NCBI GenBank assembly: GCA_015178975.1
Contig: WHVD01000010.1
Coordinates: 558,001-622,000 of the forward strand
Direction: 5' to 3'
DNA from: Hysterangium stoloniferum
Lineage: Eukaryota; Basidiomycota; Agaricomycetes; Hysterangiales; Hysterangiaceae
DNA: 64,000 bases
Shown: positions 1 through 64,000 of the stretch, piece by piece
Numbering within the stretch: position 1 is the stretch's first letter
Layout: each line of letters opens with the position of its first letter
Notes under the pieces: model-generated
The model's database searches: none
Seen by the model: only the letters and a program-made list of their open reading frames with translations
What the model was told of the DNA's origin: nothing
Translations under genes and position numbers: made by a program

Positions 1-840
1 GTTTAAGCGGCGTTACCAACTTTGTATTTCTTTTCGAGATGAATCACGGGGCGAAGGGGTATCTGACAAGATTTATGTGTTCGGGTAAATCGTGTAAATA
101 AACGCAAGAACAACACAGGGGGGGGGGGCTGTTGGTAATCAACATGACATCCCTAGAATATTATAGAATATCTTGAAATATACTTAACATAGCTTTAGTA
201 ATATCTCTGTCATCCTTCCAGAACCTTCTTCCCTGTAGATATATATAATCCACAGTAGTTTACTCATAGATAAGCCAAGTTATATTCTAATATCTACTGT
301 GGTCTGTGCAAGTTCCCAATAAGGGCCTCCCGGCTGGTGGACTCAGAAACTGCACTAAGATAGGGACACTGCAAATCCAGCACCCCCTTACATAAGCAAT
401 GCCATTCAAACTTCTATCCTTTCAGCAACGGCAAAAATATATATAAATTAAATATGACTCCTAGGAAGTGTAAGGGTATATTAAGTATTATTGCTAGGGA
501 CTGCATTTCTAAAAAATAATTTAGTTAAAAAGATATTCTTCAAAAAAATATTATTATTTCTTATATTATTTTTAGTGTTCTCTTGCAAATGCTGGTATTT
601 TCCATTTTTGAAGGGAGAGGATTTGGCAGGTCATGTGACCTCTTAAGTGTCCAAATATAGTAAGTGCCAAAATACCCCACAACAACAACCCAGGTCAAAA
701 ATTTAACAAAAACCAGTCTCAATTGATATTAAGGTATATTCTGTCTATGTTAGGATCTAAACAAGGGGGCAAAAGGGGGCTCTATGTATGTCAAGAGGCT
801 GACAATAGAGATTGTACTAGTTGGGAGGTCTGACTCTATA
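1..840. other. AT-rich repeat debris; possible Copia 3' end
   Basis: No protein-coding gene is visible. A run of eleven G (118-128) lies just before a TGTTGG sequence at 130. A G-rich polypurine tract followed by TGTTGG is the usual arrangement at the start of a fungal Ty1/Copia 3' LTR, so this may be the end of such an element entering from the left. I could not find the other LTR boundary, so the call is weak. Confidence 0.3.
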
Positions 841-850
841 AAATGGGTGG

Positions 851-900
851 AGCTTGGTTTCAACTTATGCGTTGTGCCCTCATACAACTGTTAAGGTACT
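851..900 (-). mobile_element. LTR 3'-end scrap, reverse orientation
   Basis: The segment reads as a decayed reverse copy of the conserved LTR motif (minus strand TGAGGGCACAACGCATAAG, then GAAACCAAG) seen near the 3' end of every Gypsy LTR in this window. The solo LTR beginning at 901 interrupts it. It is an older fragment serving as the insertion target. Confidence 0.5.
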
Positions 901-2555
901 TGTTATGACTGTGTCGTAACTGTATCACAGCCCAATGGCCCCCGAGGATAATGTACCATCTGGTTATGCTTTGATACATCCCCTTTCATTATGATGATCT
1001 GTTTTACTCTATGTTTCACATATGCCCATATATACTTGTAGCCTGTGGACTTTTCTCATAATCCTGCTCTCAGCTAAATCACAGCTTCTGATATTATCAT
1101 AACCTTCCAGTTTCTAGTCAAGTCTATTTGTCAAATAGTGTTTCTGCTCTTCCCTTAGTTAGTAGTTTCTAGATGCTGATAACTTGTATATAGACCTGCT
1201 GTGTAGCTACTAGACAATCAGAATATTGACTTAGATACCTCTCTAATCTCCAACTCCATTTTCTGTTCACAACCACCACATTCCGACTCCATCCAATTTA
1301 CGATTCAACCTACATTTATGACTTCAACCTCTAATCTCCGACTCTCAGTCTCCGACTCTCAGTCTCCGACTCTCAGTCTCCGACTCTCAGTCTCCGACTC
1401 TCAGTCTCCGACTCTCAGTCTCCGACTCTCAGTCTCCGACTCTCAGTCTCCGACTCTCAGTCTCCGACTCTCAGTCTCCGACTCTCAGTCTCCGACTCTC
1501 AGTCTCCGACTCTCCGACCCTCAGTCTCCGACTCTCCGACCCTCAGTCTCCGACTCTCCGACCCTCAGTCTCCGACTCTCCGACCCTCAGTCTCCGACTC
1601 TCCGACCCTCAGTCTCCGACTCTCCGACCCTCAGTCTCCGACTCTCCGACCCTCAGTCTCCGACTCTCCGACCCTCAGTCTCCGACTCTCCGACCCTCAG
1701 TCTCCGACTCTCCGACCCTCAGTCTCCGACTCTCCGACCCTCAGTCTCCGACTCTCCGACCCTCAGTCTCCGACTCTCCGACCCTCAGTCTCCGACTCTC
1801 CGACCCTCAGTCTCCGACTCTCCGACCCTCAGTCTCCAACTCTCCGACCCTCAGTCTCCAACTCTCCGACCCTCAGTCTCACTCTCGACCCTCAGTCTCC
1901 GACCCTCAGTCTCCGACCCTCAGTCTCCGACCCTCAGTCTCCGACCCTCAGTCTCCGACCCTCAGTCTCCGACCCTCAGTCTCCGACCCTCAGTCTCCGA
2001 CCCTCAGTCTCTGACCCTCAGTCTCCGACCCTCAGTCTCCGACCCTCAGTCTCCGACCCTCAGTCTCCGACCCTCAGTCTCCGACCCTCAGTCTCCGACC
2101 CTCAGTCTCCGACCCTCAGTCTCCGACCCTCAGTCTCCGACCCTCAGTCTCCGACCCTCAGTCTCCGACCCTCAGTCTCCGACCCTCAGTCTCCGACCCT
2201 CAGTCTCCGACCCTCAGTCTCCGACCCTCAGTCTCCGACCCTCAGTCTCCGACCCTCAGTCTCCGACCCTCAGTCTCCGACCCTCAGTCTCCGACCCTCA
2301 GTCTCCGACCCTCAGTCTCCAACTCTCCAACCCTCAGTCTCCAACTCTCTGACCCCTTGGCCCAACACTTGACTTATCCTTCATTTCCCGATCGGTAGCT
2401 CACTGTGAGGAATTTGATAGGACTAGTTTTTGCCTGCCTGAAATTTAAGGACACCTGATGGTAACTTGTGAGGGCACAGCACATAAGCTGAAGCCAAGTC
2501 CTTCTGTTTGGTCCCTGTTGGCCTACCAACATCAGTCAGTTTTCTGTTCTTAACA
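901..2555 (+). mobile_element. Solo LTR, family 1, expanded by a minisatellite
   Basis: The left end is TGTTATGACTGTGTCG and the right end is TTCTTAACA, matching the ends of the Element I LTRs (start TGTTACGACTGTGTC, end CTTAACA). The 5-bp target duplication GTACT is perfect at 896-900 and 2556-2560. Family members are about 656 bp, but this copy is 1655 bp because about 1 kb of tandem repeat (1340-2345) lies between the promoter region and the conserved 3' motif (2467-2503). The internal region is gone, so this is a recombination product with both LTR ends preserved. Confidence 0.9.
1340..2345 (+). repeat. Three-block minisatellite inside an LTR
   Basis: Three blocks are visible. The first (about 1340-1507) repeats a 14-bp unit GACTCTCAGTCTCC. 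The second (about 1508-1877) repeats a 22-bp composite, GACTCTCC plus GACCCTCAGTCTCC. The third (about 1890-2335) repeats the 14-bp GACCCTCAGTCTCC variant. The unit has no stop codon in this strand, so a long open frame through it is not a gene. Seed units (CTCAGTCTCC, CTCGGTCTCCGA) are present once or twice at the same place in the Element I LTRs near 3420-3465 and 19160-19195. Confidence 0.95.
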
Positions 2556-2560
2556 GTACT

Positions 2561-2931
2561 CCAGTATTTCAGACAGAGTGGATAGTACAATAAGAACTAA
2601 AAACAACACTTAGCTTGCTCAACTGGAGGGCCAAAGTACTAAGAGTCATGGAGTAAGGGGTTGCAGCTTGCCAATGATGCCTTTGATGATACATATTTGG
2701 GAGGGAGTGAGGTGACAGAAGACTAAACGGGGGTAATCTACAGTAGGCAACAAAACTGTTCAGATGTTTCTTTGTTTTGAAAAGATCCTTTAGCATTAGC
2801 CCAAATTAAATTCTAACAATTCTGAATAAATTATGATAGATGCTCTAATATCACTAAATGTGGATTACATAACCATGATATCATATGTCCATTTATGGCG
2901 ATGCAATAATACCATGAATGCAGCTTGTACA
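2561..2931. other. Spacer between solo LTR and Element I
   Basis: No recognisable gene or repeat. It is the remnant host or older-repeat sequence separating the two LTR insertions. Confidence 0.4.
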
Positions 2932-3588
2932 TATTACGACTGTGTCGCGACCCCTCACAAGCAGACGGCCCCAATGGTATAACGTCATAGTATTTGTCTG
3001 TCTTCAATCAGCTCGACATCTCGGACACCATCGGCATCCCAACACTGACATATACCCTCCCGGCTATTCAAACCCGACTATGCCTTTTCTGTCTGGTTAT
3101 GCTTTGATACGTCCCTTTCCATTATGATGATCTGTTTTACACTATGTCTCACCTATGTCTATATATATATGTAACCCTCGAACTATTTCCTTTTACCGTA
3201 GTCCCGCTCTCGGTTATCATTGGCCTCTGAACTAATTATAAACTTCCCGTTCCTAGTCAAGCTTATTGTTAATACCATCTTCCGCCTTTCTCCCCATTAG
3301 TATTTTCTAGACGCCTGTTACTCGTATATGAACCCGCTGTAGTTGTAGTTACTAGGCAATCAGAATATCGACTCAGAACATCCCTCTAGCTCTATTATAA
3401 GTATCCCGCCATCTGCATCCTCAGTCTCCAACCTCGGCCTCCGACCTCGGTCTCCGATCTTCACCCGCCCGAAATCTAAGGACATTCAACGTGAACTTGT
3501 GAGGGCGCAGCACATAAGCTGAAGCCAAGTCCTTCCGTTTGGCCCCCGTCAGTTACCTGACATTTAGCCTGTCAGTCAGTTCTTAACA
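2932..3588 (+). repeat. Element I 5' LTR
   Basis: 657 bp, from TATTACGACTGTGTCG (canonical TG mutated to TA) to CTTAACA. It aligns along its length with 18673-19328. It contains the TATA-like TATATGAA at 3325, the predicted transcript start at 3358, short CTCGGTCTCCGA repeats near 3430-3465, and the shared 3' motif at 3497-3534. Confidence 0.9.
3325..3368 (+). promoter_or_regulatory. LTR promoter and predicted transcript start
   Basis: TATATG begins at 3325, and the sequence AATCAGAATAT begins 33 nt later at 3358. That 11-mer is the exact reverse complement of 3591-3601, just downstream of the LTR. In Tf1-type elements the PBS pairs with the first 11 nt of the mRNA, so 3358 is the likely cap site. 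The Element II LTR shows the same 33-nt spacing. Confidence 0.75.
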
Positions 3589-3590
3589 GT

Positions 3591-3601
3591 ATATTCTGAT
3601 T
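3591..3601 (+). other. Self-priming PBS of Element I
   Basis: ATATTCTGATT lies 2 nt after the LTR end and is the perfect reverse complement of 3358-3368. It does not begin with the TGG expected when a tRNA CCA end is the primer. This matches the Tf1/sushi mode, in which the folded 5' end of the mRNA primes reverse transcription. Confidence 0.8.
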
Positions 3602-3625
3602 TCACACTCGCATTTCACGTCAACC

Positions 3626-4986
3626 ATGCCCCCAAGAAAGAAAGATGCCAAGCTAAGTGGTGAAGCAGAATCTTCCACTCTCTCAAGTCTCCTTTCCTGT
3701 ATACAGCCTGAGCCATTTCAAGAACCCCGCAACCAGGAACCTCCGAAGAATCCCACTTTGTGGAAATTACCGGTGATGCTGAAGAAGTTACTGAAGCAAC
3801 CAAACCCGAAGCACCTGAAGGGGATAACAATTAATCAGCTCCGGAACATGAACCCGAGGATAACGACCAACCAGCACCTCAGGCCAGTGGCTCTAAAAAA
3901 TCCGCAAAACACAAACCGGCTCTTGATCCCGACGAAACATGGGAATTGTTCTCAGGTATCCTAGGATCCCTTAATGAATTCCTTAAAAACAATACAAAGG
4001 AAAAAGAACCTGGGCAAACCTGAGTCAACAAACCCGAACCGTTCACCGGTTCAAACCTGAAGAAATTGCCGACATTTCTTATGCAATGTCGATTCAACTT
4101 TCAGGACCACCCAGCTGCCTTTGCGACGGATGACCGAAAGGTAAACTTCGCACTCTCTTACCTCAAGGATTCTGCAGCAGCCTGGTTCGAACCTGCATTT
4201 TCCGGCCTCACCTCGGAAGATCCTGATTGGCTTCACGATTGGGATGCTTTCGTTGAAGAACTCGAAACAAACTTCGGTCCCTATGACCAAACCAGCAATG
4301 CTGAAACTGTGCTTTCTAATCTCAAAATGAAAGACACCCAGTGCATCACCAATTACATTGTCCAGTTCAACAACCTCGCTGTGCATTGCGACTGGGGTGA
4401 TTCGGCCCTCCGTTACCAGTTTTACTCCGGCTTTCCATCTCACCTCAAAGACGAAGTTTCCAAAGGAGAGACCGGCAAGCCGAAGACCCTCCCTCTCATG
4501 TGTCTGAAAGCCCAAAATGCAGATGCCCGATACTGGGAACGATGTTCAGAAATTAGTCGCGAAAACCCCTTGGACAAGAAATCGTCAGACAATAAGAATG
4601 CCAATAAGAACACCAACAAGTCTGGTAATCAAAACACCAACAACAGTGGCAACTTGACCTCTGATAAGAAGTCTGAAAACAAAGGGTCTAATGACAAAAA
4701 AGGCAAGGGAAAACAGTCGAATAAGTCTCAAGACAAAGACAAACCCAACTTAACTGGCAAACTTGGCTCTGACGGCAAGCTCCTACCACAGGAAAAGCAA
4801 TGCCAAATGGACAACAATCTGTGCTTGTTATGCACAGATCCTGGACACCGAGTCGCTGCATGCCCGAAAGCCACAAAAGCCCAATCGGCCAATACGGCCT
4901 CAACTTTGCAACTGGCCAAGCCGGCTGCTGAATCGAAAAAGATTAAGCAACTCTCTGGATTCTGTGCGGTTAGAGAGTTGCATTAA
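3626..4986 (+). pseudogene. Gag of Element I (frameshifted)
   Basis: The first ATG (3626) follows the PBS by about 25 nt and begins MPPRKKDAK, similar to the Element II gag start MPPRRSTRAQ. The N-terminal part is lost to frameshifts before about 4066. From there a long frame encodes the capsid-like core (MQCRFNF near the start, then WLHDWDAFVEELETNFGPYD and the IVQFNNLA segment). A Lys/Asn-rich linker follows, then one zinc knuckle CLLCTDPGHRVAAC (C-x2-C-x4-H-x4-C). Gag packages the element RNA. The copy is inactive as written. Confidence 0.85.
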
Positions 4987-6590
4987 ATCTCCCCGCACAC
5001 TGGAAAGTTGTCATCTTAATGCGTCTGCACTTCATGATCTGAATGCCTTATTTGTAAATCTTACTTCAGAACCCCTCAGAAGCCTCGTTTTTCGAGCTCT
5101 TGTAGATTCAGGTTCAACCCATTGTTTTATAGATAAAAAATTTCTCCCAAAAAAACCTCTTAAACACCCATGCAATAGATCCGATTCCGCTCTGACTTTT
5201 CGATGGTACCTCAAACTCTGTAATCTCACAAGCCTGCAAACTCCGAATTCGTTTACCTTGTGGAACTTTTCAATCTGTTATGTTTTTCGTAACACAGTTG
5301 GACTCGAGCTGCTCCGTGGTTTTATGTTAAGAACTAGAAACTGACTAATGTTGGTGGCTGACGGGGACCGATCGGGAGGACTTGGCTTCAGCTTATGTGC
5401 TGCGCCCTCGCAAATATCCGTAGGTTGTCCTTAAATTTCGGACAGGCGAAGACTAAATCCTAAGAAGAACCTTTCGGGGAGATACCGATTGGAACCGAAG
5501 GACAAGTCAAGTGTCGGGCCAAGGGATCGGGGCCGAGAGTGGGCGAGCGCACGCGAAGGCGGAAGGGGGATTCTTCTAGTATGAGACTGCTACAGATGTA
5601 TGAGGGTATTCTGAGTCGATATTCTGATTGCCTAGTAACTACAATTACAGCGAGTTCATATACAAGTAACAGGCGTCTAGAAAGTACTAATGGGGAGGAG
5701 GGCGGAAAACGGCATTAACAATAAGCTTGACTAGGAACAGGAAGTTTATGATTAGTTCGGAGGCCGATGATAACCGAGAATGGAAATTACGATAAAAGGA
5801 AAAAGTTCGAGGACTACAAATATAGATAGACATATGTGGAACATAAGATGAGACGGATCAACATGATGAAAGGGACATATCAAAGCATAACCAGACAGAA
5901 AGGCGTAGTCGGGTTTGATTGACCGGAGAGCATACGTCAGCGTCGGGGGACCGACGGCTTCCGAGATCTTGTATTGTCAAAGACGTATAACGAGGGTATT
6001 CCATCGGGGACCGTCGGCGTGCGAAGGGTTGCGACACAGTCGTAACATTTTAGGACATAACTGGCTCACCCGTTACAATCCGTTGATTGATTGGGTATTG
6101 GGCAGTATCCGATTCCAAACCCCACTGGCACCCGATACAACTGCTCCATCTCCGCCCGTTTCAGCAAATATGGCCTTTACTGCACCTCCGGCCCCTGTGG
6201 CAAATCCGAGCTCTCTGCCCTCCGTCTCTCTAATAAATGCCACAGCCTTTATGAGAGCCACCAAGTTGGAAGGTTCCCGCGCATTTTCCATCAAACTCAC
6301 AGTTGACGAAGTTACCAGTCGCTTTGCAACTCCGGTAACTGAACCTGTCGCAGATTTGGAAGGTGTTCCAGAAAAATACCACGATTTTGCTGACGTCTTC
6401 AATAAACAAAAAGCTGATCATCTTGCCCCTCATAGGCCCTACAATTTGAAAATCGATATTGAAGAAGGTTCACATCCGCCCTTAGGCCCAGTTTATCCTC
6501 TCTCGCAATCCGAGTTATCGGCTATCCGAGATTTCTTGGACGAACATTTGGCTATAGGATTTATCTGACCCTCAAAATCTCCTTATGGAG
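4987..6590 (+). pseudogene. Pol of Element I, 5' part: protease and RT start, interrupted
   Basis: An aspartic protease motif, ALVDSGSTHCFID, lies near 5095-5140. The frame runs to CSVV at 5324, is broken by the reverse solo LTR, and resumes at 6048 with LGHNWLTRYNPLIDW, so removing the LTR and one TTTTA copy restores continuity. It then covers the linker and the RT N-terminus ([20 protein letters not shown]). A TGA at about 6567 replaces the CGA Arg codon found in Element II ([10 protein letters not shown]), a CpG-to-TpG change. At 6590 pol is cut by Element II and resumes at 14595. Confidence 0.85.
5325..6047 (-). mobile_element. Solo LTR, family 1, reverse, TSD TTTTA
   Basis: On the minus strand it starts TGTTACGACTGTGTCGC and ends at TTCTTAACA. 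The 5-bp duplication TTTTA at 5320-5324 and 6048-6052 is perfect. It is 723 bp and carries the same TATA/AATCAGAATAT start region (plus strand GATATTCTGATTGCC near 5617) and the reversed 3' motif at 5379-5415. It sits between the protease and RT segments of Element I. Confidence 0.92.
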
Positions 6591-7409
6591 TGTTACGACC
6601 GGACAAATCCTGCCGGACTCCGGGCACTAACTCGTACGCCCCCACGCACTACAAGCACCAATCGTCTGTTTATAGGATTTCCCGCCCGGACTCCGTTACG
6701 TCAAGACTCGTTATGTTCGACCTCATTAAGACACATATCAGTCACCGGACTTCCCCCAGATCCCGTCTCTGTCTATGTCTGTCTTCGTCCCACGCATCAG
6801 CCACCGGAACCCGCTCAGAATCCCGTCACCGCTCTAATCAAGCCCCGTTCCCGTTTTAGTCAAATGACCTGTCATGATTTAGGACTCCGCTCCCGCTCCA
6901 TTTCCCATTATGGGTTATGCTTTGTCACGATTTGGACTCCGCTGCGTTCCGTTCCGTTCCTAACACCAATTTGGTGTTTACTATTCCCGTTTCATGTTTT
7001 GTTAGTTTCGTTTCACCATTACTGGATTTGGTATGTCATTCACTCCATGATCTATATAAACTGGCAGATGTTGTACATACAATCCAGTCAGAAAATTAGC
7101 TTAGATTCCCCCCAGTAATCTAATACATTTTCCTCTCTAAACCCTACTCTTATCAGACCGCTCGCACTAGTCGGAGCCCACGGGCTCTGGCGCATCTATC
7201 TCTCTCGACTATCTCGATTCACAACTCACGACTCACGACCTACGACTCACGACCCACGAACCCCCGCCCGGACTCCCCGGGATTCCCGTCCGCCTGTCTG
7301 AAATTGGACAACACGATCTAGTGAGGGTGCAGCCTATAAGCTGAAGCCAAGTCCTACCGGATATCCCGCGGGTTTCTCCGGAAACCCGGCCTGTGTGTGT
7401 ATCCTAACA
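6591..7409 (+). repeat. Element II 5' LTR (family 2)
   Basis: It starts TGTTACGACCGGAC and ends ATCCTAACA. It contains TATATAA at 7053-7059, the predicted start site at 7086, a small ACGACTC-type tandem repeat near 7215-7260, and the shared motif GTGAGGGTGCAGCCTATAAG at 7320 onward. It is unrelated to family 1 LTRs over most of its length. Confidence 0.92.
7053..7096 (+). promoter_or_regulatory. Element II LTR TATA box and predicted transcript start
   Basis: TATATAA at 7053 is followed 33 nt later by AGTCAGAAAAT (7086-7096), the exact reverse complement of the PBS at 7412-7422. The 3' LTR has the same pair at 14238 and 14271. Confidence 0.8.
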
Positions 7410-7411
7410 GT

Positions 7412-7422
7412 ATTTTCTGACT
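7412..7422 (+). other. Self-priming PBS of Element II
   Basis: ATTTTCTGACT lies 2 nt after the 5' LTR and is complementary over 11 of 11 nt to 7086-7096. The sequence differs from the Element I PBS, but each PBS matches its own LTR start site, so the pairing has co-varied between the families. Confidence 0.85.
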
Positions 7423-7445
7423 AATACTGGCAGATTGTTTTCATT

Positions 7446-8737
7446 ATGCCACCAAGAAGAAGTACACGCGCACAGTCATCAATACCTGGACCGTCGACTC
7501 TTCATTCCCCGTTAACTCTGTATACCAGTCAGACGCTTGCGAACCAGTCGGAACCCATGGAAGAAGCCCGCATCGAAGAAGTCCCGGAAGACCTGGACGA
7601 ATCCGAGCGCGAGGACGATTCCGTGGCCCCCGACAAAGGCAAAGGTGTCGAAATCCCTCCTGAAATTCCTCCGCCTCTTGAACGACCGCACACGAGGGAT
7701 CCTACTTCTGAATTTTTAGCAGGGACTATAGATAAATTTATGACGCACCTGCTAGAAGAACGAAAAGAAAGGAACAAGAACCTCCACGGTCAAAAGTCAA
7801 TGCTCCGGAACCCTTCACGGGTTCCAACCCAAACAAACTCTCCACTTTCCTCATGCAATGTCGCTTCAATTTCCGTGATCGTGCCGCTGCATTCTCCACG
7901 GACTCCCGAAAAGTCAACTACGCACTTTCATATTTGTCGGGATCCGCGTTGAAATGGTTCGAACCGGCTTTGAGCAGGATTACCGAGGAAGAGCCGCTCT
8001 GGCTTGAAAATTGGGAGGCGTTTGTTGAGGAGCTTGAAACCAACTTCGGCCCGTATGACCCGACAGGAGAAGCCGAGAATAGTCTCACAAATCTTCGTAT
8101 GAAGGACACGCAGCGCATCACGGACTATATCGTCCAATTCAATAATCTTGCAGCTCGTTGTCAGTGGGGCGATCCCGCTCTCCGCCACCAATTCTACGCC
8201 GGTCTGCCGTCCCGCCTTAAGGATGAAGTCTCGAAAGGAGAAGATGGCAAGCCAAAAACCCTGTCCCGTATGCGCCTCAAGGCTCAAAACGTGGACGCAC
8301 GTTATTGGGAACGTCGCGCGGAAGTTGCCCGCGAGACATCCGCGGACAAAGTAAACAAGTCCAAGGACAAAAACAATAACAACAATTCGTCAACCAGCAA
8401 CCAGAACTCCACGCAATCCGACAAGAAGAACGATAAAAAGTCTTCAAACAACAACAACAACAATAAGGACAATAAGGACAACAACAAGGGTCAACAGTCC
8501 GGCAAGCAAGCCGGAAAACCCGACCTCTCAGGCAAACTCGGACCTGATGGCAAATTGACTCCACAAGAAAGACAATGTCGTATGGACAACAACCTCTGTC
8601 TCTTGTGCGGGAAACTCGGTCATCGAGTCCCGGAATGTCCGCTGGCAAAAGCAAACTCTTCAAAGGGTCGATCAGCCAAGGCCTCCACGGAAACCCCGTC
8701 GAAGGACAAACCAGCTGCCGATTCGAAAAAAGAGTAA
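7446..8737 (+). pseudogene. Gag of Element II (one frameshift)
   Basis: The start MPPRRSTRAQSS at 7446 opens an acidic N-terminal region. A single-base shift near 7770-7795 moves the reading frame, after which the capsid core (MQCRFNFRDRAAAF, then LETNFGPYD and IVQFNNLAARC) runs on. A Lys/Asn/Asp-rich linker and the zinc knuckle CLLCGKLGHRVPEC (C-x2-C-x4-H-x4-C) follow, and the frame stops at 8737. Pol overlaps the gag end in the -1 frame from about 8575, near a run of six A at about 8726-8731, so pol expression may use frameshifting. That last point is inference. Confidence 0.85.
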
Positions 8738-9887
8738 GCAACCCCGCGGACTCCGCGCGGGTTAGGGGTTGCGTTGCCTCTCCGCGCATTCAAGAGTTCA
8801 CTCACCTCAACGCATCCGCTCTTTCACATTCTGATTCATTTTTCGTTAAACTTATGTCTAATATGATTCCGAAATTCGTTTTTTCAGCTCTCATAGATTC
8901 CGGCTTGACTCATTGTTTTTTAGATACAAAATTCACGCAAAAAAATTCTTTGTCAACTTATTCGATAAATCCCATCGGTCTCTGCCTCTTCGATGGCACA
9001 AGTAATTCGGTTGTTACCCAAGCTTGTGATTTACCCATCAATTTCCCTTGTGGAACATCTCAATTGGTCACTTTCTATGTGACCCAGTTAGACTCAAGTT
9101 GCTCGGTGGTTCTAGGACATAACTGGCTTACCCGCTACAATCCGTTGATTGACTGGATAGCTAACAGTATAACATTCCGGACTCCCGCGGCGACCGAGGA
9201 AACTGCGCCTGTCTCGGCCTCCAAGGCACCCATGGCCTTCCCGGCACCTGCAGTCTCGAGGACTCCTGTGATCCCTACGGCACCTATAGCTTCCCCGGAA
9301 CCCACGGCACCTCTGTCCATTTCCCTGATTAATGCTGCAGCTTTTATTAGGGCTTCAAAAATGGATGGGTCCCAGGCATTCACTATCAACTTAAAAATTG
9401 ATGAAGCAACTGGAGTTTTTCAACCCCAGTATCCGAATCTGAGCAAGCCGCTGACCTAGAAGGCGTCCCGGAGAAATATCATGACTTCGCGGATGTTTTT
9501 AGCAAGCGAAAAGCTGACCGGCTTCCGCCTCATAGAGAATACGACTTAAAAATTGATCTTGAAGATGGCGCCCAGCCACCCCTAGGACATATTTACCCGC
9601 TCTCGTCCACAGAACTATCCGCAATCCGTGATTTCCTGGATGAACATTTGTCCATAGGTTTTATTCGACCCTCAAAGTCTCCTTTTGGAGCACCTGTTTT
9701 GTTTGTCAGAAAAAAGGATGGATCCCTTCGACTATGTGTTGATTTTAGAGGACTCAATGCTGTCACCAAAAAGGACAAATATCCACTCCCACTTATATCT
9801 GACCTGCTCGATGCTCTGCGGAATGCCCGGATTTACACCAAAATAGATCTCAAGCACGCCTATCATTTGGTCCGGATTGCCGAATAC
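8738..9887 (+). pseudogene. Pol of Element II, 5' part: protease and truncated RT
   Basis: The protease motif ALIDSGLTHCFLD lies near 8889-8930, then CSVVLGHNWLTRYN. A one-base loss near 9430 shifts the frame. The RT N-terminal half continues to 9887 with [33 protein letters not shown] and [12 protein letters not shown]. It ends before the YLDD catalytic box because the inverted segment begins at 9888. Element I supplies the aligned continuation ([14 protein letters not shown]), showing what is missing. Confidence 0.85.
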
Positions 9888-10183
9888 TGTTAGGATACAC
9901 ACACAGGCCGGGTTTCCGGAGAAACCCGCGGGATATCCAGTAGGACTTGGCTTCAGCTTATAGGCTGCGCCCTCGCTAGATCGTGTTGTCCAATTTCAGA
10001 CAGGCGGATGGGATCCGGGGGAAGTCCGGTGACTGATATGTGTCTTAATGAGGTCGAACGTAACGAGTCTTGACGTAACGGAGTCCAGGCGGGAAATCCT
10101 ATAAACAGACGATTGGTGCTTGTAGCACGTGGGGGCGTACGAGTTAGTGCCCGGAGTCCGGCAGGATTTCTCCGGTCGTAACA
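9888..10183 (-). repeat. Promoterless 296-bp LTR of the inverted copy
   Basis: Both LTR termini are present (minus strand TGTTACGACCGG to ATCCTAACA), but about 520 bp between a CCGGATCCC and a GGATTCCC-like site are missing compared with 6591-7409. The loss removes the TATA box and start site. Short similarity at the junction suggests a slippage or microhomology deletion. Confidence 0.85.
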
Positions 10184-10333
10184 GTATCCTCCCTTTATGC
10201 CGAAGTCCCAAAGAGGCTCTAGACTTCGATAAGGTTCTTGTCGGCTACGCGCATGTGTCAAAAGTCATGTCGGTTACACGTATGTGTCAAAGAGTCATGT
10301 GATCTGGAAGGTAAGGTTCAAACGCGACGAGCC

Positions 10334-10340
10334 TATATAA
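10334..10340 (+). promoter_or_regulatory. TATA box of the accessory gene
   Basis: TATATAA lies 53-59 nt before the ATG at 10393, the same distance as the TATAAA in the Element I copy. Upstream, a repeated (C/T)ATGTGTCA...GTCATGTG block (about 10250-10302) is also present once upstream of the Element I copy (about 18568-18590). This points to a conserved promoter separate from the LTR. Confidence 0.6.
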
Positions 10341-10392
10341 AAATTTAAAAAATAGAAATTTCTTCTTCTTCATTACCCCCATCTTTGTCACC

Positions 10393-11378
10393 ATGGGACC
10401 AAAACCAACACCACGCAAGCCAATGCCGACAGCAGGGCCCTCCACGGGCACTCCGTATCGGGCGCCGTGGATGGCGGCCCAATTGTTGGCGCGGCAAGAA
10501 GAGCAGCGCCAGCTTCGTGAAGCAGCAGAGAGAGAGGCGAGGGAGGCTGAGGAGGCCCTGGACAGAGAGTACCAGGAAGCATTGGCCGCGGAGGAAGAGG
10601 CCGCAAAGGAGAGGGAACGTGAGGCGGAGGAGGCTGCGTGAGTGGCCGCAGAGAATGCCTGGGTGGCTGCAGAGAAAGCCCGGTTGGCCGCGGAGAGGGC
10701 CGCCATTGTTGCGGGAAAGGTAAGTCCCAAGTTTCAACTTGTCGAGTCTTTTACTGACTTGTAATTTCAGCGCAAAGCGACAGAGGTGGAGTCCGAGTCC
10801 GAGGGGGAGCCGGAGAGCCCCCGAAAGGTAGGCCTCATGTCCATGGGATAACCGGTGAAAACTGACCATATCAACAGAAGGCAAGGAAGGCGGCGCCAGT
10901 CCGACTACCGATGCGGAACGAGCCGCGGTGTTCCGGTTGTAACGACCAGAACACAGAGTGCAATCGAAAGTCCGGCCGGGGTCCGGGGTGTTACCAATGT
11001 GTGCACCTCAAGGCGAGGTGCTCGCTTGTGCACGAGCAGGCCACGGGATCCGGGGCGCGAGACATAAGCGGGACGGACGGGTTGTCCGGGTTGGACGAAG
11101 TCCTTGGATGGATCGCCGAGGGCATCGAGGCCCAAAACGAGTTGCTCTGGAAGAGCAACAAGGTCCAAATTGTGGTGGCAAAGAAGCTGTCCGGACTCTG
11201 TGAGGAGTTTTGGAAGTTCCTGGTGGAGTATGGTGGCTATGTCTATAAAGAGCCGCAAGTCGGGAGTTCCGAGGATGCCGGATCGGATGAGGACGGGGTT
11301 GCCGCAGAGGTCGCGGAGCTCCCAGAGGAGATAGCTGAGGAAGCAGGGAAAAAGAACAGTCCCATAAATGTAGACTGA
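10393..11378 (+). CDS. Retrotransposon antisense accessory protein: coiled coil plus Zn(II)2Cys6 motif
   Basis: Three exons: 10393-10719, 10771-10827 and 10878-11378, with introns of 51 and 50 nt (GTAAGT...TTTCAG, GTAGGC...CAACAG), all phase 0, giving about 294 codons. Exon 1 encodes a Pro-rich start, then a long Glu/Arg/Ala coiled coil. Exon 2 is acidic (SESEGEPES). Exon 3 has a basic KARKAAPVR stretch and six cysteines spaced C-x2-C-x6-C-x9-C-x2-C-x6-C (about residues 146-176), the fungal zinc-cluster spacing, then an acidic tail. One in-frame TGA at 10639-10641 interrupts exon 1, probably a CGA Arg codon by CpG decay. The gene lies opposite to integrase in its parent element. DNA binding is inferred from the motif only. 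No function is known to me. Confidence 0.7.
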
Positions 11379-11584
11379 AAAAGTAGTATAGAATAAAAGT
11401 AATTGAATCATAAAAGTAAAGCGTGAAAGAAAACATAAAAATAAAAGTCAAAGCCAAAGTCCGTGGAGAGTCCGCTTAAAGACTTGACTTGACATGTCAG
11501 AACCTGTGAAAGCAAAGAGAGACATAGGGCGACAGGGAATAGTGAAAATGAGTCCAAACGTAACACGGGGTCCACGGAGTGCGG

Positions 11585-13069
11585 TCAGAGAGACGATAAT
11601 GGTCCAGGTTTGAGTGGGTAAGCAGTATGAAAGTCAGTAACGATTTCCGTGGCATTACCGAGTTCCGTGGCCAAAATCCATGAGGTTTCTTCATCAGTGC
11701 CCTCGTAACCCGCCCACTTGACCAAGTAAAGCAGTTTACAAGTGCGTCGACGCTTGTCAATTTTTGAATCTAAAATCTGCGAGATTTCAAACTCGGGTTC
11801 TCCGTCAATGACGACAGGAGGAGGTGGAGATTGCACACGATCCGGGATAGTGTCAGCAGTACAAGGTTCTAGCATAGAGACATGAAATACTGGGTGTACC
11901 GCGCGCATGCTATCCGGAAGCCGTAGAGTCCAAGAAACTGAACCTACTTGTGCGATAATTTCAAAGGGACCTAAATATTTTTCAGCAAGCTTCTTTGATG
12001 GACGGGTAGTCCGGAAGAATTGAGCTTTGACATAAACACGGTCGCCAATCTTGAAGTTGGGTGGCGGGATCCGGTGTTTGTCCGCTGAATGTTGGTATTG
12101 CTCTTGGGCAGACAATATTGCAGTCCGGAGTTCCTCGTGGAGCTCGTGGAGGTCCGTGGTGAACTCTTGAGCGCGAACAGAGGCGAGATTTTGTTCTGGA
12201 TGTACTGTAATATTTGGATTATATCCTTTATTTGCAAAGAACGGGGAAACGCCAGTAGTGGCTGAAGGTGCATTGTTGTAAGCAAACTCTGCAAGTGGTA
12301 ACAAGGATTTCCAATTGTCCTGTTGGTAGTTGCAATAAACGCGGAGGTATTGTTCCAATGTCTGGTTGACGCGTTCAGTTTGTCCGTCGCCTTCCGGGTG
12401 ATGTCCGGACGTGAAATGTAACGTCATGTCCAAGGATTTTCCGAGGGATCTAAAGAAGTGAGATACGAACTCTGATCCTCTATCGGAAGTCACGTGGGAC
12501 GGAACTCCGTGCTTGGAGAATACGTGGATAATGAAAAGTTCCGCTAGCTGCACGGACGTAATTGTATCATAAGTAGGGATGAATATACCTTGTTTTGAGA
12601 ATCTGTCAACAACGACTAGAATGGCGGAAAAACCTTCAGAATCCGGTAGGTGTTCAATGAAATCCATAGAGATAGAATTCCACGGGTGTTCCAGTACTGG
12701 GAGTTGTTTCAAAAGGCTGTATGGCTTGTGTCGCTGAGATTTCGAGCGGGGACAAGTAGTGCAAGATTTACAATAGTGCTTAACGAATCCACGGAGTCCG
12801 GGCCAAGTGTATTCTCTTCTTATTAATGATAGAGTTTTGTTGTACCCGAAGTGTCCTGAGAGTGGATGATCATGTTTGTATTGAAGGATCCTGAGGTGGA
12901 GGCCGTCGGAGTCCGGTACATAGATACGATCGTCAAGTCTAATGAAACCATGTTGGTCAAGAGACCACCGAGGTTGATCGGGGTCCACGGGATTGTCTAG
13001 ATGAGCTTTAGTAATTGGGTCTAGGGGAATTGCCGATAGAATATCTTGATGTAACTTCTCGATATCCAT
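11585..13069 (-). CDS. Integrase with chromodomain (pol C-terminal part), open frame
   Basis: 494 codons without a stop. Near residues 66-106 is a His/Cys zinc-binding region (HDHPLSGH ... CKSCTTC). The integrase core has D136 (SMDFIEH), D196 (TSDRGSE) and E232 (GDGQTER). A GPY/F module (YLGPFEII) follows near residue 390. The C-terminal chromodomain runs from EFEISQILDSK through LVKWAGYEGTDEETSW. The integrase joins cDNA to target DNA, and chromodomains in Tf1/sushi-type elements steer integration to marked chromatin. The ATG at 13069 is internal to pol: upstream codons continue to about 13187, where a truncated LTR replaces the rest. Confidence 0.85.
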   Translation of the reverse strand: MDIEKLHQDILSAIPLDPITKAHLDNPVDPDQPRWSLDQHGFIRLDDRIYVPDSDGLHLRILQYKHDHPLSGHFGYNKTLSLIRREYTWPGLRGFVKHYCKSCTTCPRSKSQRHKPYSLLKQLPVLEHPWNSISMDFIEHLPDSEGFSAILVVVDRFSKQGIFIPTYDTITSVQLAELFIIHVFSKHGVPSHVTSDRGSEFVSHFFRSLGKSLDMTLHFTSGHHPEGDGQTERVNQTLEQYLRVYCNYQQDNWKSLLPLAEFAYNNAPSATTGVSPFFANKGYNPNITVHPEQNLASVRAQEFTTDLHELHEELRTAILSAQEQYQHSADKHRIPPPNFKIGDRVYVKAQFFRTTRPSKKLAEKYLGPFEIIAQVGSVSWTLRLPDSMRAVHPVFHVSMLEPCTADTIPDRVQSPPPPVVIDGEPEFEISQILDSKIDKRRRTCKLLYLVKWAGYEGTDEETSWILATELGNATEIVTDFHTAYPLKPGPLSSL

Positions 13070-13186
13070 AATGATAATTCCACGGACAATGGGATTGACG
13101 AGGAAAGTTGTGCGGACCGATGCGGTAAGTTGTTGATTCGTGAAAATAGGTTTCAGGTTGTGCGGATTTACCGTTGCATAGTCATC

Positions 13187-13766
13187 CTGGGGAGTCTGGG
13201 TGGGGGTTCGTGGGTCGTGAGTCGTAGGTCGTGAGTCGTGAGTCGTGAATCGAGATAGTCGAGAGAGATAGATGCGCCAGAGCCCGTGGGCTCCGACTAG
13301 TGCGAGCGGTCTGATAAGAGTAGGGTTTAGAGAGGAAAATGTATTAGATTACTGGGGGAATCTAAGCTAATTTTCTGACTGGATTGTATGTACAACATCT
13401 GCCAGTTTATATAGATCATGGAGTGAATGACATACCAAATCCAGTAATGGCAAAATGAAACTAACAAAACATGAAACGGGAATAGTAAACACCAAATTGG
13501 TGTTAAGAACGGAACGGAACGGAGCAGAGTCCGAATCGTGACAAAGCATAACCCATAACGGGAAACAGAGCGGGAGCGGAGTCCTAAATCGTGACAGGTC
13601 ATTTGACTAAAACGGGAATGGGGCTCGATTAGAGCGGTGACGGGATTCTGAGCGGGTTCCGGTGGCTGATGCGTGGGACGAAGACGGACATAGACAGAGA
13701 CGGGATCCGGGGGAAGTCTGGTGACTGATATGTGTCGTAATGAGGTCGAACGTAACGAGTCTTGAC
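13187..13766 (-). repeat. Truncated LTR of the inverted copy
   Basis: It matches family-2 LTR sequence from the GTCAAGACTCG region (109 bp in) to the GACTCCCC(A/G)GGAT region. There it fuses to pol codons GATGACTATGC, which correspond to the post-RNase H segment of Element I (about 15752). It retains TATA and start site (plus strand ATTTTCTGACT at 13371). Confidence 0.85.
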
Positions 13767-14594
13767 GGAGGATACTGTTACGACCGGACAAATCCCGCCG
13801 GACTCCGGGCACTAACTCGTACGCCCCCACGCACTACAAGCACCAATCGTCTGTTTATAGGATTTCCCACCCGGACTCCGTTACGTCAAGACTCATTACG
13901 TTCGACCTCATTAAGACACATATCAGTCACCGGACTTCCCCCGGATCCCGTCTCTGTCTATGTCCGTCTTCGTCCCACACATCAGCCACCGGAACCCGCT
14001 CAGAATCCCGTCACCGCTCTAATCGAGCCCCGTTCCCGTTTTAGTCAAATGACCTGTCACGATTTAGGACTCCGCTCCCGCTCCGTTTCCCATTATGGGT
14101 TATGCTTTGTCACGATTCGGACTCCGCTCCGTTCCATTCCGTTCTTAACACCAATTTGGTGTTTACTATTCCCGTTTCATGTTTTGTTAGTTTCGTTTCG
14201 CCATTACTGGATTTGGTATGTCATTCACTCCATGATCTATATAAACTGGCAGATGTTGTACATACAATCCAGTCAGAAAATTAGCTTAGATTCCCCCCAG
14301 TAATCTAATACATTTTCCTCTCTAAACCCTACTCTTATCAGACCGCTCGCACTAGTCGGAGCCCACGGGCTCCGGCGCATCTATCTCTCTCGACTATCTC
14401 GATTCACGACTCATGACTCACGACCTACGCCTCACGACCCACGAACCCCCGCCCGGACTCCCCGGGATTCCCGTCCGCCTGTCTGAAATTGGACAACACG
14501 ATCTAGTGAGGGCGCAGCCTATAAGCTGAAGCCAAGTCCTACCGGATATCCCGCGGGTTTCTCCAGAAACCCGGCCTGTGTGTGTATCCTAACA
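13767..14594 (+). repeat. Element II polypurine tract and 3' LTR
   Basis: GGAGGATAC (13767-13775) directly precedes TGTTACGACC at 13776. The same purine-rich junction precedes the 3' LTR of Element I (GAGGGGATAC, about 18663-18672) and of the inverted copy. The LTR is 819 bp and ends ATCCTAACA at 14594. Confidence 0.9.
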
Positions 14595-17355
14595 TGGAGC
14601 CCCTGTCCTGTTCGTTTGGAAAAAAGACAGTTCCCTTCGGCTTTGCATTGACTTTCGAGGACTAAATGCGATCACTCGAAAAGATAAGTACCCATTACCT
14701 CTAATTTCCGATTTACTCGATGCCCCTCAGAAGGCCCGAATTTATACAAAGATAGACCTCAAACATGCCTATCATTTGGTTCGGATCACCGAAGGCGACG
14801 AATGGAAAACGGCTTTTCGCACTCGCTATGGCTCCTTTGAATGGTTAGTGATGCCTTTCGGCTCCATCGGTTTTTCAACATTTTATCAACGACGTCTTTT
14901 CCGACCTCCTCGATGTCTACGTCATTGTGTACTTAGATGATATCCTCATATTCTCCGAAGACCCTACACTTCACAATGAACATGTCCGTGAAGTTCTCCG
15001 AAGACTCCGAAAACATGGTCTTTTTGCGAATGGTAAAAAATGTTTTTTTGATGTCGACACAGTTGAATATTTAGGCTTCATGATGGGACCCGATGGTCTC
15101 CACATGGACAATTCTAAAATTCAAGTCATTCAAGATTGGCTGGAGCCTCGAAAAGTCAAAGACATCCAGTCCTTTTTAGGTTTCGCTAATTTTTATCGTC
15201 GTTTCATTCACAACTACTCAAAAATTACCATTCCACTCACCTGTCTTACTCATAAAGACACCCCGTGGAACTTCTCCGAAGAATGCCGATCGGCATTCCA
15301 AGAATTGAAAAGTGCGTTCACGTCTGCCCTATATTGTTGCACTGGAAACCCAATGTTCAACTCATTGTGGAAACTGATGCCTCGGATTATGCACTTGCTG
15401 TGATATTGTCCATTCTGGACACCGACAGTGAAGTCCACCCAGTAGCTTTTTTGTCTCGCACATTCTTGGCACCCGAACTCAATTACGATGTTCACGATAA
15501 AGAGCTACTCGCAATATTTGAAGCTTTCAAGACATGGAGACATTATTTGGAAGGGTCAGCTCACCCGACAGACATTATAACCGACCATAAAAACTTGGTT
15601 TACTTTTCAACCACAAAACTACTCACCCGTTGGCAAGCCCAATGGTCCGAATACCTTTCCACCTTCAATATGATTATCTGTTTCCACCCCAGCCGCCTTG
15701 GTGGGAAACCCGATGCTATAACTAGATGATGGGACGTCTACCCTAAAGAGGGGAGTAGCGACTACGCCACAGTTAATCCGCATAACTTTAAACCTATGTT
15801 TTCATCGGAACAACTGTCTGCGTCAATCCGAGCGACTTACCTCATACATCCAGTCATGCGCAGTGTTATCCTTATGGATACCGAAAAGTTACATCAAGAT
15901 ATACTATCGGCAATTCCATTAGACCCAGTCACCAAAGCACACCTCGATAATCCATCCGACCCCAATCAACCCTGATGGTCGCTAGATGCACAAGGTTTAA
16001 TTAGACTCGACAATCACATTTATGTACCGGATTCTGACACCCTTCGGCTGTGAATCCTACAACATAAACACGACCACCGATCTCGGGACACTTCGGCCTC
16101 AACAAGACTCTCACACTCATTCGCAGAGAATATACTTGGCCCAGCCTCCAAGTTTTTGTTAAGCACTATTGTAAATCTTGTACAACTTGTTTACACTCTA
16201 AATCACAGCGACACAAACCATATGGCCTACTCAAACAATTACCGATACTGGAAAAACCCTGGAACTCAATTTCTATGGATTTCATTGAGCACCTACTGGC
16301 ATCCAAAGGACATACAGCAATCCTAGTTGTTGTGGATCGGCTCTCAAAGCAAAGCATTTTCATTCCAACTTATGATACAATAACGTCTGTACAGTTGGCT
16401 GAACTATTCGTCACCCATGTGTTTTCAAAGCACGGCATCCCATCGCATGTCACATCCGATCGCGGTTCTGAGTTTGTCTCTCATTTCTTTAGGTCACTTG
16501 GAAAAGCGTTAGACATGAAACTGCATTTCACTTCGGGTTACCACCCAGAAGGTGACGGCCAAACCGAACGCATGAACCAAACTTTGGAACAATACATTTG
16601 TATCTATTGCAATTATCAACAAGACAATTGGAAATCGTTACTACTGCTAGCCAAATTCGCATACAACAACACCCCAAACGCCACTACTGGCATTTCGCCT
16701 TTCTTCACAAACAAAGGCTACAACCCGAATATCGCTATCCACCCGGAACGCGATCTTGCATCCACCCATGCTCAAGACTTTGTTACTAATCTAGATGAGC
16801 TACATCAAGAACTTCAGAAAACAATCGCAATGGCCCAAGAGTGATACCAACGGTCCACAGATAAAAATCGGCTCCCATCTCCCAATTTTAAAATCAGTGA
16901 TTGAGTATTCGTTAAAGCCGAGTTTTTCCGAACCACTAGACCTTCTAAAAAGCTCTCTGAAAAGTATTTAGGTCCTTTTGAAGTCATAGCACAAGCTGGC
17001 ACACTTTCATGGACGCTTCAGCTTCCTGACAACATGTGTGCAGTCCACCTGGTGTTCCACATATCTATGTTAGAACCATGCGTTACTAACACTACCGGAT
17101 CGCATACAACCACCACCACCACCCGTAATTATCAACGGAGAACCCAAATTTGAAATATCAGGAATCCTAGACTCCAAGATCGACAATCGCAGGCGATCGT
17201 GCAAGTTACTTTATTTGGTCAAATGGACTGGCTATGAAGGTACAGATGAAGAAACTTCCTGGATCCTAGCCACCGAACTCGGTAATATGTCAGAAATTGT
17301 GTTAGGTTTCCATCAAGCATACCCGAACAAACCCGGTCCTTTAGACTCTCTTTAA
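14595..17355 (+). pseudogene. Pol of Element I, 3' part: RT, RNase H, integrase, chromodomain
   Basis: It resumes exactly where 6590 stopped. RT motifs [27 protein letters not shown] and [11 protein letters not shown] (from about 14929) are present, with a frameshift between them near 14870. RNase H begins ETDASDYAL (about 15370) and has DHKNLVYF. A TGA follows DAITR (about 15727), where the family has Arg. The integrase N-terminal zinc region (about 16055-16215) is badly decayed. The core MDFIEHL (16275), SDRGSEF and GDGQTER is readable to about 16841. The chromodomain (FEISGILDSKID, LVKWTGYEGTDEETSW) lies at about 17145-17290 and the frame ends GPLDSL at about 17355. Many stops make it inactive. 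Confidence 0.88.
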
Positions 17356-17513
17356 TTTTCAACAGTACCCGACGTTTTCCGATCCTCAAACCTCAAGTCA
17401 AACTTGGGTTATCAAGTCTCACTATCCGATGCTTTTCAAGTTCATTTCACGCCAAAAAGAAAAAAGAGAACTAGGTCAATTATTATTTTGTTAACTATCT
17501 AAAGTTTCCCCTA

Positions 17514-18498
17514 CTACTTCTCCTTCCTCCTCAGCCTCCAAAGCTTGCACTTCACCGATGGCCGCCGATATTCTTTTCCCTCCAACTTCCTCCAAAGCTC
17601 TAACCAGCTCAACCTTGTCTGAACTGGGTAGCTCGAGGTCTGCTCGAGCTGCCCCCCGACCCATTGTAGCATGGCTGTTTGCTCCCCGATAGCAACTCCC
17701 AGCAGTCGCATTTGCTCTTGAAAGAGTCCCTGCTGTCGCAGAGACTCAGTTCGCCACCGAGTGGTTTCTGAGAAGTATAACCGCATAAGGTGGTTTTGTT
17801 CCTCCATCGTGTCTGTCTGGCGCTCCCTGTAGGTCACATTTCCGTCGGCCCCCGGGAAGATACAACCGAGTTTTTGACCCACACACTCTTGGCATGTGTG
17901 GCCCCGACCGTTTGCCCGAGGATGGCAAGCTCGATTCCGAGCAGTGCAGCGGTTACACCTTGGATCATTTTTGGGCCCCACCTTGGGGGCCCCCTTTTGT
18001 CTCTATCACTAAAAGTCAGTAAAAGCAAAATATATATATATATATATCAAAAGCACCTTTGGGCTCGAAGGCCCTGCAACTTCATCATCCTCTTCCTCAT
18101 CCTCTTCATCGGAGGCCGACGGCGATACCGCCTTCCGCTGAGAAGAGAACATTAGTGGATATTTGCAGTGCAATGTTTCTCCTGACTTACCTTCCCTTCT
18201 CACCTCTTCCTCACCTCCTCCTCTCGGGCCCAACTGCCTCCTGCTGATTTTTTCTCGCGAGCTCAGCCTCCCGACGCTTGCGTGTAGCCTCCACCTCTGC
18301 TCGTCTCTTCTCCTCTGCCTCAGCCACCTCGATTGCCTTCAACTCCTCCATCTCCTTATGTTCCTCCTCCGAATGTGCCTTCTTCTTCACCTCTAGTTGG
18401 CGACAATGTTCTTGTGCATTCGGCATTCTGCTCGGAACTGACAAGGGGGTTACCTTCAGCCTGACAGGGATGGTCTTCGCCCCAGAGTTCAACGACAT
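17514..18498 (-). pseudogene. Antisense accessory gene of Element I (coiled coil plus Zn(II)2Cys6), frameshifted
   Basis: Minus-strand exons 18498-18191, 18137-18057 and 18002-17514, with introns of 53 and 54 nt. ATG at 18498 follows a TATAAA (18556-18551). Exon 1 has a Glu/Lys/Arg coiled coil (KEMEELKAIEVAEAEEKRR) and one frameshift near its end (308 nt, not a multiple of three). Exon 2 is 27 codons and acidic (SDEEDEEEDDE), aligned with exon 2 of the other copy. Exon 3 gives CNRCTARNRAC...CQECVGQKLGC, spacing C-x2-C-x6-C-x10-C-x2-C-x6-C. It sits between the chromodomain end and the polypurine tract, opposite to pol. The same architecture in two LTR families argues that it was once useful to the element. 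Confidence 0.75.
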
Positions 18499-18550
18499 TG
18501 TGGTTGGAAGGAAAGGAAGAAAAGTCGAGCGCCTTGTAACCCTCCAATTT

Positions 18551-18590
18551 TTTATATGCAAAATTTTTTCCGGTCACATGACGTTCTGAC
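18551..18590 (-). promoter_or_regulatory. Promoter region of the Element I antisense gene
   Basis: The minus strand reads ATGTGTCAGAACGTCATGTG and then, after about 15 nt, TATAAA, 53-58 nt before the ATG. The ATGTGTCA and GTCATGTG words are duplicated upstream of the homologous gene at 10393. Confidence 0.55.
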
Positions 18591-18661
18591 ACATAACCCG
18601 TACCCAACATTGTTTTACGTATACAATCTAGATTTTCGGCCTCCTTGGGATTTCGGCCAAA

Positions 18662-19328
18662 TGAGGGGATACTGTTACGACTGTGTCACGCCCCCTCGCA
18701 AGCCGACGGCCCCGATGGTATAACATCATAGTATTTGTCTGCCTTCAATCAGCTCGACATCTCGGACGCCATCGGCATCCCAACACTGACATATACCCTC
18801 CCGGCTATTCAAACCCGACTACACCTTTTCTGTCTGGTTATGCTTTGATATGTCCCTTTCCATTATGATGATCCATTTTACACTATGTCTCACCTATGTC
18901 TATATATATATGTAACCCTCGAACTATTTCCTTTTACCGTAGTCCCGCTCTCAGTTATCATCGGCCTCCAAACTAATTATAAACTTCCCGTTCCTAGTCA
19001 AGCTTATTGTTAATACCGTCTTCCACCTTTCTCCCCATTAGTATTTTCTAGACACCTGTTACTCATATATGAACCCGCTGTAGTTGTAGTTACTAGGCAA
19101 TCAGAATATCGACTCAGAACATCCCCCTAGCTCTATTATAAGTATCCCGCCATCTGCATCCTCGGTCTCCGACCTTGCCTCCCACCTCGGTCTCCGATCT
19201 TCACCCGCCCGAAATCTAAGGACATTCAACGTGAACTTGTGAGGGTGCAGCACATAAGCTGAAGCCAAGTCCTTCCATTCGGCCCCTGTCGGTTACCCGA
19301 CATTTAGCCCATCAGTCAGTTCTTAACA
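18662..19328 (+). repeat. Element I polypurine tract and 3' LTR
   Basis: GAGGGGATAC precedes TGTTACGACTGTGTC at 18673, and the LTR ends CTTAACA at 19328 (656 bp). It has the conserved 3' motif at 19238-19275. Confidence 0.9.
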
Positions 19329-19333
19329 CAAAG

Positions 19334-21741
19334 TGAGACCAGTGTACAGCTCTGTGACTAACCTGTGGGGCATTTACACAAGCTAAGGTGGTGATGCGAG
19401 GACTCTGCTCAGACAACACGAATTGCAAGCTCACACAGAGAGGTGAACTCTAGAAAAGAAAAACCAAAGCCTTGCTAACAGACACAAAGTCGACTTGACT
19501 CATGTAAAAATAATTTTAAACTGTGAGTGATCATAATAGTTATACATCCACATTCACATAGACTTTGTCTTGATTTATTTTTTATGGATAAGAACAATAA
19601 GTAAAATAATATTATTATTTAAATAGTGCATACAAAAATATATAAACATCGCTATTGTGTGGCTCAAGAACATGGTATCCACAGTGGAAGGTGGGATGTA
19701 GTGCTGGAAATCTTATTGCGTCCATCAGCATTTTGTATGGTGACCACATGGAATGACTTCATTATTTATATAGCAGTATGTAATATCTATTGATATGACA
19801 GTGAGTGGGATTTGAGGTACATAGTGAGGGTAAACTCGTAATCAGTCACCTTCCTTTAGTTAATCGCTAAATTACATAATGTTCATCAAGATTACGCATC
19901 ACTTCTAGAATCCCTTAAATCTGAGAAAATGCAAACAACGTACAACTTGGCTTTAAAAATTCAACAATATATATTATATATTATTTGCACCACTAGTGAC
20001 AATATCGTAATATAGTTCACACACCTAGTAAAGCAACTTCATTCCTGAAGCAGGTGCTTTCAAGTTGAACCTGTGGAGATGGAACAAACCTGAGTGAAAA
20101 CCTGCATAGTACAAAACATCTGGGAAGTCTTGGGAAATGTATTATATGCCAAGATCCAAACATGACCATCCCGGCTTTGTATTTACTAGACAAAGCAAAA
20201 CAAAGTAATCAAACATATATAATTACCCCAAGCACAAACATCAGTAAAGTGGTTTAGCTGCTGGAGCTGCTGGCCATGATCCGGTTTGCTCCCGCCCCTT
20301 TTTTTGACTGTAGAGGATAGGTGCTGACTCCCAGAGGCTCTCAGATTGCTTAAAGTAGAAAACATCAATAATATGTATTATTTTACAACAGATAATGTAT
20401 GTACCAATATCACTTCTAGAGTATTTAAAGCAGAAATATAACAGAGTTTCATTACTTGGAACCTGAGATCTCTTCCTTATTTGTCTTATTCAATAGGCTA
20501 TAGAGGATAGGCACTAGCTCCCAGAGGCTCTGAGAGAGAGTAAATACATTCACATAGATTTGGATACAGCTGGCTAGAACCCCAAGCCACTATATTGCTG
20601 GGAAATAATGTGACATAATGTGATAAACATGCGTCAGTCACAGTAGCATACCAGTCACGGTTCAAACATTCCGTGACATACTTATAGCAGTGTGGCCCTG
20701 CTTAGTTTCCCTTCATGCTCTCATCACCTTCCTCTTTGTGACCTTATCCTTTCTCTGCCTGTGTATCTAGCACTATCCACACTTGTTTCCTCATCTCCAC
20801 CTTTATCTCTATGCATCTCTTCCTTCACCTTCACATTATTGTCTCTGCCTCGACACTTTGGATTCATCTTGGCCCTCACCCCCACACTTGTCCTTACTTC
20901 TGCTTGGAATAAACTGTTTCTCCTTTTCTTTCTTGTTTTTTTGCTTGTCACATTACTGTCCCTGCTGTGCTGGAAGATGCAGTGTTGTTACTGTTGTCTT
21001 TCTCACTGGGTTATAAGTTTTATAACAACAAGCTCTACATGTCTTTATGACAGCCAACTATACTGGTTGTTTCATTGCTTGTAGTGTGAACATTGTTTAT
21101 GGCGTGTTTTTATTTATTTATGTATTTTGGATCATTTTTTCTTATATTTTTTATTGTGTTTTGTAATTGTGCAACTAGTGATACTAATGTTTGATAATAA
21201 TAATAATCACTTTCTGCATCACAATTGTATTTGAATTTTTTAAATTTATTTTTCTAAATGAATATTTATTGTAAATATTATAAATATAGCTAGAGTAACT
21301 AGAGTAGTGATAGTGAGAGAAAAATATTTGCAAGAGATATTGTCATCTCTATAGTGCTCTGAGAGCATTTGAAACCGGGCGATGTTCTCTGAATACTCCG
21401 GTGCCGCTGGAGCCTCCTGGAGGCTCCAGAGCACATGCTCATTTTACTGATGAAGGAGCAAGCAGTACAAAAATAACCTCGACGAAAGTTATTACAACAA
21501 TGACAGCATTCTGATAAGAAATTTTAGACATCCGGGTATATGGTCCCGTGACGCCAGAATCATTGAATTCAATGGTCAATCCACTGAAGTTTCGGTCTTG
21601 TCTGGTCCCATATCTGACAAGTCTGATCAGACCTGGCTGCAATTATAACAATCCAGATATGTCCTATCGGATATAACTGGCAAATTGATTCAAAAAGATT
21701 GGTTCCATTGCGTTTGCCTATAATATCTGATAAAATCAATA
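19334..21741. other. Gene-free AT-rich stretch
   Basis: No supported gene. A short direct repeat (ATAGAGGATAGG...CCCAGAGGCTCT type) occurs near 20308-20343 and 20498-20533. The T-rich block at 20690-21090 gives a low-complexity frame that I do not accept as coding. Sequence from about 21250 leads into the LAS1 3' end. Confidence 0.5.
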
Positions 21742-23475
21742 TTATATCCGTTTGTACATCCCGATAGGACATGGCTTCCACGCATGACGTTCGTCAAGAA
21801 GCTGCCATCCTCTGATCTTCTCTACCTTTTGGATCAACGGCTTTTCTGGTTGGTCAAATTCATCCGACATTTCAATGTCATCCGAGAAGGAATTGTAATT
21901 ATCCCCCCCATTATTTATTTGGGACCGTAAAGATATAAGTCTTTCTGACATTATTTGCAGCATATCATCGTCCCACGTCTGCGGTGATCGTGTCGTAAAT
22001 AAATAGCGCAATAGGAACAGCGGTGAGCTTACTGAGGACCGACTTGGCGGCTGCAAACTTGATGATAATAAGCCCACAGCGTCTCGTAGTCCATAATCGT
22101 ATTCTGTCAGTGAATCGAGTAACGCTCTAGCTCTGCATACATGTCAGTCAAATAACTAAAGTACAATATAATTTGAGATCTCTCACGCTTTATTATCACT
22201 TCGTCCGAGCCCCAGAAGGAGCTCTCTGATGGTGTCTTCGCGATCGCATTCAGCAACCGGGTCGTCAGACCATTGATTAATAATCCATAATGCCCAAGAT
22301 GCAAGCGCATGATCATATGAAGGATCAAAAGTAGACACCGGATCGGAAATAGTGGGTCCTGGATGGGCCGACTTTGTTTTCGATATCGAGAAGAGATGTA
22401 CAAATATGCGAGAAAGGAGAGCAGAAGGGAATGCAGGGTGGCGGGAATACATATGTAATAGAAGTGGCGACCACAAAGCAATATGCTGAGGGATAGGAAC
22501 ATCCAATCCTTGAGAAGGATTTGTACGCTTCCTGCCAGATGAAATTAATGCGCATCAAATTTGTGACAAAAATCAAAATTGCCTTTTGGATATGGGTACT
22601 AATCCACCACGGCCAATTAAACCTTCGCAGAACTGCTCCAACGACCATTTCTCTTTCTCATCGTCGTCTTCTGAGGACTGGACATCAAACGTGATAGTAG
22701 AGGCCGCAACTCTTGCTTCAGAAATCCACAGCTCAAACGCCTGTAGTATTCGTAATAATTCAGGTTTGGAACTATTTTTTAAAGAGGCATCCCGGATCGT
22801 CGATTTTAGGAGTTGTTTGTACTGTAACAAAGTTGGCTGCAGAGAGGATGGCATGGTTTGAACGGTCTCGCCTCCACTGTTCGGTGATAACGTTGGCAAA
22901 AAAAAATTCCGTAAAAGCCAGGACATTGCCTAAAACGGAATTCAAGGAAGTCAAAGATCACATTTTTAAAAAGGAAGAAACCTGGTCAGCAAACGAACTT
23001 CTCGCGTGCCTTCCCGTAACAATTCCAAGCTAGGTAGCTCTTCATGGGTGCTTGCGTGCCGTAGTTCTACCAGCCAAAGTGGCAATCCAATTTGTGCTGC
23101 AATAGATGCTATTGATCGTGCATACGCCCCCTGCTGCAATGGATCCACTAAGCCATTAACCATGCGAATTAACGCAAGAGAAAAAGATTGCCTCAAAAGC
23201 AGAGTTGAGCACAGTGAGGTTGAGTCCTCGTCTTGTAAGATAGGTATCAAAAGAGAAAGTGTCGATTCTAAAGCATGTGGCAATGGCACAGAGACTCTCC
23301 AAGCTGCTAACTTGTAATACATATAAATGACCAGAATGTATGTAATAAAAAAATAACGTACTCTGTTTACTGCTAGCATTTTAGTTGAACCATCCGCTTC
23401 GGGAGAGAATACCCATGAACACAGCTGCTCTACTTCGGATACATCTGACCACGGTACGCGTTTTGGAAGCCTCAT
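21742..23475 (-). CDS. LAS1: Las1-like ribosome biogenesis protein
   Basis: Five exons on the minus strand: 23475-23362, 23310-22999, 22929-22583, 22531-22187 and 22132-21742, totalling 503 codons with phases consistent throughout. Las1 is the HEPN nuclease of the complex (with Grc3) that cleaves ITS2 of pre-rRNA in the nucleolus. The N-terminus RLPKRVPWSDVSEVEQLCSW and the signature MVNGLVDPLQQGAYARSIAS are present. So is WLVELRHASTHEELPSL, which holds the HEPN R-x4-H motif (RHASTH), and the conserved C-terminus WKPCPIGMYKR. Length is typical. The ATG is set by homology, since Las1 begins just before the VPW segment. Intron 3 (22582-22532) starts with GC rather than GT. No other ribosome gene is adjacent. 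Confidence 0.9.
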
Positions 23476-24370
23476 AGTCTCACTCTGACAAGCCAGACGA
23501 ATGGAGCACAAGTTGAAGGATTGTACCCAGAACTCTGGCTCACCCAGATTTCGTATTATTAGCTTACATAAGTCGGAGCTGAGCCCACCACGACAACTTG
23601 AAATCGGTGGCAAGTGACAATCTACTACATTGGGTGATAATCAACATCAACGTAATTATTTATCTTGGTTTTTTGAAAGACCATCACAGACTCTTCCGCC
23701 CGAAAAGAGACTGGGATTGTCGAGAATATGGTACTTCAAACGTCTTGCCTGAGATCTTGCAATGGTTAAATAATCAATTCAATGAACGTGTCGTAAATAT
23801 AGTATAAGTGTTGAATAAGGGGCTGCTAGAGCGAATCAGTGTGAAAGCTGTGGGTCAGAGTGGATCAATGTCTAAAAGATTGTAGAATACTAGTAGAACT
23901 AATTCCCATCCGATGAAGGCTTTTGCAACGGACGCCGATTCAAAATGGAATCTACTTCGACATCATATTATACAAAGAAAAGTCAGACCCCATTTATCCA
24001 AGATTGAACTGCCGACCTGTTACAAGTTAAGACCTCAAGGCAAGATGTCCTTGTTTTGCCCTAACACCAAACATTAGTGGTAAAAATGGAAAATAGGCAA
24101 TTTACTTACATCCAATTTTACCCCCACCGCCGCTCCCTCAAATTCACTAAAAGGGATAGTTAGTCTGAGCCTTTCTGTACAGGTTATTGTCACTATCCTG
24201 CAGAACCAAAATCAAGAACACCCGCTAAGCGCGATCGCGACCGTTGCATGTGCAAGCTTCTAAACAGCCTTCTGCACGCCGTCTGAAGGGTTAATGTTAG
24301 GCCTGTTCACATTTACAGGTACAATAAGACTAAACTCACTGCTATGCCATGTTTCAACATGCAGGGATAT
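23476..24370. other. Intergenic region with a possible SINE scrap
   Basis: No gene is supported. On the minus strand at about 24072-23985 the sequence AACAGGTCGGCAGTTCAATC resembles an RNA polymerase III B box in a tRNA-derived SINE, preceded by TTGCCTTGAGGTCTTAAC. A cloverleaf cannot be drawn with confidence. Confidence 0.25.
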
Positions 24371-26090
24371 ATCTGGGCAATGGCGGGAATAGTCCACGAC
24401 TGGACCCTAATGCTGTCTGGACACAGACTGCCAATCCGCTAGGCCCCGCCACTGCAAAACAAAAACAGAATCTATATTAACTTGGCTGAGTGAGTCGTCT
24501 TGTTCACGTTCCACAGATACATGATCTGTTACGCCATCTAGCTCCTCTTTTAAAAAATCGCAAGCTTGGCCTTCCCATGTGAATAGTCATTTTTCCACAG
24601 TCCAGCAGTTGAACGACTTGTCTATTAGTGGCATTTTCTTCATTAAAAGTTGATTCTTCAGATCCTGCACCAGTCCTTGAGTGGTCTTTTGTTACATATA
24701 TACGCGACCGGATCGACATCCATCTCGGACATGTGGTGACAATGTTTTGCAGCGCCTGAGATATCCACGATAGTTTCCCTACAGATCATTATATTACTGA
24801 ACATTTTAAATGCCACGGAAACACTCCTTACCCAGAGATGGTATCACCCAGAGGAAAAGAATACTGCGACGGGCCATTTAACTATCATTTGCATTACTTT
24901 TCAACCACAATCTTCAGAAAAGAGGCAAAAACTCACTTAATGATGTCTTGGAATAAGGGAAGCGCATACGTTACTCCCGAGCCGCCTGAAAAAAAAGAAA
25001 AAGTCATAACCATACCTGGACCATAGCATACCTGCAATTAATAGGACACGATCACACGCATTAAGGTACGGTGGGGTCCCGTAAGGGCCATCTACGTATA
25101 CAGAAAGCGGTACTTTCTGTGAGCTATCGCATTTGTTTTGTACGAAATCACGCAGACGATGAGTAAAACCGGCCCTAGTGCGGATAAGAAACACCAGCTC
25201 ATTTCCCTCACACGAGTCAGTGCGCGTAGAAGACTTGTGATACTGAAGGGATGACACTCGAAAGGGATATGGGCTGCCGATGGAATAGTGAGAAATGCGC
25301 ATTGCCCGGCTCGCCATGTCATTTTTCGAGTAAGCACAAGACGGACCATGTTGGGAGAAATAAGCTCGGCGGTGGCGCTGATAATTTCCTCCAGAGGAAG
25401 AATGCGCCTCAGTTGTTATATATGACCCAGTATAGACGAAGTGTGCGGTCCACGCCCCATAAGATGAAGGAAGGAACTATGTATGGGGCATAGCTGGATG
25501 GAAAGTTGGTAAATAACTATGTAGAAGAGATGACAAAACTAACCCTGGACCCTTGTGGAGGTGTAAATATGCGCCGATTAAGATTATCCTTCCAAGGAGT
25601 TAAACTATTTTATAAGAGAAGATAAGAGTACAGAGATTCAGCTCACAGAAGTAACACGACATATGAAAACAAGAAAAACTCGTAGAACCGCATCCGAATC
25701 GGTCGTAAGGAAACAAGGATGAGGATGGTACACGCCGTCGCAGTAATCATTCCCATTCGGACCCAAGGATGAGTAACCTCTGAATCCCCAGTTAGCCCAA
25801 CGAAGCTCATATAAGAGGGAGACCACATGTAAATCATGCATCGAATCTTACCCTATATGAACCTACACCATAAAAGAATTGCTATATGAATATTTAAGAA
25901 AGATAACATGAACCTACTCGGCCCCAGAAATGCATCCAAATAAGACACAGACAGATGCGGGCTGCAGCCCGATGAAGTACGTTGAGCTACATGATGAGTA
26001 AGTATTTGGCCGCCCGAGTTGCATTCACAGCATAAACAAAAACCTTTTCATAGATAGCCAGATTCAGGCGGGAGAAAATGCTATCCTACA
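24371..26090 (-). pseudogene. Ferric reductase-like gene A (5'-truncated, decayed)
   Basis: Minus-strand exon pieces in order: a decayed LNLAIYEK (about 26070); VLHRAAARICLCLIWMH (about 25950) with the H-x13-H haem ligand pair; a membrane segment near 25830-25680; FAD-binding HPFSITSL; VYVDGPYGTPP; the NAD-binding GGSGVTYALPLFQDI (about 24990); and a C-terminal piece with VAGPSGLAVCV near 24445. The first exon found in paralogs B-E is missing upstream, where an unrelated frame and a minisatellite lie. A frameshift interrupts the piece at about 24560. FRE-type enzymes move electrons from NADPH through FAD and two haems to external Fe(III) or Cu(II). This copy is probably dead. Confidence 0.65.
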
Positions 26091-26516
26091 GTTAAGGGTG
26101 AGTCGTTTTAAGGTGTAAGCATAGGCCTCCAGGAGATTTTATTAACATTCATTCTTTATGTAATCGATAAATGGGAAAATTTCAAGCAGCCTTAGCCCAG
26201 TCATTTATAGTTGATGGTAATTGAATTCTAGAAGGGACGCCTGGGAATTTACTCGCCAGCACTAGGCAACGCCACACTCTATACCGTATCGTTCCATACT
26301 GATTTATGGGAAATTATATTCCACAGCTGAAGCCCCAACTGATACAAAGGCTGAAATTATCGTGCCGTCCATCAAGGCACGACCAAATATATATTATGGC
26401 TGTGTAGCGCACACAATGACGAAATTGATATCAGATTTTACAGAAATTTTCATGTTTTGTTTTCTGCCATTTGGACAAGTCCCGAAGCCCCTGTAATATA
26501 TCCTGCTATTTAATAC

Positions 26517-26774
26517 ATGCCTCGAAAGTCTAAAGCTGTCAAGCAGAGGGCAGAAGGCATCGCAAACGTCCGTGCTTCTCGCCACCCTACTCGAATCTCG
26601 AATTTCGTATTGATTCCCGATGCCGAGACGAATCATATCCTCAACGCCCGAAACATGGCCAAGACCGAGTCTCGAGATAACTTGCAACTCAACACCGTAC
26701 GGAAGTGGGAACACGGAATGGTCCGGTGGATGGAGGTGCACAAGGATGGGGAGAGTACAAGAAACCACAGTTGA
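26517..26774 (+). CDS. Short hypothetical protein fragment
   Basis: 85 codons starting MPRKSKAVKQRAEG, basic at the N-terminus. The composition looks more protein-like than its surroundings, and the start resembles N-termini of many repeated basidiomycete hypothetical proteins. It ends just before a Cys-codon-generating minisatellite. It may be the truncated 5' end of a transposon-related gene. No function can be assigned. Confidence 0.3.
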   Translation: MPRKSKAVKQRAEGIANVRASRHPTRISNFVLIPDAETNHILNARNMAKTESRDNLQLNTVRKWEHGMVRWMEVHKDGESTRNHS

Positions 26775-26825
26775 GGCAAAGAAGTACGGCTCACGCCAGT
26801 ATAGCTCATACCGTAAAGCGCTTGT

Positions 26826-26990
26826 GCTGTCTGTGTTGTGCTGCCTGTGCTGCCTATGTTGTGCCGCCTGTGCCGTCTGTGTTGTGCTGCCTGTGCTGTC
26901 CGTGTTGTGCTGCCTGTGCTGTCCGTGTTGTGCCGCCTGTGCTGTCCGTGCTGTGCCGCCTGTGCCGTCCGTGCTGTACCGTTTGTACAA
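26826..26990 (+). repeat. 23-bp minisatellite
   Basis: About 6.5 copies of a 23-bp unit close to TGTTGTGCTGCCTGTGCTGTCCG, degenerating at the right end. Open frames through it are Cys-rich on one strand and Gln/His-rich on the other because the unit lacks stops. They are not genes. Confidence 0.9.
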
Positions 26991-27259
26991 GTCCCTATAA
27001 GCGCATACGTCACCAGCCTTTTAGCGGGGTTATTGAGGTGAGCTTCAAAAGGTCGCGCTTTAATGATAGTGAAAATGGTCAGCAACCAAATATCTGGACC
27101 GACCAGTGAGACTTCCAACAAAAATGAATTAATTTATACTATCTACGCAGCATTCCGCAGCAGAATAACATCAAAATGTATCACAATATGATTTTCAGCA
27201 CCCACATCAGATATAATTCAGGTTGAAGGGCTCTGGTAACTCGCCAACATTACTCACTA

Positions 27260-29797
27260 TCAGATCCGCCAAGTCAGGCATGCATATGACCCAGCCATGA
27301 AAAACAAACTGACCCCTGCAGACGTTTCTACATGGAGAGAAATTTCCGGACCGCCCCCGAGTGTGGCCCTTATTCCTGCCATATAAAAACCTAGCGTTTT
27401 CCTGACATCGTCTGTCACTGCTGCAGGTCCGGCTACTGAAGAAAAAAGACTCAGTTCATTAAATAACAGCAGTAGATGAGATCGATGTGCCATTAACAGA
27501 TGTGGGACCTTCGTATAAACCAATTTCTTCCCTTAAAATTTCCCGCAGATGCGGTCTCCTGGCCTCACAACGAACGGCATCATCCGCTAGGAGGGTGTCC
27601 ACATATTTCTCGGCAAAATCAGGTTTGATCTCAGAGGTATTCCCAGCGGTTTTAAAATCGTATACCGTCGTCTCCCGCGTTACAAATAACTGTATATGAA
27701 TTTGTAGATGAGTTGGAGATGCTCGTAATGCGTCATATAATGTTCGAGAAACCAAGGATAGCTCATCTACCGGTATTCATTAAATGAAATTAGATCTCGT
27801 GATATCAGATATCCTACTGACCAAGGTAAGGCAGAATCCAGAGGAACATGATGCTGCGACACGCCGTTTTCCATTTATGAGCCTTCCTGCAAAAAACCAT
27901 GGATTTGTAGTAAATGAAACATAAAGCCCATTGATCTTACTTCACAGTATCCAAGAGGATTGGGAGTGTGAAGGAAATCCCTGTGCCACCTGGACCAGAC
28001 ATTATCATCTAGAAATAAAGTAGCACTGTCAAAAAACAAACCGGCTAATAGTATAACGTGCCTAAAGGAGTTGACGTCAGGTGGGGATCCGTAGGGCCCA
28101 TCGAGGTATACAGAAGATGGAATAGTTACCGGCCCACCACCTTGACTTTGAACGAAATCTCGTAGATGACATGTGAAACCGCTCTTGGCTCTGATTAAAA
28201 AAACAAGTTCATTCTTGATATATCTGTCTGGATTTTCGGGTGATGGTTCTGAAACCCCTTGTCCGTTCGGATGTGGTATACTTGCGACGGTGAAGGGATG
28301 AGCCTCCAGCGGAAACCTTGAGACGCTCGGGATCGTAATAAACATACATTGTCCAGGACGCCATGTCGTCTTGCGAGTGACGATCAAACGGACTACCGAG
28401 GGAGTAACAAGTTCGACTGTTGCGCCAGACAACCCGTCCTTTCGTTTTGGAGTCGATACCATATATAGCCAGTTATTTCGGACGATGCGTATCAGTCGCA
28501 CGGCGCGGTCGAGAGCCCATACGATAAATGGAGCGATAGTATAGAAGCAAAAGCTAAAATCAATCAGGGATGACCATGGGGTTCTGCAAAAACAGTTGAA
28601 ATACTTACATTGGGTCCATGTGTCTTGAATGGAAATGTACAGAGATGAGAACAACTCTGTAAAGCAATTCGCAAGGTTGGGATATTATCGTGGATATAGG
28701 GTGACATACACTGCCAGAGAAACATGCGATACAAAAAACACTTCGTAAAATCTAACACGTAAGGGCAATATCGAGGTTAGAGCCAGGATGGTGTAAGCTG
28801 CCGCTGCCAGTATTCCTAATTGAACCCATTGTTCTAAGACAGAGTCTGCCCAGAAACTGGCCGGGAACTATATCAATAATTACAAATGCTAGAATGATCG
28901 GTATATACCGTAGAGTAATCTGTGACGTTTCTCATTAACATACAGCTCAATGGAGACGGACGATTAAAGTACATGCCTGTCCACAGAAATGTATCCAAAC
29001 AAGGAGTAAGCATACATGCCCTGCAGCGCGATGGAGTATAATGATCTCCAAATAAATAAAGTCAAAACTTCATTCAGACTTTTGAGCATTAGCCACATAC
29101 CTTCTCATAACTTATACCCGTCAAAACTGCAAAGCGTATGTCAAATAGGGACATTATGTAGTCAAGACATCGTATTACGTGAAACTATATTGTTTTTGGA
29201 AGCCAGAACCAAAATAAGGAGAAATTGGGTTGTTGCAATGCTGCCAGCACGAAGAGACCAGTATTGGACATCGAGCTTTCCGCCGGTGGTCACATTCATG
29301 CCTAATAATGTTATAAAAATGAAATCAATTTTGCAGATGTGTAGTAACAAAACCTCACACTTGATAAACTCCCAGATGAAGATAGCAAGTATATACCCCA
29401 TTATCACACCGACCTGCGCTAAATTGAGACGCTTTTCTGCGGGAACTGGTACCGTGACGCGGTATAAGATGATGCGGAGTATGTTTGTTACCGACACAAA
29501 AGTGCGTTGCAGAGCGGACGTAACTGAGAGACCTACTACTCTCTCAGCCGCCAGTTCATTTTCTCTTGAATCAGATAGCCCTTCAAGTCGTCGTTTCCGG
29601 AGCCAAAGTCTACAAGTCTTGGCGATATGAACAATGGAAAGAAATGCAATGAAGCTGCCGATACAGAGCCATAACTGTTCGGGATATTGACGAGATCTGA
29701 TACTGCTGGGGTCCGCGACTAGTTGAGGCAAGTCCTGGCCATTATTGGCCGAAAGAGTTGCGTTATCACTGTCAGTCATGGAGGCTCTAAACTCCAA
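27260..29797 (-). CDS. Ferric reductase-like gene B
   Basis: About nine or ten minus-strand exons. Exon 1 starts at 29797 or 29779 (MTDSDNATLS) and holds a membrane helix, RKRRLEG and NILRIILYR. Then come MNVTTGGKLD, LTGISYEK, ILHRAAGHVCLLLVWIH (haem pair H-x13-H) and VRFYEVFFVSHV. Next are VWALDRAVRLIRIV, FAD-binding LEAHPFTVASI, YLDGPYGSPPD, GTGISFTLPILLD and the C-terminal VAGPAAVTDDVR. The domain order (ferric reductase membrane domain, FAD-binding 8, NAD-binding 6) is that of fungal plasma-membrane FRE proteins. Two introns appear to begin with GC (28976 and 27490). No multicopper oxidase or iron permease gene is nearby. No ATCWGATAA site was seen upstream. Confidence 0.75.
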
Positions 29798-31431
29798 GTC
29801 AGCAGAGTACTGTCTTTGACGGATATAAGAGATGCTATCTTATACTGCCATAGTCACCTTCCCTGGTGAAATACCAACACCAAATGTGATTTGGATTTCC
29901 GACAGAAGGCCACGGAGGAAGAATATAAAGGTTAATAGGTGAGGTAGTGGTGAACGGATTTACCGGATGAAATGGTGCCACAGTGCCCAGATTTGACAGA
30001 AGACTTCTAAACATGGTCCATAGTGAGTCGCTCCACTATTTCTCGCGTCCACATCATGGTGAGATGACGAGCGGCACATATGCGGTGGTTCTGTTCTCCT
30101 GGGTTGATAGATTCAGCATGTCTAATCCTTCCACTAGAGACGACCTCCAACAGGAATGGATCATCTATAATTCAAACTGTCCATGATAAAATATTCCCTT
30201 CAATGGAAATAATCCAGCCAAAGAGTCGCTGAGCGGACCGTGTGACTGCCCCAATGAGCTTTCCCTCGAATAGACAAGAAAGTACCCGTTTGAGATAGAG
30301 CTATTAGTGATTCTGTGACAATGGAGTATCTCCCTGCTGCGCATGCGTCACTTTATGTAAATCTGTTGTTGCTTCGGTTTAGTATGGCGTTCATTGCATT
30401 ACTTTAAATGCTCTTTAAAGCTTTATATCCCTATTGTATGTAAGTTGGCACACATCATGATTCTGTCATACCTTACATAGTATTATAGTATACGCACTCC
30501 AAAGCATCAAGCTTAGCAATAGGTATTCCTTGCCAGAAGTGTCAGAGAAACCAGGAAAGCTCTCACTTGGCACCGACCAAACAAGCACATACAGATACGA
30601 AGATCTTACGTTTTTAGATCGAAGACGCGGAAATGGCGGACAAAGTGAGTATGTCAAAAATTCAAGCATATAGCTCCATGAACCATTATTGCAACATCAT
30701 GGTTCCCAAGCCAAACAGACCTATAATGACACGAAGGCGATTACGAAGATTCAGATTGACCAACGTAGTGCTGGGGTTAAATACATAATAACAACGGGTT
30801 CTAAGGGCGGGGGGAGGGCGGGACTGCGGGGGATAATGCAATATGACATATTCTTTCGTCGCATACCTCTAAAATCATCCTCAGGTGGAGTAAAAGTCTG
30901 TCGTCAATGGCCGACACCATCCAGCCATTAAAATAAAAAAATGTTAAGTATAAGTCCAAAACAGTGATAGTACGAAGATCGATGTATGAATAATTTTAGG
31001 GGAAACTAAGTCTCTACTTATGGAGTCGTCCTAAATCCGGAGTGTTAAAATGAATGAGTGCCTGACCAGCATTGACGGATTGGGAAGCGTAAAAATGACA
31101 CTTGCCACTTGCGTCTCTCGTATATCCGGATCGGTTTCTATCCCCGCCTGGTGGCATCTCTTCCTTAGTTCCCTGCACTGTAGTCATTGGCAGAACGATT
31201 GACCGTTGACTGTGCGACTATTGTGGTGATGACCGCGACACACCGTTGTCGGGGTCTCCCATCACAGGACTGGTCAGATGAGATAGGGGAATCCATGAGT
31301 CATAATTCTCGGCGCCCCACTCATGAGGTGACGCATGTGAAGGTTGCGGTGGCGAGCTGGCGTGTGAACTTGAAGAACTCGTACGATGAGAACCATGGTC
31401 CTCCACCGGGGAACGTGGGGTGGTGCTGAAA
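29798..31431. other. Intergenic region
   Basis: No supported gene up to about 31218. From 31517 to 31218 the minus strand has a Ser/Pro-rich frame (HRTSSSSSHASSPPQPSH) that could be an alternative C-terminus of the membrane protein at 31432-33431, but I could not find a splice that joins it in frame. Confidence 0.35.
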
Positions 31432-33431
31432 TTACTGGGAAGTGGAGAACACGGTGAAGTTCTGCCAGCTTCTGCCCGGCTGATACCGCCTGATGATAAG
31501 GATACGTTTTGAGACACAGACCCTCCTTCTACGGGAACTATCTGAACACGTTGCTACATTCGCCAAAAGATAAATAAGCTTAAGGATCCTTAGAAATCTA
31601 GCAGAATATCTCGCCTCTGGTTTACTCTCCCGAATGGCAGGCATGTCCCCACTTTTGGTTGCACCATGTTCTTTGTTACTATTTATACTTTTTATGCCGC
31701 TCCAGTCACCATGGGATGGTGAGTGTGTCTCCTCATAGGCATCCCCGCCCTCGTACAGTTCGCTGCAAGGGCCTTTGTCCCACGGTGATATGACAATTAG
31801 ACCCGAGGAAGACTCTATAGTCTGAGAATTGGGTGAAACTGGATCTAAAGGAAGTATTTTCGACCGCTCAGACATAGGATTATCTAAGTTTTGCGCAAGT
31901 GGGACAGAAGGGTGAATCATACTCGACATACGCCCTCGTGCTAATGCCTCCACAGGCGTCGATACATAGACAGGACTCCGTGGTCTTGTAGAAGTGGAAT
32001 GATACACCGACGAACGACTGTTGTCGCTTTCTGGTTTGCTCATCGTGCTGGAACCCGCCATATCGTCCATTCGCTTGAACCAGCTAAATCTATCCAGACT
32101 ATTTGCTAGGCCGCTAAGTCCTCCAAAAGTAGTAAAGCCCCTCCAAACTGTCGAAAATCTGTTTGGTGGGTCCTCATATGCTGTGTTCCAATGTTCAGTA
32201 GTCACTGTGGTGGCAGGGGACAGCCTGAGACGCGGATCCTGTTCAACGCGATGAGTACTAATAAGGCCTGCACTCTCGTCTGCTTCATTGGTATGGCTCT
32301 CTGTACGCAATTGACCACTAGGGGAGTTATCACTTAGAAGACGCGGTTGTCCATATGGGCCAACCCTTGGTGAGGCGATCGAGTCGACATTTAAGTCCGT
32401 GGCCATTTCAGGATGCTGATATGGGCTAGAAAGTGTGCCCATATTCCTACCGTCTGGGGACGAAGACTCTAGAGTGGTTGCCACAGCGGGAATCGCTGAT
32501 TTGGCTTCCGATTTTCCCAAACGACCTTTTTTAAGCTCTTCTGCCGTCAAAAAGTGAAAATCATTTCCAAAAGTTGAGAAGCTCCCGTTTTCAATATCAG
32601 ATGAAAAACGAGGCAGTGGTAAATATCTAGTGTCTGTCTTAGACCCTTGGCTTGCAACCCATGTCTCTGTATCTTTGGGGGAGGGACCAAAGCTCCCCCG
32701 AGGATCTTGCGGTGTGGACCACGAAGCCATGTAAGCCTGCCTCATATCAGATCCTTCGGGAAGTAGTACTTGTCCTTCCCCTTCTTCGATAGCTTCCGCT
32801 CTATTTCCATTTCTACTTTGACGGGAAGGACCACCGATAAAGTTTCGGTTTGAATAGTTGTTACGGCTGAAACGAGGAGCTGGCGTTCGACATTTGACAA
32901 TTTTAAACACAATGAATCCGATTGCGACCAACAACAGTGAACCCAGAGTTGTGGAAAGGATGATTGCAAGACGAGCGTTGGACGAAAGGCCATGGGAAGT
33001 GGTTCCAATTGTAGGTGAAGCGACGGAAGATATTGAGCTCGTCGGGATGGAAATAGATGTCAGGGTGGAAGACGTGAAAATAGACACCGTCGTTGGTGCG
33101 GAAGTGGGTTTTATGGAAGAAGCGGGCGTGCTTGGTGTAACTGAATTTGAGGCGAAGCCACTGGCGGAAATAGTTGTGGGAAGACCTGTGGCAACGGAAA
33201 CAGGAGACGAGGCTCCGAAGACCCAGCCTGAACCTAACGGGATCTACCAACAAGTTAGTAACTAATATGACGTCGTTGACGTAGCAGAGACTGCGCAGCA
33301 CCCACACTCGGTCCAAAATATGTCTGCGGTACTTCGATTAGTGTCGTTTGGATAACCTCAAGACCATCCTGTGTTATCGTGATCAGACCTTGCGATAGCC
33401 AAGGCGGAAGGGTCTGCGATGATCCCGCCAT
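31432..33431 (-). CDS. Single-pass membrane protein with Ser/Thr-rich ectodomain
   Basis: Exon 1 is 33431-33306 (42 codons, MAGSSQTLPPWLSQG), intron 33305-33244 (62 nt, GTGGGT...GGTAG), and exon 2 starts at 33243 with IPLGSGWVFGA. The first about 110 residues are Ser/Thr-rich and lack a clear signal peptide. One membrane helix (LAIILSTTLGSLLLVAIGFI) is followed by a basic stop-transfer segment, then about 480 residues of Ser/Pro-rich predicted cytoplasmic tail. The layout resembles fungal cell-surface sensor-like proteins, but no named domain is visible. The C-terminus is uncertain: a 72-nt GTAAAC...TGTAG intron near 31633-31562 keeps the frame whether spliced or not. Confidence 0.65.
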
Positions 33432-34404
33432 AAACCAATATAAATAATTAAATTGCTGAGGTGCTTGTCACCCAATATAGAAAATTGACACTTGCCAGCG
33501 ACTACAAGTTTCCTTGAAAGGTTGGTAGAAGAAATAAGAGCCCGTCAAGAGCATTCTAACTGACGTCCGACGAACGGCCGCTGCACAGCAACAGGTGCAT
33601 TGCCATCAGCGCCGCTAAGTCCGCGCCTTCTTTTTTCCGCTTTGTTTGGTAAAATAAACGCGCATTTTGAGGAACACGCCCACCACATCTCAAGTCGGCA
33701 TGATGACTTTAGGATATTGTATGCGCAGTCTTGCTAATTTCAGGTAAATAGGTGCAAATGAGACTCGTATAGATGGGCGCTTATATTTAAAATTTAAAAA
33801 AATTGCCGTGTGGAGTAGGCTGCGGTTCGTTTTCCGTAAATGTTCTCGGGTATCGACCTGGGTAAATTTTTCTGGGGATTTAGGGTCCGTTGTCGGGTAG
33901 AACTCGAAAAATGCCCCATGATCGTTTGCACAGGAAGTCTAACTACTACCAGTAATCTTAAGTCTCCAAGTCATTACATACCTCTTTTGATCTTATTTCA
34001 GTTTTAATCATACACTTGAAAATATTATAAATTGGCAGTCTCACTATAGGAGAGCAAAGCACATTGAAGTACATATGTAAATATACGAGTTTATATACCC
34101 TAGAGATTCAGTTTTAGAACGAACCAACTGAGACAATTATTTAAAGCTGTTAGTCTCAAAGCTTCTATGGCTCGTAGACTCCAACAGAAAGTACTACTAG
34201 CATTTCCATTTTGTTCATTCTTAATCCTCGGCTTCTAGTTGTTGAACATACTAAGTACTCTCTTGGACCCCCGGGGTCGGCACGTACATACAGTGTTTAC
34301 ACTATACAAGATGCAGGAGGAACCTGAATTTGTTTCGTCCTTTCTTTTCCTTTCTTGTTGTCTCTCTTTGTAAAATCAAAACATCGTTCGTGTAAGGTCG
34401 AGCC
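33432..34404. other. Intergenic region
   Basis: No gene or named repeat was recognised between the membrane protein and ferric reductase C. Confidence 0.5.
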
Positions 34405-36921
34405 TCATAATATTATATCACTGTAAATTGAGATTAATGCAATTCCTGCAAATTCACACGATTTCATACGCACAGCAATCTCAAACGTCTCAACATGTAA
34501 ATTCACGCTAGGGCGACCTCTAAGAATTGCCAGGGGTCCGGCTGCGCCGAATCGAAGTGCCTTCCGCACATCCTCGGCGATCGAGGGAGGACCAGCGACT
34601 GAAAAAAAAAAAATTCAACGATTATTCGAGAGATCAATATTGGGAATTACCGTTCACGGAAACTGCTCGAACGGTAGGAACGAGTATTTCCTCTTCCAAC
34701 ATGCTTCGAATATCTGGCCGTCCGTTTCGGAAAGTGCGGATTCTCGCTTCGCTTAACCAACCAGCTCCCGAAGACTCCATGTATTGTTGCTTACTTTCAT
34801 AGCCTCCGTCCATTGTTGTCTCAGCCCTGAGCTCAATAACAGGAGAAGGCTGAGTCACATGCAAATGAATGCGGATATGCAAACTTGGAGGCGCATTTTG
34901 GAGTGCCTCGTGTATCGCTCCAGATATCCAAGAAAGTTGCTCTGTGGCAGTAATATTAGATTTCTTCTATTGCGGGGAGCGGATTTTATAACGTACCCTC
35001 ATGTGGAACGATCCAGATAAACAAGATGTTTCTACAGGCTGATCGCCCTTCCTTTGTTTTTCTTAATTTCATTTTAGCAGATAGCACGCCGTAGATTGCC
35101 TCAAACATACAATACTATGTCTTGCAGCAAAGGAAGTGAGAATGTGATTCCCGAGCCACCTATACATCAACATAAAGTTAGCCTTTGCAATTCACACTGG
35201 GCAATAGTACATTACCAGCTACGAGAATAACGCTCTCATAGGCATTCACGTCCGGCGGAATGCCATATGGCCCATCGATGAGAACCGAAAAATATGCCTT
35301 GCCATCCGCACCTCGCTTTTGCTCAACATTTTCGAGAAGCCGTCTTGTAAACCCATTTTTGACCCTAATCAAAAATACTAGATCGCTAGGTCCCCGTCCA
35401 GAAGGCTCCAAGCCGCCATTCTCGTTCCCTTCTAAGCCTGTCTTTTCCATGTCGTCCATCAGGCCTGTGTTTCCCGGAATATTGCAGATGGTGAAAGGGT
35501 GAGCTTCGTATGGCATGTCGGAAACGGCGGGCATTGTGAGAAATACGCATTGACCTGCCTTCCAATACATATGACGTTTCATGGTGAGCCGCACCATTGA
35601 GGAAGAGAGAAGCTCAGCGGTGGCAGTAAGAGGCAGCTTCTCATCTGTTGACGGACGTGAGATATTGCGATTATTCCAAAGTATGCGAGCAAGACGGAGA
35701 GTACGGTCCAAGCCCCAGAGTACAAATGTGGGGATGATATATTCACTGTACCTGTTTCCTGGTCAGTATATGCACGCACCAAAGTCGGAAGTGACTTACC
35801 CCGTACCAAGCCCGATGTGATAATATACGCCAATCACCGTGAACCTTTTAACGTATGTTTAGCGATAGCTAAGTGATTAGAAGTTTCACATACAAAATAA
35901 GGAAAAAGTGGGCAGAGAGGAATATTTCGTGATACCTAGTGCGGAATGGCCTGATCGCCAAGAGAACGACAGCCCCATACGCAATCGCAGCTGCAATACC
36001 AACTTTCACCCACATATGAGAGATGGATGTAAAGCCCCTCAACCTATAGCTGTTGGTGAGGACTGGAATATGTAGTTTTCGGAATAGCAAACCTACCCAA
36101 TAGTACACTAGAATACTCGCATGGTCAGCTTAATAATAATTGTGCCATGTCGCAATGTCAACTCACCCTTCCAACTGCATGCACGAGCATGAGAACGAAG
36201 CACGTTCGAGCTGCTGCTCGGTGCAGAATATTTATCTAAGAAGGTTAAGGCCCGTGTTCACCATTGACTTCTAATATATACCTTCTCATAACTGATCCCC
36301 GTAACAACTACACAATATCGTCAATTGTCTACGCTGACAACTGGAATGCACGTAGACTCACGCGATATGAGATTATTCTTTCCCGCTAGCAGAGCCAGCA
36401 GAGGGAATTGTATTGCAGCCATGTCACCAGCATGGTTTGCCCAGTAGTGAGCATCTAGCTTTATGCCTGTCGGGGCATTTAAAGCTTCAAGAAAGTTCCA
36501 AATAAGAAGGTATATCTCAAAATAATCAAGTTCACGTACAATTCACGAATTGCCATGTAGTTAGCATTATAATATATGCTGAAATAATAGCAATTTCGGC
36601 CACCGTTGAAGTGCGACCACCGACAGGCAAAGTAAATCGGTATAGCACGACACGAAGGGCATTGACCACACCAACGGGAATACGGCGGAAGGAGACAGAA
36701 GCGTTCGAAGGGGATTTAATAGGTTGTCTACCGAATTCCCTAGAATCATTGGCCATGATGGGTGCCGAACGTTTTGCTCTCCATAGAATAAGACGTTGAA
36801 CGAGATAAGCTAGTGTGAGGAGTCCCACAAATCCCGCGAGGGAATACCAGACCTGCTTGGGATATATATGAGTTGTGTAACCCCATACGGGGTAGGGATG
36901 GACTGGTTTGAGAGTAGACAT
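34405..36921 (-). CDS. Ferric reductase-like gene C
   Basis: Ten short exons on the minus strand, none with a visible break. ATG at 36921 (MSTLKPVHPY) is chosen because paralogs D and E start at the aligned MSTPKRVDP and MSTQKPVDP. Features in order: helix FVGLLTLAYLV, VTGISYEK, NILHRAAARTCFVLMLVH (H-x13-H), FRTRYHEIFLSAHF, and WGLDRTLRLARIL. Then FAD-binding EAHPFTICNIPG (about 35500), VLIDGPYGIPPDVNAYE, GSGITFSLPLLQDI, SWISGAIHEAL and the C-terminal VAGPPSIAEDVRKALRF. The cysteine usual in the C-terminal CGP motif of this superfamily is Ala here and in all paralogs. Probable role: NADPH-dependent reduction of extracellular ferric iron. A CAGATAA module lies about 500 bp upstream. Confidence 0.85.
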
Positions 36922-37346
36922 TGACAGAGAAGGTGTCAAAGACGTGGGAAGGCCTTGAGGGAGAGGCATCCGGAAGAGAAGGGAGCGAAAAGGCAGACAA
37001 GCTGCAGTTGGGGTTACGCCGAATGCGACCTTCACTTTTATAGATGGACTCAAATAAGGGCGCACGGATTTGAAGTCTAATTCTTTATATTCCGTTATCT
37101 GACTTTCCATATGATCCAACGGCTCTAGCGGCTCATCGGGACATTGCCACTATTGGACCATAGCAAACCCCGGGGACAATCGATTGCATATAGCCAGTTT
37201 TACAGACCAATTTTTATCATATATAAGGAGTCGCCACAACTTCGTTAAATGTATTTTACAGGAAATATCAAATTTTGTGGCAACAGTTTTTTTTTTAGAA
37301 TATCAAGACGATTGCCGTGGATATCATAATACTCATAAATTAATCC

Positions 37347-37430
37347 ACTCTGGTCAATATTGATGAGGTGCACTTGCTGAAGGATGTCGCATGATCTTAT
37401 CTTATCATAACTCATATCAGATAACGACGA
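37347..37430 (-). promoter_or_regulatory. Iron-GATA-like module upstream of gene C
   Basis: ATCAGATAA lies at 37416-37424 and an opposed CTTATCTTATC at about 37396-37406, in a segment (TCAATATTGATGAGGTGC...) that aligns with modules upstream of genes D and E. ATCWGATAA is the known site of SreA/Urbs1/Fep1 GATA factors, which repress iron-uptake genes in iron-replete cells. It lies about 495 bp before the ATG of gene C. Confidence 0.65.
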
Positions 37431-37589
37431 ATCCCTTGATTCAAAGCATCGTGTCTGGGAATGTGTCAGTCAAGCGCCACATATGGACAAGCAAGCCTCA
37501 TCTATCTGTCTTGTGTCACCATTGCGTGGTACATGACATTGACGGCACATCAAAGGACGCCAACCATTTATTCCCAACCTGAGCTTCTA

Positions 37590-39500
37590 TGATAACATGG
37601 CGTGCAAGAGGGAATGACGACATGCACCAGCTTGAAATGACTTTTTACGACAGCGCATGATATAATTTCCACTAGCCACACCTTCAGATCCTTAACGGAG
37701 CCAATGTCGGTTAAGGCTCCAATGCGCGCTTGGTGGAGTTTATTTTATTTTATTGTCGAGCGTTTGCTGGTTGCCTAGCCACCCTCTAGATCTCGGCCTC
37801 CATTGTAGGCCGACTAGCTCGTGCCAGGTATCGAGAAGCAGGATAAGAGAACATACTAGGTGTATGAAAAAGAGGATAGGATTGGAATAATCACCAGTGG
37901 AGTTCATATTTACTCAATATTTACAAAGGATCCACAAATCTGTGAGATCCGGGAGAACCACTGATAAACCCTATGAAGGTCGGATCTTAATTTTAAACGA
38001 GTCGTTGCCAAAAACGTAGAACTAGAATTCGTAAACTATATCAATTCTATGACAAAATTACTCCAGCTCCAGTAGCTCTCATTTTAGACTTTTGATTTGG
38101 ATAGAAATGGTGTGACTTATCCTTTTTTCCTCGGACTAGATTTGGCACAGCAAATTTTGAGAAATTTCACCCCGGAATTTTGATTAAGCCTCCAGCGCCC
38201 GGACTATGCTTCTGGCCCTCTAAAAAAAAAATTTCCGGATTGCTGCTTCCCGCCACCAAAAAAAAAAAAATTCCGGCCCATGATAAGCGGAGAATTCAGA
38301 CCGGAAACATTCTATTATGAAAGATATTGGAATATAAATGGTATTTAACAATGCAAATACATATCTGACTGTTTCAAAAAGGAGACAATGGCAAGTCGGC
38401 TGCAAGGGGGCAGGCTATCCATCAGCTACTCAAGGAGAAATTCTTTTGCAAAAAAAAATTCTGCTTCAATTTCGGCAACATCACGGAGTCCGAGTTAATT
38501 CACAGATATTGCGGGACATGGCAAAAAGTCTCTGATACCTCCGGCACTGTCTGTTAAGAAAATGGGGGGGAAAGACTGACCGAAACCTCTCATTCTTTGT
38601 CTACGGAATACATTCCACATAATATACCGGAGCATTCCGCACCTCGAGTCGTACCCAAACCTGACTGTACAATACTGCCGCGCTCGTCGTCAACAACGAT
38701 GAGCTCGCTTCTAGCCTACCTGGCCCCTCCATAAGGGCGCATTCAGTGCATTTTAGGTTAGATGACTCTTAATTAGTAGACAACATAATATATATTTATC
38801 AGTTAGCTATACCTATTATATTGTCAAAAAAAAAAGAAAAAAGAAAAACTGCCATTAGAACTGTAAATAAACTAATCTCAACAAAGAAATTGGAGCTGGA
38901 CTTACAGTTGCAATAATTGAACAACTGTATCCGCATTAATCTGTTCATAGTAGCCAATAAAAGCCAAGTTATATGGAATTCCATGTCCACCAGTGCAGAT
39001 TTCTGGATCAAATATGCATGTAGCATGATATTATATAAGAGTATGCTGATGAAACAACAGTTAGGCATTCTTTCCGGGCAACCTTAGGCTTTACCAAGGC
39101 TAGGATATGCCAGGTATCACTATTTCACCATCTTGCACTTTCAGCCTTCACTCTGATCTTCCCATATCCCTCATTACCCTAATGTAATACTTACATACTA
39201 TATGTGCCTTTGCGGGTCACATATAAGCCACATAATCCCTGGATACCACCAGCATGTGCCCCTCTCCTCCCCTCTCCCAGCTCTCCACCAGTACTATCCT
39301 CTATGCTTATGGGGAACTTATAATTTTATACTGGGAAGGAGCTATTATACCAATGGTATAGGATTATTCTATTTGTTGCAGAGCCCATTATCCCCTGAAT
39401 TCATCTTACCACATTACTCTCTTCTGTATTTATTCTTTGTTAATATATTTACCTTATTTATATATTCACAAGCTCTTTTCATGATATTTGTATTAGGTAT
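37590..39500. other. Gene-free stretch
   Basis: Short upstream sequence around 37490-37550 (CACCATTGCGTGGTACATGA) is shared with the region upstream of gene D (45585-45605), extending the duplication. Beyond that there are only AT-rich sequence and A-runs at 38223 and 38261. No supported gene. Confidence 0.5.
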
Positions 39501-39529
39501 ATGTAAGGGTGCACACCTAATATCTGGTT

Positions 39530-39850
39530 ATGCCATTTGGATCATGCAATGCTCCAGCAACTTTCCAACAATTCATGAATGAAGCATTTGTGTAAGCCTG
39601 GTGGCTTACAACATACCGATTACATTATCACAGACGCACATAGTATCATTTTTAGATAATCGTTTTACTTACCGTCATCATCGTGTATCATACTCGCCAT
39701 TTTCGAGGAATACAGTTTGGTCCTATCAACATCTGGACCAATGCCAATGTAAGGCTGCATTAGACAGCAGCCTTTCAATTTGCACATCTACTTGATATTA
39801 TGGTAATCATATACCTGGATGACATACTAATATTTTCTGATGATATCAAA
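39530..39850 (+). pseudogene. Gypsy reverse transcriptase relic, split by an insertion
   Basis: MPFGSCNAPATFQQFMNEAF (from 39530) and [19 protein letters not shown] (from about 39788) are adjacent segments in intact RT. About 197 bp with hairpin sequences (39592-39788) now separate them. The flanking element is CpG-poor and decayed. Confidence 0.75.
39592..39681 (+). repeat. 90-bp dispersed repeat, copy 1
   Basis: It starts with a perfect hairpin GTAAGCC-TGGT-GGCTTAC and ends TTTTACTTACCGTCATCAT. A close same-orientation copy lies at 59700-59787. Another inverted repeat (AAGGCTGC...GCAGCCTT, about 39750-39776) follows within the same insertion. Confidence 0.75.
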
Positions 39851-39893
39851 GAACATTGACAACCTTCGATGACATTGATATCTTCTATGCAGA

Positions 39894-40940
39894 TGTTAAG
39901 CATGGGGCTTACAGGTGGGTCTCCAGGGAAAACCTGCAGGTGTTCTGGGGAAGGACATGGCTTCAGCTTATGTGCTACACCCTCACAAGATCATGTTGTC
40001 CAACTTCAGACAGGAGCAGACAGGAAACCTGTGGGTTCTGAGAATATGCAGGGACAAGTTACTAGAGTTGCAACATGGTGTTAAGTTGCGTGTGGAGCTT
40101 ATCAGAGGGTTTTCAGAGAAACCCATGGGAAAGCCAGTAGGACTTGGCTTCAGCTTATAGGCTGCGCCCTCACGAGATCATGTTGTCCAATTTCAGATGG
40201 GCAAATGGGAATCCTGGGGAGTCCAGGAGTAGTTGGTGGGTTGGGAGGTCAGAGGGTCAACTGCAGGAATTCTGTGGAGGTTGAGAGGTCGGGTGGTGAT
40301 GAGTCAGAGGTCAAGTGATAGATGGGTCAGAGCCCATGGGCTCTGATGAGGTGAATAGCAGTGTGTTTCAAAGAGGAGATTAGAGTAGAAAATATACTGA
40401 GATTACTGGGGAATCTAAGCTGATTTTCTGACTGGATTGTATGTACAACATCTGCCAGACTATATAGACTGTGGAATGTATAACATACCAAATCCAGTAA
40501 TAATGAAATCTAAACTAGTAAGCATGAAACGAGATAAGTAAACACCAAGTTTGGTGTTAGGAATGGAACAGAGTGGAGTGGAGTCCAAATCATGACAGGT
40601 CATTAGACCATAACAGGAATGGGGCAGAAATGGAATCTGAATTGTGACAGGTCATTTGACCATAATGGGAATGGGGCTCAGTTAGAGAGCTGTCAGGTAT
40701 TCCAAGAGGAGTCCAGTGACTGGTACATGGGACAAGGTCAGAGATAGACAGGTGCAGGTTCTGGCAAGTATTCCAGTGACTGATACATGAAGTGACCAAG
40801 GTCGAGCATGGGCAGGTCTGATGTTCAGAGTCCGGCGGGTATTCTGGTAAACCAATAACTGGTGCGTATAGGGTGCAGGTGCATATAGGGTAGTGCCTGG
40901 AGTCCGGTGGGTTTTCTGGTCGTAACACACGGTCATAACA
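39894..40940 (-). mobile_element. Family-3 LTR relic, split by a family-2 LTR
   Basis: Minus strand TGTTATGACCGTGTTGC (from 40940) through the shared motif TGAGGGTGTAGCACATAAGC to TTAACA at 39894. It is interrupted at 40079-40927. It resembles the LTR relic at 56630-56913. No target duplication was found. Confidence 0.6.
40079..40927 (-). mobile_element. Solo LTR, family 2, reverse, CpG-depleted
   Basis: It aligns along its length with the reverse complement of 6591-7409, including ATTTTCTGACT (start-site complement) and the TATA region (CTATATAG). Nearly every CpG in the young LTR reads TpG or CpA here. Target copies are CATGG (40074-40078) and CACGG (40928-40932), which differ only by a C-to-T change at a CpG. 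Confidence 0.85.
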
Positions 40941-41049
40941 TGTCTGGTCAGAGTCTGGTGACTGGTTCATACAATATAGAGAGTTGAGTGCATATAGGAT
41001 GGGACTTTGCAACAATTCAAATTCTATCCTGACAACAAGCTCAATGAGC

Positions 41050-41600
41050 AGAATATTTATTGAGTTTTAATTTGGTTATTCAATTTAGACCAGGAAAATT
41101 AAATTTGAAAACAAATATTCTCTCAAGAAGAAGTGATGTCTATTCAAATAAATCCAATTATTCAAAAAATAATCTGACTAATCTTTGACCAATCTTCACA
41201 AATGAACAAATTAATGGTTCTCTTCACACAACACATTATTTTCCTATAGTGGCAAAAGTAACATTGATTATGGATATGGACCAATTATTGAAAAACATAT
41301 CAAAAGCTCAAAAAGAAGATCAAATTTCCCTCCATAAAATATGAGAAATATCTGACAACATCATTGAAAATTAGTGACAAGATGAACAAGGATTTTCATG
41401 TTTTCAAAATAGGATCTATGCTCCTGATTCTCAAAATATTCGACTTCATATTCTTCAATCAAGACACAATCATATCACAGCAGTACATACAAATGATACA
41501 TTGAGAATTTTATTGGCCATGACTTGACAAGATGTTCATGAATTTATTTGATTATGTGTAACATGTGTAAAGTCAAAATCTCGAGAAGTATACACTGGTC
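41050..41600 (+). pseudogene. Gypsy pol relic: end of RNase H and integrase N-terminus
   Basis: Decayed reading frames match the intact copy segment by segment: FRPGKLNLKTNILSRRSDVY, PIFTNEQING, MDMDQLLKNI, RIYAPDSQNIRLHILQSRH and VTCVKSKSREVY correspond to GRLGGKPDAITR, PIFTNQQLTA, MDIEKLHQDI, RIYVPDSDGLHLRILQYKH and TTCPRSKSQRHKPY. There are several stops, and CpG is nearly absent. Confidence 0.7.
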
Positions 41601-42056
41601 CTATTATTGACCTATGCATATGTGAGGCTGCATTGACAGCAGCTTTCACCAAACTTGTTTTAGTTATGAACTTTATCCTTTATTTGTTGGATTTAGAGCA
41701 TCACACAAGCTTGAGTTCCTTTGTTCCCTACTCCTATTGTCTCAATGGCCCCTTGTTTCAGTCTCATTGTCTTCCTTATTTAGAATTCCATTGTTCTTGA
41801 GAGTTTATATACGTAGCTACATGCGAATATAGCTCCCTGCGCGATTGCGAGGGTCTTCTGCTGCCCGAGTACGTGATAAAGACACACGTATTTTAACATT
41901 ATTTGCTGAACATATGAGTATTCTGGGTCGGCACATTCACGCTACTAATAAAACTATACAAGCCACTGGAGCCATTCTTTCCCTGAATCAAAATATCGTC
42001 TATGATATGGAGCCTCGAATACAGCAGATCACTGTATAAGCATATTAATGCAATTC
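41601..42056. other. Intergenic region
   Basis: No supported gene. A GAGGCTGCATTGACAGCAGC sequence at about 41612 echoes the hairpin at about 39751. The short frame at 41845-42039 is not convincing. Confidence 0.4.
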
Positions 42057-44542
42057 CTACAAATAATACGGTTTGGTACGTACTGCAATCTCAAACGTCT
42101 CAACATGTAAATTTACGCTAGGGCGACCTCTAAGAATTGCCAGGGGTCCGGCTGTGTCAAATCGAAGTGCCTTTCGCACGTCCTCGGCCATCGAGGGAGG
42201 ACCAGCGACTAAATAAATAAAAAATCAACGGTTATTCGAGAGATCTTCAATATTGGGAATTACCGTTCACGGAAACTGTCCGAACAGCATGAACGAGTAT
42301 TTCCTCTTCCAACATGCTTCGAATATCTGGCCGTCCATTTCGGAAAGTGCGGATTCTCACGTCACTGAAGGACTCCGTGTATGGTTGCTTCCTTTCATGG
42401 CCTTCGTCCATTGTTATCTCAACCCCAAGCTCAATAACAGGAGAAGGCTGGGTCACATGCAAATGAATGCGGATATGCAAACTTGGAGGCGCATTTTGGA
42501 GTGCCTCATGGATCGCTCCAGATATCCAAGAAAATTGCTCTGTGGGAGTAATGATAGATTTCTTTTATTACGAGGGGTGAACTTCATAGCGTACCCTCAT
42601 GTGGAACGACCCAGATCAACAAGATGTTTCTACAGGCTGATCGTCCTTCCGTTGTATTTCTTAATTTCATTTTAGCAGATAGCACGCCCTAGAGTGCCCA
42701 AACCTACAATACTATGTCTTGCAACAAAGGAAGTGAGAATGTGATTCCCGAGCCACCTATGCATCAACGTGAAGTTAGCCTTTGCAATTCACACTGGACA
42801 ACAATATATCACCAGCCACGAGAATAACACTCTCATAGGCATTTACGTCCGGCGGAATGCCATATGGGCCATCAATAAGGACCGAAAGAAATGCCTTGCC
42901 ATCCGCACCTCGCTGCCGCTTAACATTTTCGAGAAGTCGCTTCGTAAACCCTTGTTTGACCTTAATAAAAAATATTAGATCGCTAGGCCCTCTTGCAGAA
43001 CGCTCCAGGTAGCCATTCTCGTTCCTTTCTGATCTTGTCTTTTCCGTATCGTCTATCAGGCTTGTGTTTCCCGGAATATTGCAGATAGTGAAAGGGTGAG
43101 TTTCGTACGGCATGGCGGAGACGCTGGGCATTGCGAGAAATATGCATTGACCTGCCTTCCAGGACATATCGCGTTTCATGCTGACTCGGACCATCGAGGG
43201 TGAGATAAGCTCAGCAGTGGCAGTGAGAGGCAGCTTCCCATCTGTCGACGAATCTACGATATTGCGATTATTCCAGAGGATACGAGCAACACGGAGAGTA
43301 CGATCCAAGCCCCAGAGTATAAATACGGGGATGATATATTCACTGTACCTGTTTCCTGGTCAGTATATGCATGCACCAAAGTCGGAAGTGACTTACCCCG
43401 TACCAAGGCCGATGTGGTAATATACGCCCAATACAAAGAACCTTTAATGTAAGTTTTGTGATAGAAACAAGAAACAATTAAAAATTTCGCATACAACACA
43501 AGCACAAAGTGAACAGAGATGAATATTTCGTGATAGTTAGTGCGGAACTGCTTGATCGCCAAGAGAACGACAACCCCATAGGCCACGCCAGCTGAAATAC
43601 CAACTCGCACCCATGGTTCAGAAATGGACGTATCGCCCTTCAGTCTATTAACGGTTGGTAAGAGCTGGAGTATGTAGTTCCAGGAATAATAAACCAACCC
43701 AATTTTAGCCTGAAAATATTCGTATGGTCAAATTGAAATTCCAATAGTAGCGTGACGAGATGTTGACTCACCCTCCCAAACGCGTGTACCAGGATGAGGA
43801 CAAAGCAAGTTCGAGCTGCTGCCCGATGCAGAACATTTAACTAAGAAGGGTGAGAGACGTGTTCACCATTAGCTTCGAAACTATACCTTCTCATAGCTGA
43901 TTCCTGTAACAACTACCAATATCGTCAATTTTATAATTGGACAAGCAGGAGGCAACGGTAGAAGACCTACGCGATATAAGATTATGCTTCCCCGCCAGCA
44001 TAGCGAGCAGAGGAAGCTGTATTGCAGCCATGTTACCAGCACGATTTGCCCAGTACTGAGGATCTAGCCTTTTGCCTGTCGTGATGTTCGTGCCTTGAAC
44101 AAGTTCCAAACAAGGTGAGGACTGGTATATATCAGAATAGTCAAGCCCACATACAATTTACAAACTCCCATGTAAACATCATTATAATGTATCCTGAAAT
44201 AGTAGCAATTTCTGCCACCGTTAAACTGCTACCGCCTCCGATAGGTAGAGTAAATCGGTATAGCACGATGCGAAGCGTATTGACCACAGAGAGAGGGATG
44301 TGACGTGAGGAAATGGAAGCGTTCGAAGGTGATCTGGAGGGTTCTCCACCTCTTTCCTTAGAGTCAGGAGTCATGACGGGTACCACTCGTTTGGCCCTCC
44401 ATAAGATGAGACGTCGAATGAGATAAACTACTGTGAGGAGGCCCACAAAGCCAGAGAGGCAATACCAGACCTGCCTGGGGTATGTGTGAGTTCTGTAAAT
44501 CCGTATAGCTCTATTGGGATCAACTCGTTTGGGAGTAGACAT
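42057..44542 (-). CDS. Ferric reductase-like gene D
   Basis: ATG at 44542 (MSTPKRVDPN), stop at 42057, same exon plan as gene C. Exon 2 is joined through a phase-1 intron whose acceptor is TTCAAG, giving N-C-T-N-I-T-T-G-K-R-L-D. Later motifs: LTGISYEK-type VTGISYEK, NVLHRAAARTCFVLILVH (H-x13-H), FRTNYHEIFISVHF, LWGLDRTLRVARIL, ETHPFTICNIPG, VLIDGPYGIPPDVNAYE, GSG motif exon, SWISGAIHEALQNA and VAGPPSMAEDVRKALRF. No stop or frameshift was seen. It is the closest relative of C and E, and the similarity extends into the promoter. Likely a plasma-membrane ferric or cupric reductase. Substrate is inferred from family only. Confidence 0.85.
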
Positions 44543-45111
44543 GGAAAAATAGGTGAAATGACGTAGAGGAAGTCTTTGGTAGAGCAACCTGGAATGGAAC
44601 GGAGTGGAGAGATGGTAGAAAGGCTGCAGTTGGAGTTACTTCCGGGATATGCCTTTCACCTTTATAGATAAGATTTACCACTAAGCTAAAGGCACGCCTA
44701 CTTGCCATCTTCATTTCACCGTTATAGATAAAATTTATCACTAAGCTAAAGGTACGCGTAATTACTGCCTCCGTTTACTGCGTGGTCTGATGTTCCATAC
44801 GGTATAATCAGTACCTCAACGTGTTTCCTATTGGCACGAGCATAAGGCCAGATGGTAGGGTTAACCCGGATGCCTCCGCCCGCATAAACTCTTTTGCATA
44901 TTAATAGTTCACCGTCTCTCTCCGAAAATGAGGGACAAGCGATCATATAGGTCGATCATCTGGTGGAGGAGCAAATATGAAATGGTACTTCTTGATCCTC
45001 TACCTACAGCAGTCAGACGTGTAGCAAGTAACTTATACTTACGTAGCTTTTTAGTGTACCAACATTATTTACGTTGGATGTGCGTAACACTCACAAATTA
45101 ATCCTCTCTAG

Positions 45112-45275
45112 TCAATGTTGATGAAGAGCGCTTGCCGATGTGATCTTATCTGACAACGAACCATATCAGATAACGAAAGAATGTCATTTAAGCTTATCTG
45201 ATCAAGGTTGTTGTCTGGTCAATGTCGACGAGGAGCGTTTCCTGGAGCATGTGGGATGATCTCATCTGATTATAC
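45112..45275 (-). promoter_or_regulatory. Iron-GATA-like modules upstream of gene D
   Basis: ATCAGATAA at 45165-45173 and its reverse TTATCTGAT at 45194-45202, with a further GATCTTATCTGAC at 45143-45153. A second degenerate copy of the module (GTCAATGTCGACGAGGAGCG...CTCATCTGATTA) covers about 45217-45270. The nearest site is about 620 bp before the gene D ATG. Confidence 0.65.
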
Positions 45276-45299
45276 ACCATATCAAAAATCTTTATGTAT

Positions 45300-46190
45300 G
45301 AGTCATTCAAAACCAACAACTCTGCACCAAAAAAAAAACACCGTATCTATGGTGCCGCTCATTTAGTCCTACAAAATAGGCATAGTTTAAGCGCCCGGAG
45401 AAACCGTGGTCCCTGAACCCGACATATGCCCAGCAGTGACCACCAGCTGCTTCAAGACCCTCCAGCCCCAAAACACCAAACTTGCCTCACCCCGATATTT
45501 GATTCTCCGTGCTCTGCAGAGTTGTCGGGCCTTAGTGGCTCACACTGTACTTGGGGACATTTACCTTACCTGTCTGTCTTGTATCACCATTGCGAGGTAC
45601 ATGACATTGAAAAAATAAGGAGATTTCCAATGAATTCGAGAGACGCGAGCAATTTCTTGCAAACCGGACTATCAGCACTATGGTGAGTTGTAACGCAGTG
45701 CGCTAGTGGGCCACCAGAAAATACCGCGGACCCCCATGCAACTTGTAAATCATTTAAAATAAACTGGTATTCCAATGACGATATTACATTATAATTTTAG
45801 ACGTTGACACACAGATACATATACTTAGTTTACATATACCAGAGGAGCAGACATGACAGCCTGGAATACACCTGTATGGCGACAGGTTACTTGACACAAA
45901 GGAAGTTTTAGTGTGAAAGTTTCGTGGTGCTATTCCTAGACCGAATAACTTTCCATTTGTCTGAGTGAGGTGACGGTACTGAATAAGGACTAAACATATA
46001 CAGATAGACCTTATATAACCCAAACTATGCGATGTTCCCGACCGCGGCGACTCGAGCCTTGATGCTCGGAATCCCTCACTATCCCAAATCCCAGAAATGT
46101 CAACGCTTAGAATGGTTGACAAACAGTGGGGTATTAATAATTCTATCCATACGTTTACGCAGTATATTAATTTTCTTGCACTACCACAAT
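45300..46190. other. Intergenic region
   Basis: Sequence at 45555-45615 is similar to 37500-37550 upstream of gene C, part of the segmental duplication. Nothing else was recognised. Confidence 0.45.
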
Positions 46191-46194
46191 GGTA

Positions 46195-46910
46195 TTATTT
46201 GCAGATACCGCATATGCTCGAAAACAATATAAACCGCGTTTCACGATGACGTTTTAAGCATATTTTCGGCGTATTTTCGTTGAGTATCTTGTGTATTCTC
46301 GGAGTACTAAATACTCTGAAATCACTTATTTTGCAAACGCGCATAAACCTCGCTCTTGCAGAGTTTTTCGAATATTTTTCATCGGCATTTCTCGGCAGCG
46401 TACACCAACGAACCGATAGCTTCGCTATAGGGTAATTACAGATTTCTTCATATTGCCGTCTTGTACTCGGGGACTGAGTCGCCGAGAGGTGTTGGTGAGG
46501 GTCTAATGGTGTTGTGATTAATTTTGCGTCTTGCAAACCAAAGCTCGTGATGATCTTTTGGATGAATACACCTTGCGACAATGAGATTGTTCGCGATCTC
46601 TCTGTACCTCGATGCATAACCTAACAATTACCTTAGTTCACCTACGTCTTTAATTTTGGAACTCGGCGCATAGTTGATCTTTAGATTGTAGGGTCTGTCG
46701 CAAAAATAGAATATGCCTATAAACCTGAACAGCGACACAAAGGCGTTGAAACGGTCTGATCCGTTGCCTGGTGGGAGACAATGGATCATGGTCGCTGTTC
46801 AGTTCACAGGCATATTCTATTTTTGTGTCAATCACTGCTTTCGAATGCCCTGTCAGCGTCATATCGTCGACGTCCACCGCAACGATGAGTGCATTCGTCT
46901 TTTATACCTG
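46195..46910 (-). pseudogene. Ty1/Copia reverse transcriptase relic
   Basis: Minus strand reads NALIVAVDVDDMTLTGHSKAV (Copia YVDDM box with Y to D), then after an insertion KIKDVGELR, then RTISLSQGVFIQKIITSFGL and TTPLDPHQHLSATQSP. These are adjacent RT motifs in Copia pol. Stops and frameshifts follow. Confidence 0.75.
46700..46827. repeat. Inverted-repeat insertion inside the Copia relic
   Basis: A left arm (46700-46735, GCAAAAATAGAATATGCC...) and right arm (46791-46827, ...GGCATATTCTATTTTTGTG) are about 37 bp each with a few mismatches, around a 55-bp centre. It separates HSKAVIDT from KIKDVGELR. It looks like a MITE or snap-back insertion. Confidence 0.65.
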
Positions 46911-47029
46911 TAGAAAACTACCCTCTGTTTTTAGTTTAATATGATTGCATGTAAGGCGCCCCAGGCATAACCAGCGGACCTTTAGTTACTTACAAAATCA
47001 TCCTGTTTTGCCTGCTGCCCAGCCATGTT

Positions 47030-47843
47030 TGTTAGTTCGTCGAGCAATACACCGTGCGACCCGGACCCAGTGAGCCTATTTGACGACAGTGTTTCATTGT
47101 AGCACTCAAGCCGCGAATCAATAAGGCTCGCGATAGTTTTGCCCGGCAAAGTTCAGTATCAGGGTCGTCGGCGGTAGTGGATCCTCCAGGGTCTAAATTT
47201 ATACGGCCCTTTTAAAAGGTGAAAGCAGGCGGCGGTCCGCTGCGGATTGGAAGAATAGGTGGATATGGGCACTGGGTCTGGCGATGCAGAAGACGGTGAA
47301 ACAATGGTCCCGGGCGTCAGCGGGGGCAGACAACGAGGAAACACGATTTCTGCTTGCTACGCTTGGCTAAGTATTTGCAAGCATATTCTATCAAGTCATA
47401 TCTGCTCAACCTGATTGTAGTCTGAATTGTGAAAATATGATCAAGTTATACACTGAAAGCATCATAACTTCGCTCATATAGCTGTGGGAAGTCGCCATCG
47501 AGTCCGGCTATGGGTGCATCCCTTTGATCTCCGATGTCTGTTACCTTCTGCTACTTGGGGACTCGGATTCTGCCATTGACCGTGACACACTGGCAATTAC
47601 GTCAGGGCGTCTACAAATTACTCAAATTGGTGTATGTCCACCCTATGTCCGTCCTATGTCCGTTTTTTTGCAGGGGACCGGGTTGTATCTCGCAGTACTG
47701 TACTGGATTTCGAGTGATATAAATTGTACTGTTTTAAAATAGATTCCTTCTATAAAACAACCATGGCGACTCAAGGACAAGGGAGACTTCAGGAACCTTG
47801 GCTTAATACCGTGACATAACATACTCTCTTATAATTCTTCACG
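47030..47843. other. Intergenic region
   Basis: No gene was recognised. A poorly preserved minus-strand frame (47344-47159) is Ser/Pro-rich and could be Copia linker debris, but this cannot be shown. Confidence 0.3.
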
Positions 47844-48851
47844 ATGCTCAACAGCTTTGGAAAACTAGCTATTGTGGAGATAATAGCTTACATCCCCGTT
47901 ATATGCTTTTCTTTCTTTGTCGTGTTACGACATGGATTTAGTCGAAAAGTGGGTTGGATCCTACTTTTCCTATTCGCCATTGGTACGTATGTAGTGCTGC
48001 CGTGCTTTAGAGCACCGTTAATTCTACCATTGACCTTTTTCATTCCCAGTACGAACTACAGGAGCTGTGCTCACCATCATTACCCAAGAAGACTCGAATC
48101 CTTCAACTACGCTTTTGACCGTGACTGCGATACTTCAAGGACTTGGCTTGAGTCCCTTACTTATGTCCACACTTGCTTTTGTATCAAGGATGTGGGCATC
48201 TATCTCACTTTCTTTCCATTCCAGCTATTTAATGCCAGTATCCATAGTGTTAGTCATGGGCTGCCATCATTCACAAAGTTTATGCGCTTGTTACACCTCC
48301 TCCTCTCTGTTGCGGTTATATTGGTGGTGGTCGGTGGTACCAAGCAGGCTCCTGATAACTCAGTATCAGATCAAAACAGCGGTCACAAATTCTCCAAGAT
48401 TGGGAGCATATGCTTCCTGGTGGGGTATCTAGCTATTTCCGGCCTTATCGTACTTCTATGGGGCGCAAAAGAGAAGATTCCTTATAATCACCGAAAGGTC
48501 TGCGATCCTCTGTTATACGCTTTTCAACAATTTCTTATGTGAACCATATAGCTTCTCTTGAGCCTGACAATTGTGCTTCCGTTCCTTGCAGTCAGGGTTA
48601 CGTACTCTGTTATCAGTGTATTTTCTACCAGCACACCCGAACATCCATCACAGTGGTCGCCAACGGCAGGAAACTGGAAAATATACCTTTTTATGGGTCT
48701 CATAGCGGAGTACATCATCTGCTCCATATATGTCATTTCCGGTATGCTCATCCCTCTGGAAGACGAGAAATCGTCATATGAACAAGAGAATGGAGGATCA
48801 CTTTTTGAGATGGGACGAAAGAGGATTCGCTACACACGTACACCAGTCTGA
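47844..48851 (+). CDS. Multi-pass membrane protein, DUF7702-like (copy 1)
   Basis: Four exons: 47844-47982, 48050-48191, 48239-48497 and 48552-48851, giving 279 residues with consistent phases and introns of 67, 47 and 54 nt. The protein starts LNSFGKLAIVEIIAYIPVIC and has RHGFSRKVGWILL, QGLGLSPLLMSTLAF, LLHLLLSVAVILVVVGG, ISGLIVLLWG, VRVTYSVISVFS and NWKIYLFMGLIAEY. Around seven hydrophobic segments are expected. This matches a fungus-specific integral membrane family of unknown role (DUF7702 as I remember it). The C-terminal tail is acidic then basic. Confidence 0.75.
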
Positions 48852-49016
48852 TTACAGTTGTTTGCATTACGTGAGGCGAGCGCTGGATTTTCTGGAAATG
48901 TTGAGTGGAAATTGCGAATCACGTAGCTCTCCCAAATGTTGATTGATCACCTTGTACTTTGTATATATATTCTACTAATATGTTTAGTATATTATGGTGT
49001 TACAAATACCATGTTT

Positions 49017-49075
49017 CCAAAATTGCCCATTTGAGCTTGCAACCTCATTTGTGAGCTAACCGCTGCACCAAACTG
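49017..49075 (-). repeat. tRNA-derived SINE or tRNA pseudogene scrap
   Basis: Minus strand TTGGTGCAGCGGTTAGCTCAC resembles a polymerase III A box with its D loop, and GAGGTTGCAAGCTCAAATGG, about 25 nt later, resembles a B box. No acceptor stem closes, so it is not a working tRNA gene. Confidence 0.4.
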
Positions 49076-49902
49076 AATGAGCTCATAATATCTTATTGTG
49101 CATGTAATTATGTAGTAAGAAGTGACCTCTCACAGCTGGGGCTGTTAAAAATCAAGACCATAAAGTAACTCAGTCTTGTATATGAAGCATAACAGACTCG
49201 GTCATGTAAATACCTAAAGTAGCTATAAAATATAGAGCATACCAACATGTATAATAAAAGAAGGCTTACCTTAGTCTCATATAAGAAACATAATGGACTG
49301 AGGTAAAGTCAAGTTCTATTTACTGCTTATATATCTATGGCAGAACAATGAAACAGTAAGAACAATAAGCAGCAGGACAAAGGGAAGTTGGCTAAGTGAC
49401 AGAACTCCCTTGTTTCTGAAAAATAGGTGTGGTTTCAGAATCTATTGTCCATGATGTACATTTCTATAACAAAAATAACAACTCAGTCAATATGGAAGGA
49501 TTAAATCGACTGAGGTATTGGTCTGTCTCTCTCTGTATGTGTTTCTTTGTTAATGAGGTAATAGGGGAATGAGTGAAAATGGTTGTGAAACATGTAAAAT
49601 ATGATCAGGTCAAATAGTGATTAAAATGGTTGTAAGATGTGACAAAATACTGATTGGAGAATGTGATCATATCAAAAGAACCTTGTGACCTGCTAAGACA
49701 CTCCAAAAGCATCACAATTAGCCTCTATTCCCAATACTCCCCTTGGCTAAGTGGGCTTGTCCTGGGTTGGATGTGAATTTTGAGAGAGTATGTAGATGGA
49801 TAAGATAAGTTGGGATGCATTGCAATCTGGATGTACATGATGGAACCAAGTAGTTCCTGATAGGCATGAAAATACTGTCCTCTGTTGTGTTTGGTGCCAT
49901 GT

Positions 49903-50098
49903 TGTTAAGCTCAGGCTTATGGGTGGATATCCAGGAAAACCTGTGGGAGTTCCAGAGACAGGAAGGACTTGGATGTATGTGCTGTGCCCCCACATGATTG
50001 TTGGGCCCAACTTCAAACAGGAAAGTATGGGAATGCCATGGGGTCTGGGAATATGCTGTGGTACAGAGTTGGGAAACCTGGGGGCTCTGTGAATACAC
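49903..50098 (-). mobile_element. LTR relic (family 3-like), reverse
   Basis: It starts TGTTAAGCTCAGG and contains a CpG-poor version of the shared motif (plus strand GGACTTGGATGTATGTGCTGTGCCC, about 49966-49990). The right boundary is not clear. It appears inserted in a Copia pol relic. Confidence 0.45.
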
Positions 50099-50304
50099 AA
50101 TGAGCCTAAATTGGGAATGCTTAAAACAGTGCCAAACTCCAAGGGCATAATCAATGGGTTCTGAGTGATAGGTATGAAGCTCTGAAGATATATGATTGTA
50201 GATGTGACTTCACACCACATGGAAGGAGGCAATCCTGTCTCAGCATGCATATGTGCTAAATGATAGTGCAATGAGTATGCTTCACCACCCCATCCGATTT
50301 CCAC
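50099..50304 (-). pseudogene. Ty1/Copia integrase relic
   Basis: Minus strand HLAHMHAETGLPPSMWCEV and TIIYLQSFIPI resemble the Copia integrase C-terminal segment (x-ESGLPxxxWAEAVxTAxYLxNR). It is short, so moderate confidence. Confidence 0.5.
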
Positions 50305-50489
50305 AAAGCCCCCGGCAAGACCATGAGCTGTTGTTCGAGCTGACTCTCTGTCTTTTATGGTTTACCTCTCTTGCTCTGGTGTGGATATTTTCCCACTTGC
50401 TGCGTGACGGTATTACTTGGCTGCTACGCATCTTGTGAGCCGTGGTAACTGCCTCTTGCCATGATCTCGGATCGTCGTTTCCCGTTGCC

Positions 50490-52620
50490 AAATGTCAACA
50501 TGGATGGAGGACTTTGAACCAACTCGACGAGATGCTATCACTATGAAATAACTTGCTATCCCTTCTTATCTGGGAGATTTAAAGTGAGCTTTATCGTCCT
50601 ACTTAATTATTGAACAGACTTCAACCAAGTTCTGTCAGCGCTCAATGTCATCATTCGCATGATAAAAACAGGCAGGTATCCCATCCTGCCCTATGGCCCC
50701 TATGTTGAAGGGAAAGTGTTATATCAGCTTTAATAAGGTTGGAAGCAGTATATAAATATAATATAATATTTGCCTGTATAGTTCAGGGCTGCATTTACGA
50801 CTCCATGTGATAATCCAATCGAGTAGTAAAGTTTCGTTCGCCGAAACGGACGCATAAGTTTATTGTGCTATGCTTTGAATGTCTCACTTATTCCATCTGT
50901 TCTAGTTACTAGGTAGATATCAACATGTCTTAGTGAAGTTTTCATTCGCTGAGAATCTTCACTAGTTGCGGAATAAACCTCAATACCCTATACATCGGTA
51001 CTCAATATATTGTTACAGTTAAACATTGTTCGCCGAGCAGTTGCAAAATCAGCCTTATTGTTTGATTGGATTCCCACTTGTAATAGAATGGGCGTTTCTG
51101 ATATTTTAATATGGACGTAAATATATAGTCTCCTAGTGCGAAACAGGGTGAATGCGCTTAAAGATCTAGGCTTGCAGTGAGGCACATTATATTTCCAATG
51201 CAAATTCACCAGTCACATCTGGTTCAAGGCGGCCTGACTTCAGGGGGGATAATTATAGCCTTGGCATTCACCCTTCTTGTCCCGGTCCAATCCCGAACCA
51301 CCCGCACTGCAGTATAGGATCGCTAGTTACCCCAATTACATTTTGACCTTGCAATCTTTACAGCACCCTCCTGTCGTCGTCATATAACCGCATACCATAC
51401 AGCAGATAGCCGGGTGCCTACACCCACCACCACCACGGACTTATCCCACTAGTTCGTTACGGCATTGATCACTACATCTGGTGAGCCCTCTTCGTTTCGC
51501 CACTTGATTATTTCCTTCGATTTCCCATGGACTAGGGGTGTGTAGCCTTCCTGTCCCCTTCAACAGTACATATCCTTCCTTCGGAGCGCCTAACAGTCCG
51601 ATGGCGCAACTTTACCTGGCAGCCGGATCAAAACACGTTCAGAAATGTGACAAATAAATTCAAATAGCACGACAACCGACACGTTAGGTCAGATTTCCGT
51701 GTCAAATTACTTACAAACAAGGCCGTGACTTTCATAACTTTCTTTCTTCACTGTGTCATGCGCTCCACATCTCTCATACACATGTAATTTTCTCACACGT
51801 AATCCAATTGCTCAAGTGCTGCCTTCAACTTTATTTCACAGTCGTCCAAGTCTTATTGCGCAATATACACCAAAACCATGATCTAAATCCACCCAGTTAC
51901 TCCTTTTCACTTCGAATTGGCGCGTCATTCGCAGGTGAAGAACTACCAGCGCCGCCGCAACGCTAAAGGACCGGAGTATAGTTTTGGCTATAACAGTGAT
52001 CTGTGAAGCCGAAAGGTTTAGTCTTAACGTTTCGCAGCAGTTGGGGACTTGGGTTCAGGAGGAACGATTCCGTATTGGCACAGCTGGTGCTACCGTTTTG
52101 AATTATTTCCCCTGAAATTAAGCTATTCATCTATGTTAAGATACTCCTAGTTAAAACACGCTTGCATCGTGACCCCCCTCATCTCCTAGCCTCCATCTGA
52201 CTACCACACCAAAGATTGATCTGGAGCACATCAGCCTGTCAACGGGCTATCGCTAGTACTTTAGAACTCCCCTTTAACCTCTATTAATCAATATTTTATT
52301 TTGATTTACATATTAATTTTTTGGGGGGGATAAAATGCTATTATATGTTATCGTTCCTGTAACTTAATCAATATTATATTTCGATGATGACAATACATGG
52401 ACGGAAAGCTGGAATCTATGTGGGGGCCCATATGTTTGCATGTGGAATTTAGGATCACGATGGACCCGCTGACAAGTTTTCATGGAATTTATGAAACTCA
52501 ACTTCCCATATACTTAGCCGTCATAGGTCTCCGACGTGCTTTCACATGGACACCACAAGAAGTTGCCCTTGTAGTATAGGTGGTCTTGCCGAATGTGGAG
52601 CTTGATATACTTGAATATGC
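50490..52620. other. Gene-free stretch
   Basis: No convincing gene or transposon on either strand. A G-run (TTTTTTGGGGGGGA) lies near 52316-52329. Short frames near 52397-52579 do not look coding. Confidence 0.45.
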
Positions 52621-52649
52621 GACGTTTCCGGCAAGACTACAAAGGAAGA

Positions 52650-52830
52650 TTCTTTTGTTATCTGATATGTGTCATGGTCAGATAAGATCACGCGGAAGAT
52701 TATTTCGTTATCTGATATGGTTCGGGGTCAGATATGATCACGCGGAAGATTCTTTTGTTATCTGATATGGTTCATTGCCAGATAAGATCACGCCACATCC
52801 TTCAGTAAGCGCTCCTCATCAACATTGGCC
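52650..52830 (+). promoter_or_regulatory. Triplicated iron-GATA-like module upstream of gene E
   Basis: Three tandem units of about 50 bp each contain TTATCTGAT (52658-52666, 52708-52716, 52758-52766) followed by an opposed CAGATAAG (or CAGATATG) and ATCACGC(G/C). The right edge (AAGCGCTCCTCATCAACATTGGCC, about 52807-52830) is the reverse complement of the module flank upstream of C and D. The last site is about 770 bp before the ATG of gene E. Confidence 0.7.
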
Positions 52831-53537
52831 AGAGCCAATTAATTTGTAAATGTTACGCACATTTAACGTGACTAACCTTCGTACTCAAGAAAAAAACGCT
52901 GTAGGTATAAGTAACTTGCGACACTGTTTGACTACTGTAGGCAGAAGATCATGAGGTGCCATTTAATGTTTACTCTGAGTATACGCGAGATGATCGAACC
53001 ATATGATGGCGTGTCCCTCATTTTCAGAGGGACAGTGCCCTAGATATGCCAAATATCTAAATATTTTATGCGAGAGGTTTCAGCATTCTAATACACCGGA
53101 TAGTAAATCCCAATTCCAGAGATCTATTAGATGAGTGTGCAGCATCGATTTACGATGCTGATCGACAACCTTTGTTATTCCCTCTAAGGTTCTTTTCGAC
53201 ACGTTGTGCCTGCAATATCACCCCTGTTCAGGTCAAGAATTTAGACTGTAATGCATGCCATATGCAGAGATTATCCAATGGTCCAACAACGGCAACAATG
53301 TCCTCATGAGCGGCTAAAGCCGCGGCCATTGAATCGACCGAATGCCTCGAATATAGAAAGTGAGAGAATGCCGTAAACGGACGTAATTATGCGTTCCTAT
53401 AGGTTATGGTAAATTTTATCTATAAGGTGAAAGATATGTTTTGAGGTAACTGACAGTGCAGCTTTTCTACCTTCTTTCCACTCCCTTCTCGAGTTTTCTA
53501 CCCAAGCCCCTCCCACGTCCTTTCACCTCATCTGTCC

Positions 53538-56063
53538 ATGTCTACTCAGAAGCCAGTTGACCCCAATAAAATTCTACGGGTTTACAGAGATCATACATAT
53601 CCCAGGGAGGTTTGGTATTCCCTCTCTGGCTTTGTGGGCCTCCTCACAGTAGTTTATCTCATTCGACGTCTTATCCTATGGAGGGCCAAACGCGTGGTAC
53701 CCGTCATGACTCTCGACTCTAAAGAAAGAGGTGGAGAACCCTCCAGATCACCTTCGAACGCTTCCATTTCCTCCCGTCACATCCCTCTCTCTGTGGCCAA
53801 TACGCTTCGTATCGTGCTATACCGATTTACTCTACCCATCGGAGGCGGTAGCAGTTTAACGGTGGCAGAAATTGTTACTATTTCAGGATACATTATAATG
53901 CTGTTTACATGGGAGTTTGTGAATTGTATGTGGACTTGATTAGTCTGATATATACTAGTCCTTACCTTGTTTGGAACTTATACAAGGCACGAATATCACC
54001 ACAAGGGAAAAACTAGATCCTCAGTACTGGGCAAATCGTGCCGCTAACATGGCTGCAATACAACTCCCTCTGCTCCCTCTGCTGTCGGGGAAGAATAATC
54101 TTATGTCCCGTGAGTCTATCATGCATCCAAATTGTTAATTTAGAAAATTGATGACATTGTGTAGTATTAACGGGAATCAGCTACGAGAAGGTATAAATTA
54201 GAAGCTAATAATGAACTTGTCGCTTATCTTTCTTAGTTAAATGTTTTGCATCGAGCAGCAGCTCGAACCTGCTTTGTGCTCATCCTCGTACATGCGTCTG
54301 GGAGGGTGAGTGGACAATTTGACAAGACGAAATTAAATTTTTTAAGTTGACTGTGAGAATAATATTGCAGGCTAAACTTGGGTTGGTTACGGTTTCTGGA
54401 CTACATACTCTAGTCCTTACCAACCGTCAATAGATTTAAGGGTGATACATCCATTTCTGAACCGAAGGTGAAAGTTGGTATTCCAGTTGCAGTGGCGTAT
54501 GGGATTGTTTTTCTCTTGGGGCTCAGGCCATTCCGCACGAGGCACCATGAAATATTCTTCTCTGCTCACTTGGTCTTAGTTTTGTAAGCGAAACGTCCAA
54601 TTGTTTCTTGTTGCTGCCAGTAACATACATTGAAGGTTTATTGTGGTTGGCGTATATAATCACATCAGGCTTGCCGAGGGGTGAGTCATTTCTGACCTTG
54701 GTATCATGCATATAATGACCAGGAAACAGGTACAGTGAGTATATCATCCCCGTATTTATACTCTGGGGTTTGGATCGTACCTTTCGCCTTGCTCGCATCC
54801 TGTGGAATAATCGATCTATCGCACGTTCGTCATCAGACGGGAAGCCGCCTCTCACCGCCACTGCTGAGCTTCTCTCGCCCTCGGTGGTCCGGGTTAGCAT
54901 GAAACGTGATATGTCCTGGAAGGCAGGTCAAAACGTATTTCTCACAATGCCCGCGGTATCAGCCATGCCGCACGAAGCCCATCCTTTCACCATCTGCAAT
55001 ATTCCGGGAAACACGAGCTTGGTAGGCGCTGTGGATGATGCTAGATTAGAAGGGAACGAGTATCGCTTAAAGCCTGCTGGAAAGGGACCTAGCGATTTAG
55101 TATTTTTCATTAAGGTCAAAAATGGGTTCACAAAGCGACTTAGCGAAAATGTTAAACAACAGCGAGATGCAGACGGCAGGGCATTATTTTCGGTTCTTAT
55201 TGATGGCCCATACGGCACCCCGCCAGATGTAAATGCGTATGAGAGCGTTATCCTTATTGCAGGTGAGACACTGTTCCTCATTTATGAATTGAAGAAGTCA
55301 ACTTCATATTGATATAGGCGGCTCGGGCATCACATTCTCAGTTCCTTTGTTACAAGACATAGTACTGTAAGTTTGAAATATTCCAGAGAGTGCTGTCTGC
55401 TACAATGCAATTAAGAAACACGAAGAACGGACGATCAGCGTGTAGGGAGATCTTGTTTATCTGGATCGTTCCACACGAGGGTACATTATTAAATCCACGC
55501 CTCGCAATAAGGAAAATCTAACATGTTATCCCGCAGAGGAATTTTCTTGGATATCAGGAGCAATACATGAGGCACTCCAAACAGCGCCTTCCAATTTGCA
55601 AATCCGCATTCATTTGCATGCGACTCAGTCTTCCACGGTTCCTGAATTTGTCAGTGGGACTGGGACAATAATCGACGAAGACTATGAAAGAAAGCAATCA
55701 CCTACAGACTCTTCGAAGGTTGGTCAGTTAAGCGAAGAGAGAATCCGGACTTTCAATGGACGGCCAAATATTCGAAGCATGCTGGAAGAGGAAATACGCC
55801 TTCATGCCATAGGGACAGTTTCCGTGAATGGTAATTTCCAATATTGAAGATCTTTAGAATAACCTTTGATTCTTCTTCTTCTCTTTTTTTCAGTCGCTGG
55901 GCCTCCTTCCATGGCCGAGGATGTGCGAAAGGCACTTCGCTTTGATGCAGCTGGACCTTTGGCAATTCTTAGAGGTCGTCCCAGCGTGAATTTACATGTT
56001 GAGACGTTTGTGATTTCAGTACGTATGAAATCTTATGATTCTTCGGGAATTGCATTAATCTGA
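53538..56063 (+). pseudogene. Ferric reductase-like gene E (inverted paralog, frameshifted)
   Basis: ATG at 53538 (MSTQKPVDPN). Exon 1 53538-53925, exon 2 from 53987 (CTNITTREKLDPQYW), then LLTGISYEK, NVLHRAAARTCFVLILVH (H-x13-H) and later GLDRTFRLARIL. Then EAHPFTICNIPG, VLIDGPYGTPPDVNAYE, GGSGITFSVPLLQDI, SWISGAIHEAL and VAGPPSMAEDVRKALRF, ending at 56063. In the fifth exon a net loss of 2 nt near 54387-54400, relative to gene D, puts TAG in frame shortly after. Unless the sequence is wrong there, the protein is cut before the FAD domain. The other exons look well preserved, so loss is recent. Orientation is opposite to A-D. Confidence 0.75.
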
Positions 56064-56629
56064 ATATACAGTGATAGCATGAGGCTGGATATCATGCAAA
56101 CGATGTTTCATCACGTATAGTGTGATAGTATGTACATGCCGGGCCATTGGGCTCAACCAGGATACTCATAAGCTGAACAGAGAGAAGTTACGTTCAAAAC
56201 TAAACAATTTTGGAACAGATTTATCATATATTTAAATGCAAGTACCGTTAAGCGTATGAATAAATATAAAATAAGATCAAAGTAGTTGATGACTTGGACC
56301 CCAGATTATTTGTAGTCAAACTTCGTGTGCAAACGATCATGGTGCATCTTCAGGTTTCTCAACAAACGTCATATCCTAAAGGAATTTGTCTAGATCGTTT
56401 CCGGAGTACATAAGGTGTTGAATTAGCAAACACGTTATCGTCCGCCCCTGTCAAGTACATGACTTTTCCATTCTTGCAGAAGCCTCCCTGCATTCTGTGT
56501 ATATGCTGGGGGTCATTCATTATGTGGTTTCCCTTGTCCAAATGTGAGAAAATGTATTTTAATTTCCAGTGATCATGTAGCAGCCAGTCCAGACTGCCCA
56601 GTGTGCAATGGAATGATACTGAAGCATAC

Positions 56630-56913
56630 TGTTAAGTGTGGGGCTTACAAGTAGGGCTCTGGAGAAACCCACAGAAGTTCCAGGGAAGGACATGGCTTCA
56701 GCTTATGTGCTGTGCCCTCACAAGATCACATTGTCCAACTTTAGATAGGAGTGGATGGGAACCCTATGGGTTCTGAGAATATGCTAAGGCAAATTACTGG
56801 GGGGTTACTTAGTCAATTTTCTGATTGGATTGTATGTACAGATAGTAGCTAGACTATATAGACTTATAGATTATTGTACTACAAATGCAACCATGGTAGT
56901 TGACATTTTAACA
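56630..56913 (-). mobile_element. Family-3 solo LTR relic, reverse
   Basis: It begins TGTTAAGTGTGGGG and has the reversed shared motif at 56692-56725, a start-site complement ATTTTCTGATTGG (about 56816) and TATA (CTATATAG, about 56854). The right end near 56913 (TTTTAACA) is approximate. CpG is depleted. Confidence 0.6.
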
Positions 56914-58520
56914 CAGACCCTGTCTAATGAACAACACTGGAAGTTTGTATGGTGCAAAACACCTAGACACCCGCCACTTTCAAACAGAGGCCAAATTGGT
57001 TGTGAAAAGGATTTTCTAGATCCCTTCCAAAAATGGCTCTGATCTTCTACGTGACCATTATTGGTATATTAGTTTGGAGCCAAGGCAGGCAACAATGCCG
57101 ATATATAGTAACAAATAGACTTTGAAATTTGCTACATTCCCCAGCCCGAGAAAAACCATGGCGAAAAAGCACAGAAACAATCTGCTGTACACACTTGAGA
57201 AGGGGCACCATTGCTATGCTCAATTTCGAGATTCTGAGATCCTTCGGTTCAAGGTAATACAAATCCCATCGACGCATCCCAGAGTGACTTGCACACTACT
57301 TTGATAAATATATAACACTTATCTCATACATCACCTTCCCAATAGTAATTGGCCAGATTGCTGACAACTTAAACAAAACTCCATCAGTTCTAAGTATTTC
57401 ACAAATTGCTCCAGTACATTTGATCCCCTTGTCAAGTGGAGCATTTCTACTAAATGAATAAGATGTTGTGTAAATTTTGAACATCCAAGTTTGTTTGTTC
57501 GAAGGTGGTGGTTTTTAGGTGCTTTGCACTATAAAAACTATGAGTTTACAGCCATGCTCAAGTGGGAGTGATAAAAAACGGTGATACAAGTGACACAGCG
57601 TTGAACGAACTTCTATCGGGGTGTGATGATCCCGCATCAGATAGGACGCCATGTGTCACCTCGTGCTGCGGGCCTAGCTTTCACTCATATATAATGTAAA
57701 GTTTTTATTGTAGTCCTCAGTCGTCTTTATAGCCTCTTAGGCAGCGACACGGTATGGGCTTCTGCTGCCCTATTATACTTATTTGTCAACATCGGTAATG
57801 ACTGTACTGCACTCTGCGGCAGCACTACCCAAATAAACCCACACATGCTGTGACAGTGATAAGATCTGATCAAACCGGAAGAGGCAGCGCTGAAGGAGAT
57901 GCAAGAATGCTCCAACAGTAACGCCCGGACAGCAAGTGTGCTGCGGATCAGTCATAAAAATTGGTTGATGAACTCGGGTATATACACACTTGTCGTACCT
58001 AACAACCCCACAACGGTTCAGCGAAAATTTTACAGTAGCACTCTTCGAGACGATTGACTAAATTATGATGAAATCGTACGCCTGGTCACCCTCTGACACT
58101 AGAGTATTAATTATAAAGCGCCAAACAATCAAGAAATCTGGTTAGGTGAGTTCTATTGCTGTGTTCTCAATTAGAACTAATATTAGTATTATAGGTTGTT
58201 ATACATAGCTTTATTGCTGTGTCCCACTTGTAACTAATAATAGTAAGGGTTGCTATACTTAAACTCAGCAAAGTACCACATATGGAAATTTGGACTTCCG
58301 AGGGCGGTGTGGAAGTGATTTCCAGCATTCATTTGACAGTCGCATTGTCATATAGATTGATACTTCGGGGTGTTGTAGTTACCGGCAATGACATTAATAC
58401 TTTTAGCAAGCGGATGACATGAATGGTTTCGAAAGTATAAGTAGAAGGATCAGACACACACCAGGTCACTCTCCATTTTACGTTCCCAAAGGCATTGAGC
58501 CTGTTTAATCTTCTACTCTC
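56914..58520. other. Intergenic region
   Basis: No supported gene. An imperfect GATA-like sequence (GTGATAAGATCTGATCA, about 57858) does not fit the ATCWGATAA site. Confidence 0.4.
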
Positions 58521-59494
58521 ATGACCCTTGATCCATTCGGAAAGATCGCTGCGGCTGAAATCGCCTTCTATGCTCCTGTACTTTGTATCGCATTCTTCGT
58601 CGCTCTCAGACATGGGTTTAGTCGTAGGCAAGGTTGGGTGTTTCTATTTATCTTTTCTTTGAGTAAGCCCCTGTCAAATCCAACCCGTTGCAACGTTATT
58701 TACAAGGGTTCCTAGTTCGCGTCGTTGGTAGTGCTATCACCCTATCATATAGAACTTCGTCCGAACCTAAAATCGGACTCATAATCGCAGCTACTGTGCT
58801 GTCTGGAATCGGTTTATCACCGCTTCTGTTAGCTACACACGTATTTGTTAGAAAAATGTAGGAAATATCTTTTTTGATGCACAAGTATAACTTCTAAAAA
58901 TCAGTCTAGAGCCGAATATGGTTGGCAGTCGAACTCGAATCGCCCACTGCATATGATTCGGGTGCTTCTTGTAGTCTCCCCTATTCTAGGGGCTGTCGGT
59001 GGGTCTATGGTGACACCCGGAGACTCTGAAAGCAGCATAAACACCGGGAGAACCCTCACGCGAGTCGCTGTCGTATTGTTCATGGTGGCATTTGCAGGTC
59101 TTTTTGCGGTACATATATTGCTGTGGCGAGCAAGACTTTTGATACCTGTCCATCACCTCACGGTAAATATATTTCTCATTTAAATGCCGAAGTCTCTAAT
59201 GTTACTGCCCTCCAGCTTCTCTTCGGAATTTCCTTGACTATGCCCCCGCTATTCATTCGCCTTGTATATTCCCTTCTCGGAGCATTTGCCACTTCCATTG
59301 CATCACGTTGGTCGTACATAAACGGCGATTGGCGAATATATCTCACAATGGGATTGATTATGGAGTACCTGGTGGTGGGGGTCTATATTACAACTGGCCT
59401 CTTAACTCCTCTGCAGAAGGAAGACAAGGAGCTGAATGATATGGGAGGTTCAACCCAAGCTCCTAATTCAAGTGTAGGGCAGGAGGTTGTCTAG
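58521..59494 (+). CDS. Multi-pass membrane protein, DUF7702-like (copy 2)
   Basis: Four exons: 58521-58662, 58716-58857, 58910-59162 and 59216-59494, giving 271 residues with introns of 52-53 nt and consistent phases. The start LDPFGKIAAAEIAFYAPVL, RHGFSRRQGWVFLF, SGIGLSPLLLATHVF, IRVLLVVSPILGAVGGS, FIRLVYSLLGAF and DWRIYLTMGLIMEYLVVG align in order with the gene at 47844, with introns at the same places. Several membrane helices are predicted. The role is unknown; the pair shows local duplication. No break was seen. Confidence 0.78.
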
Positions 59495-59699
59495 GCTGTA
59501 GTGATGAATCCGCGATTGCGCAACAACAACAACTCTCCATGTGGCTCACTATGCTATAATGTGACTTGTTGTAGAGATATGCCGATCATTACCTTGTACC
59601 GTATACAGACGGCCGAACACCACACGAGCCGTATAGTGACATGAAACCTCCTCGGATAGTACGGATACGCACGCATACAGGCCGTATTACGGCCTTACT

Positions 59700-59787
59700 G
59701 TAAGCCTGGTGGCTTACAACATGCAGATTACATCACCACAGACGCACACGTACTATTTTAGATAGATCGTTTACTTACCGTCATCAT
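59700..59787 (+). repeat. 90-bp dispersed repeat, copy 2
   Basis: It is close to 39592-39681, with the same starting hairpin (GTAAGCC-TGGT-GGCTTAC) and the same TTTACTTACCGTCATCAT end. Flanking sequences differ, so it is a mobile unit or a conserved end of one. Confidence 0.75.
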
Positions 59788-60019
59788 TAAATAGCTTGGC
59801 GAGCTAAACGAAGCTTCTGCTTCAAGAACATGCCAATAGTTTGCGGCTTAAGATTGGCTCGGCGCAAAGATAGTATCACGGCCACCAGGAAAATGCATTC
59901 AACTGTAACCGCTGATCCTGTGAGTGTTAAAGCAAGATATCATTGAATACAAATCTAACAAACCTACCCGGAATTGTCATAATATCACGGGCGAAAAGAC
60001 TGAGAAAAGGATATAGTAC

Positions 60020-60500
60020 CTACCACCAGGCGACAGGCTCGCAAGTTTCCCAATCATCCGGCAGAATTCGGAAGTACTCACTCAACTCATCTCGCGACGT
60101 ACTGGTATTCCGGGATTTGTAGCGTGAAATAAAGCTAATGTTCTGTGGCAGAAATCTGGTCCTTGCGTCTCGGAATAATCGCAGCCACTTAGTAACCAGG
60201 GCAATGTTCTCCCATTCTGAGAGTTCGAAAGGCCGGAGCTCCTTGATCCTGGACTTTGCACATTGAAAAATCGAAACCATATCACTCACCGAAATAAATA
60301 TTCTCGTCTCCTCGACCATGAGTCCTCCCAGTTCCATGACACGACACTTGACAATTGTGGCGCTTGGAATATTTTGTGATATGGACCGATGATACATAAG
60401 TCCAAAAGCTGCTTAAATTCAGATTTTTCAACCTCTTCAAATGGTTGATTACAAGTAATGATCCATTCAACCAGTAATTTCTCAAATTAAATTCTTTCTG
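60020..60500 (-). pseudogene. hAT-like transposase relic
   Basis: Minus strand KLLVEWIITCNQPFEEVEKS is typical of the hAT segment (L-x2-WI-x4-PF-x2-VE). Farther on, FELSEWENIALVTKWLRLF resembles the L-x2-EW-x2-I-x2-L-x3-L-x2-F segment. Frames are broken. Upstream a decayed FQEKVGHWVNLFPDMWQKV frame (about 60640-60570) may belong to it. Confidence 0.5.
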
Positions 60501-60639
60501 ATCCCATGGCTTCTATGTTGATAATTTATGAATGTCCATTTGATTTTCGGTGTGAAGGAGAGACTTACTTAACTTTTTGCCACATGTCTGGAAAAAGGTT
60601 CACCCAATGGCCCACTTTTTCCTGAAATTTCTTCAAGTA

Positions 60640-62560
60640 TTCAGATGTTATGGTATAATTGAAAAGAACCATGTTATTTGCAATATAAATTTCCTTATTG
60701 ATGGAGTGGGAGATTTCTGATGCTCTCATATGAAGTCAGGACATCCCCGGAAAATGTGTATGAATGTGGTTGATCAATCCTAAAAAATCCATCTATTTTA
60801 AAAACAAGATGCCTATATGGAATGACTAACCATTCTGTGATCCTTTAATTGCTGCAGTAATTGTGAAAATATTCTTTCCCCCATCAGGAAAGTGGGAAGA
60901 TCAGTAAGTATGCCGTCTATATTGTCTAGAGCCATGTAGGAGAGCTAGCTAGCTCGGCTAGACTCGGCTAAACACCCTACTTTCGCGAGATCCCTACTTA
61001 CTAGTCGGTATAAAAGCTTACTATAGATCTAGGGGGTCTAGGAAGGCTAGGGAGTCTAGATGGTGGGTGCAGACATTCCCAAATCCCTGATGCTGATATA
61101 ACAATGGTAATGTTTGCACCCAAGATTTCTTGGGATGCCTTTTGCATCGAAAGAGACCGGTTCGTAAAAAAAATATCTTACAGACTGTAATCTGCCTTGA
61201 AACTGTGCTTGAAAAATAAAGAATTGTAAATTATAAATGAAGAAAAATTGTATAAAGCCACACATCTGAATCTTTATACTCAATGTCGTTGTCGTTGGTG
61301 TCTGTGCACTCTCTGGAGCAAAATAATCTATCACCACATGGATTTTTGCTTTTTATTGGTTGGTCCAACATCTAATATTGCATGCAACAAATCATCGGAT
61401 ACTGTTGATGTGGCCCCATCTTCTGGGTGCTTGTGTTTTTGTGACTTTTCGATGGTTTTATTCACCATTTGAGCCACAGAGTATGGACTTGGAAATGTGG
61501 TGCCTTCTTTTAAGTCCCTGTGGCATTGTCTTGTGAAGAAGTTAGTAACAAGCTGAAAGTGTGATGCCTGTGAGTCCGAGACAGCATTATTTTATACTAC
61601 CACCACTATCCTCAGTATTAGTTACATGTTCTTCAAATACTTCTGAGTTGTTGTCATCCTTGGAAGTCAGTGTCACTTGAGACACTTGTTATGTTTAATT
61701 GCATAGCTTCATGTTTGTTGAGTGTCCCAGATGTGAATGAACACAGTGAATCAATATGAGTTTTCATTTTCATTGTCAGCTCTGTCACATTCACCTTGGC
61801 ACCTTGATTGGAATCTGAGGCTGCTTCTCTTAGCTTGATCTGTCAGCTTGGCTGATGTAGGCAGCATGAGTGAAGTGGAACCCCCTAAATTCCAATGTAT
61901 CAGTCATGTTCTGGCAGCTTGACCTAGAAATACCTTCTGAACTTCCCAAACCTTTGATTATCACTCCAGCTCCTTCTGCCTGCAGCAGTAAGAGTTGTGA
62001 TCCACAAATTAACCGCATTAGCAGCACCTGGGTCAGATGCATTGGAGAACTATGTGAGACACCACTGCACAAGATCACCTGTTTTTGTGAGTGTGTTCTC
62101 TCCCCCACTAATCTTGATACCTCTTGATCTGTCACCAATGGCTGGATGCATAACTTTATTGAAGCCAGGCCAAGTACCCTCCTCCTTCAAGAATAAGAGA
62201 TAAATTTCTGTGGGGTGTTTAGAACCCAGGCAAGATTCTGGGAATGTTGAAGGCAAAGCAATGAATAAACAGACCATGAGCATAAGTTCAGCCTCATAGA
62301 AAATAGGTGACATGTTCACATACTACAAAACTACCTGTGAGTATTTTGAACAGTAATGGGTATTAAGGAAAAATTGATCTACTGATGGAATATTACTGAT
62401 ACATCCATTGCTGTACAGCCACACTATCTGACACTGGGGATGAGTCACATATGTGTACCTAAAGGTACACATATATTTTTTCTTACTATAACAACATAAT
62501 TGGATTCAAAGAAGACTTTACACTGGATTACAAAATTACTTGCTCTATTCCCATACTTAC
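60640..62560. other. Gene-free decayed repeat region
   Basis: CpG-poor sequence with no gene I can support. Notable small features are a GAGCTAGCTAGCTC palindrome near 60943 and GTATAAAAG near 61008. A long frame on the minus strand at 62138-61830 is not recognisable. Confidence 0.35.
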
Positions 62561-62589
62561 AGAAATATATGTCTGTATTTATACAGGCA

Positions 62590-63170
62590 ATATGGGGGCA
62601 AAAACAGTGTGTTGAAGTGGTTTGAACTGGCACTTAGTGGACTTACCCTAGACAAGCCACATTGGCTTCATGACTGGGATGCATTTGTTGAGGAAGTAGA
62701 AATGAATTTTTGTCCGTATGACCTAACTGGAAATAGCCTCACCAATCTTCATATGAAGGACAATCAGCATATCATGGGGACTAATCCGTCTTTTAAAAGA
62801 GTGAGGTTTGCCTTAAGGTCTTCATATATGAGATGAGGAAGAGGAAGTTGAAAAACGTAATGGGAAAAGAGGAGTTTTTATTGCAAAGGCTAAAAAAAAG
62901 GCTAACCATATATATTTTTGACTGGACTACATTATGCAGTTCAACAATCTTGCAGTGTGTTGTCAATGGGGCAATTCTGCACTCCACCATCAATTCTATT
63001 CCAGCCTGCCATCCCACCTCAAAGATGAAGTCTTGAAAGGTGAGGATGGCAAACCCAAGACATTGTCTCATATGCACCTCAAGGCCCAAAATGCAGATGC
63101 CCACTATTGGGAACATTATGCAGAAATTGCCCATGAGACACCTGTGAAGATCTGTTCCCAGAGACTCCAC
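62590..63170 (+). pseudogene. Gypsy gag relic with an insertion
   Basis: KWFELALSGLTLDKPHWLHD and FVEEVEMNFCPYDLTGN (62610-62760) match the Element I and II capsid region. After MKDNQHI an extra about 145 bp (62775-62920) intervenes, and the frame resumes with LDYIMQFNNLAVCCQWGNSA and HLKDEVLKGEDGKPKTLSHM to about 63150. CpG sites are nearly all lost. Confidence 0.75.
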
Positions 63171-63425
63171 ATATCAGGTTCTGAACCATCTTCTAAACTA
63201 GTATCAAGATCCAGAATCCACCAGAACCTGACCCTCATCTCTCAAATACATACCCTTCAACTCAAATCTCATTCTGGTATTCTGCCCTTGACTAGACACC
63301 TCCTGTTATGATTTTGTAAGACTAGTATCCGCTGTAGGTGCAGACAGACACTAGAATGAGTGATAGGGAATAAACCACTGCTGTATTCAAATCCACATGT
63401 ATATAATATATACTAGTGGAGAACA

Positions 63426-63560
63426 ATGGGATGTGAGCAACAATGGGATATGGACTACAATGGGATGTGGACTACAATGGGATGTGGACTACAATGGGAT
63501 GTGGACTACAATGGGATGTGGACTACAATGGGATGTGGACTACAATGGGATGTGGACAAC
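63426..63560 (+). repeat. 17-bp minisatellite
   Basis: About seven tandem copies of ACTACAATGGGATGTGG, nearly identical, with degenerate edges on both sides. Confidence 0.92.
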
Positions 63561-63599
63561 AATAGAACTAACTATTACCAAATCACAGGGTAGGGAGTC

Positions 63600-64000
63600 T
63601 CACTCCCTTACAATCTGGAACCCATTGGACTCTGCCCTTTGAAAGTTGACTTCTTTACATGTCCCTAGTCATTTCCCAGCCCAGACTTCCAGTCACACTC
63701 CTGGTGTTTGTTCTAGATACTTTGGTCTATGGCCCAACCTTCACCAGATCATCCTTGTCACCCCTTCTCACCTTCTCTATTCCAATATTCCGACTTACCT
63801 GGAACCCATGGCTTTTCAAAAATATGCTTACCTAATCATTATAGTGTTAGGATCCATTTCCGGATAGTATTGGATATCCATGGATATTCTGACTCCCTTC
63901 CTTTGTCTTGCATTTGGTAACTGACTAGTTGTCAGATACTCATTTGTTTGTTTATTGTTCTTGCCCTTATTCCCTGATCTGTCCCCATCCTTGTTTCCTC
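63600..64000. other. Window end, nothing recognised
   Basis: Pyrimidine-rich, CpG-poor sequence without a supported gene. It may be further repeat debris. Confidence 0.4.

What the first reader, a model, noticed from the sequence alone, without database searches (positions are those of the whole stretch)
10334..11378. Antisense, spliced zinc-cluster gene carried by two Gypsy families
Both Element II (inverted copy, 10393-11378) and Element I (17514-18498) carry, opposite to pol and just before the polypurine tract, a three-exon gene. It has its own TATA box at the same distance from the ATG, an exon of coiled coil, an exon of acidic residues and an exon with perfect Zn(II)2Cys6 cysteine spacing. 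The spacing, exon phases and upstream words (ATGTGTCA, GTCATGTG) are seen directly; that it binds DNA is inferred. A host-type zinc-cluster protein kept antisense in retrotransposons could regulate the element, its antisense RNA, target choice or host silencing. Antisense extra ORFs are known in some plant Gypsy elements, but I know of no fungal element with this architecture.
Basis: partly seen in the sequence, partly recalled or inferred. Interest (0 to 1): 0.9.

Follow-up and report, generated by a model that had tools for sequence, protein, structure and literature searches.

The report
Antisense zinc-cluster gene in fungal retrotransposons
Ty3/Gypsy retrotransposons in a truffle-like fungus carry, on the strand opposite their own genes, a spliced protein gene with six conserved cysteines that selection has preserved, so the elements appear to encode their own accessory, probably regulatory, protein.

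Summary
Element II (10393-11378, +) and Element I (18498-17491, -) each carry a three-exon gene antisense to pol, before the polypurine tract, with a TATA box about 60 bp before the ATG. Both window copies are broken (in-frame TGA at 10639-10641 in II; two one-base losses in I), but the gene is real. In 47 aligned II sequences splice sites are kept (intron 1 47 of 47; intron 2 46 of 47) while introns drift. dN/dS is 0.19-0.26 for pairs with dS above 0.1, and 0.22 for in-frame copies picked by promoter word. All six cysteines are kept in 47 of 47. Families I and II are homologous by profile (97%, E 2e-11). The upstream word TGTGTCA-N(3-6)-TCATGTGA occurs 707 times genome-wide against 2 for its reversed control. 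The genome is almost certainly Hysterangium stoloniferum; three protein searches hit only that species. The cluster has Zn2Cys6 spacing but fails the Pfam cut-off, so DNA binding is inferred. No RNA evidence was available. Antisense accessory genes are known in plant Gypsy elements and in Botrytis Boty (brtn), so this is a new variant. Best reading: an element-encoded nuclear regulator made from its own antisense promoter.

The parts
10393..10719 (+). exon 1, Glu/Ala/Arg-rich, coiled-coil-like by eye; MGPK start; in-frame TGA at 10639-10641 in this copy
   Evidence: length a multiple of 3 in 41 of 47 aligned sequences
10720..10770 (+). intron 1 (GTAAGT...CAG)
   Evidence: GT...CAG in 47 of 47 aligned sequences, length 48-64
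10771..10827 (+). exon 2, 57 nt, acidic, ends in SPxK
   Evidence: 57 nt in 45 of 47
10828..10877 (+). intron 2 (GTAGGC...CAG)
   Evidence: GT in 46 of 47 (one GC), CAG in 47 of 47, length 47-52
10878..11378 (+). exon 3: basic stretch, six-cysteine cluster (cysteine codons at 10929, 10938, 10959, 10989, 10998, 11019), C-terminal part, stop 11376-11378
10334..10342 (+). TATA box of the antisense gene (TATATAAAA)
   Evidence: TATA to ATG 57-66 bp in the fetched copies in which the script found both
10283..10302 (+). conserved promoter word TGTGTCA-N5-TCATGTGA
10254..10272 (+). second, imperfect copy of the promoter word (2 mismatches)
10184..10201 (-). polypurine-tract region of Element II beside the 3' LTR, whose edge is read as 10183
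   Evidence: and reading of the sequence
11585..13069 (-). integrase and chromodomain end of pol, opposite strand, tail to tail with the antisense gene
   Evidence: Integrase_H2C2, rve, SH3_Tf2-1, Chromo over their cut-offs
18191..18498 (-). Element I antisense gene, exon 1 (308 nt; 309 in several relatives)
18057..18137 (-). Element I exon 2, acidic
17491..18002 (-). Element I exon 3 with the six-cysteine cluster; frame lost near the 3' end in this copy
18550..18559 (-). Element I TATA box (GCATATAAAA)
18574..18593 (-). Element I promoter word TGTGTCAGAACGTCATGTGA

Best explanation
This is an accessory gene that belongs to the retrotransposons themselves. Shown: it lies antisense to pol, in front of the polypurine tract; it has conserved splice sites, a TATA box and a shared promoter word; and comparison of element copies within this genome shows purifying selection on its protein. 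Inferred: host RNA polymerase II transcribes it from its own promoter back into the element, the host splices it, and the protein (coiled coil, basic stretch, six-cysteine cluster) enters the nucleus, probably as a dimer, and acts as a nucleic-acid-binding regulator of the element, perhaps at the conserved word in its own promoter. The antisense placement would explain why introns survive: the sense genomic RNA that is reverse-transcribed carries only the reverse complement of the splice signals.
For: Splice sites kept in 47 of 47 (intron 1) and 46 of 47 (intron 2) while intron length drifts; exon 1 a multiple of 3 in 41 of 47. dN/dS 0.185-0.262 in bins with dS above 0.1, and 0.20 in the true frame of exon 3 against 1.19 and 1.58 in the two other forward frames. 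dN/dS 0.23 (28 pairs) and 0.22 (55 pairs) in in-frame copies taken by the promoter word. 0.24 against 0.40 for the integrase of the same copies. Six cysteines in 47 of 47, a seventh nearby variable. Promoter word 707 times against 2 for the control; 7 of 8 sites with variant spacers precede this gene. Families I and II homologous by profile over the cysteine region. A public gene model, P0003, is joined at the residues expected from the introns of related copies.
Against: No RNA, localisation or binding data. Pfam Zn_clus not reached (best E 0.97 of 6 proteins; not listed for 3 others). PDB profile hits to PPR1 (E 0.92) and LEU3 (1.4) stand behind a RING domain at 0.26, and no zinc-cluster protein appears with the I-type alignment. 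The loop between cysteines 2 and 3 has few basic residues. The promoter word was not found in the LTR copies of the window, so control of the sense promoter is unsupported. The structure model was too poor to use (mean pLDDT 43.5). Plain divergence does not separate the gene from all noncoding parts: the 3' flank (0.086) and an LTR piece (0.097) differ about as little as exons 1 and 3 (0.100, 0.093). Most copies read without protein ranking are decayed: 4 of 25 are in frame, stop-free and keep both introns' splice sites.
Confidence: 0.55

Rival explanations
1. The conserved protein is a zinc-binding accessory factor that does not bind specific DNA: for example a coiled-coil partner of Gag, integrase or chromatin, or an RNA chaperone.
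For: Pfam Zn_clus cut-off not reached; first loop not basic; acidic and coiled-coil-like regions make up much of the protein.
Against: The cysteine spacing is that of Zn2Cys6 clusters, with basic residues just before it; weak PDB profile similarity to PPR1, LEU3 and Pho7, not repeated.
Confidence: 0.3
2. The function lies in the antisense RNA (interference or double-stranded RNA) and the reading frame is incidental.
For: The promoter stretch is conserved (pairwise 0.059) and the 3' flank differs little (0.086); antisense noncoding transcripts are known in other elements (passage).
Against: dN/dS near 0.2, frame-specific constraint and exon lengths in multiples of 3 show that the protein is kept.
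Confidence: 0.05
3. A host gene captured and carried as a passenger, useful to the host rather than to the element.
For: Host-like introns; ordinary Zn_clus genes exist in this genome.
Against: Shared by diverged families at the same place with the same exon plan and promoter word; the constraint is seen between element copies; three protein searches, of limited sensitivity, showed no relative in another species.
Confidence: 0.07
4. Chance or artefact: an open frame and motif-like cysteines in noncoding repeat DNA.
For: Both window copies are broken.
Against: Splice-site and codon-level conservation.
Confidence: 0.01

Closest known systems
brtn of Boty-like Ty3/Gypsy elements, Botrytis cinerea (Zhao et al. 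2011, seen only as a cited title; passages in PMC8365987, PMC7264820, PMC4227169)
   Same: additional antisense gene in a fungal Gypsy element with a CHROMO domain
   Different: the original paper is not held, so its protein, introns and exact position were not seen; the passages mention no zinc cluster and no introns in it; ascomycete host
Antisense genes of plant Gypsy elements: Grande gene23, RIRE2, Retand TRP28 proteins (passages of PMC7264820 and PMC11963269)
   Same: between pol and 3' LTR, antisense; own promoter and nuclear protein (Grande); predicted DNA binding (TRP28)
   Different: TRP28 (PF04195) is a different domain; no introns or zinc found in the two papers by term search; plants; Retand is a non-chromovirus lineage
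Fungal Zn(II)2Cys6 binuclear cluster proteins (PF00172; PPR1, LEU3, Pho7)
   Same: spacing of the six cysteines; coiled coil and acidic parts elsewhere in such proteins (recalled)
   Different: below the Pfam cut-off; basic first loop missing; a short protein inside a retrotransposon
HBZ of HTLV-1 and APH-2 of HTLV-2 (passage in PMC11963269)
   Same: antisense accessory nuclear protein of a retroelement
   Different: no sequence comparison made; animal retroviruses; HBZ is recalled as a bZIP protein, not a zinc cluster

Membership tests
Antisense accessory genes (aORF-3R) of LTR retrotransposons | lies between pol and 3' LTR, opposite strand to gag-pol | tested here: met
Antisense accessory genes (aORF-3R) of LTR retrotransposons | present in many copies, not a single transduction | tested here: met
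   150 places scored in each of two searches; promoter word 707 times
Antisense accessory genes (aORF-3R) of LTR retrotransposons | transcribed, in some cases from its own promoter | not testable with these tools
   TATA box and conserved promoter word only; no RNA data
Zn(II)2Cys6 binuclear cluster (PF00172) | C-x2-C-x6-C-x5-12-C-x2-C-x6-8-C spacing (recalled) | tested here: met
Zn(II)2Cys6 binuclear cluster (PF00172) | reaches the Pfam gathering score (21 bits) | tested here: not met
   9.6 bits for member 1, best E 0.97 among 6 members; not listed at E<=1 for 3 members or for the window's exon 3
Zn(II)2Cys6 binuclear cluster (PF00172) | basic DNA-contacting loop between cysteines 2 and 3 (recalled) | tested here: not met
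   by eye: CNDRNTEC in II; CTARNRAC and CTKRGRTC in I-type copies
Zn(II)2Cys6 binuclear cluster (PF00172) | binuclear zinc fold | tested here: inconclusive
   single-sequence model, mean pLDDT 43.5
Retand TRP28 antisense proteins | TRP28 domain PF04195 | tested here: not met
   not among the Pfam matches listed
Boty brtn | sequence homology to BRTN | not tested
   sequence not available; original paper not held

The most novel reading that the evidence does not exclude
A self-contained regulatory circuit inside a retrotransposon: the antisense zinc-cluster protein is an element-encoded transcription factor that recognises TGTGTCA-N-TCATGTGA in its own promoter, a word present about 700 times in this genome, so that one intact copy could act in trans on many.
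Probability: 0.25. Interest if true: 0.85.

Novelty: new variant of a known kind. Interest (0 to 1): 0.62.

Why it matters
What antisense accessory genes do for LTR retrotransposons is open; the passages on plant elements say that their function is unknown. Here is a fungal case with hundreds of copies, introns that give a clean strand-specific signature for RNA-seq, a defined candidate binding site, and codon-level constraint at least as strong as on the integrase of the same copies (copies ranked by exon 3 similarity, which favours this gene). That makes the question directly testable. It also suggests how a retroelement can keep host-type introns: by holding the gene on the strand that is not the genomic RNA.

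Tried and rejected
Pfam on exon 3 and on aligned proteins: no family at its cut-off. Structure prediction of the window's exon 3 alone: too poor, so no fold search was made. PDB sequence profiles: only weak matches. Intronless copies: three loci picked for long open frames proved to be ordinary copies whose introns happen to stay open; no wider search for processed copies was made. Promoter word in the window with up to 3 mismatches: three matches each, as chance predicts, none in the LTR copies that I read. Papers: the shown parts of the listings held no zinc-cluster antisense gene in a fungal element; a term search of the Laccaria TE paper found nothing.

Sampling. The 46 II copies came from a list ranked by exon 3 protein similarity and, with one exception, show no stop in exon 3 in that list; this favours intactness and low dN/dS, so 31 of 46 intact is no genome-wide rate. 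As a correction I took 20 copies by promoter word, but passed over seven other sites of the same kind, of which four are in the list (three without and one with stops in exon 3), so that sample leans towards decayed copies. Of those 25, 19 keep GT...AG at both introns, 11 have all exons in frame, 5 are also stop-free, and 4 meet all three tests.

Full report
What is there. Element II lies inverted in the window. Its integrase-chromodomain frame is 11585-13069 on the minus strand, and the edge of its 3' LTR is read as 10183, beside the polypurine tract. Between them, on the plus strand, is a three-exon gene: 10393-10719, 10771-10827, 10878-11378, with GTAAGT...CAG and GTAGGC...CAG introns of 51 and 50 nt. 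Element I carries the same plan on the minus strand, 18498-17491, before its own polypurine tract (LTR edge read as 18673).

Which organism. The window sits in contig C2 of a 111-Mb genome of 554 contigs. Two annotated proteins from the first protein search belong to Hysterangium stoloniferum, on contigs of 1976920 and 991917 bases. These are exactly the lengths of C334 and C135. The organism is therefore almost certainly H. stoloniferum, an ectomycorrhizal basidiomycete of the Phallomycetidae (truffle-like habit recalled).

Copies. Searching the genome with exon 3 of II and with a piece of exon 3 of I scored 150 places each, of 1226 and 330 first-look candidates; these are lower bounds. I fetched 46 II copies and 14 I-type copies; a DNA comparison matched all 46 and all 14 to the window gene regions.

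Splicing. Among the 46 II copies plus the window, intron 1 starts with GT and ends with CAG in 47 of 47; intron 2 starts with GT in 46 of 47 (one GC) and ends with CAG in 47 of 47; lengths drift over 48-64 and 47-52. Exon 2 is 57 nt in 45 of 47, and exon 1 is a multiple of three in 41 of 47. A public gene model of this species (P0003) runs through the exon junctions at the residues expected from the related copy L069 for both introns, with the second donor as in the other families; P0002 does so for intron 1. Their own genomic loci were not examined, and whether these models had transcript support is not known; [quoted passage not shown]

Selection. For 31 copies judged intact of the 46 fetched (the window and 15 others dropped), the ratio of mean dN to mean dS is 0.51 (5 pairs, dS below 0.03), 0.375 (88 pairs), 0.262 (127), 0.213 (141) and 0.185 (104 pairs, dS above 0.5). 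In exon 3, over pairs with dS between 0.03 and 1, the true frame gives 0.20 and the other two forward frames 1.19 and 1.58. On the opposite strand two frames give 1.30 and 1.45, and the one whose third positions coincide with those of the gene gives 0.26, with a mean of 3.0 stops per copy. For exon 1 the true frame gives 0.26 and the mirrored opposite frame 0.33 with only 0.10 stops per copy, so exon 1 alone would not decide the strand; exon 3 and the introns do. Plain pairwise divergence is 0.16 and 0.19 in the intron cores, 0.10, 0.05 and 0.09 in the exons, 0.059 in the promoter stretch, but also only 0.086 in the 3' flank and 0.097 in a piece of LTR; so low divergence as such is not special to the exons, and the case rests on the codon pattern. 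With window-anchored columns and decayed copies included, 46 sequences (the window among them; L059 dropped for low integrase coverage) give 0.24 for this gene and 0.40 for the integrase; 22 of the 46 have an integrase frame without an internal stop.

Bias check. Those copies came from a list ranked by protein similarity. I therefore took 20 further copies by the promoter word. The expected start shows in 19 of 20 (17 MGPK, one MAPK, one IGPK), 14 of 20 keep both introns' GT...AG, 7 of 20 have all exons in frame and 3 of 20 are also without a stop, one of them lacking a splice donor. Raw dN/dS with all 20 and the window is 0.36; there exon 3 (0.42) diverges almost as much as the introns (0.43), and four copies no longer align past exon 1. 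The 7 in-frame copies and the window give 0.23 over 28 pairs, range 0.18-0.35, and keep 46 of 48 cluster cysteines. In choosing the 20 I passed over seven sites, four of which are in the list, so the sample leans to decayed copies. Of the 32 exact II-type sites printed for contigs C1-C10 I hold 25: 19 keep both introns, 11 are in frame, 5 of them stop-free, and 4 meet all tests; the 11 in-frame sequences give 0.22 over 55 pairs, range 0.14-0.38. So most copies decay, as old insertions do, but the replicating lineage has kept the protein.

The protein. About 285-303 residues: an N-terminal Pro/Ser stretch, a Glu/Ala/Arg-rich, coiled-coil-like exon 1, an acidic exon 2 ending in SP and K, then a basic stretch, the six-cysteine cluster and a C-terminal part. 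All six cysteines are kept in 47 of 47 sequences, while a seventh nearby is Cys in 9, Arg in 31 and His in 7 (the protein-ranked sample). Elements I and II are only weakly alike by pairwise BLAST (E 5e-4), but a profile comparison of three proteins each gives 97.3% probability and E 2e-11 over 51 columns that span the cluster. With the shared exon plan and promoter this supports common descent.

Is it a Zn2Cys6 protein? The spacing fits. The Pfam model is not reached, whereas 42 places in the same genome match that model over its cut-off, none of them, by eye, at a fetched element copy. A PDB profile search gave PPR1 (E 0.92), LEU3 (1.4) and Pho7 (6.8), behind RING domains of XIAP from 0.26; with I-type proteins none of these appeared. 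The loop between the second and third cysteines has few basic residues. I therefore call it Zn2Cys6-like and treat DNA binding as inference.

The promoter word. TGTGTCA-N(3-6)-TCATGTGA occurs 707 times in the genome (348 and 359 by strand) against 2 for the pattern read backwards. In fetched copies it stands between the polypurine tract and the TATA box, with a spacer of 4 or 5. Of eight sites chosen for variant spacers, seven precede a copy of this gene and one (L080) does not. In the window the exact word occurs only at the two genes, and no sites beyond chance appear with up to 3 mismatches. The II copy carries a second, imperfect word (10254-10272). The half TCATGTGA resembles an E-box (recalled), so a host factor is as possible as the element's own protein.

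How it works. Shown: a protein-coding gene with conserved splice sites, conserved between element copies, shared by diverged families, with a conserved promoter. Inferred: host transcription and splicing, nuclear entry, dimerisation, and regulation of the element. The antisense placement would let introns survive retrotransposition, because the sense genomic RNA carries only the reverse complement of the splice signals.

Known relatives. Antisense genes between pol and the 3' LTR are known in plant Gypsy elements; the Grande protein is nuclear and has its own promoter, and the Retand TRP28 domain is predicted to bind DNA (passages). In fungi, Boty-like elements of Botrytis carry the antisense gene brtn (passages; original not held). 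So the architecture is not new in kind. What I did not find, in the shown parts of the listings, is an intron-containing, zinc-cluster-like antisense gene in a fungal element. Three protein searches in a set that includes nr returned only H. stoloniferum entries at E up to 10; that search needs shared five-residue words and limits protein length, so distant relatives may have been missed.

Noticed in passing
window 1227-2500: Long arrays of 14- and 22-base tandem repeats encoding SPTLSLRLSVSDSQ-like peptides; similar peptides follow the gene remnant in L077, so they may belong to LTRs of related elements.
   Followed up: no
window 13354-14297: Repeat arms in inverted arrangement 116 nt apart, with related copies at 6591-7414 and 9883-10192: nested or rearranged LTRs.
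   Followed up: no
G000, exon 3 matches: Stops inside decayed copies are mostly TGA, which suggests C-to-T decay at CGA codons.
   Followed up: no
II copies L015-L060: Mean synonymous divergence is higher in the antisense gene than in the integrase of the same copies (0.33 against 0.20) and the two correlate weakly (0.28): misalignment, or recombination between elements.
   Followed up: no
II copies, 11380-11555 in window terms: The noncoding stretch between the two convergent genes differs little between intact copies (0.086), less than introns or synonymous sites; it may hold a conserved 3' signal.
   Followed up: no
window 10196-10230 and 18620-18660: The block beside the polypurine tract (about GCCGAARTCCCAARGAGGC) is alike in families I and II.
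   Followed up: no
public proteins BU17DRAFT_80596, 86143, 68404, 68499: Fragments of this transposon gene are annotated as hypothetical proteins of H. stoloniferum.
   Followed up: partly
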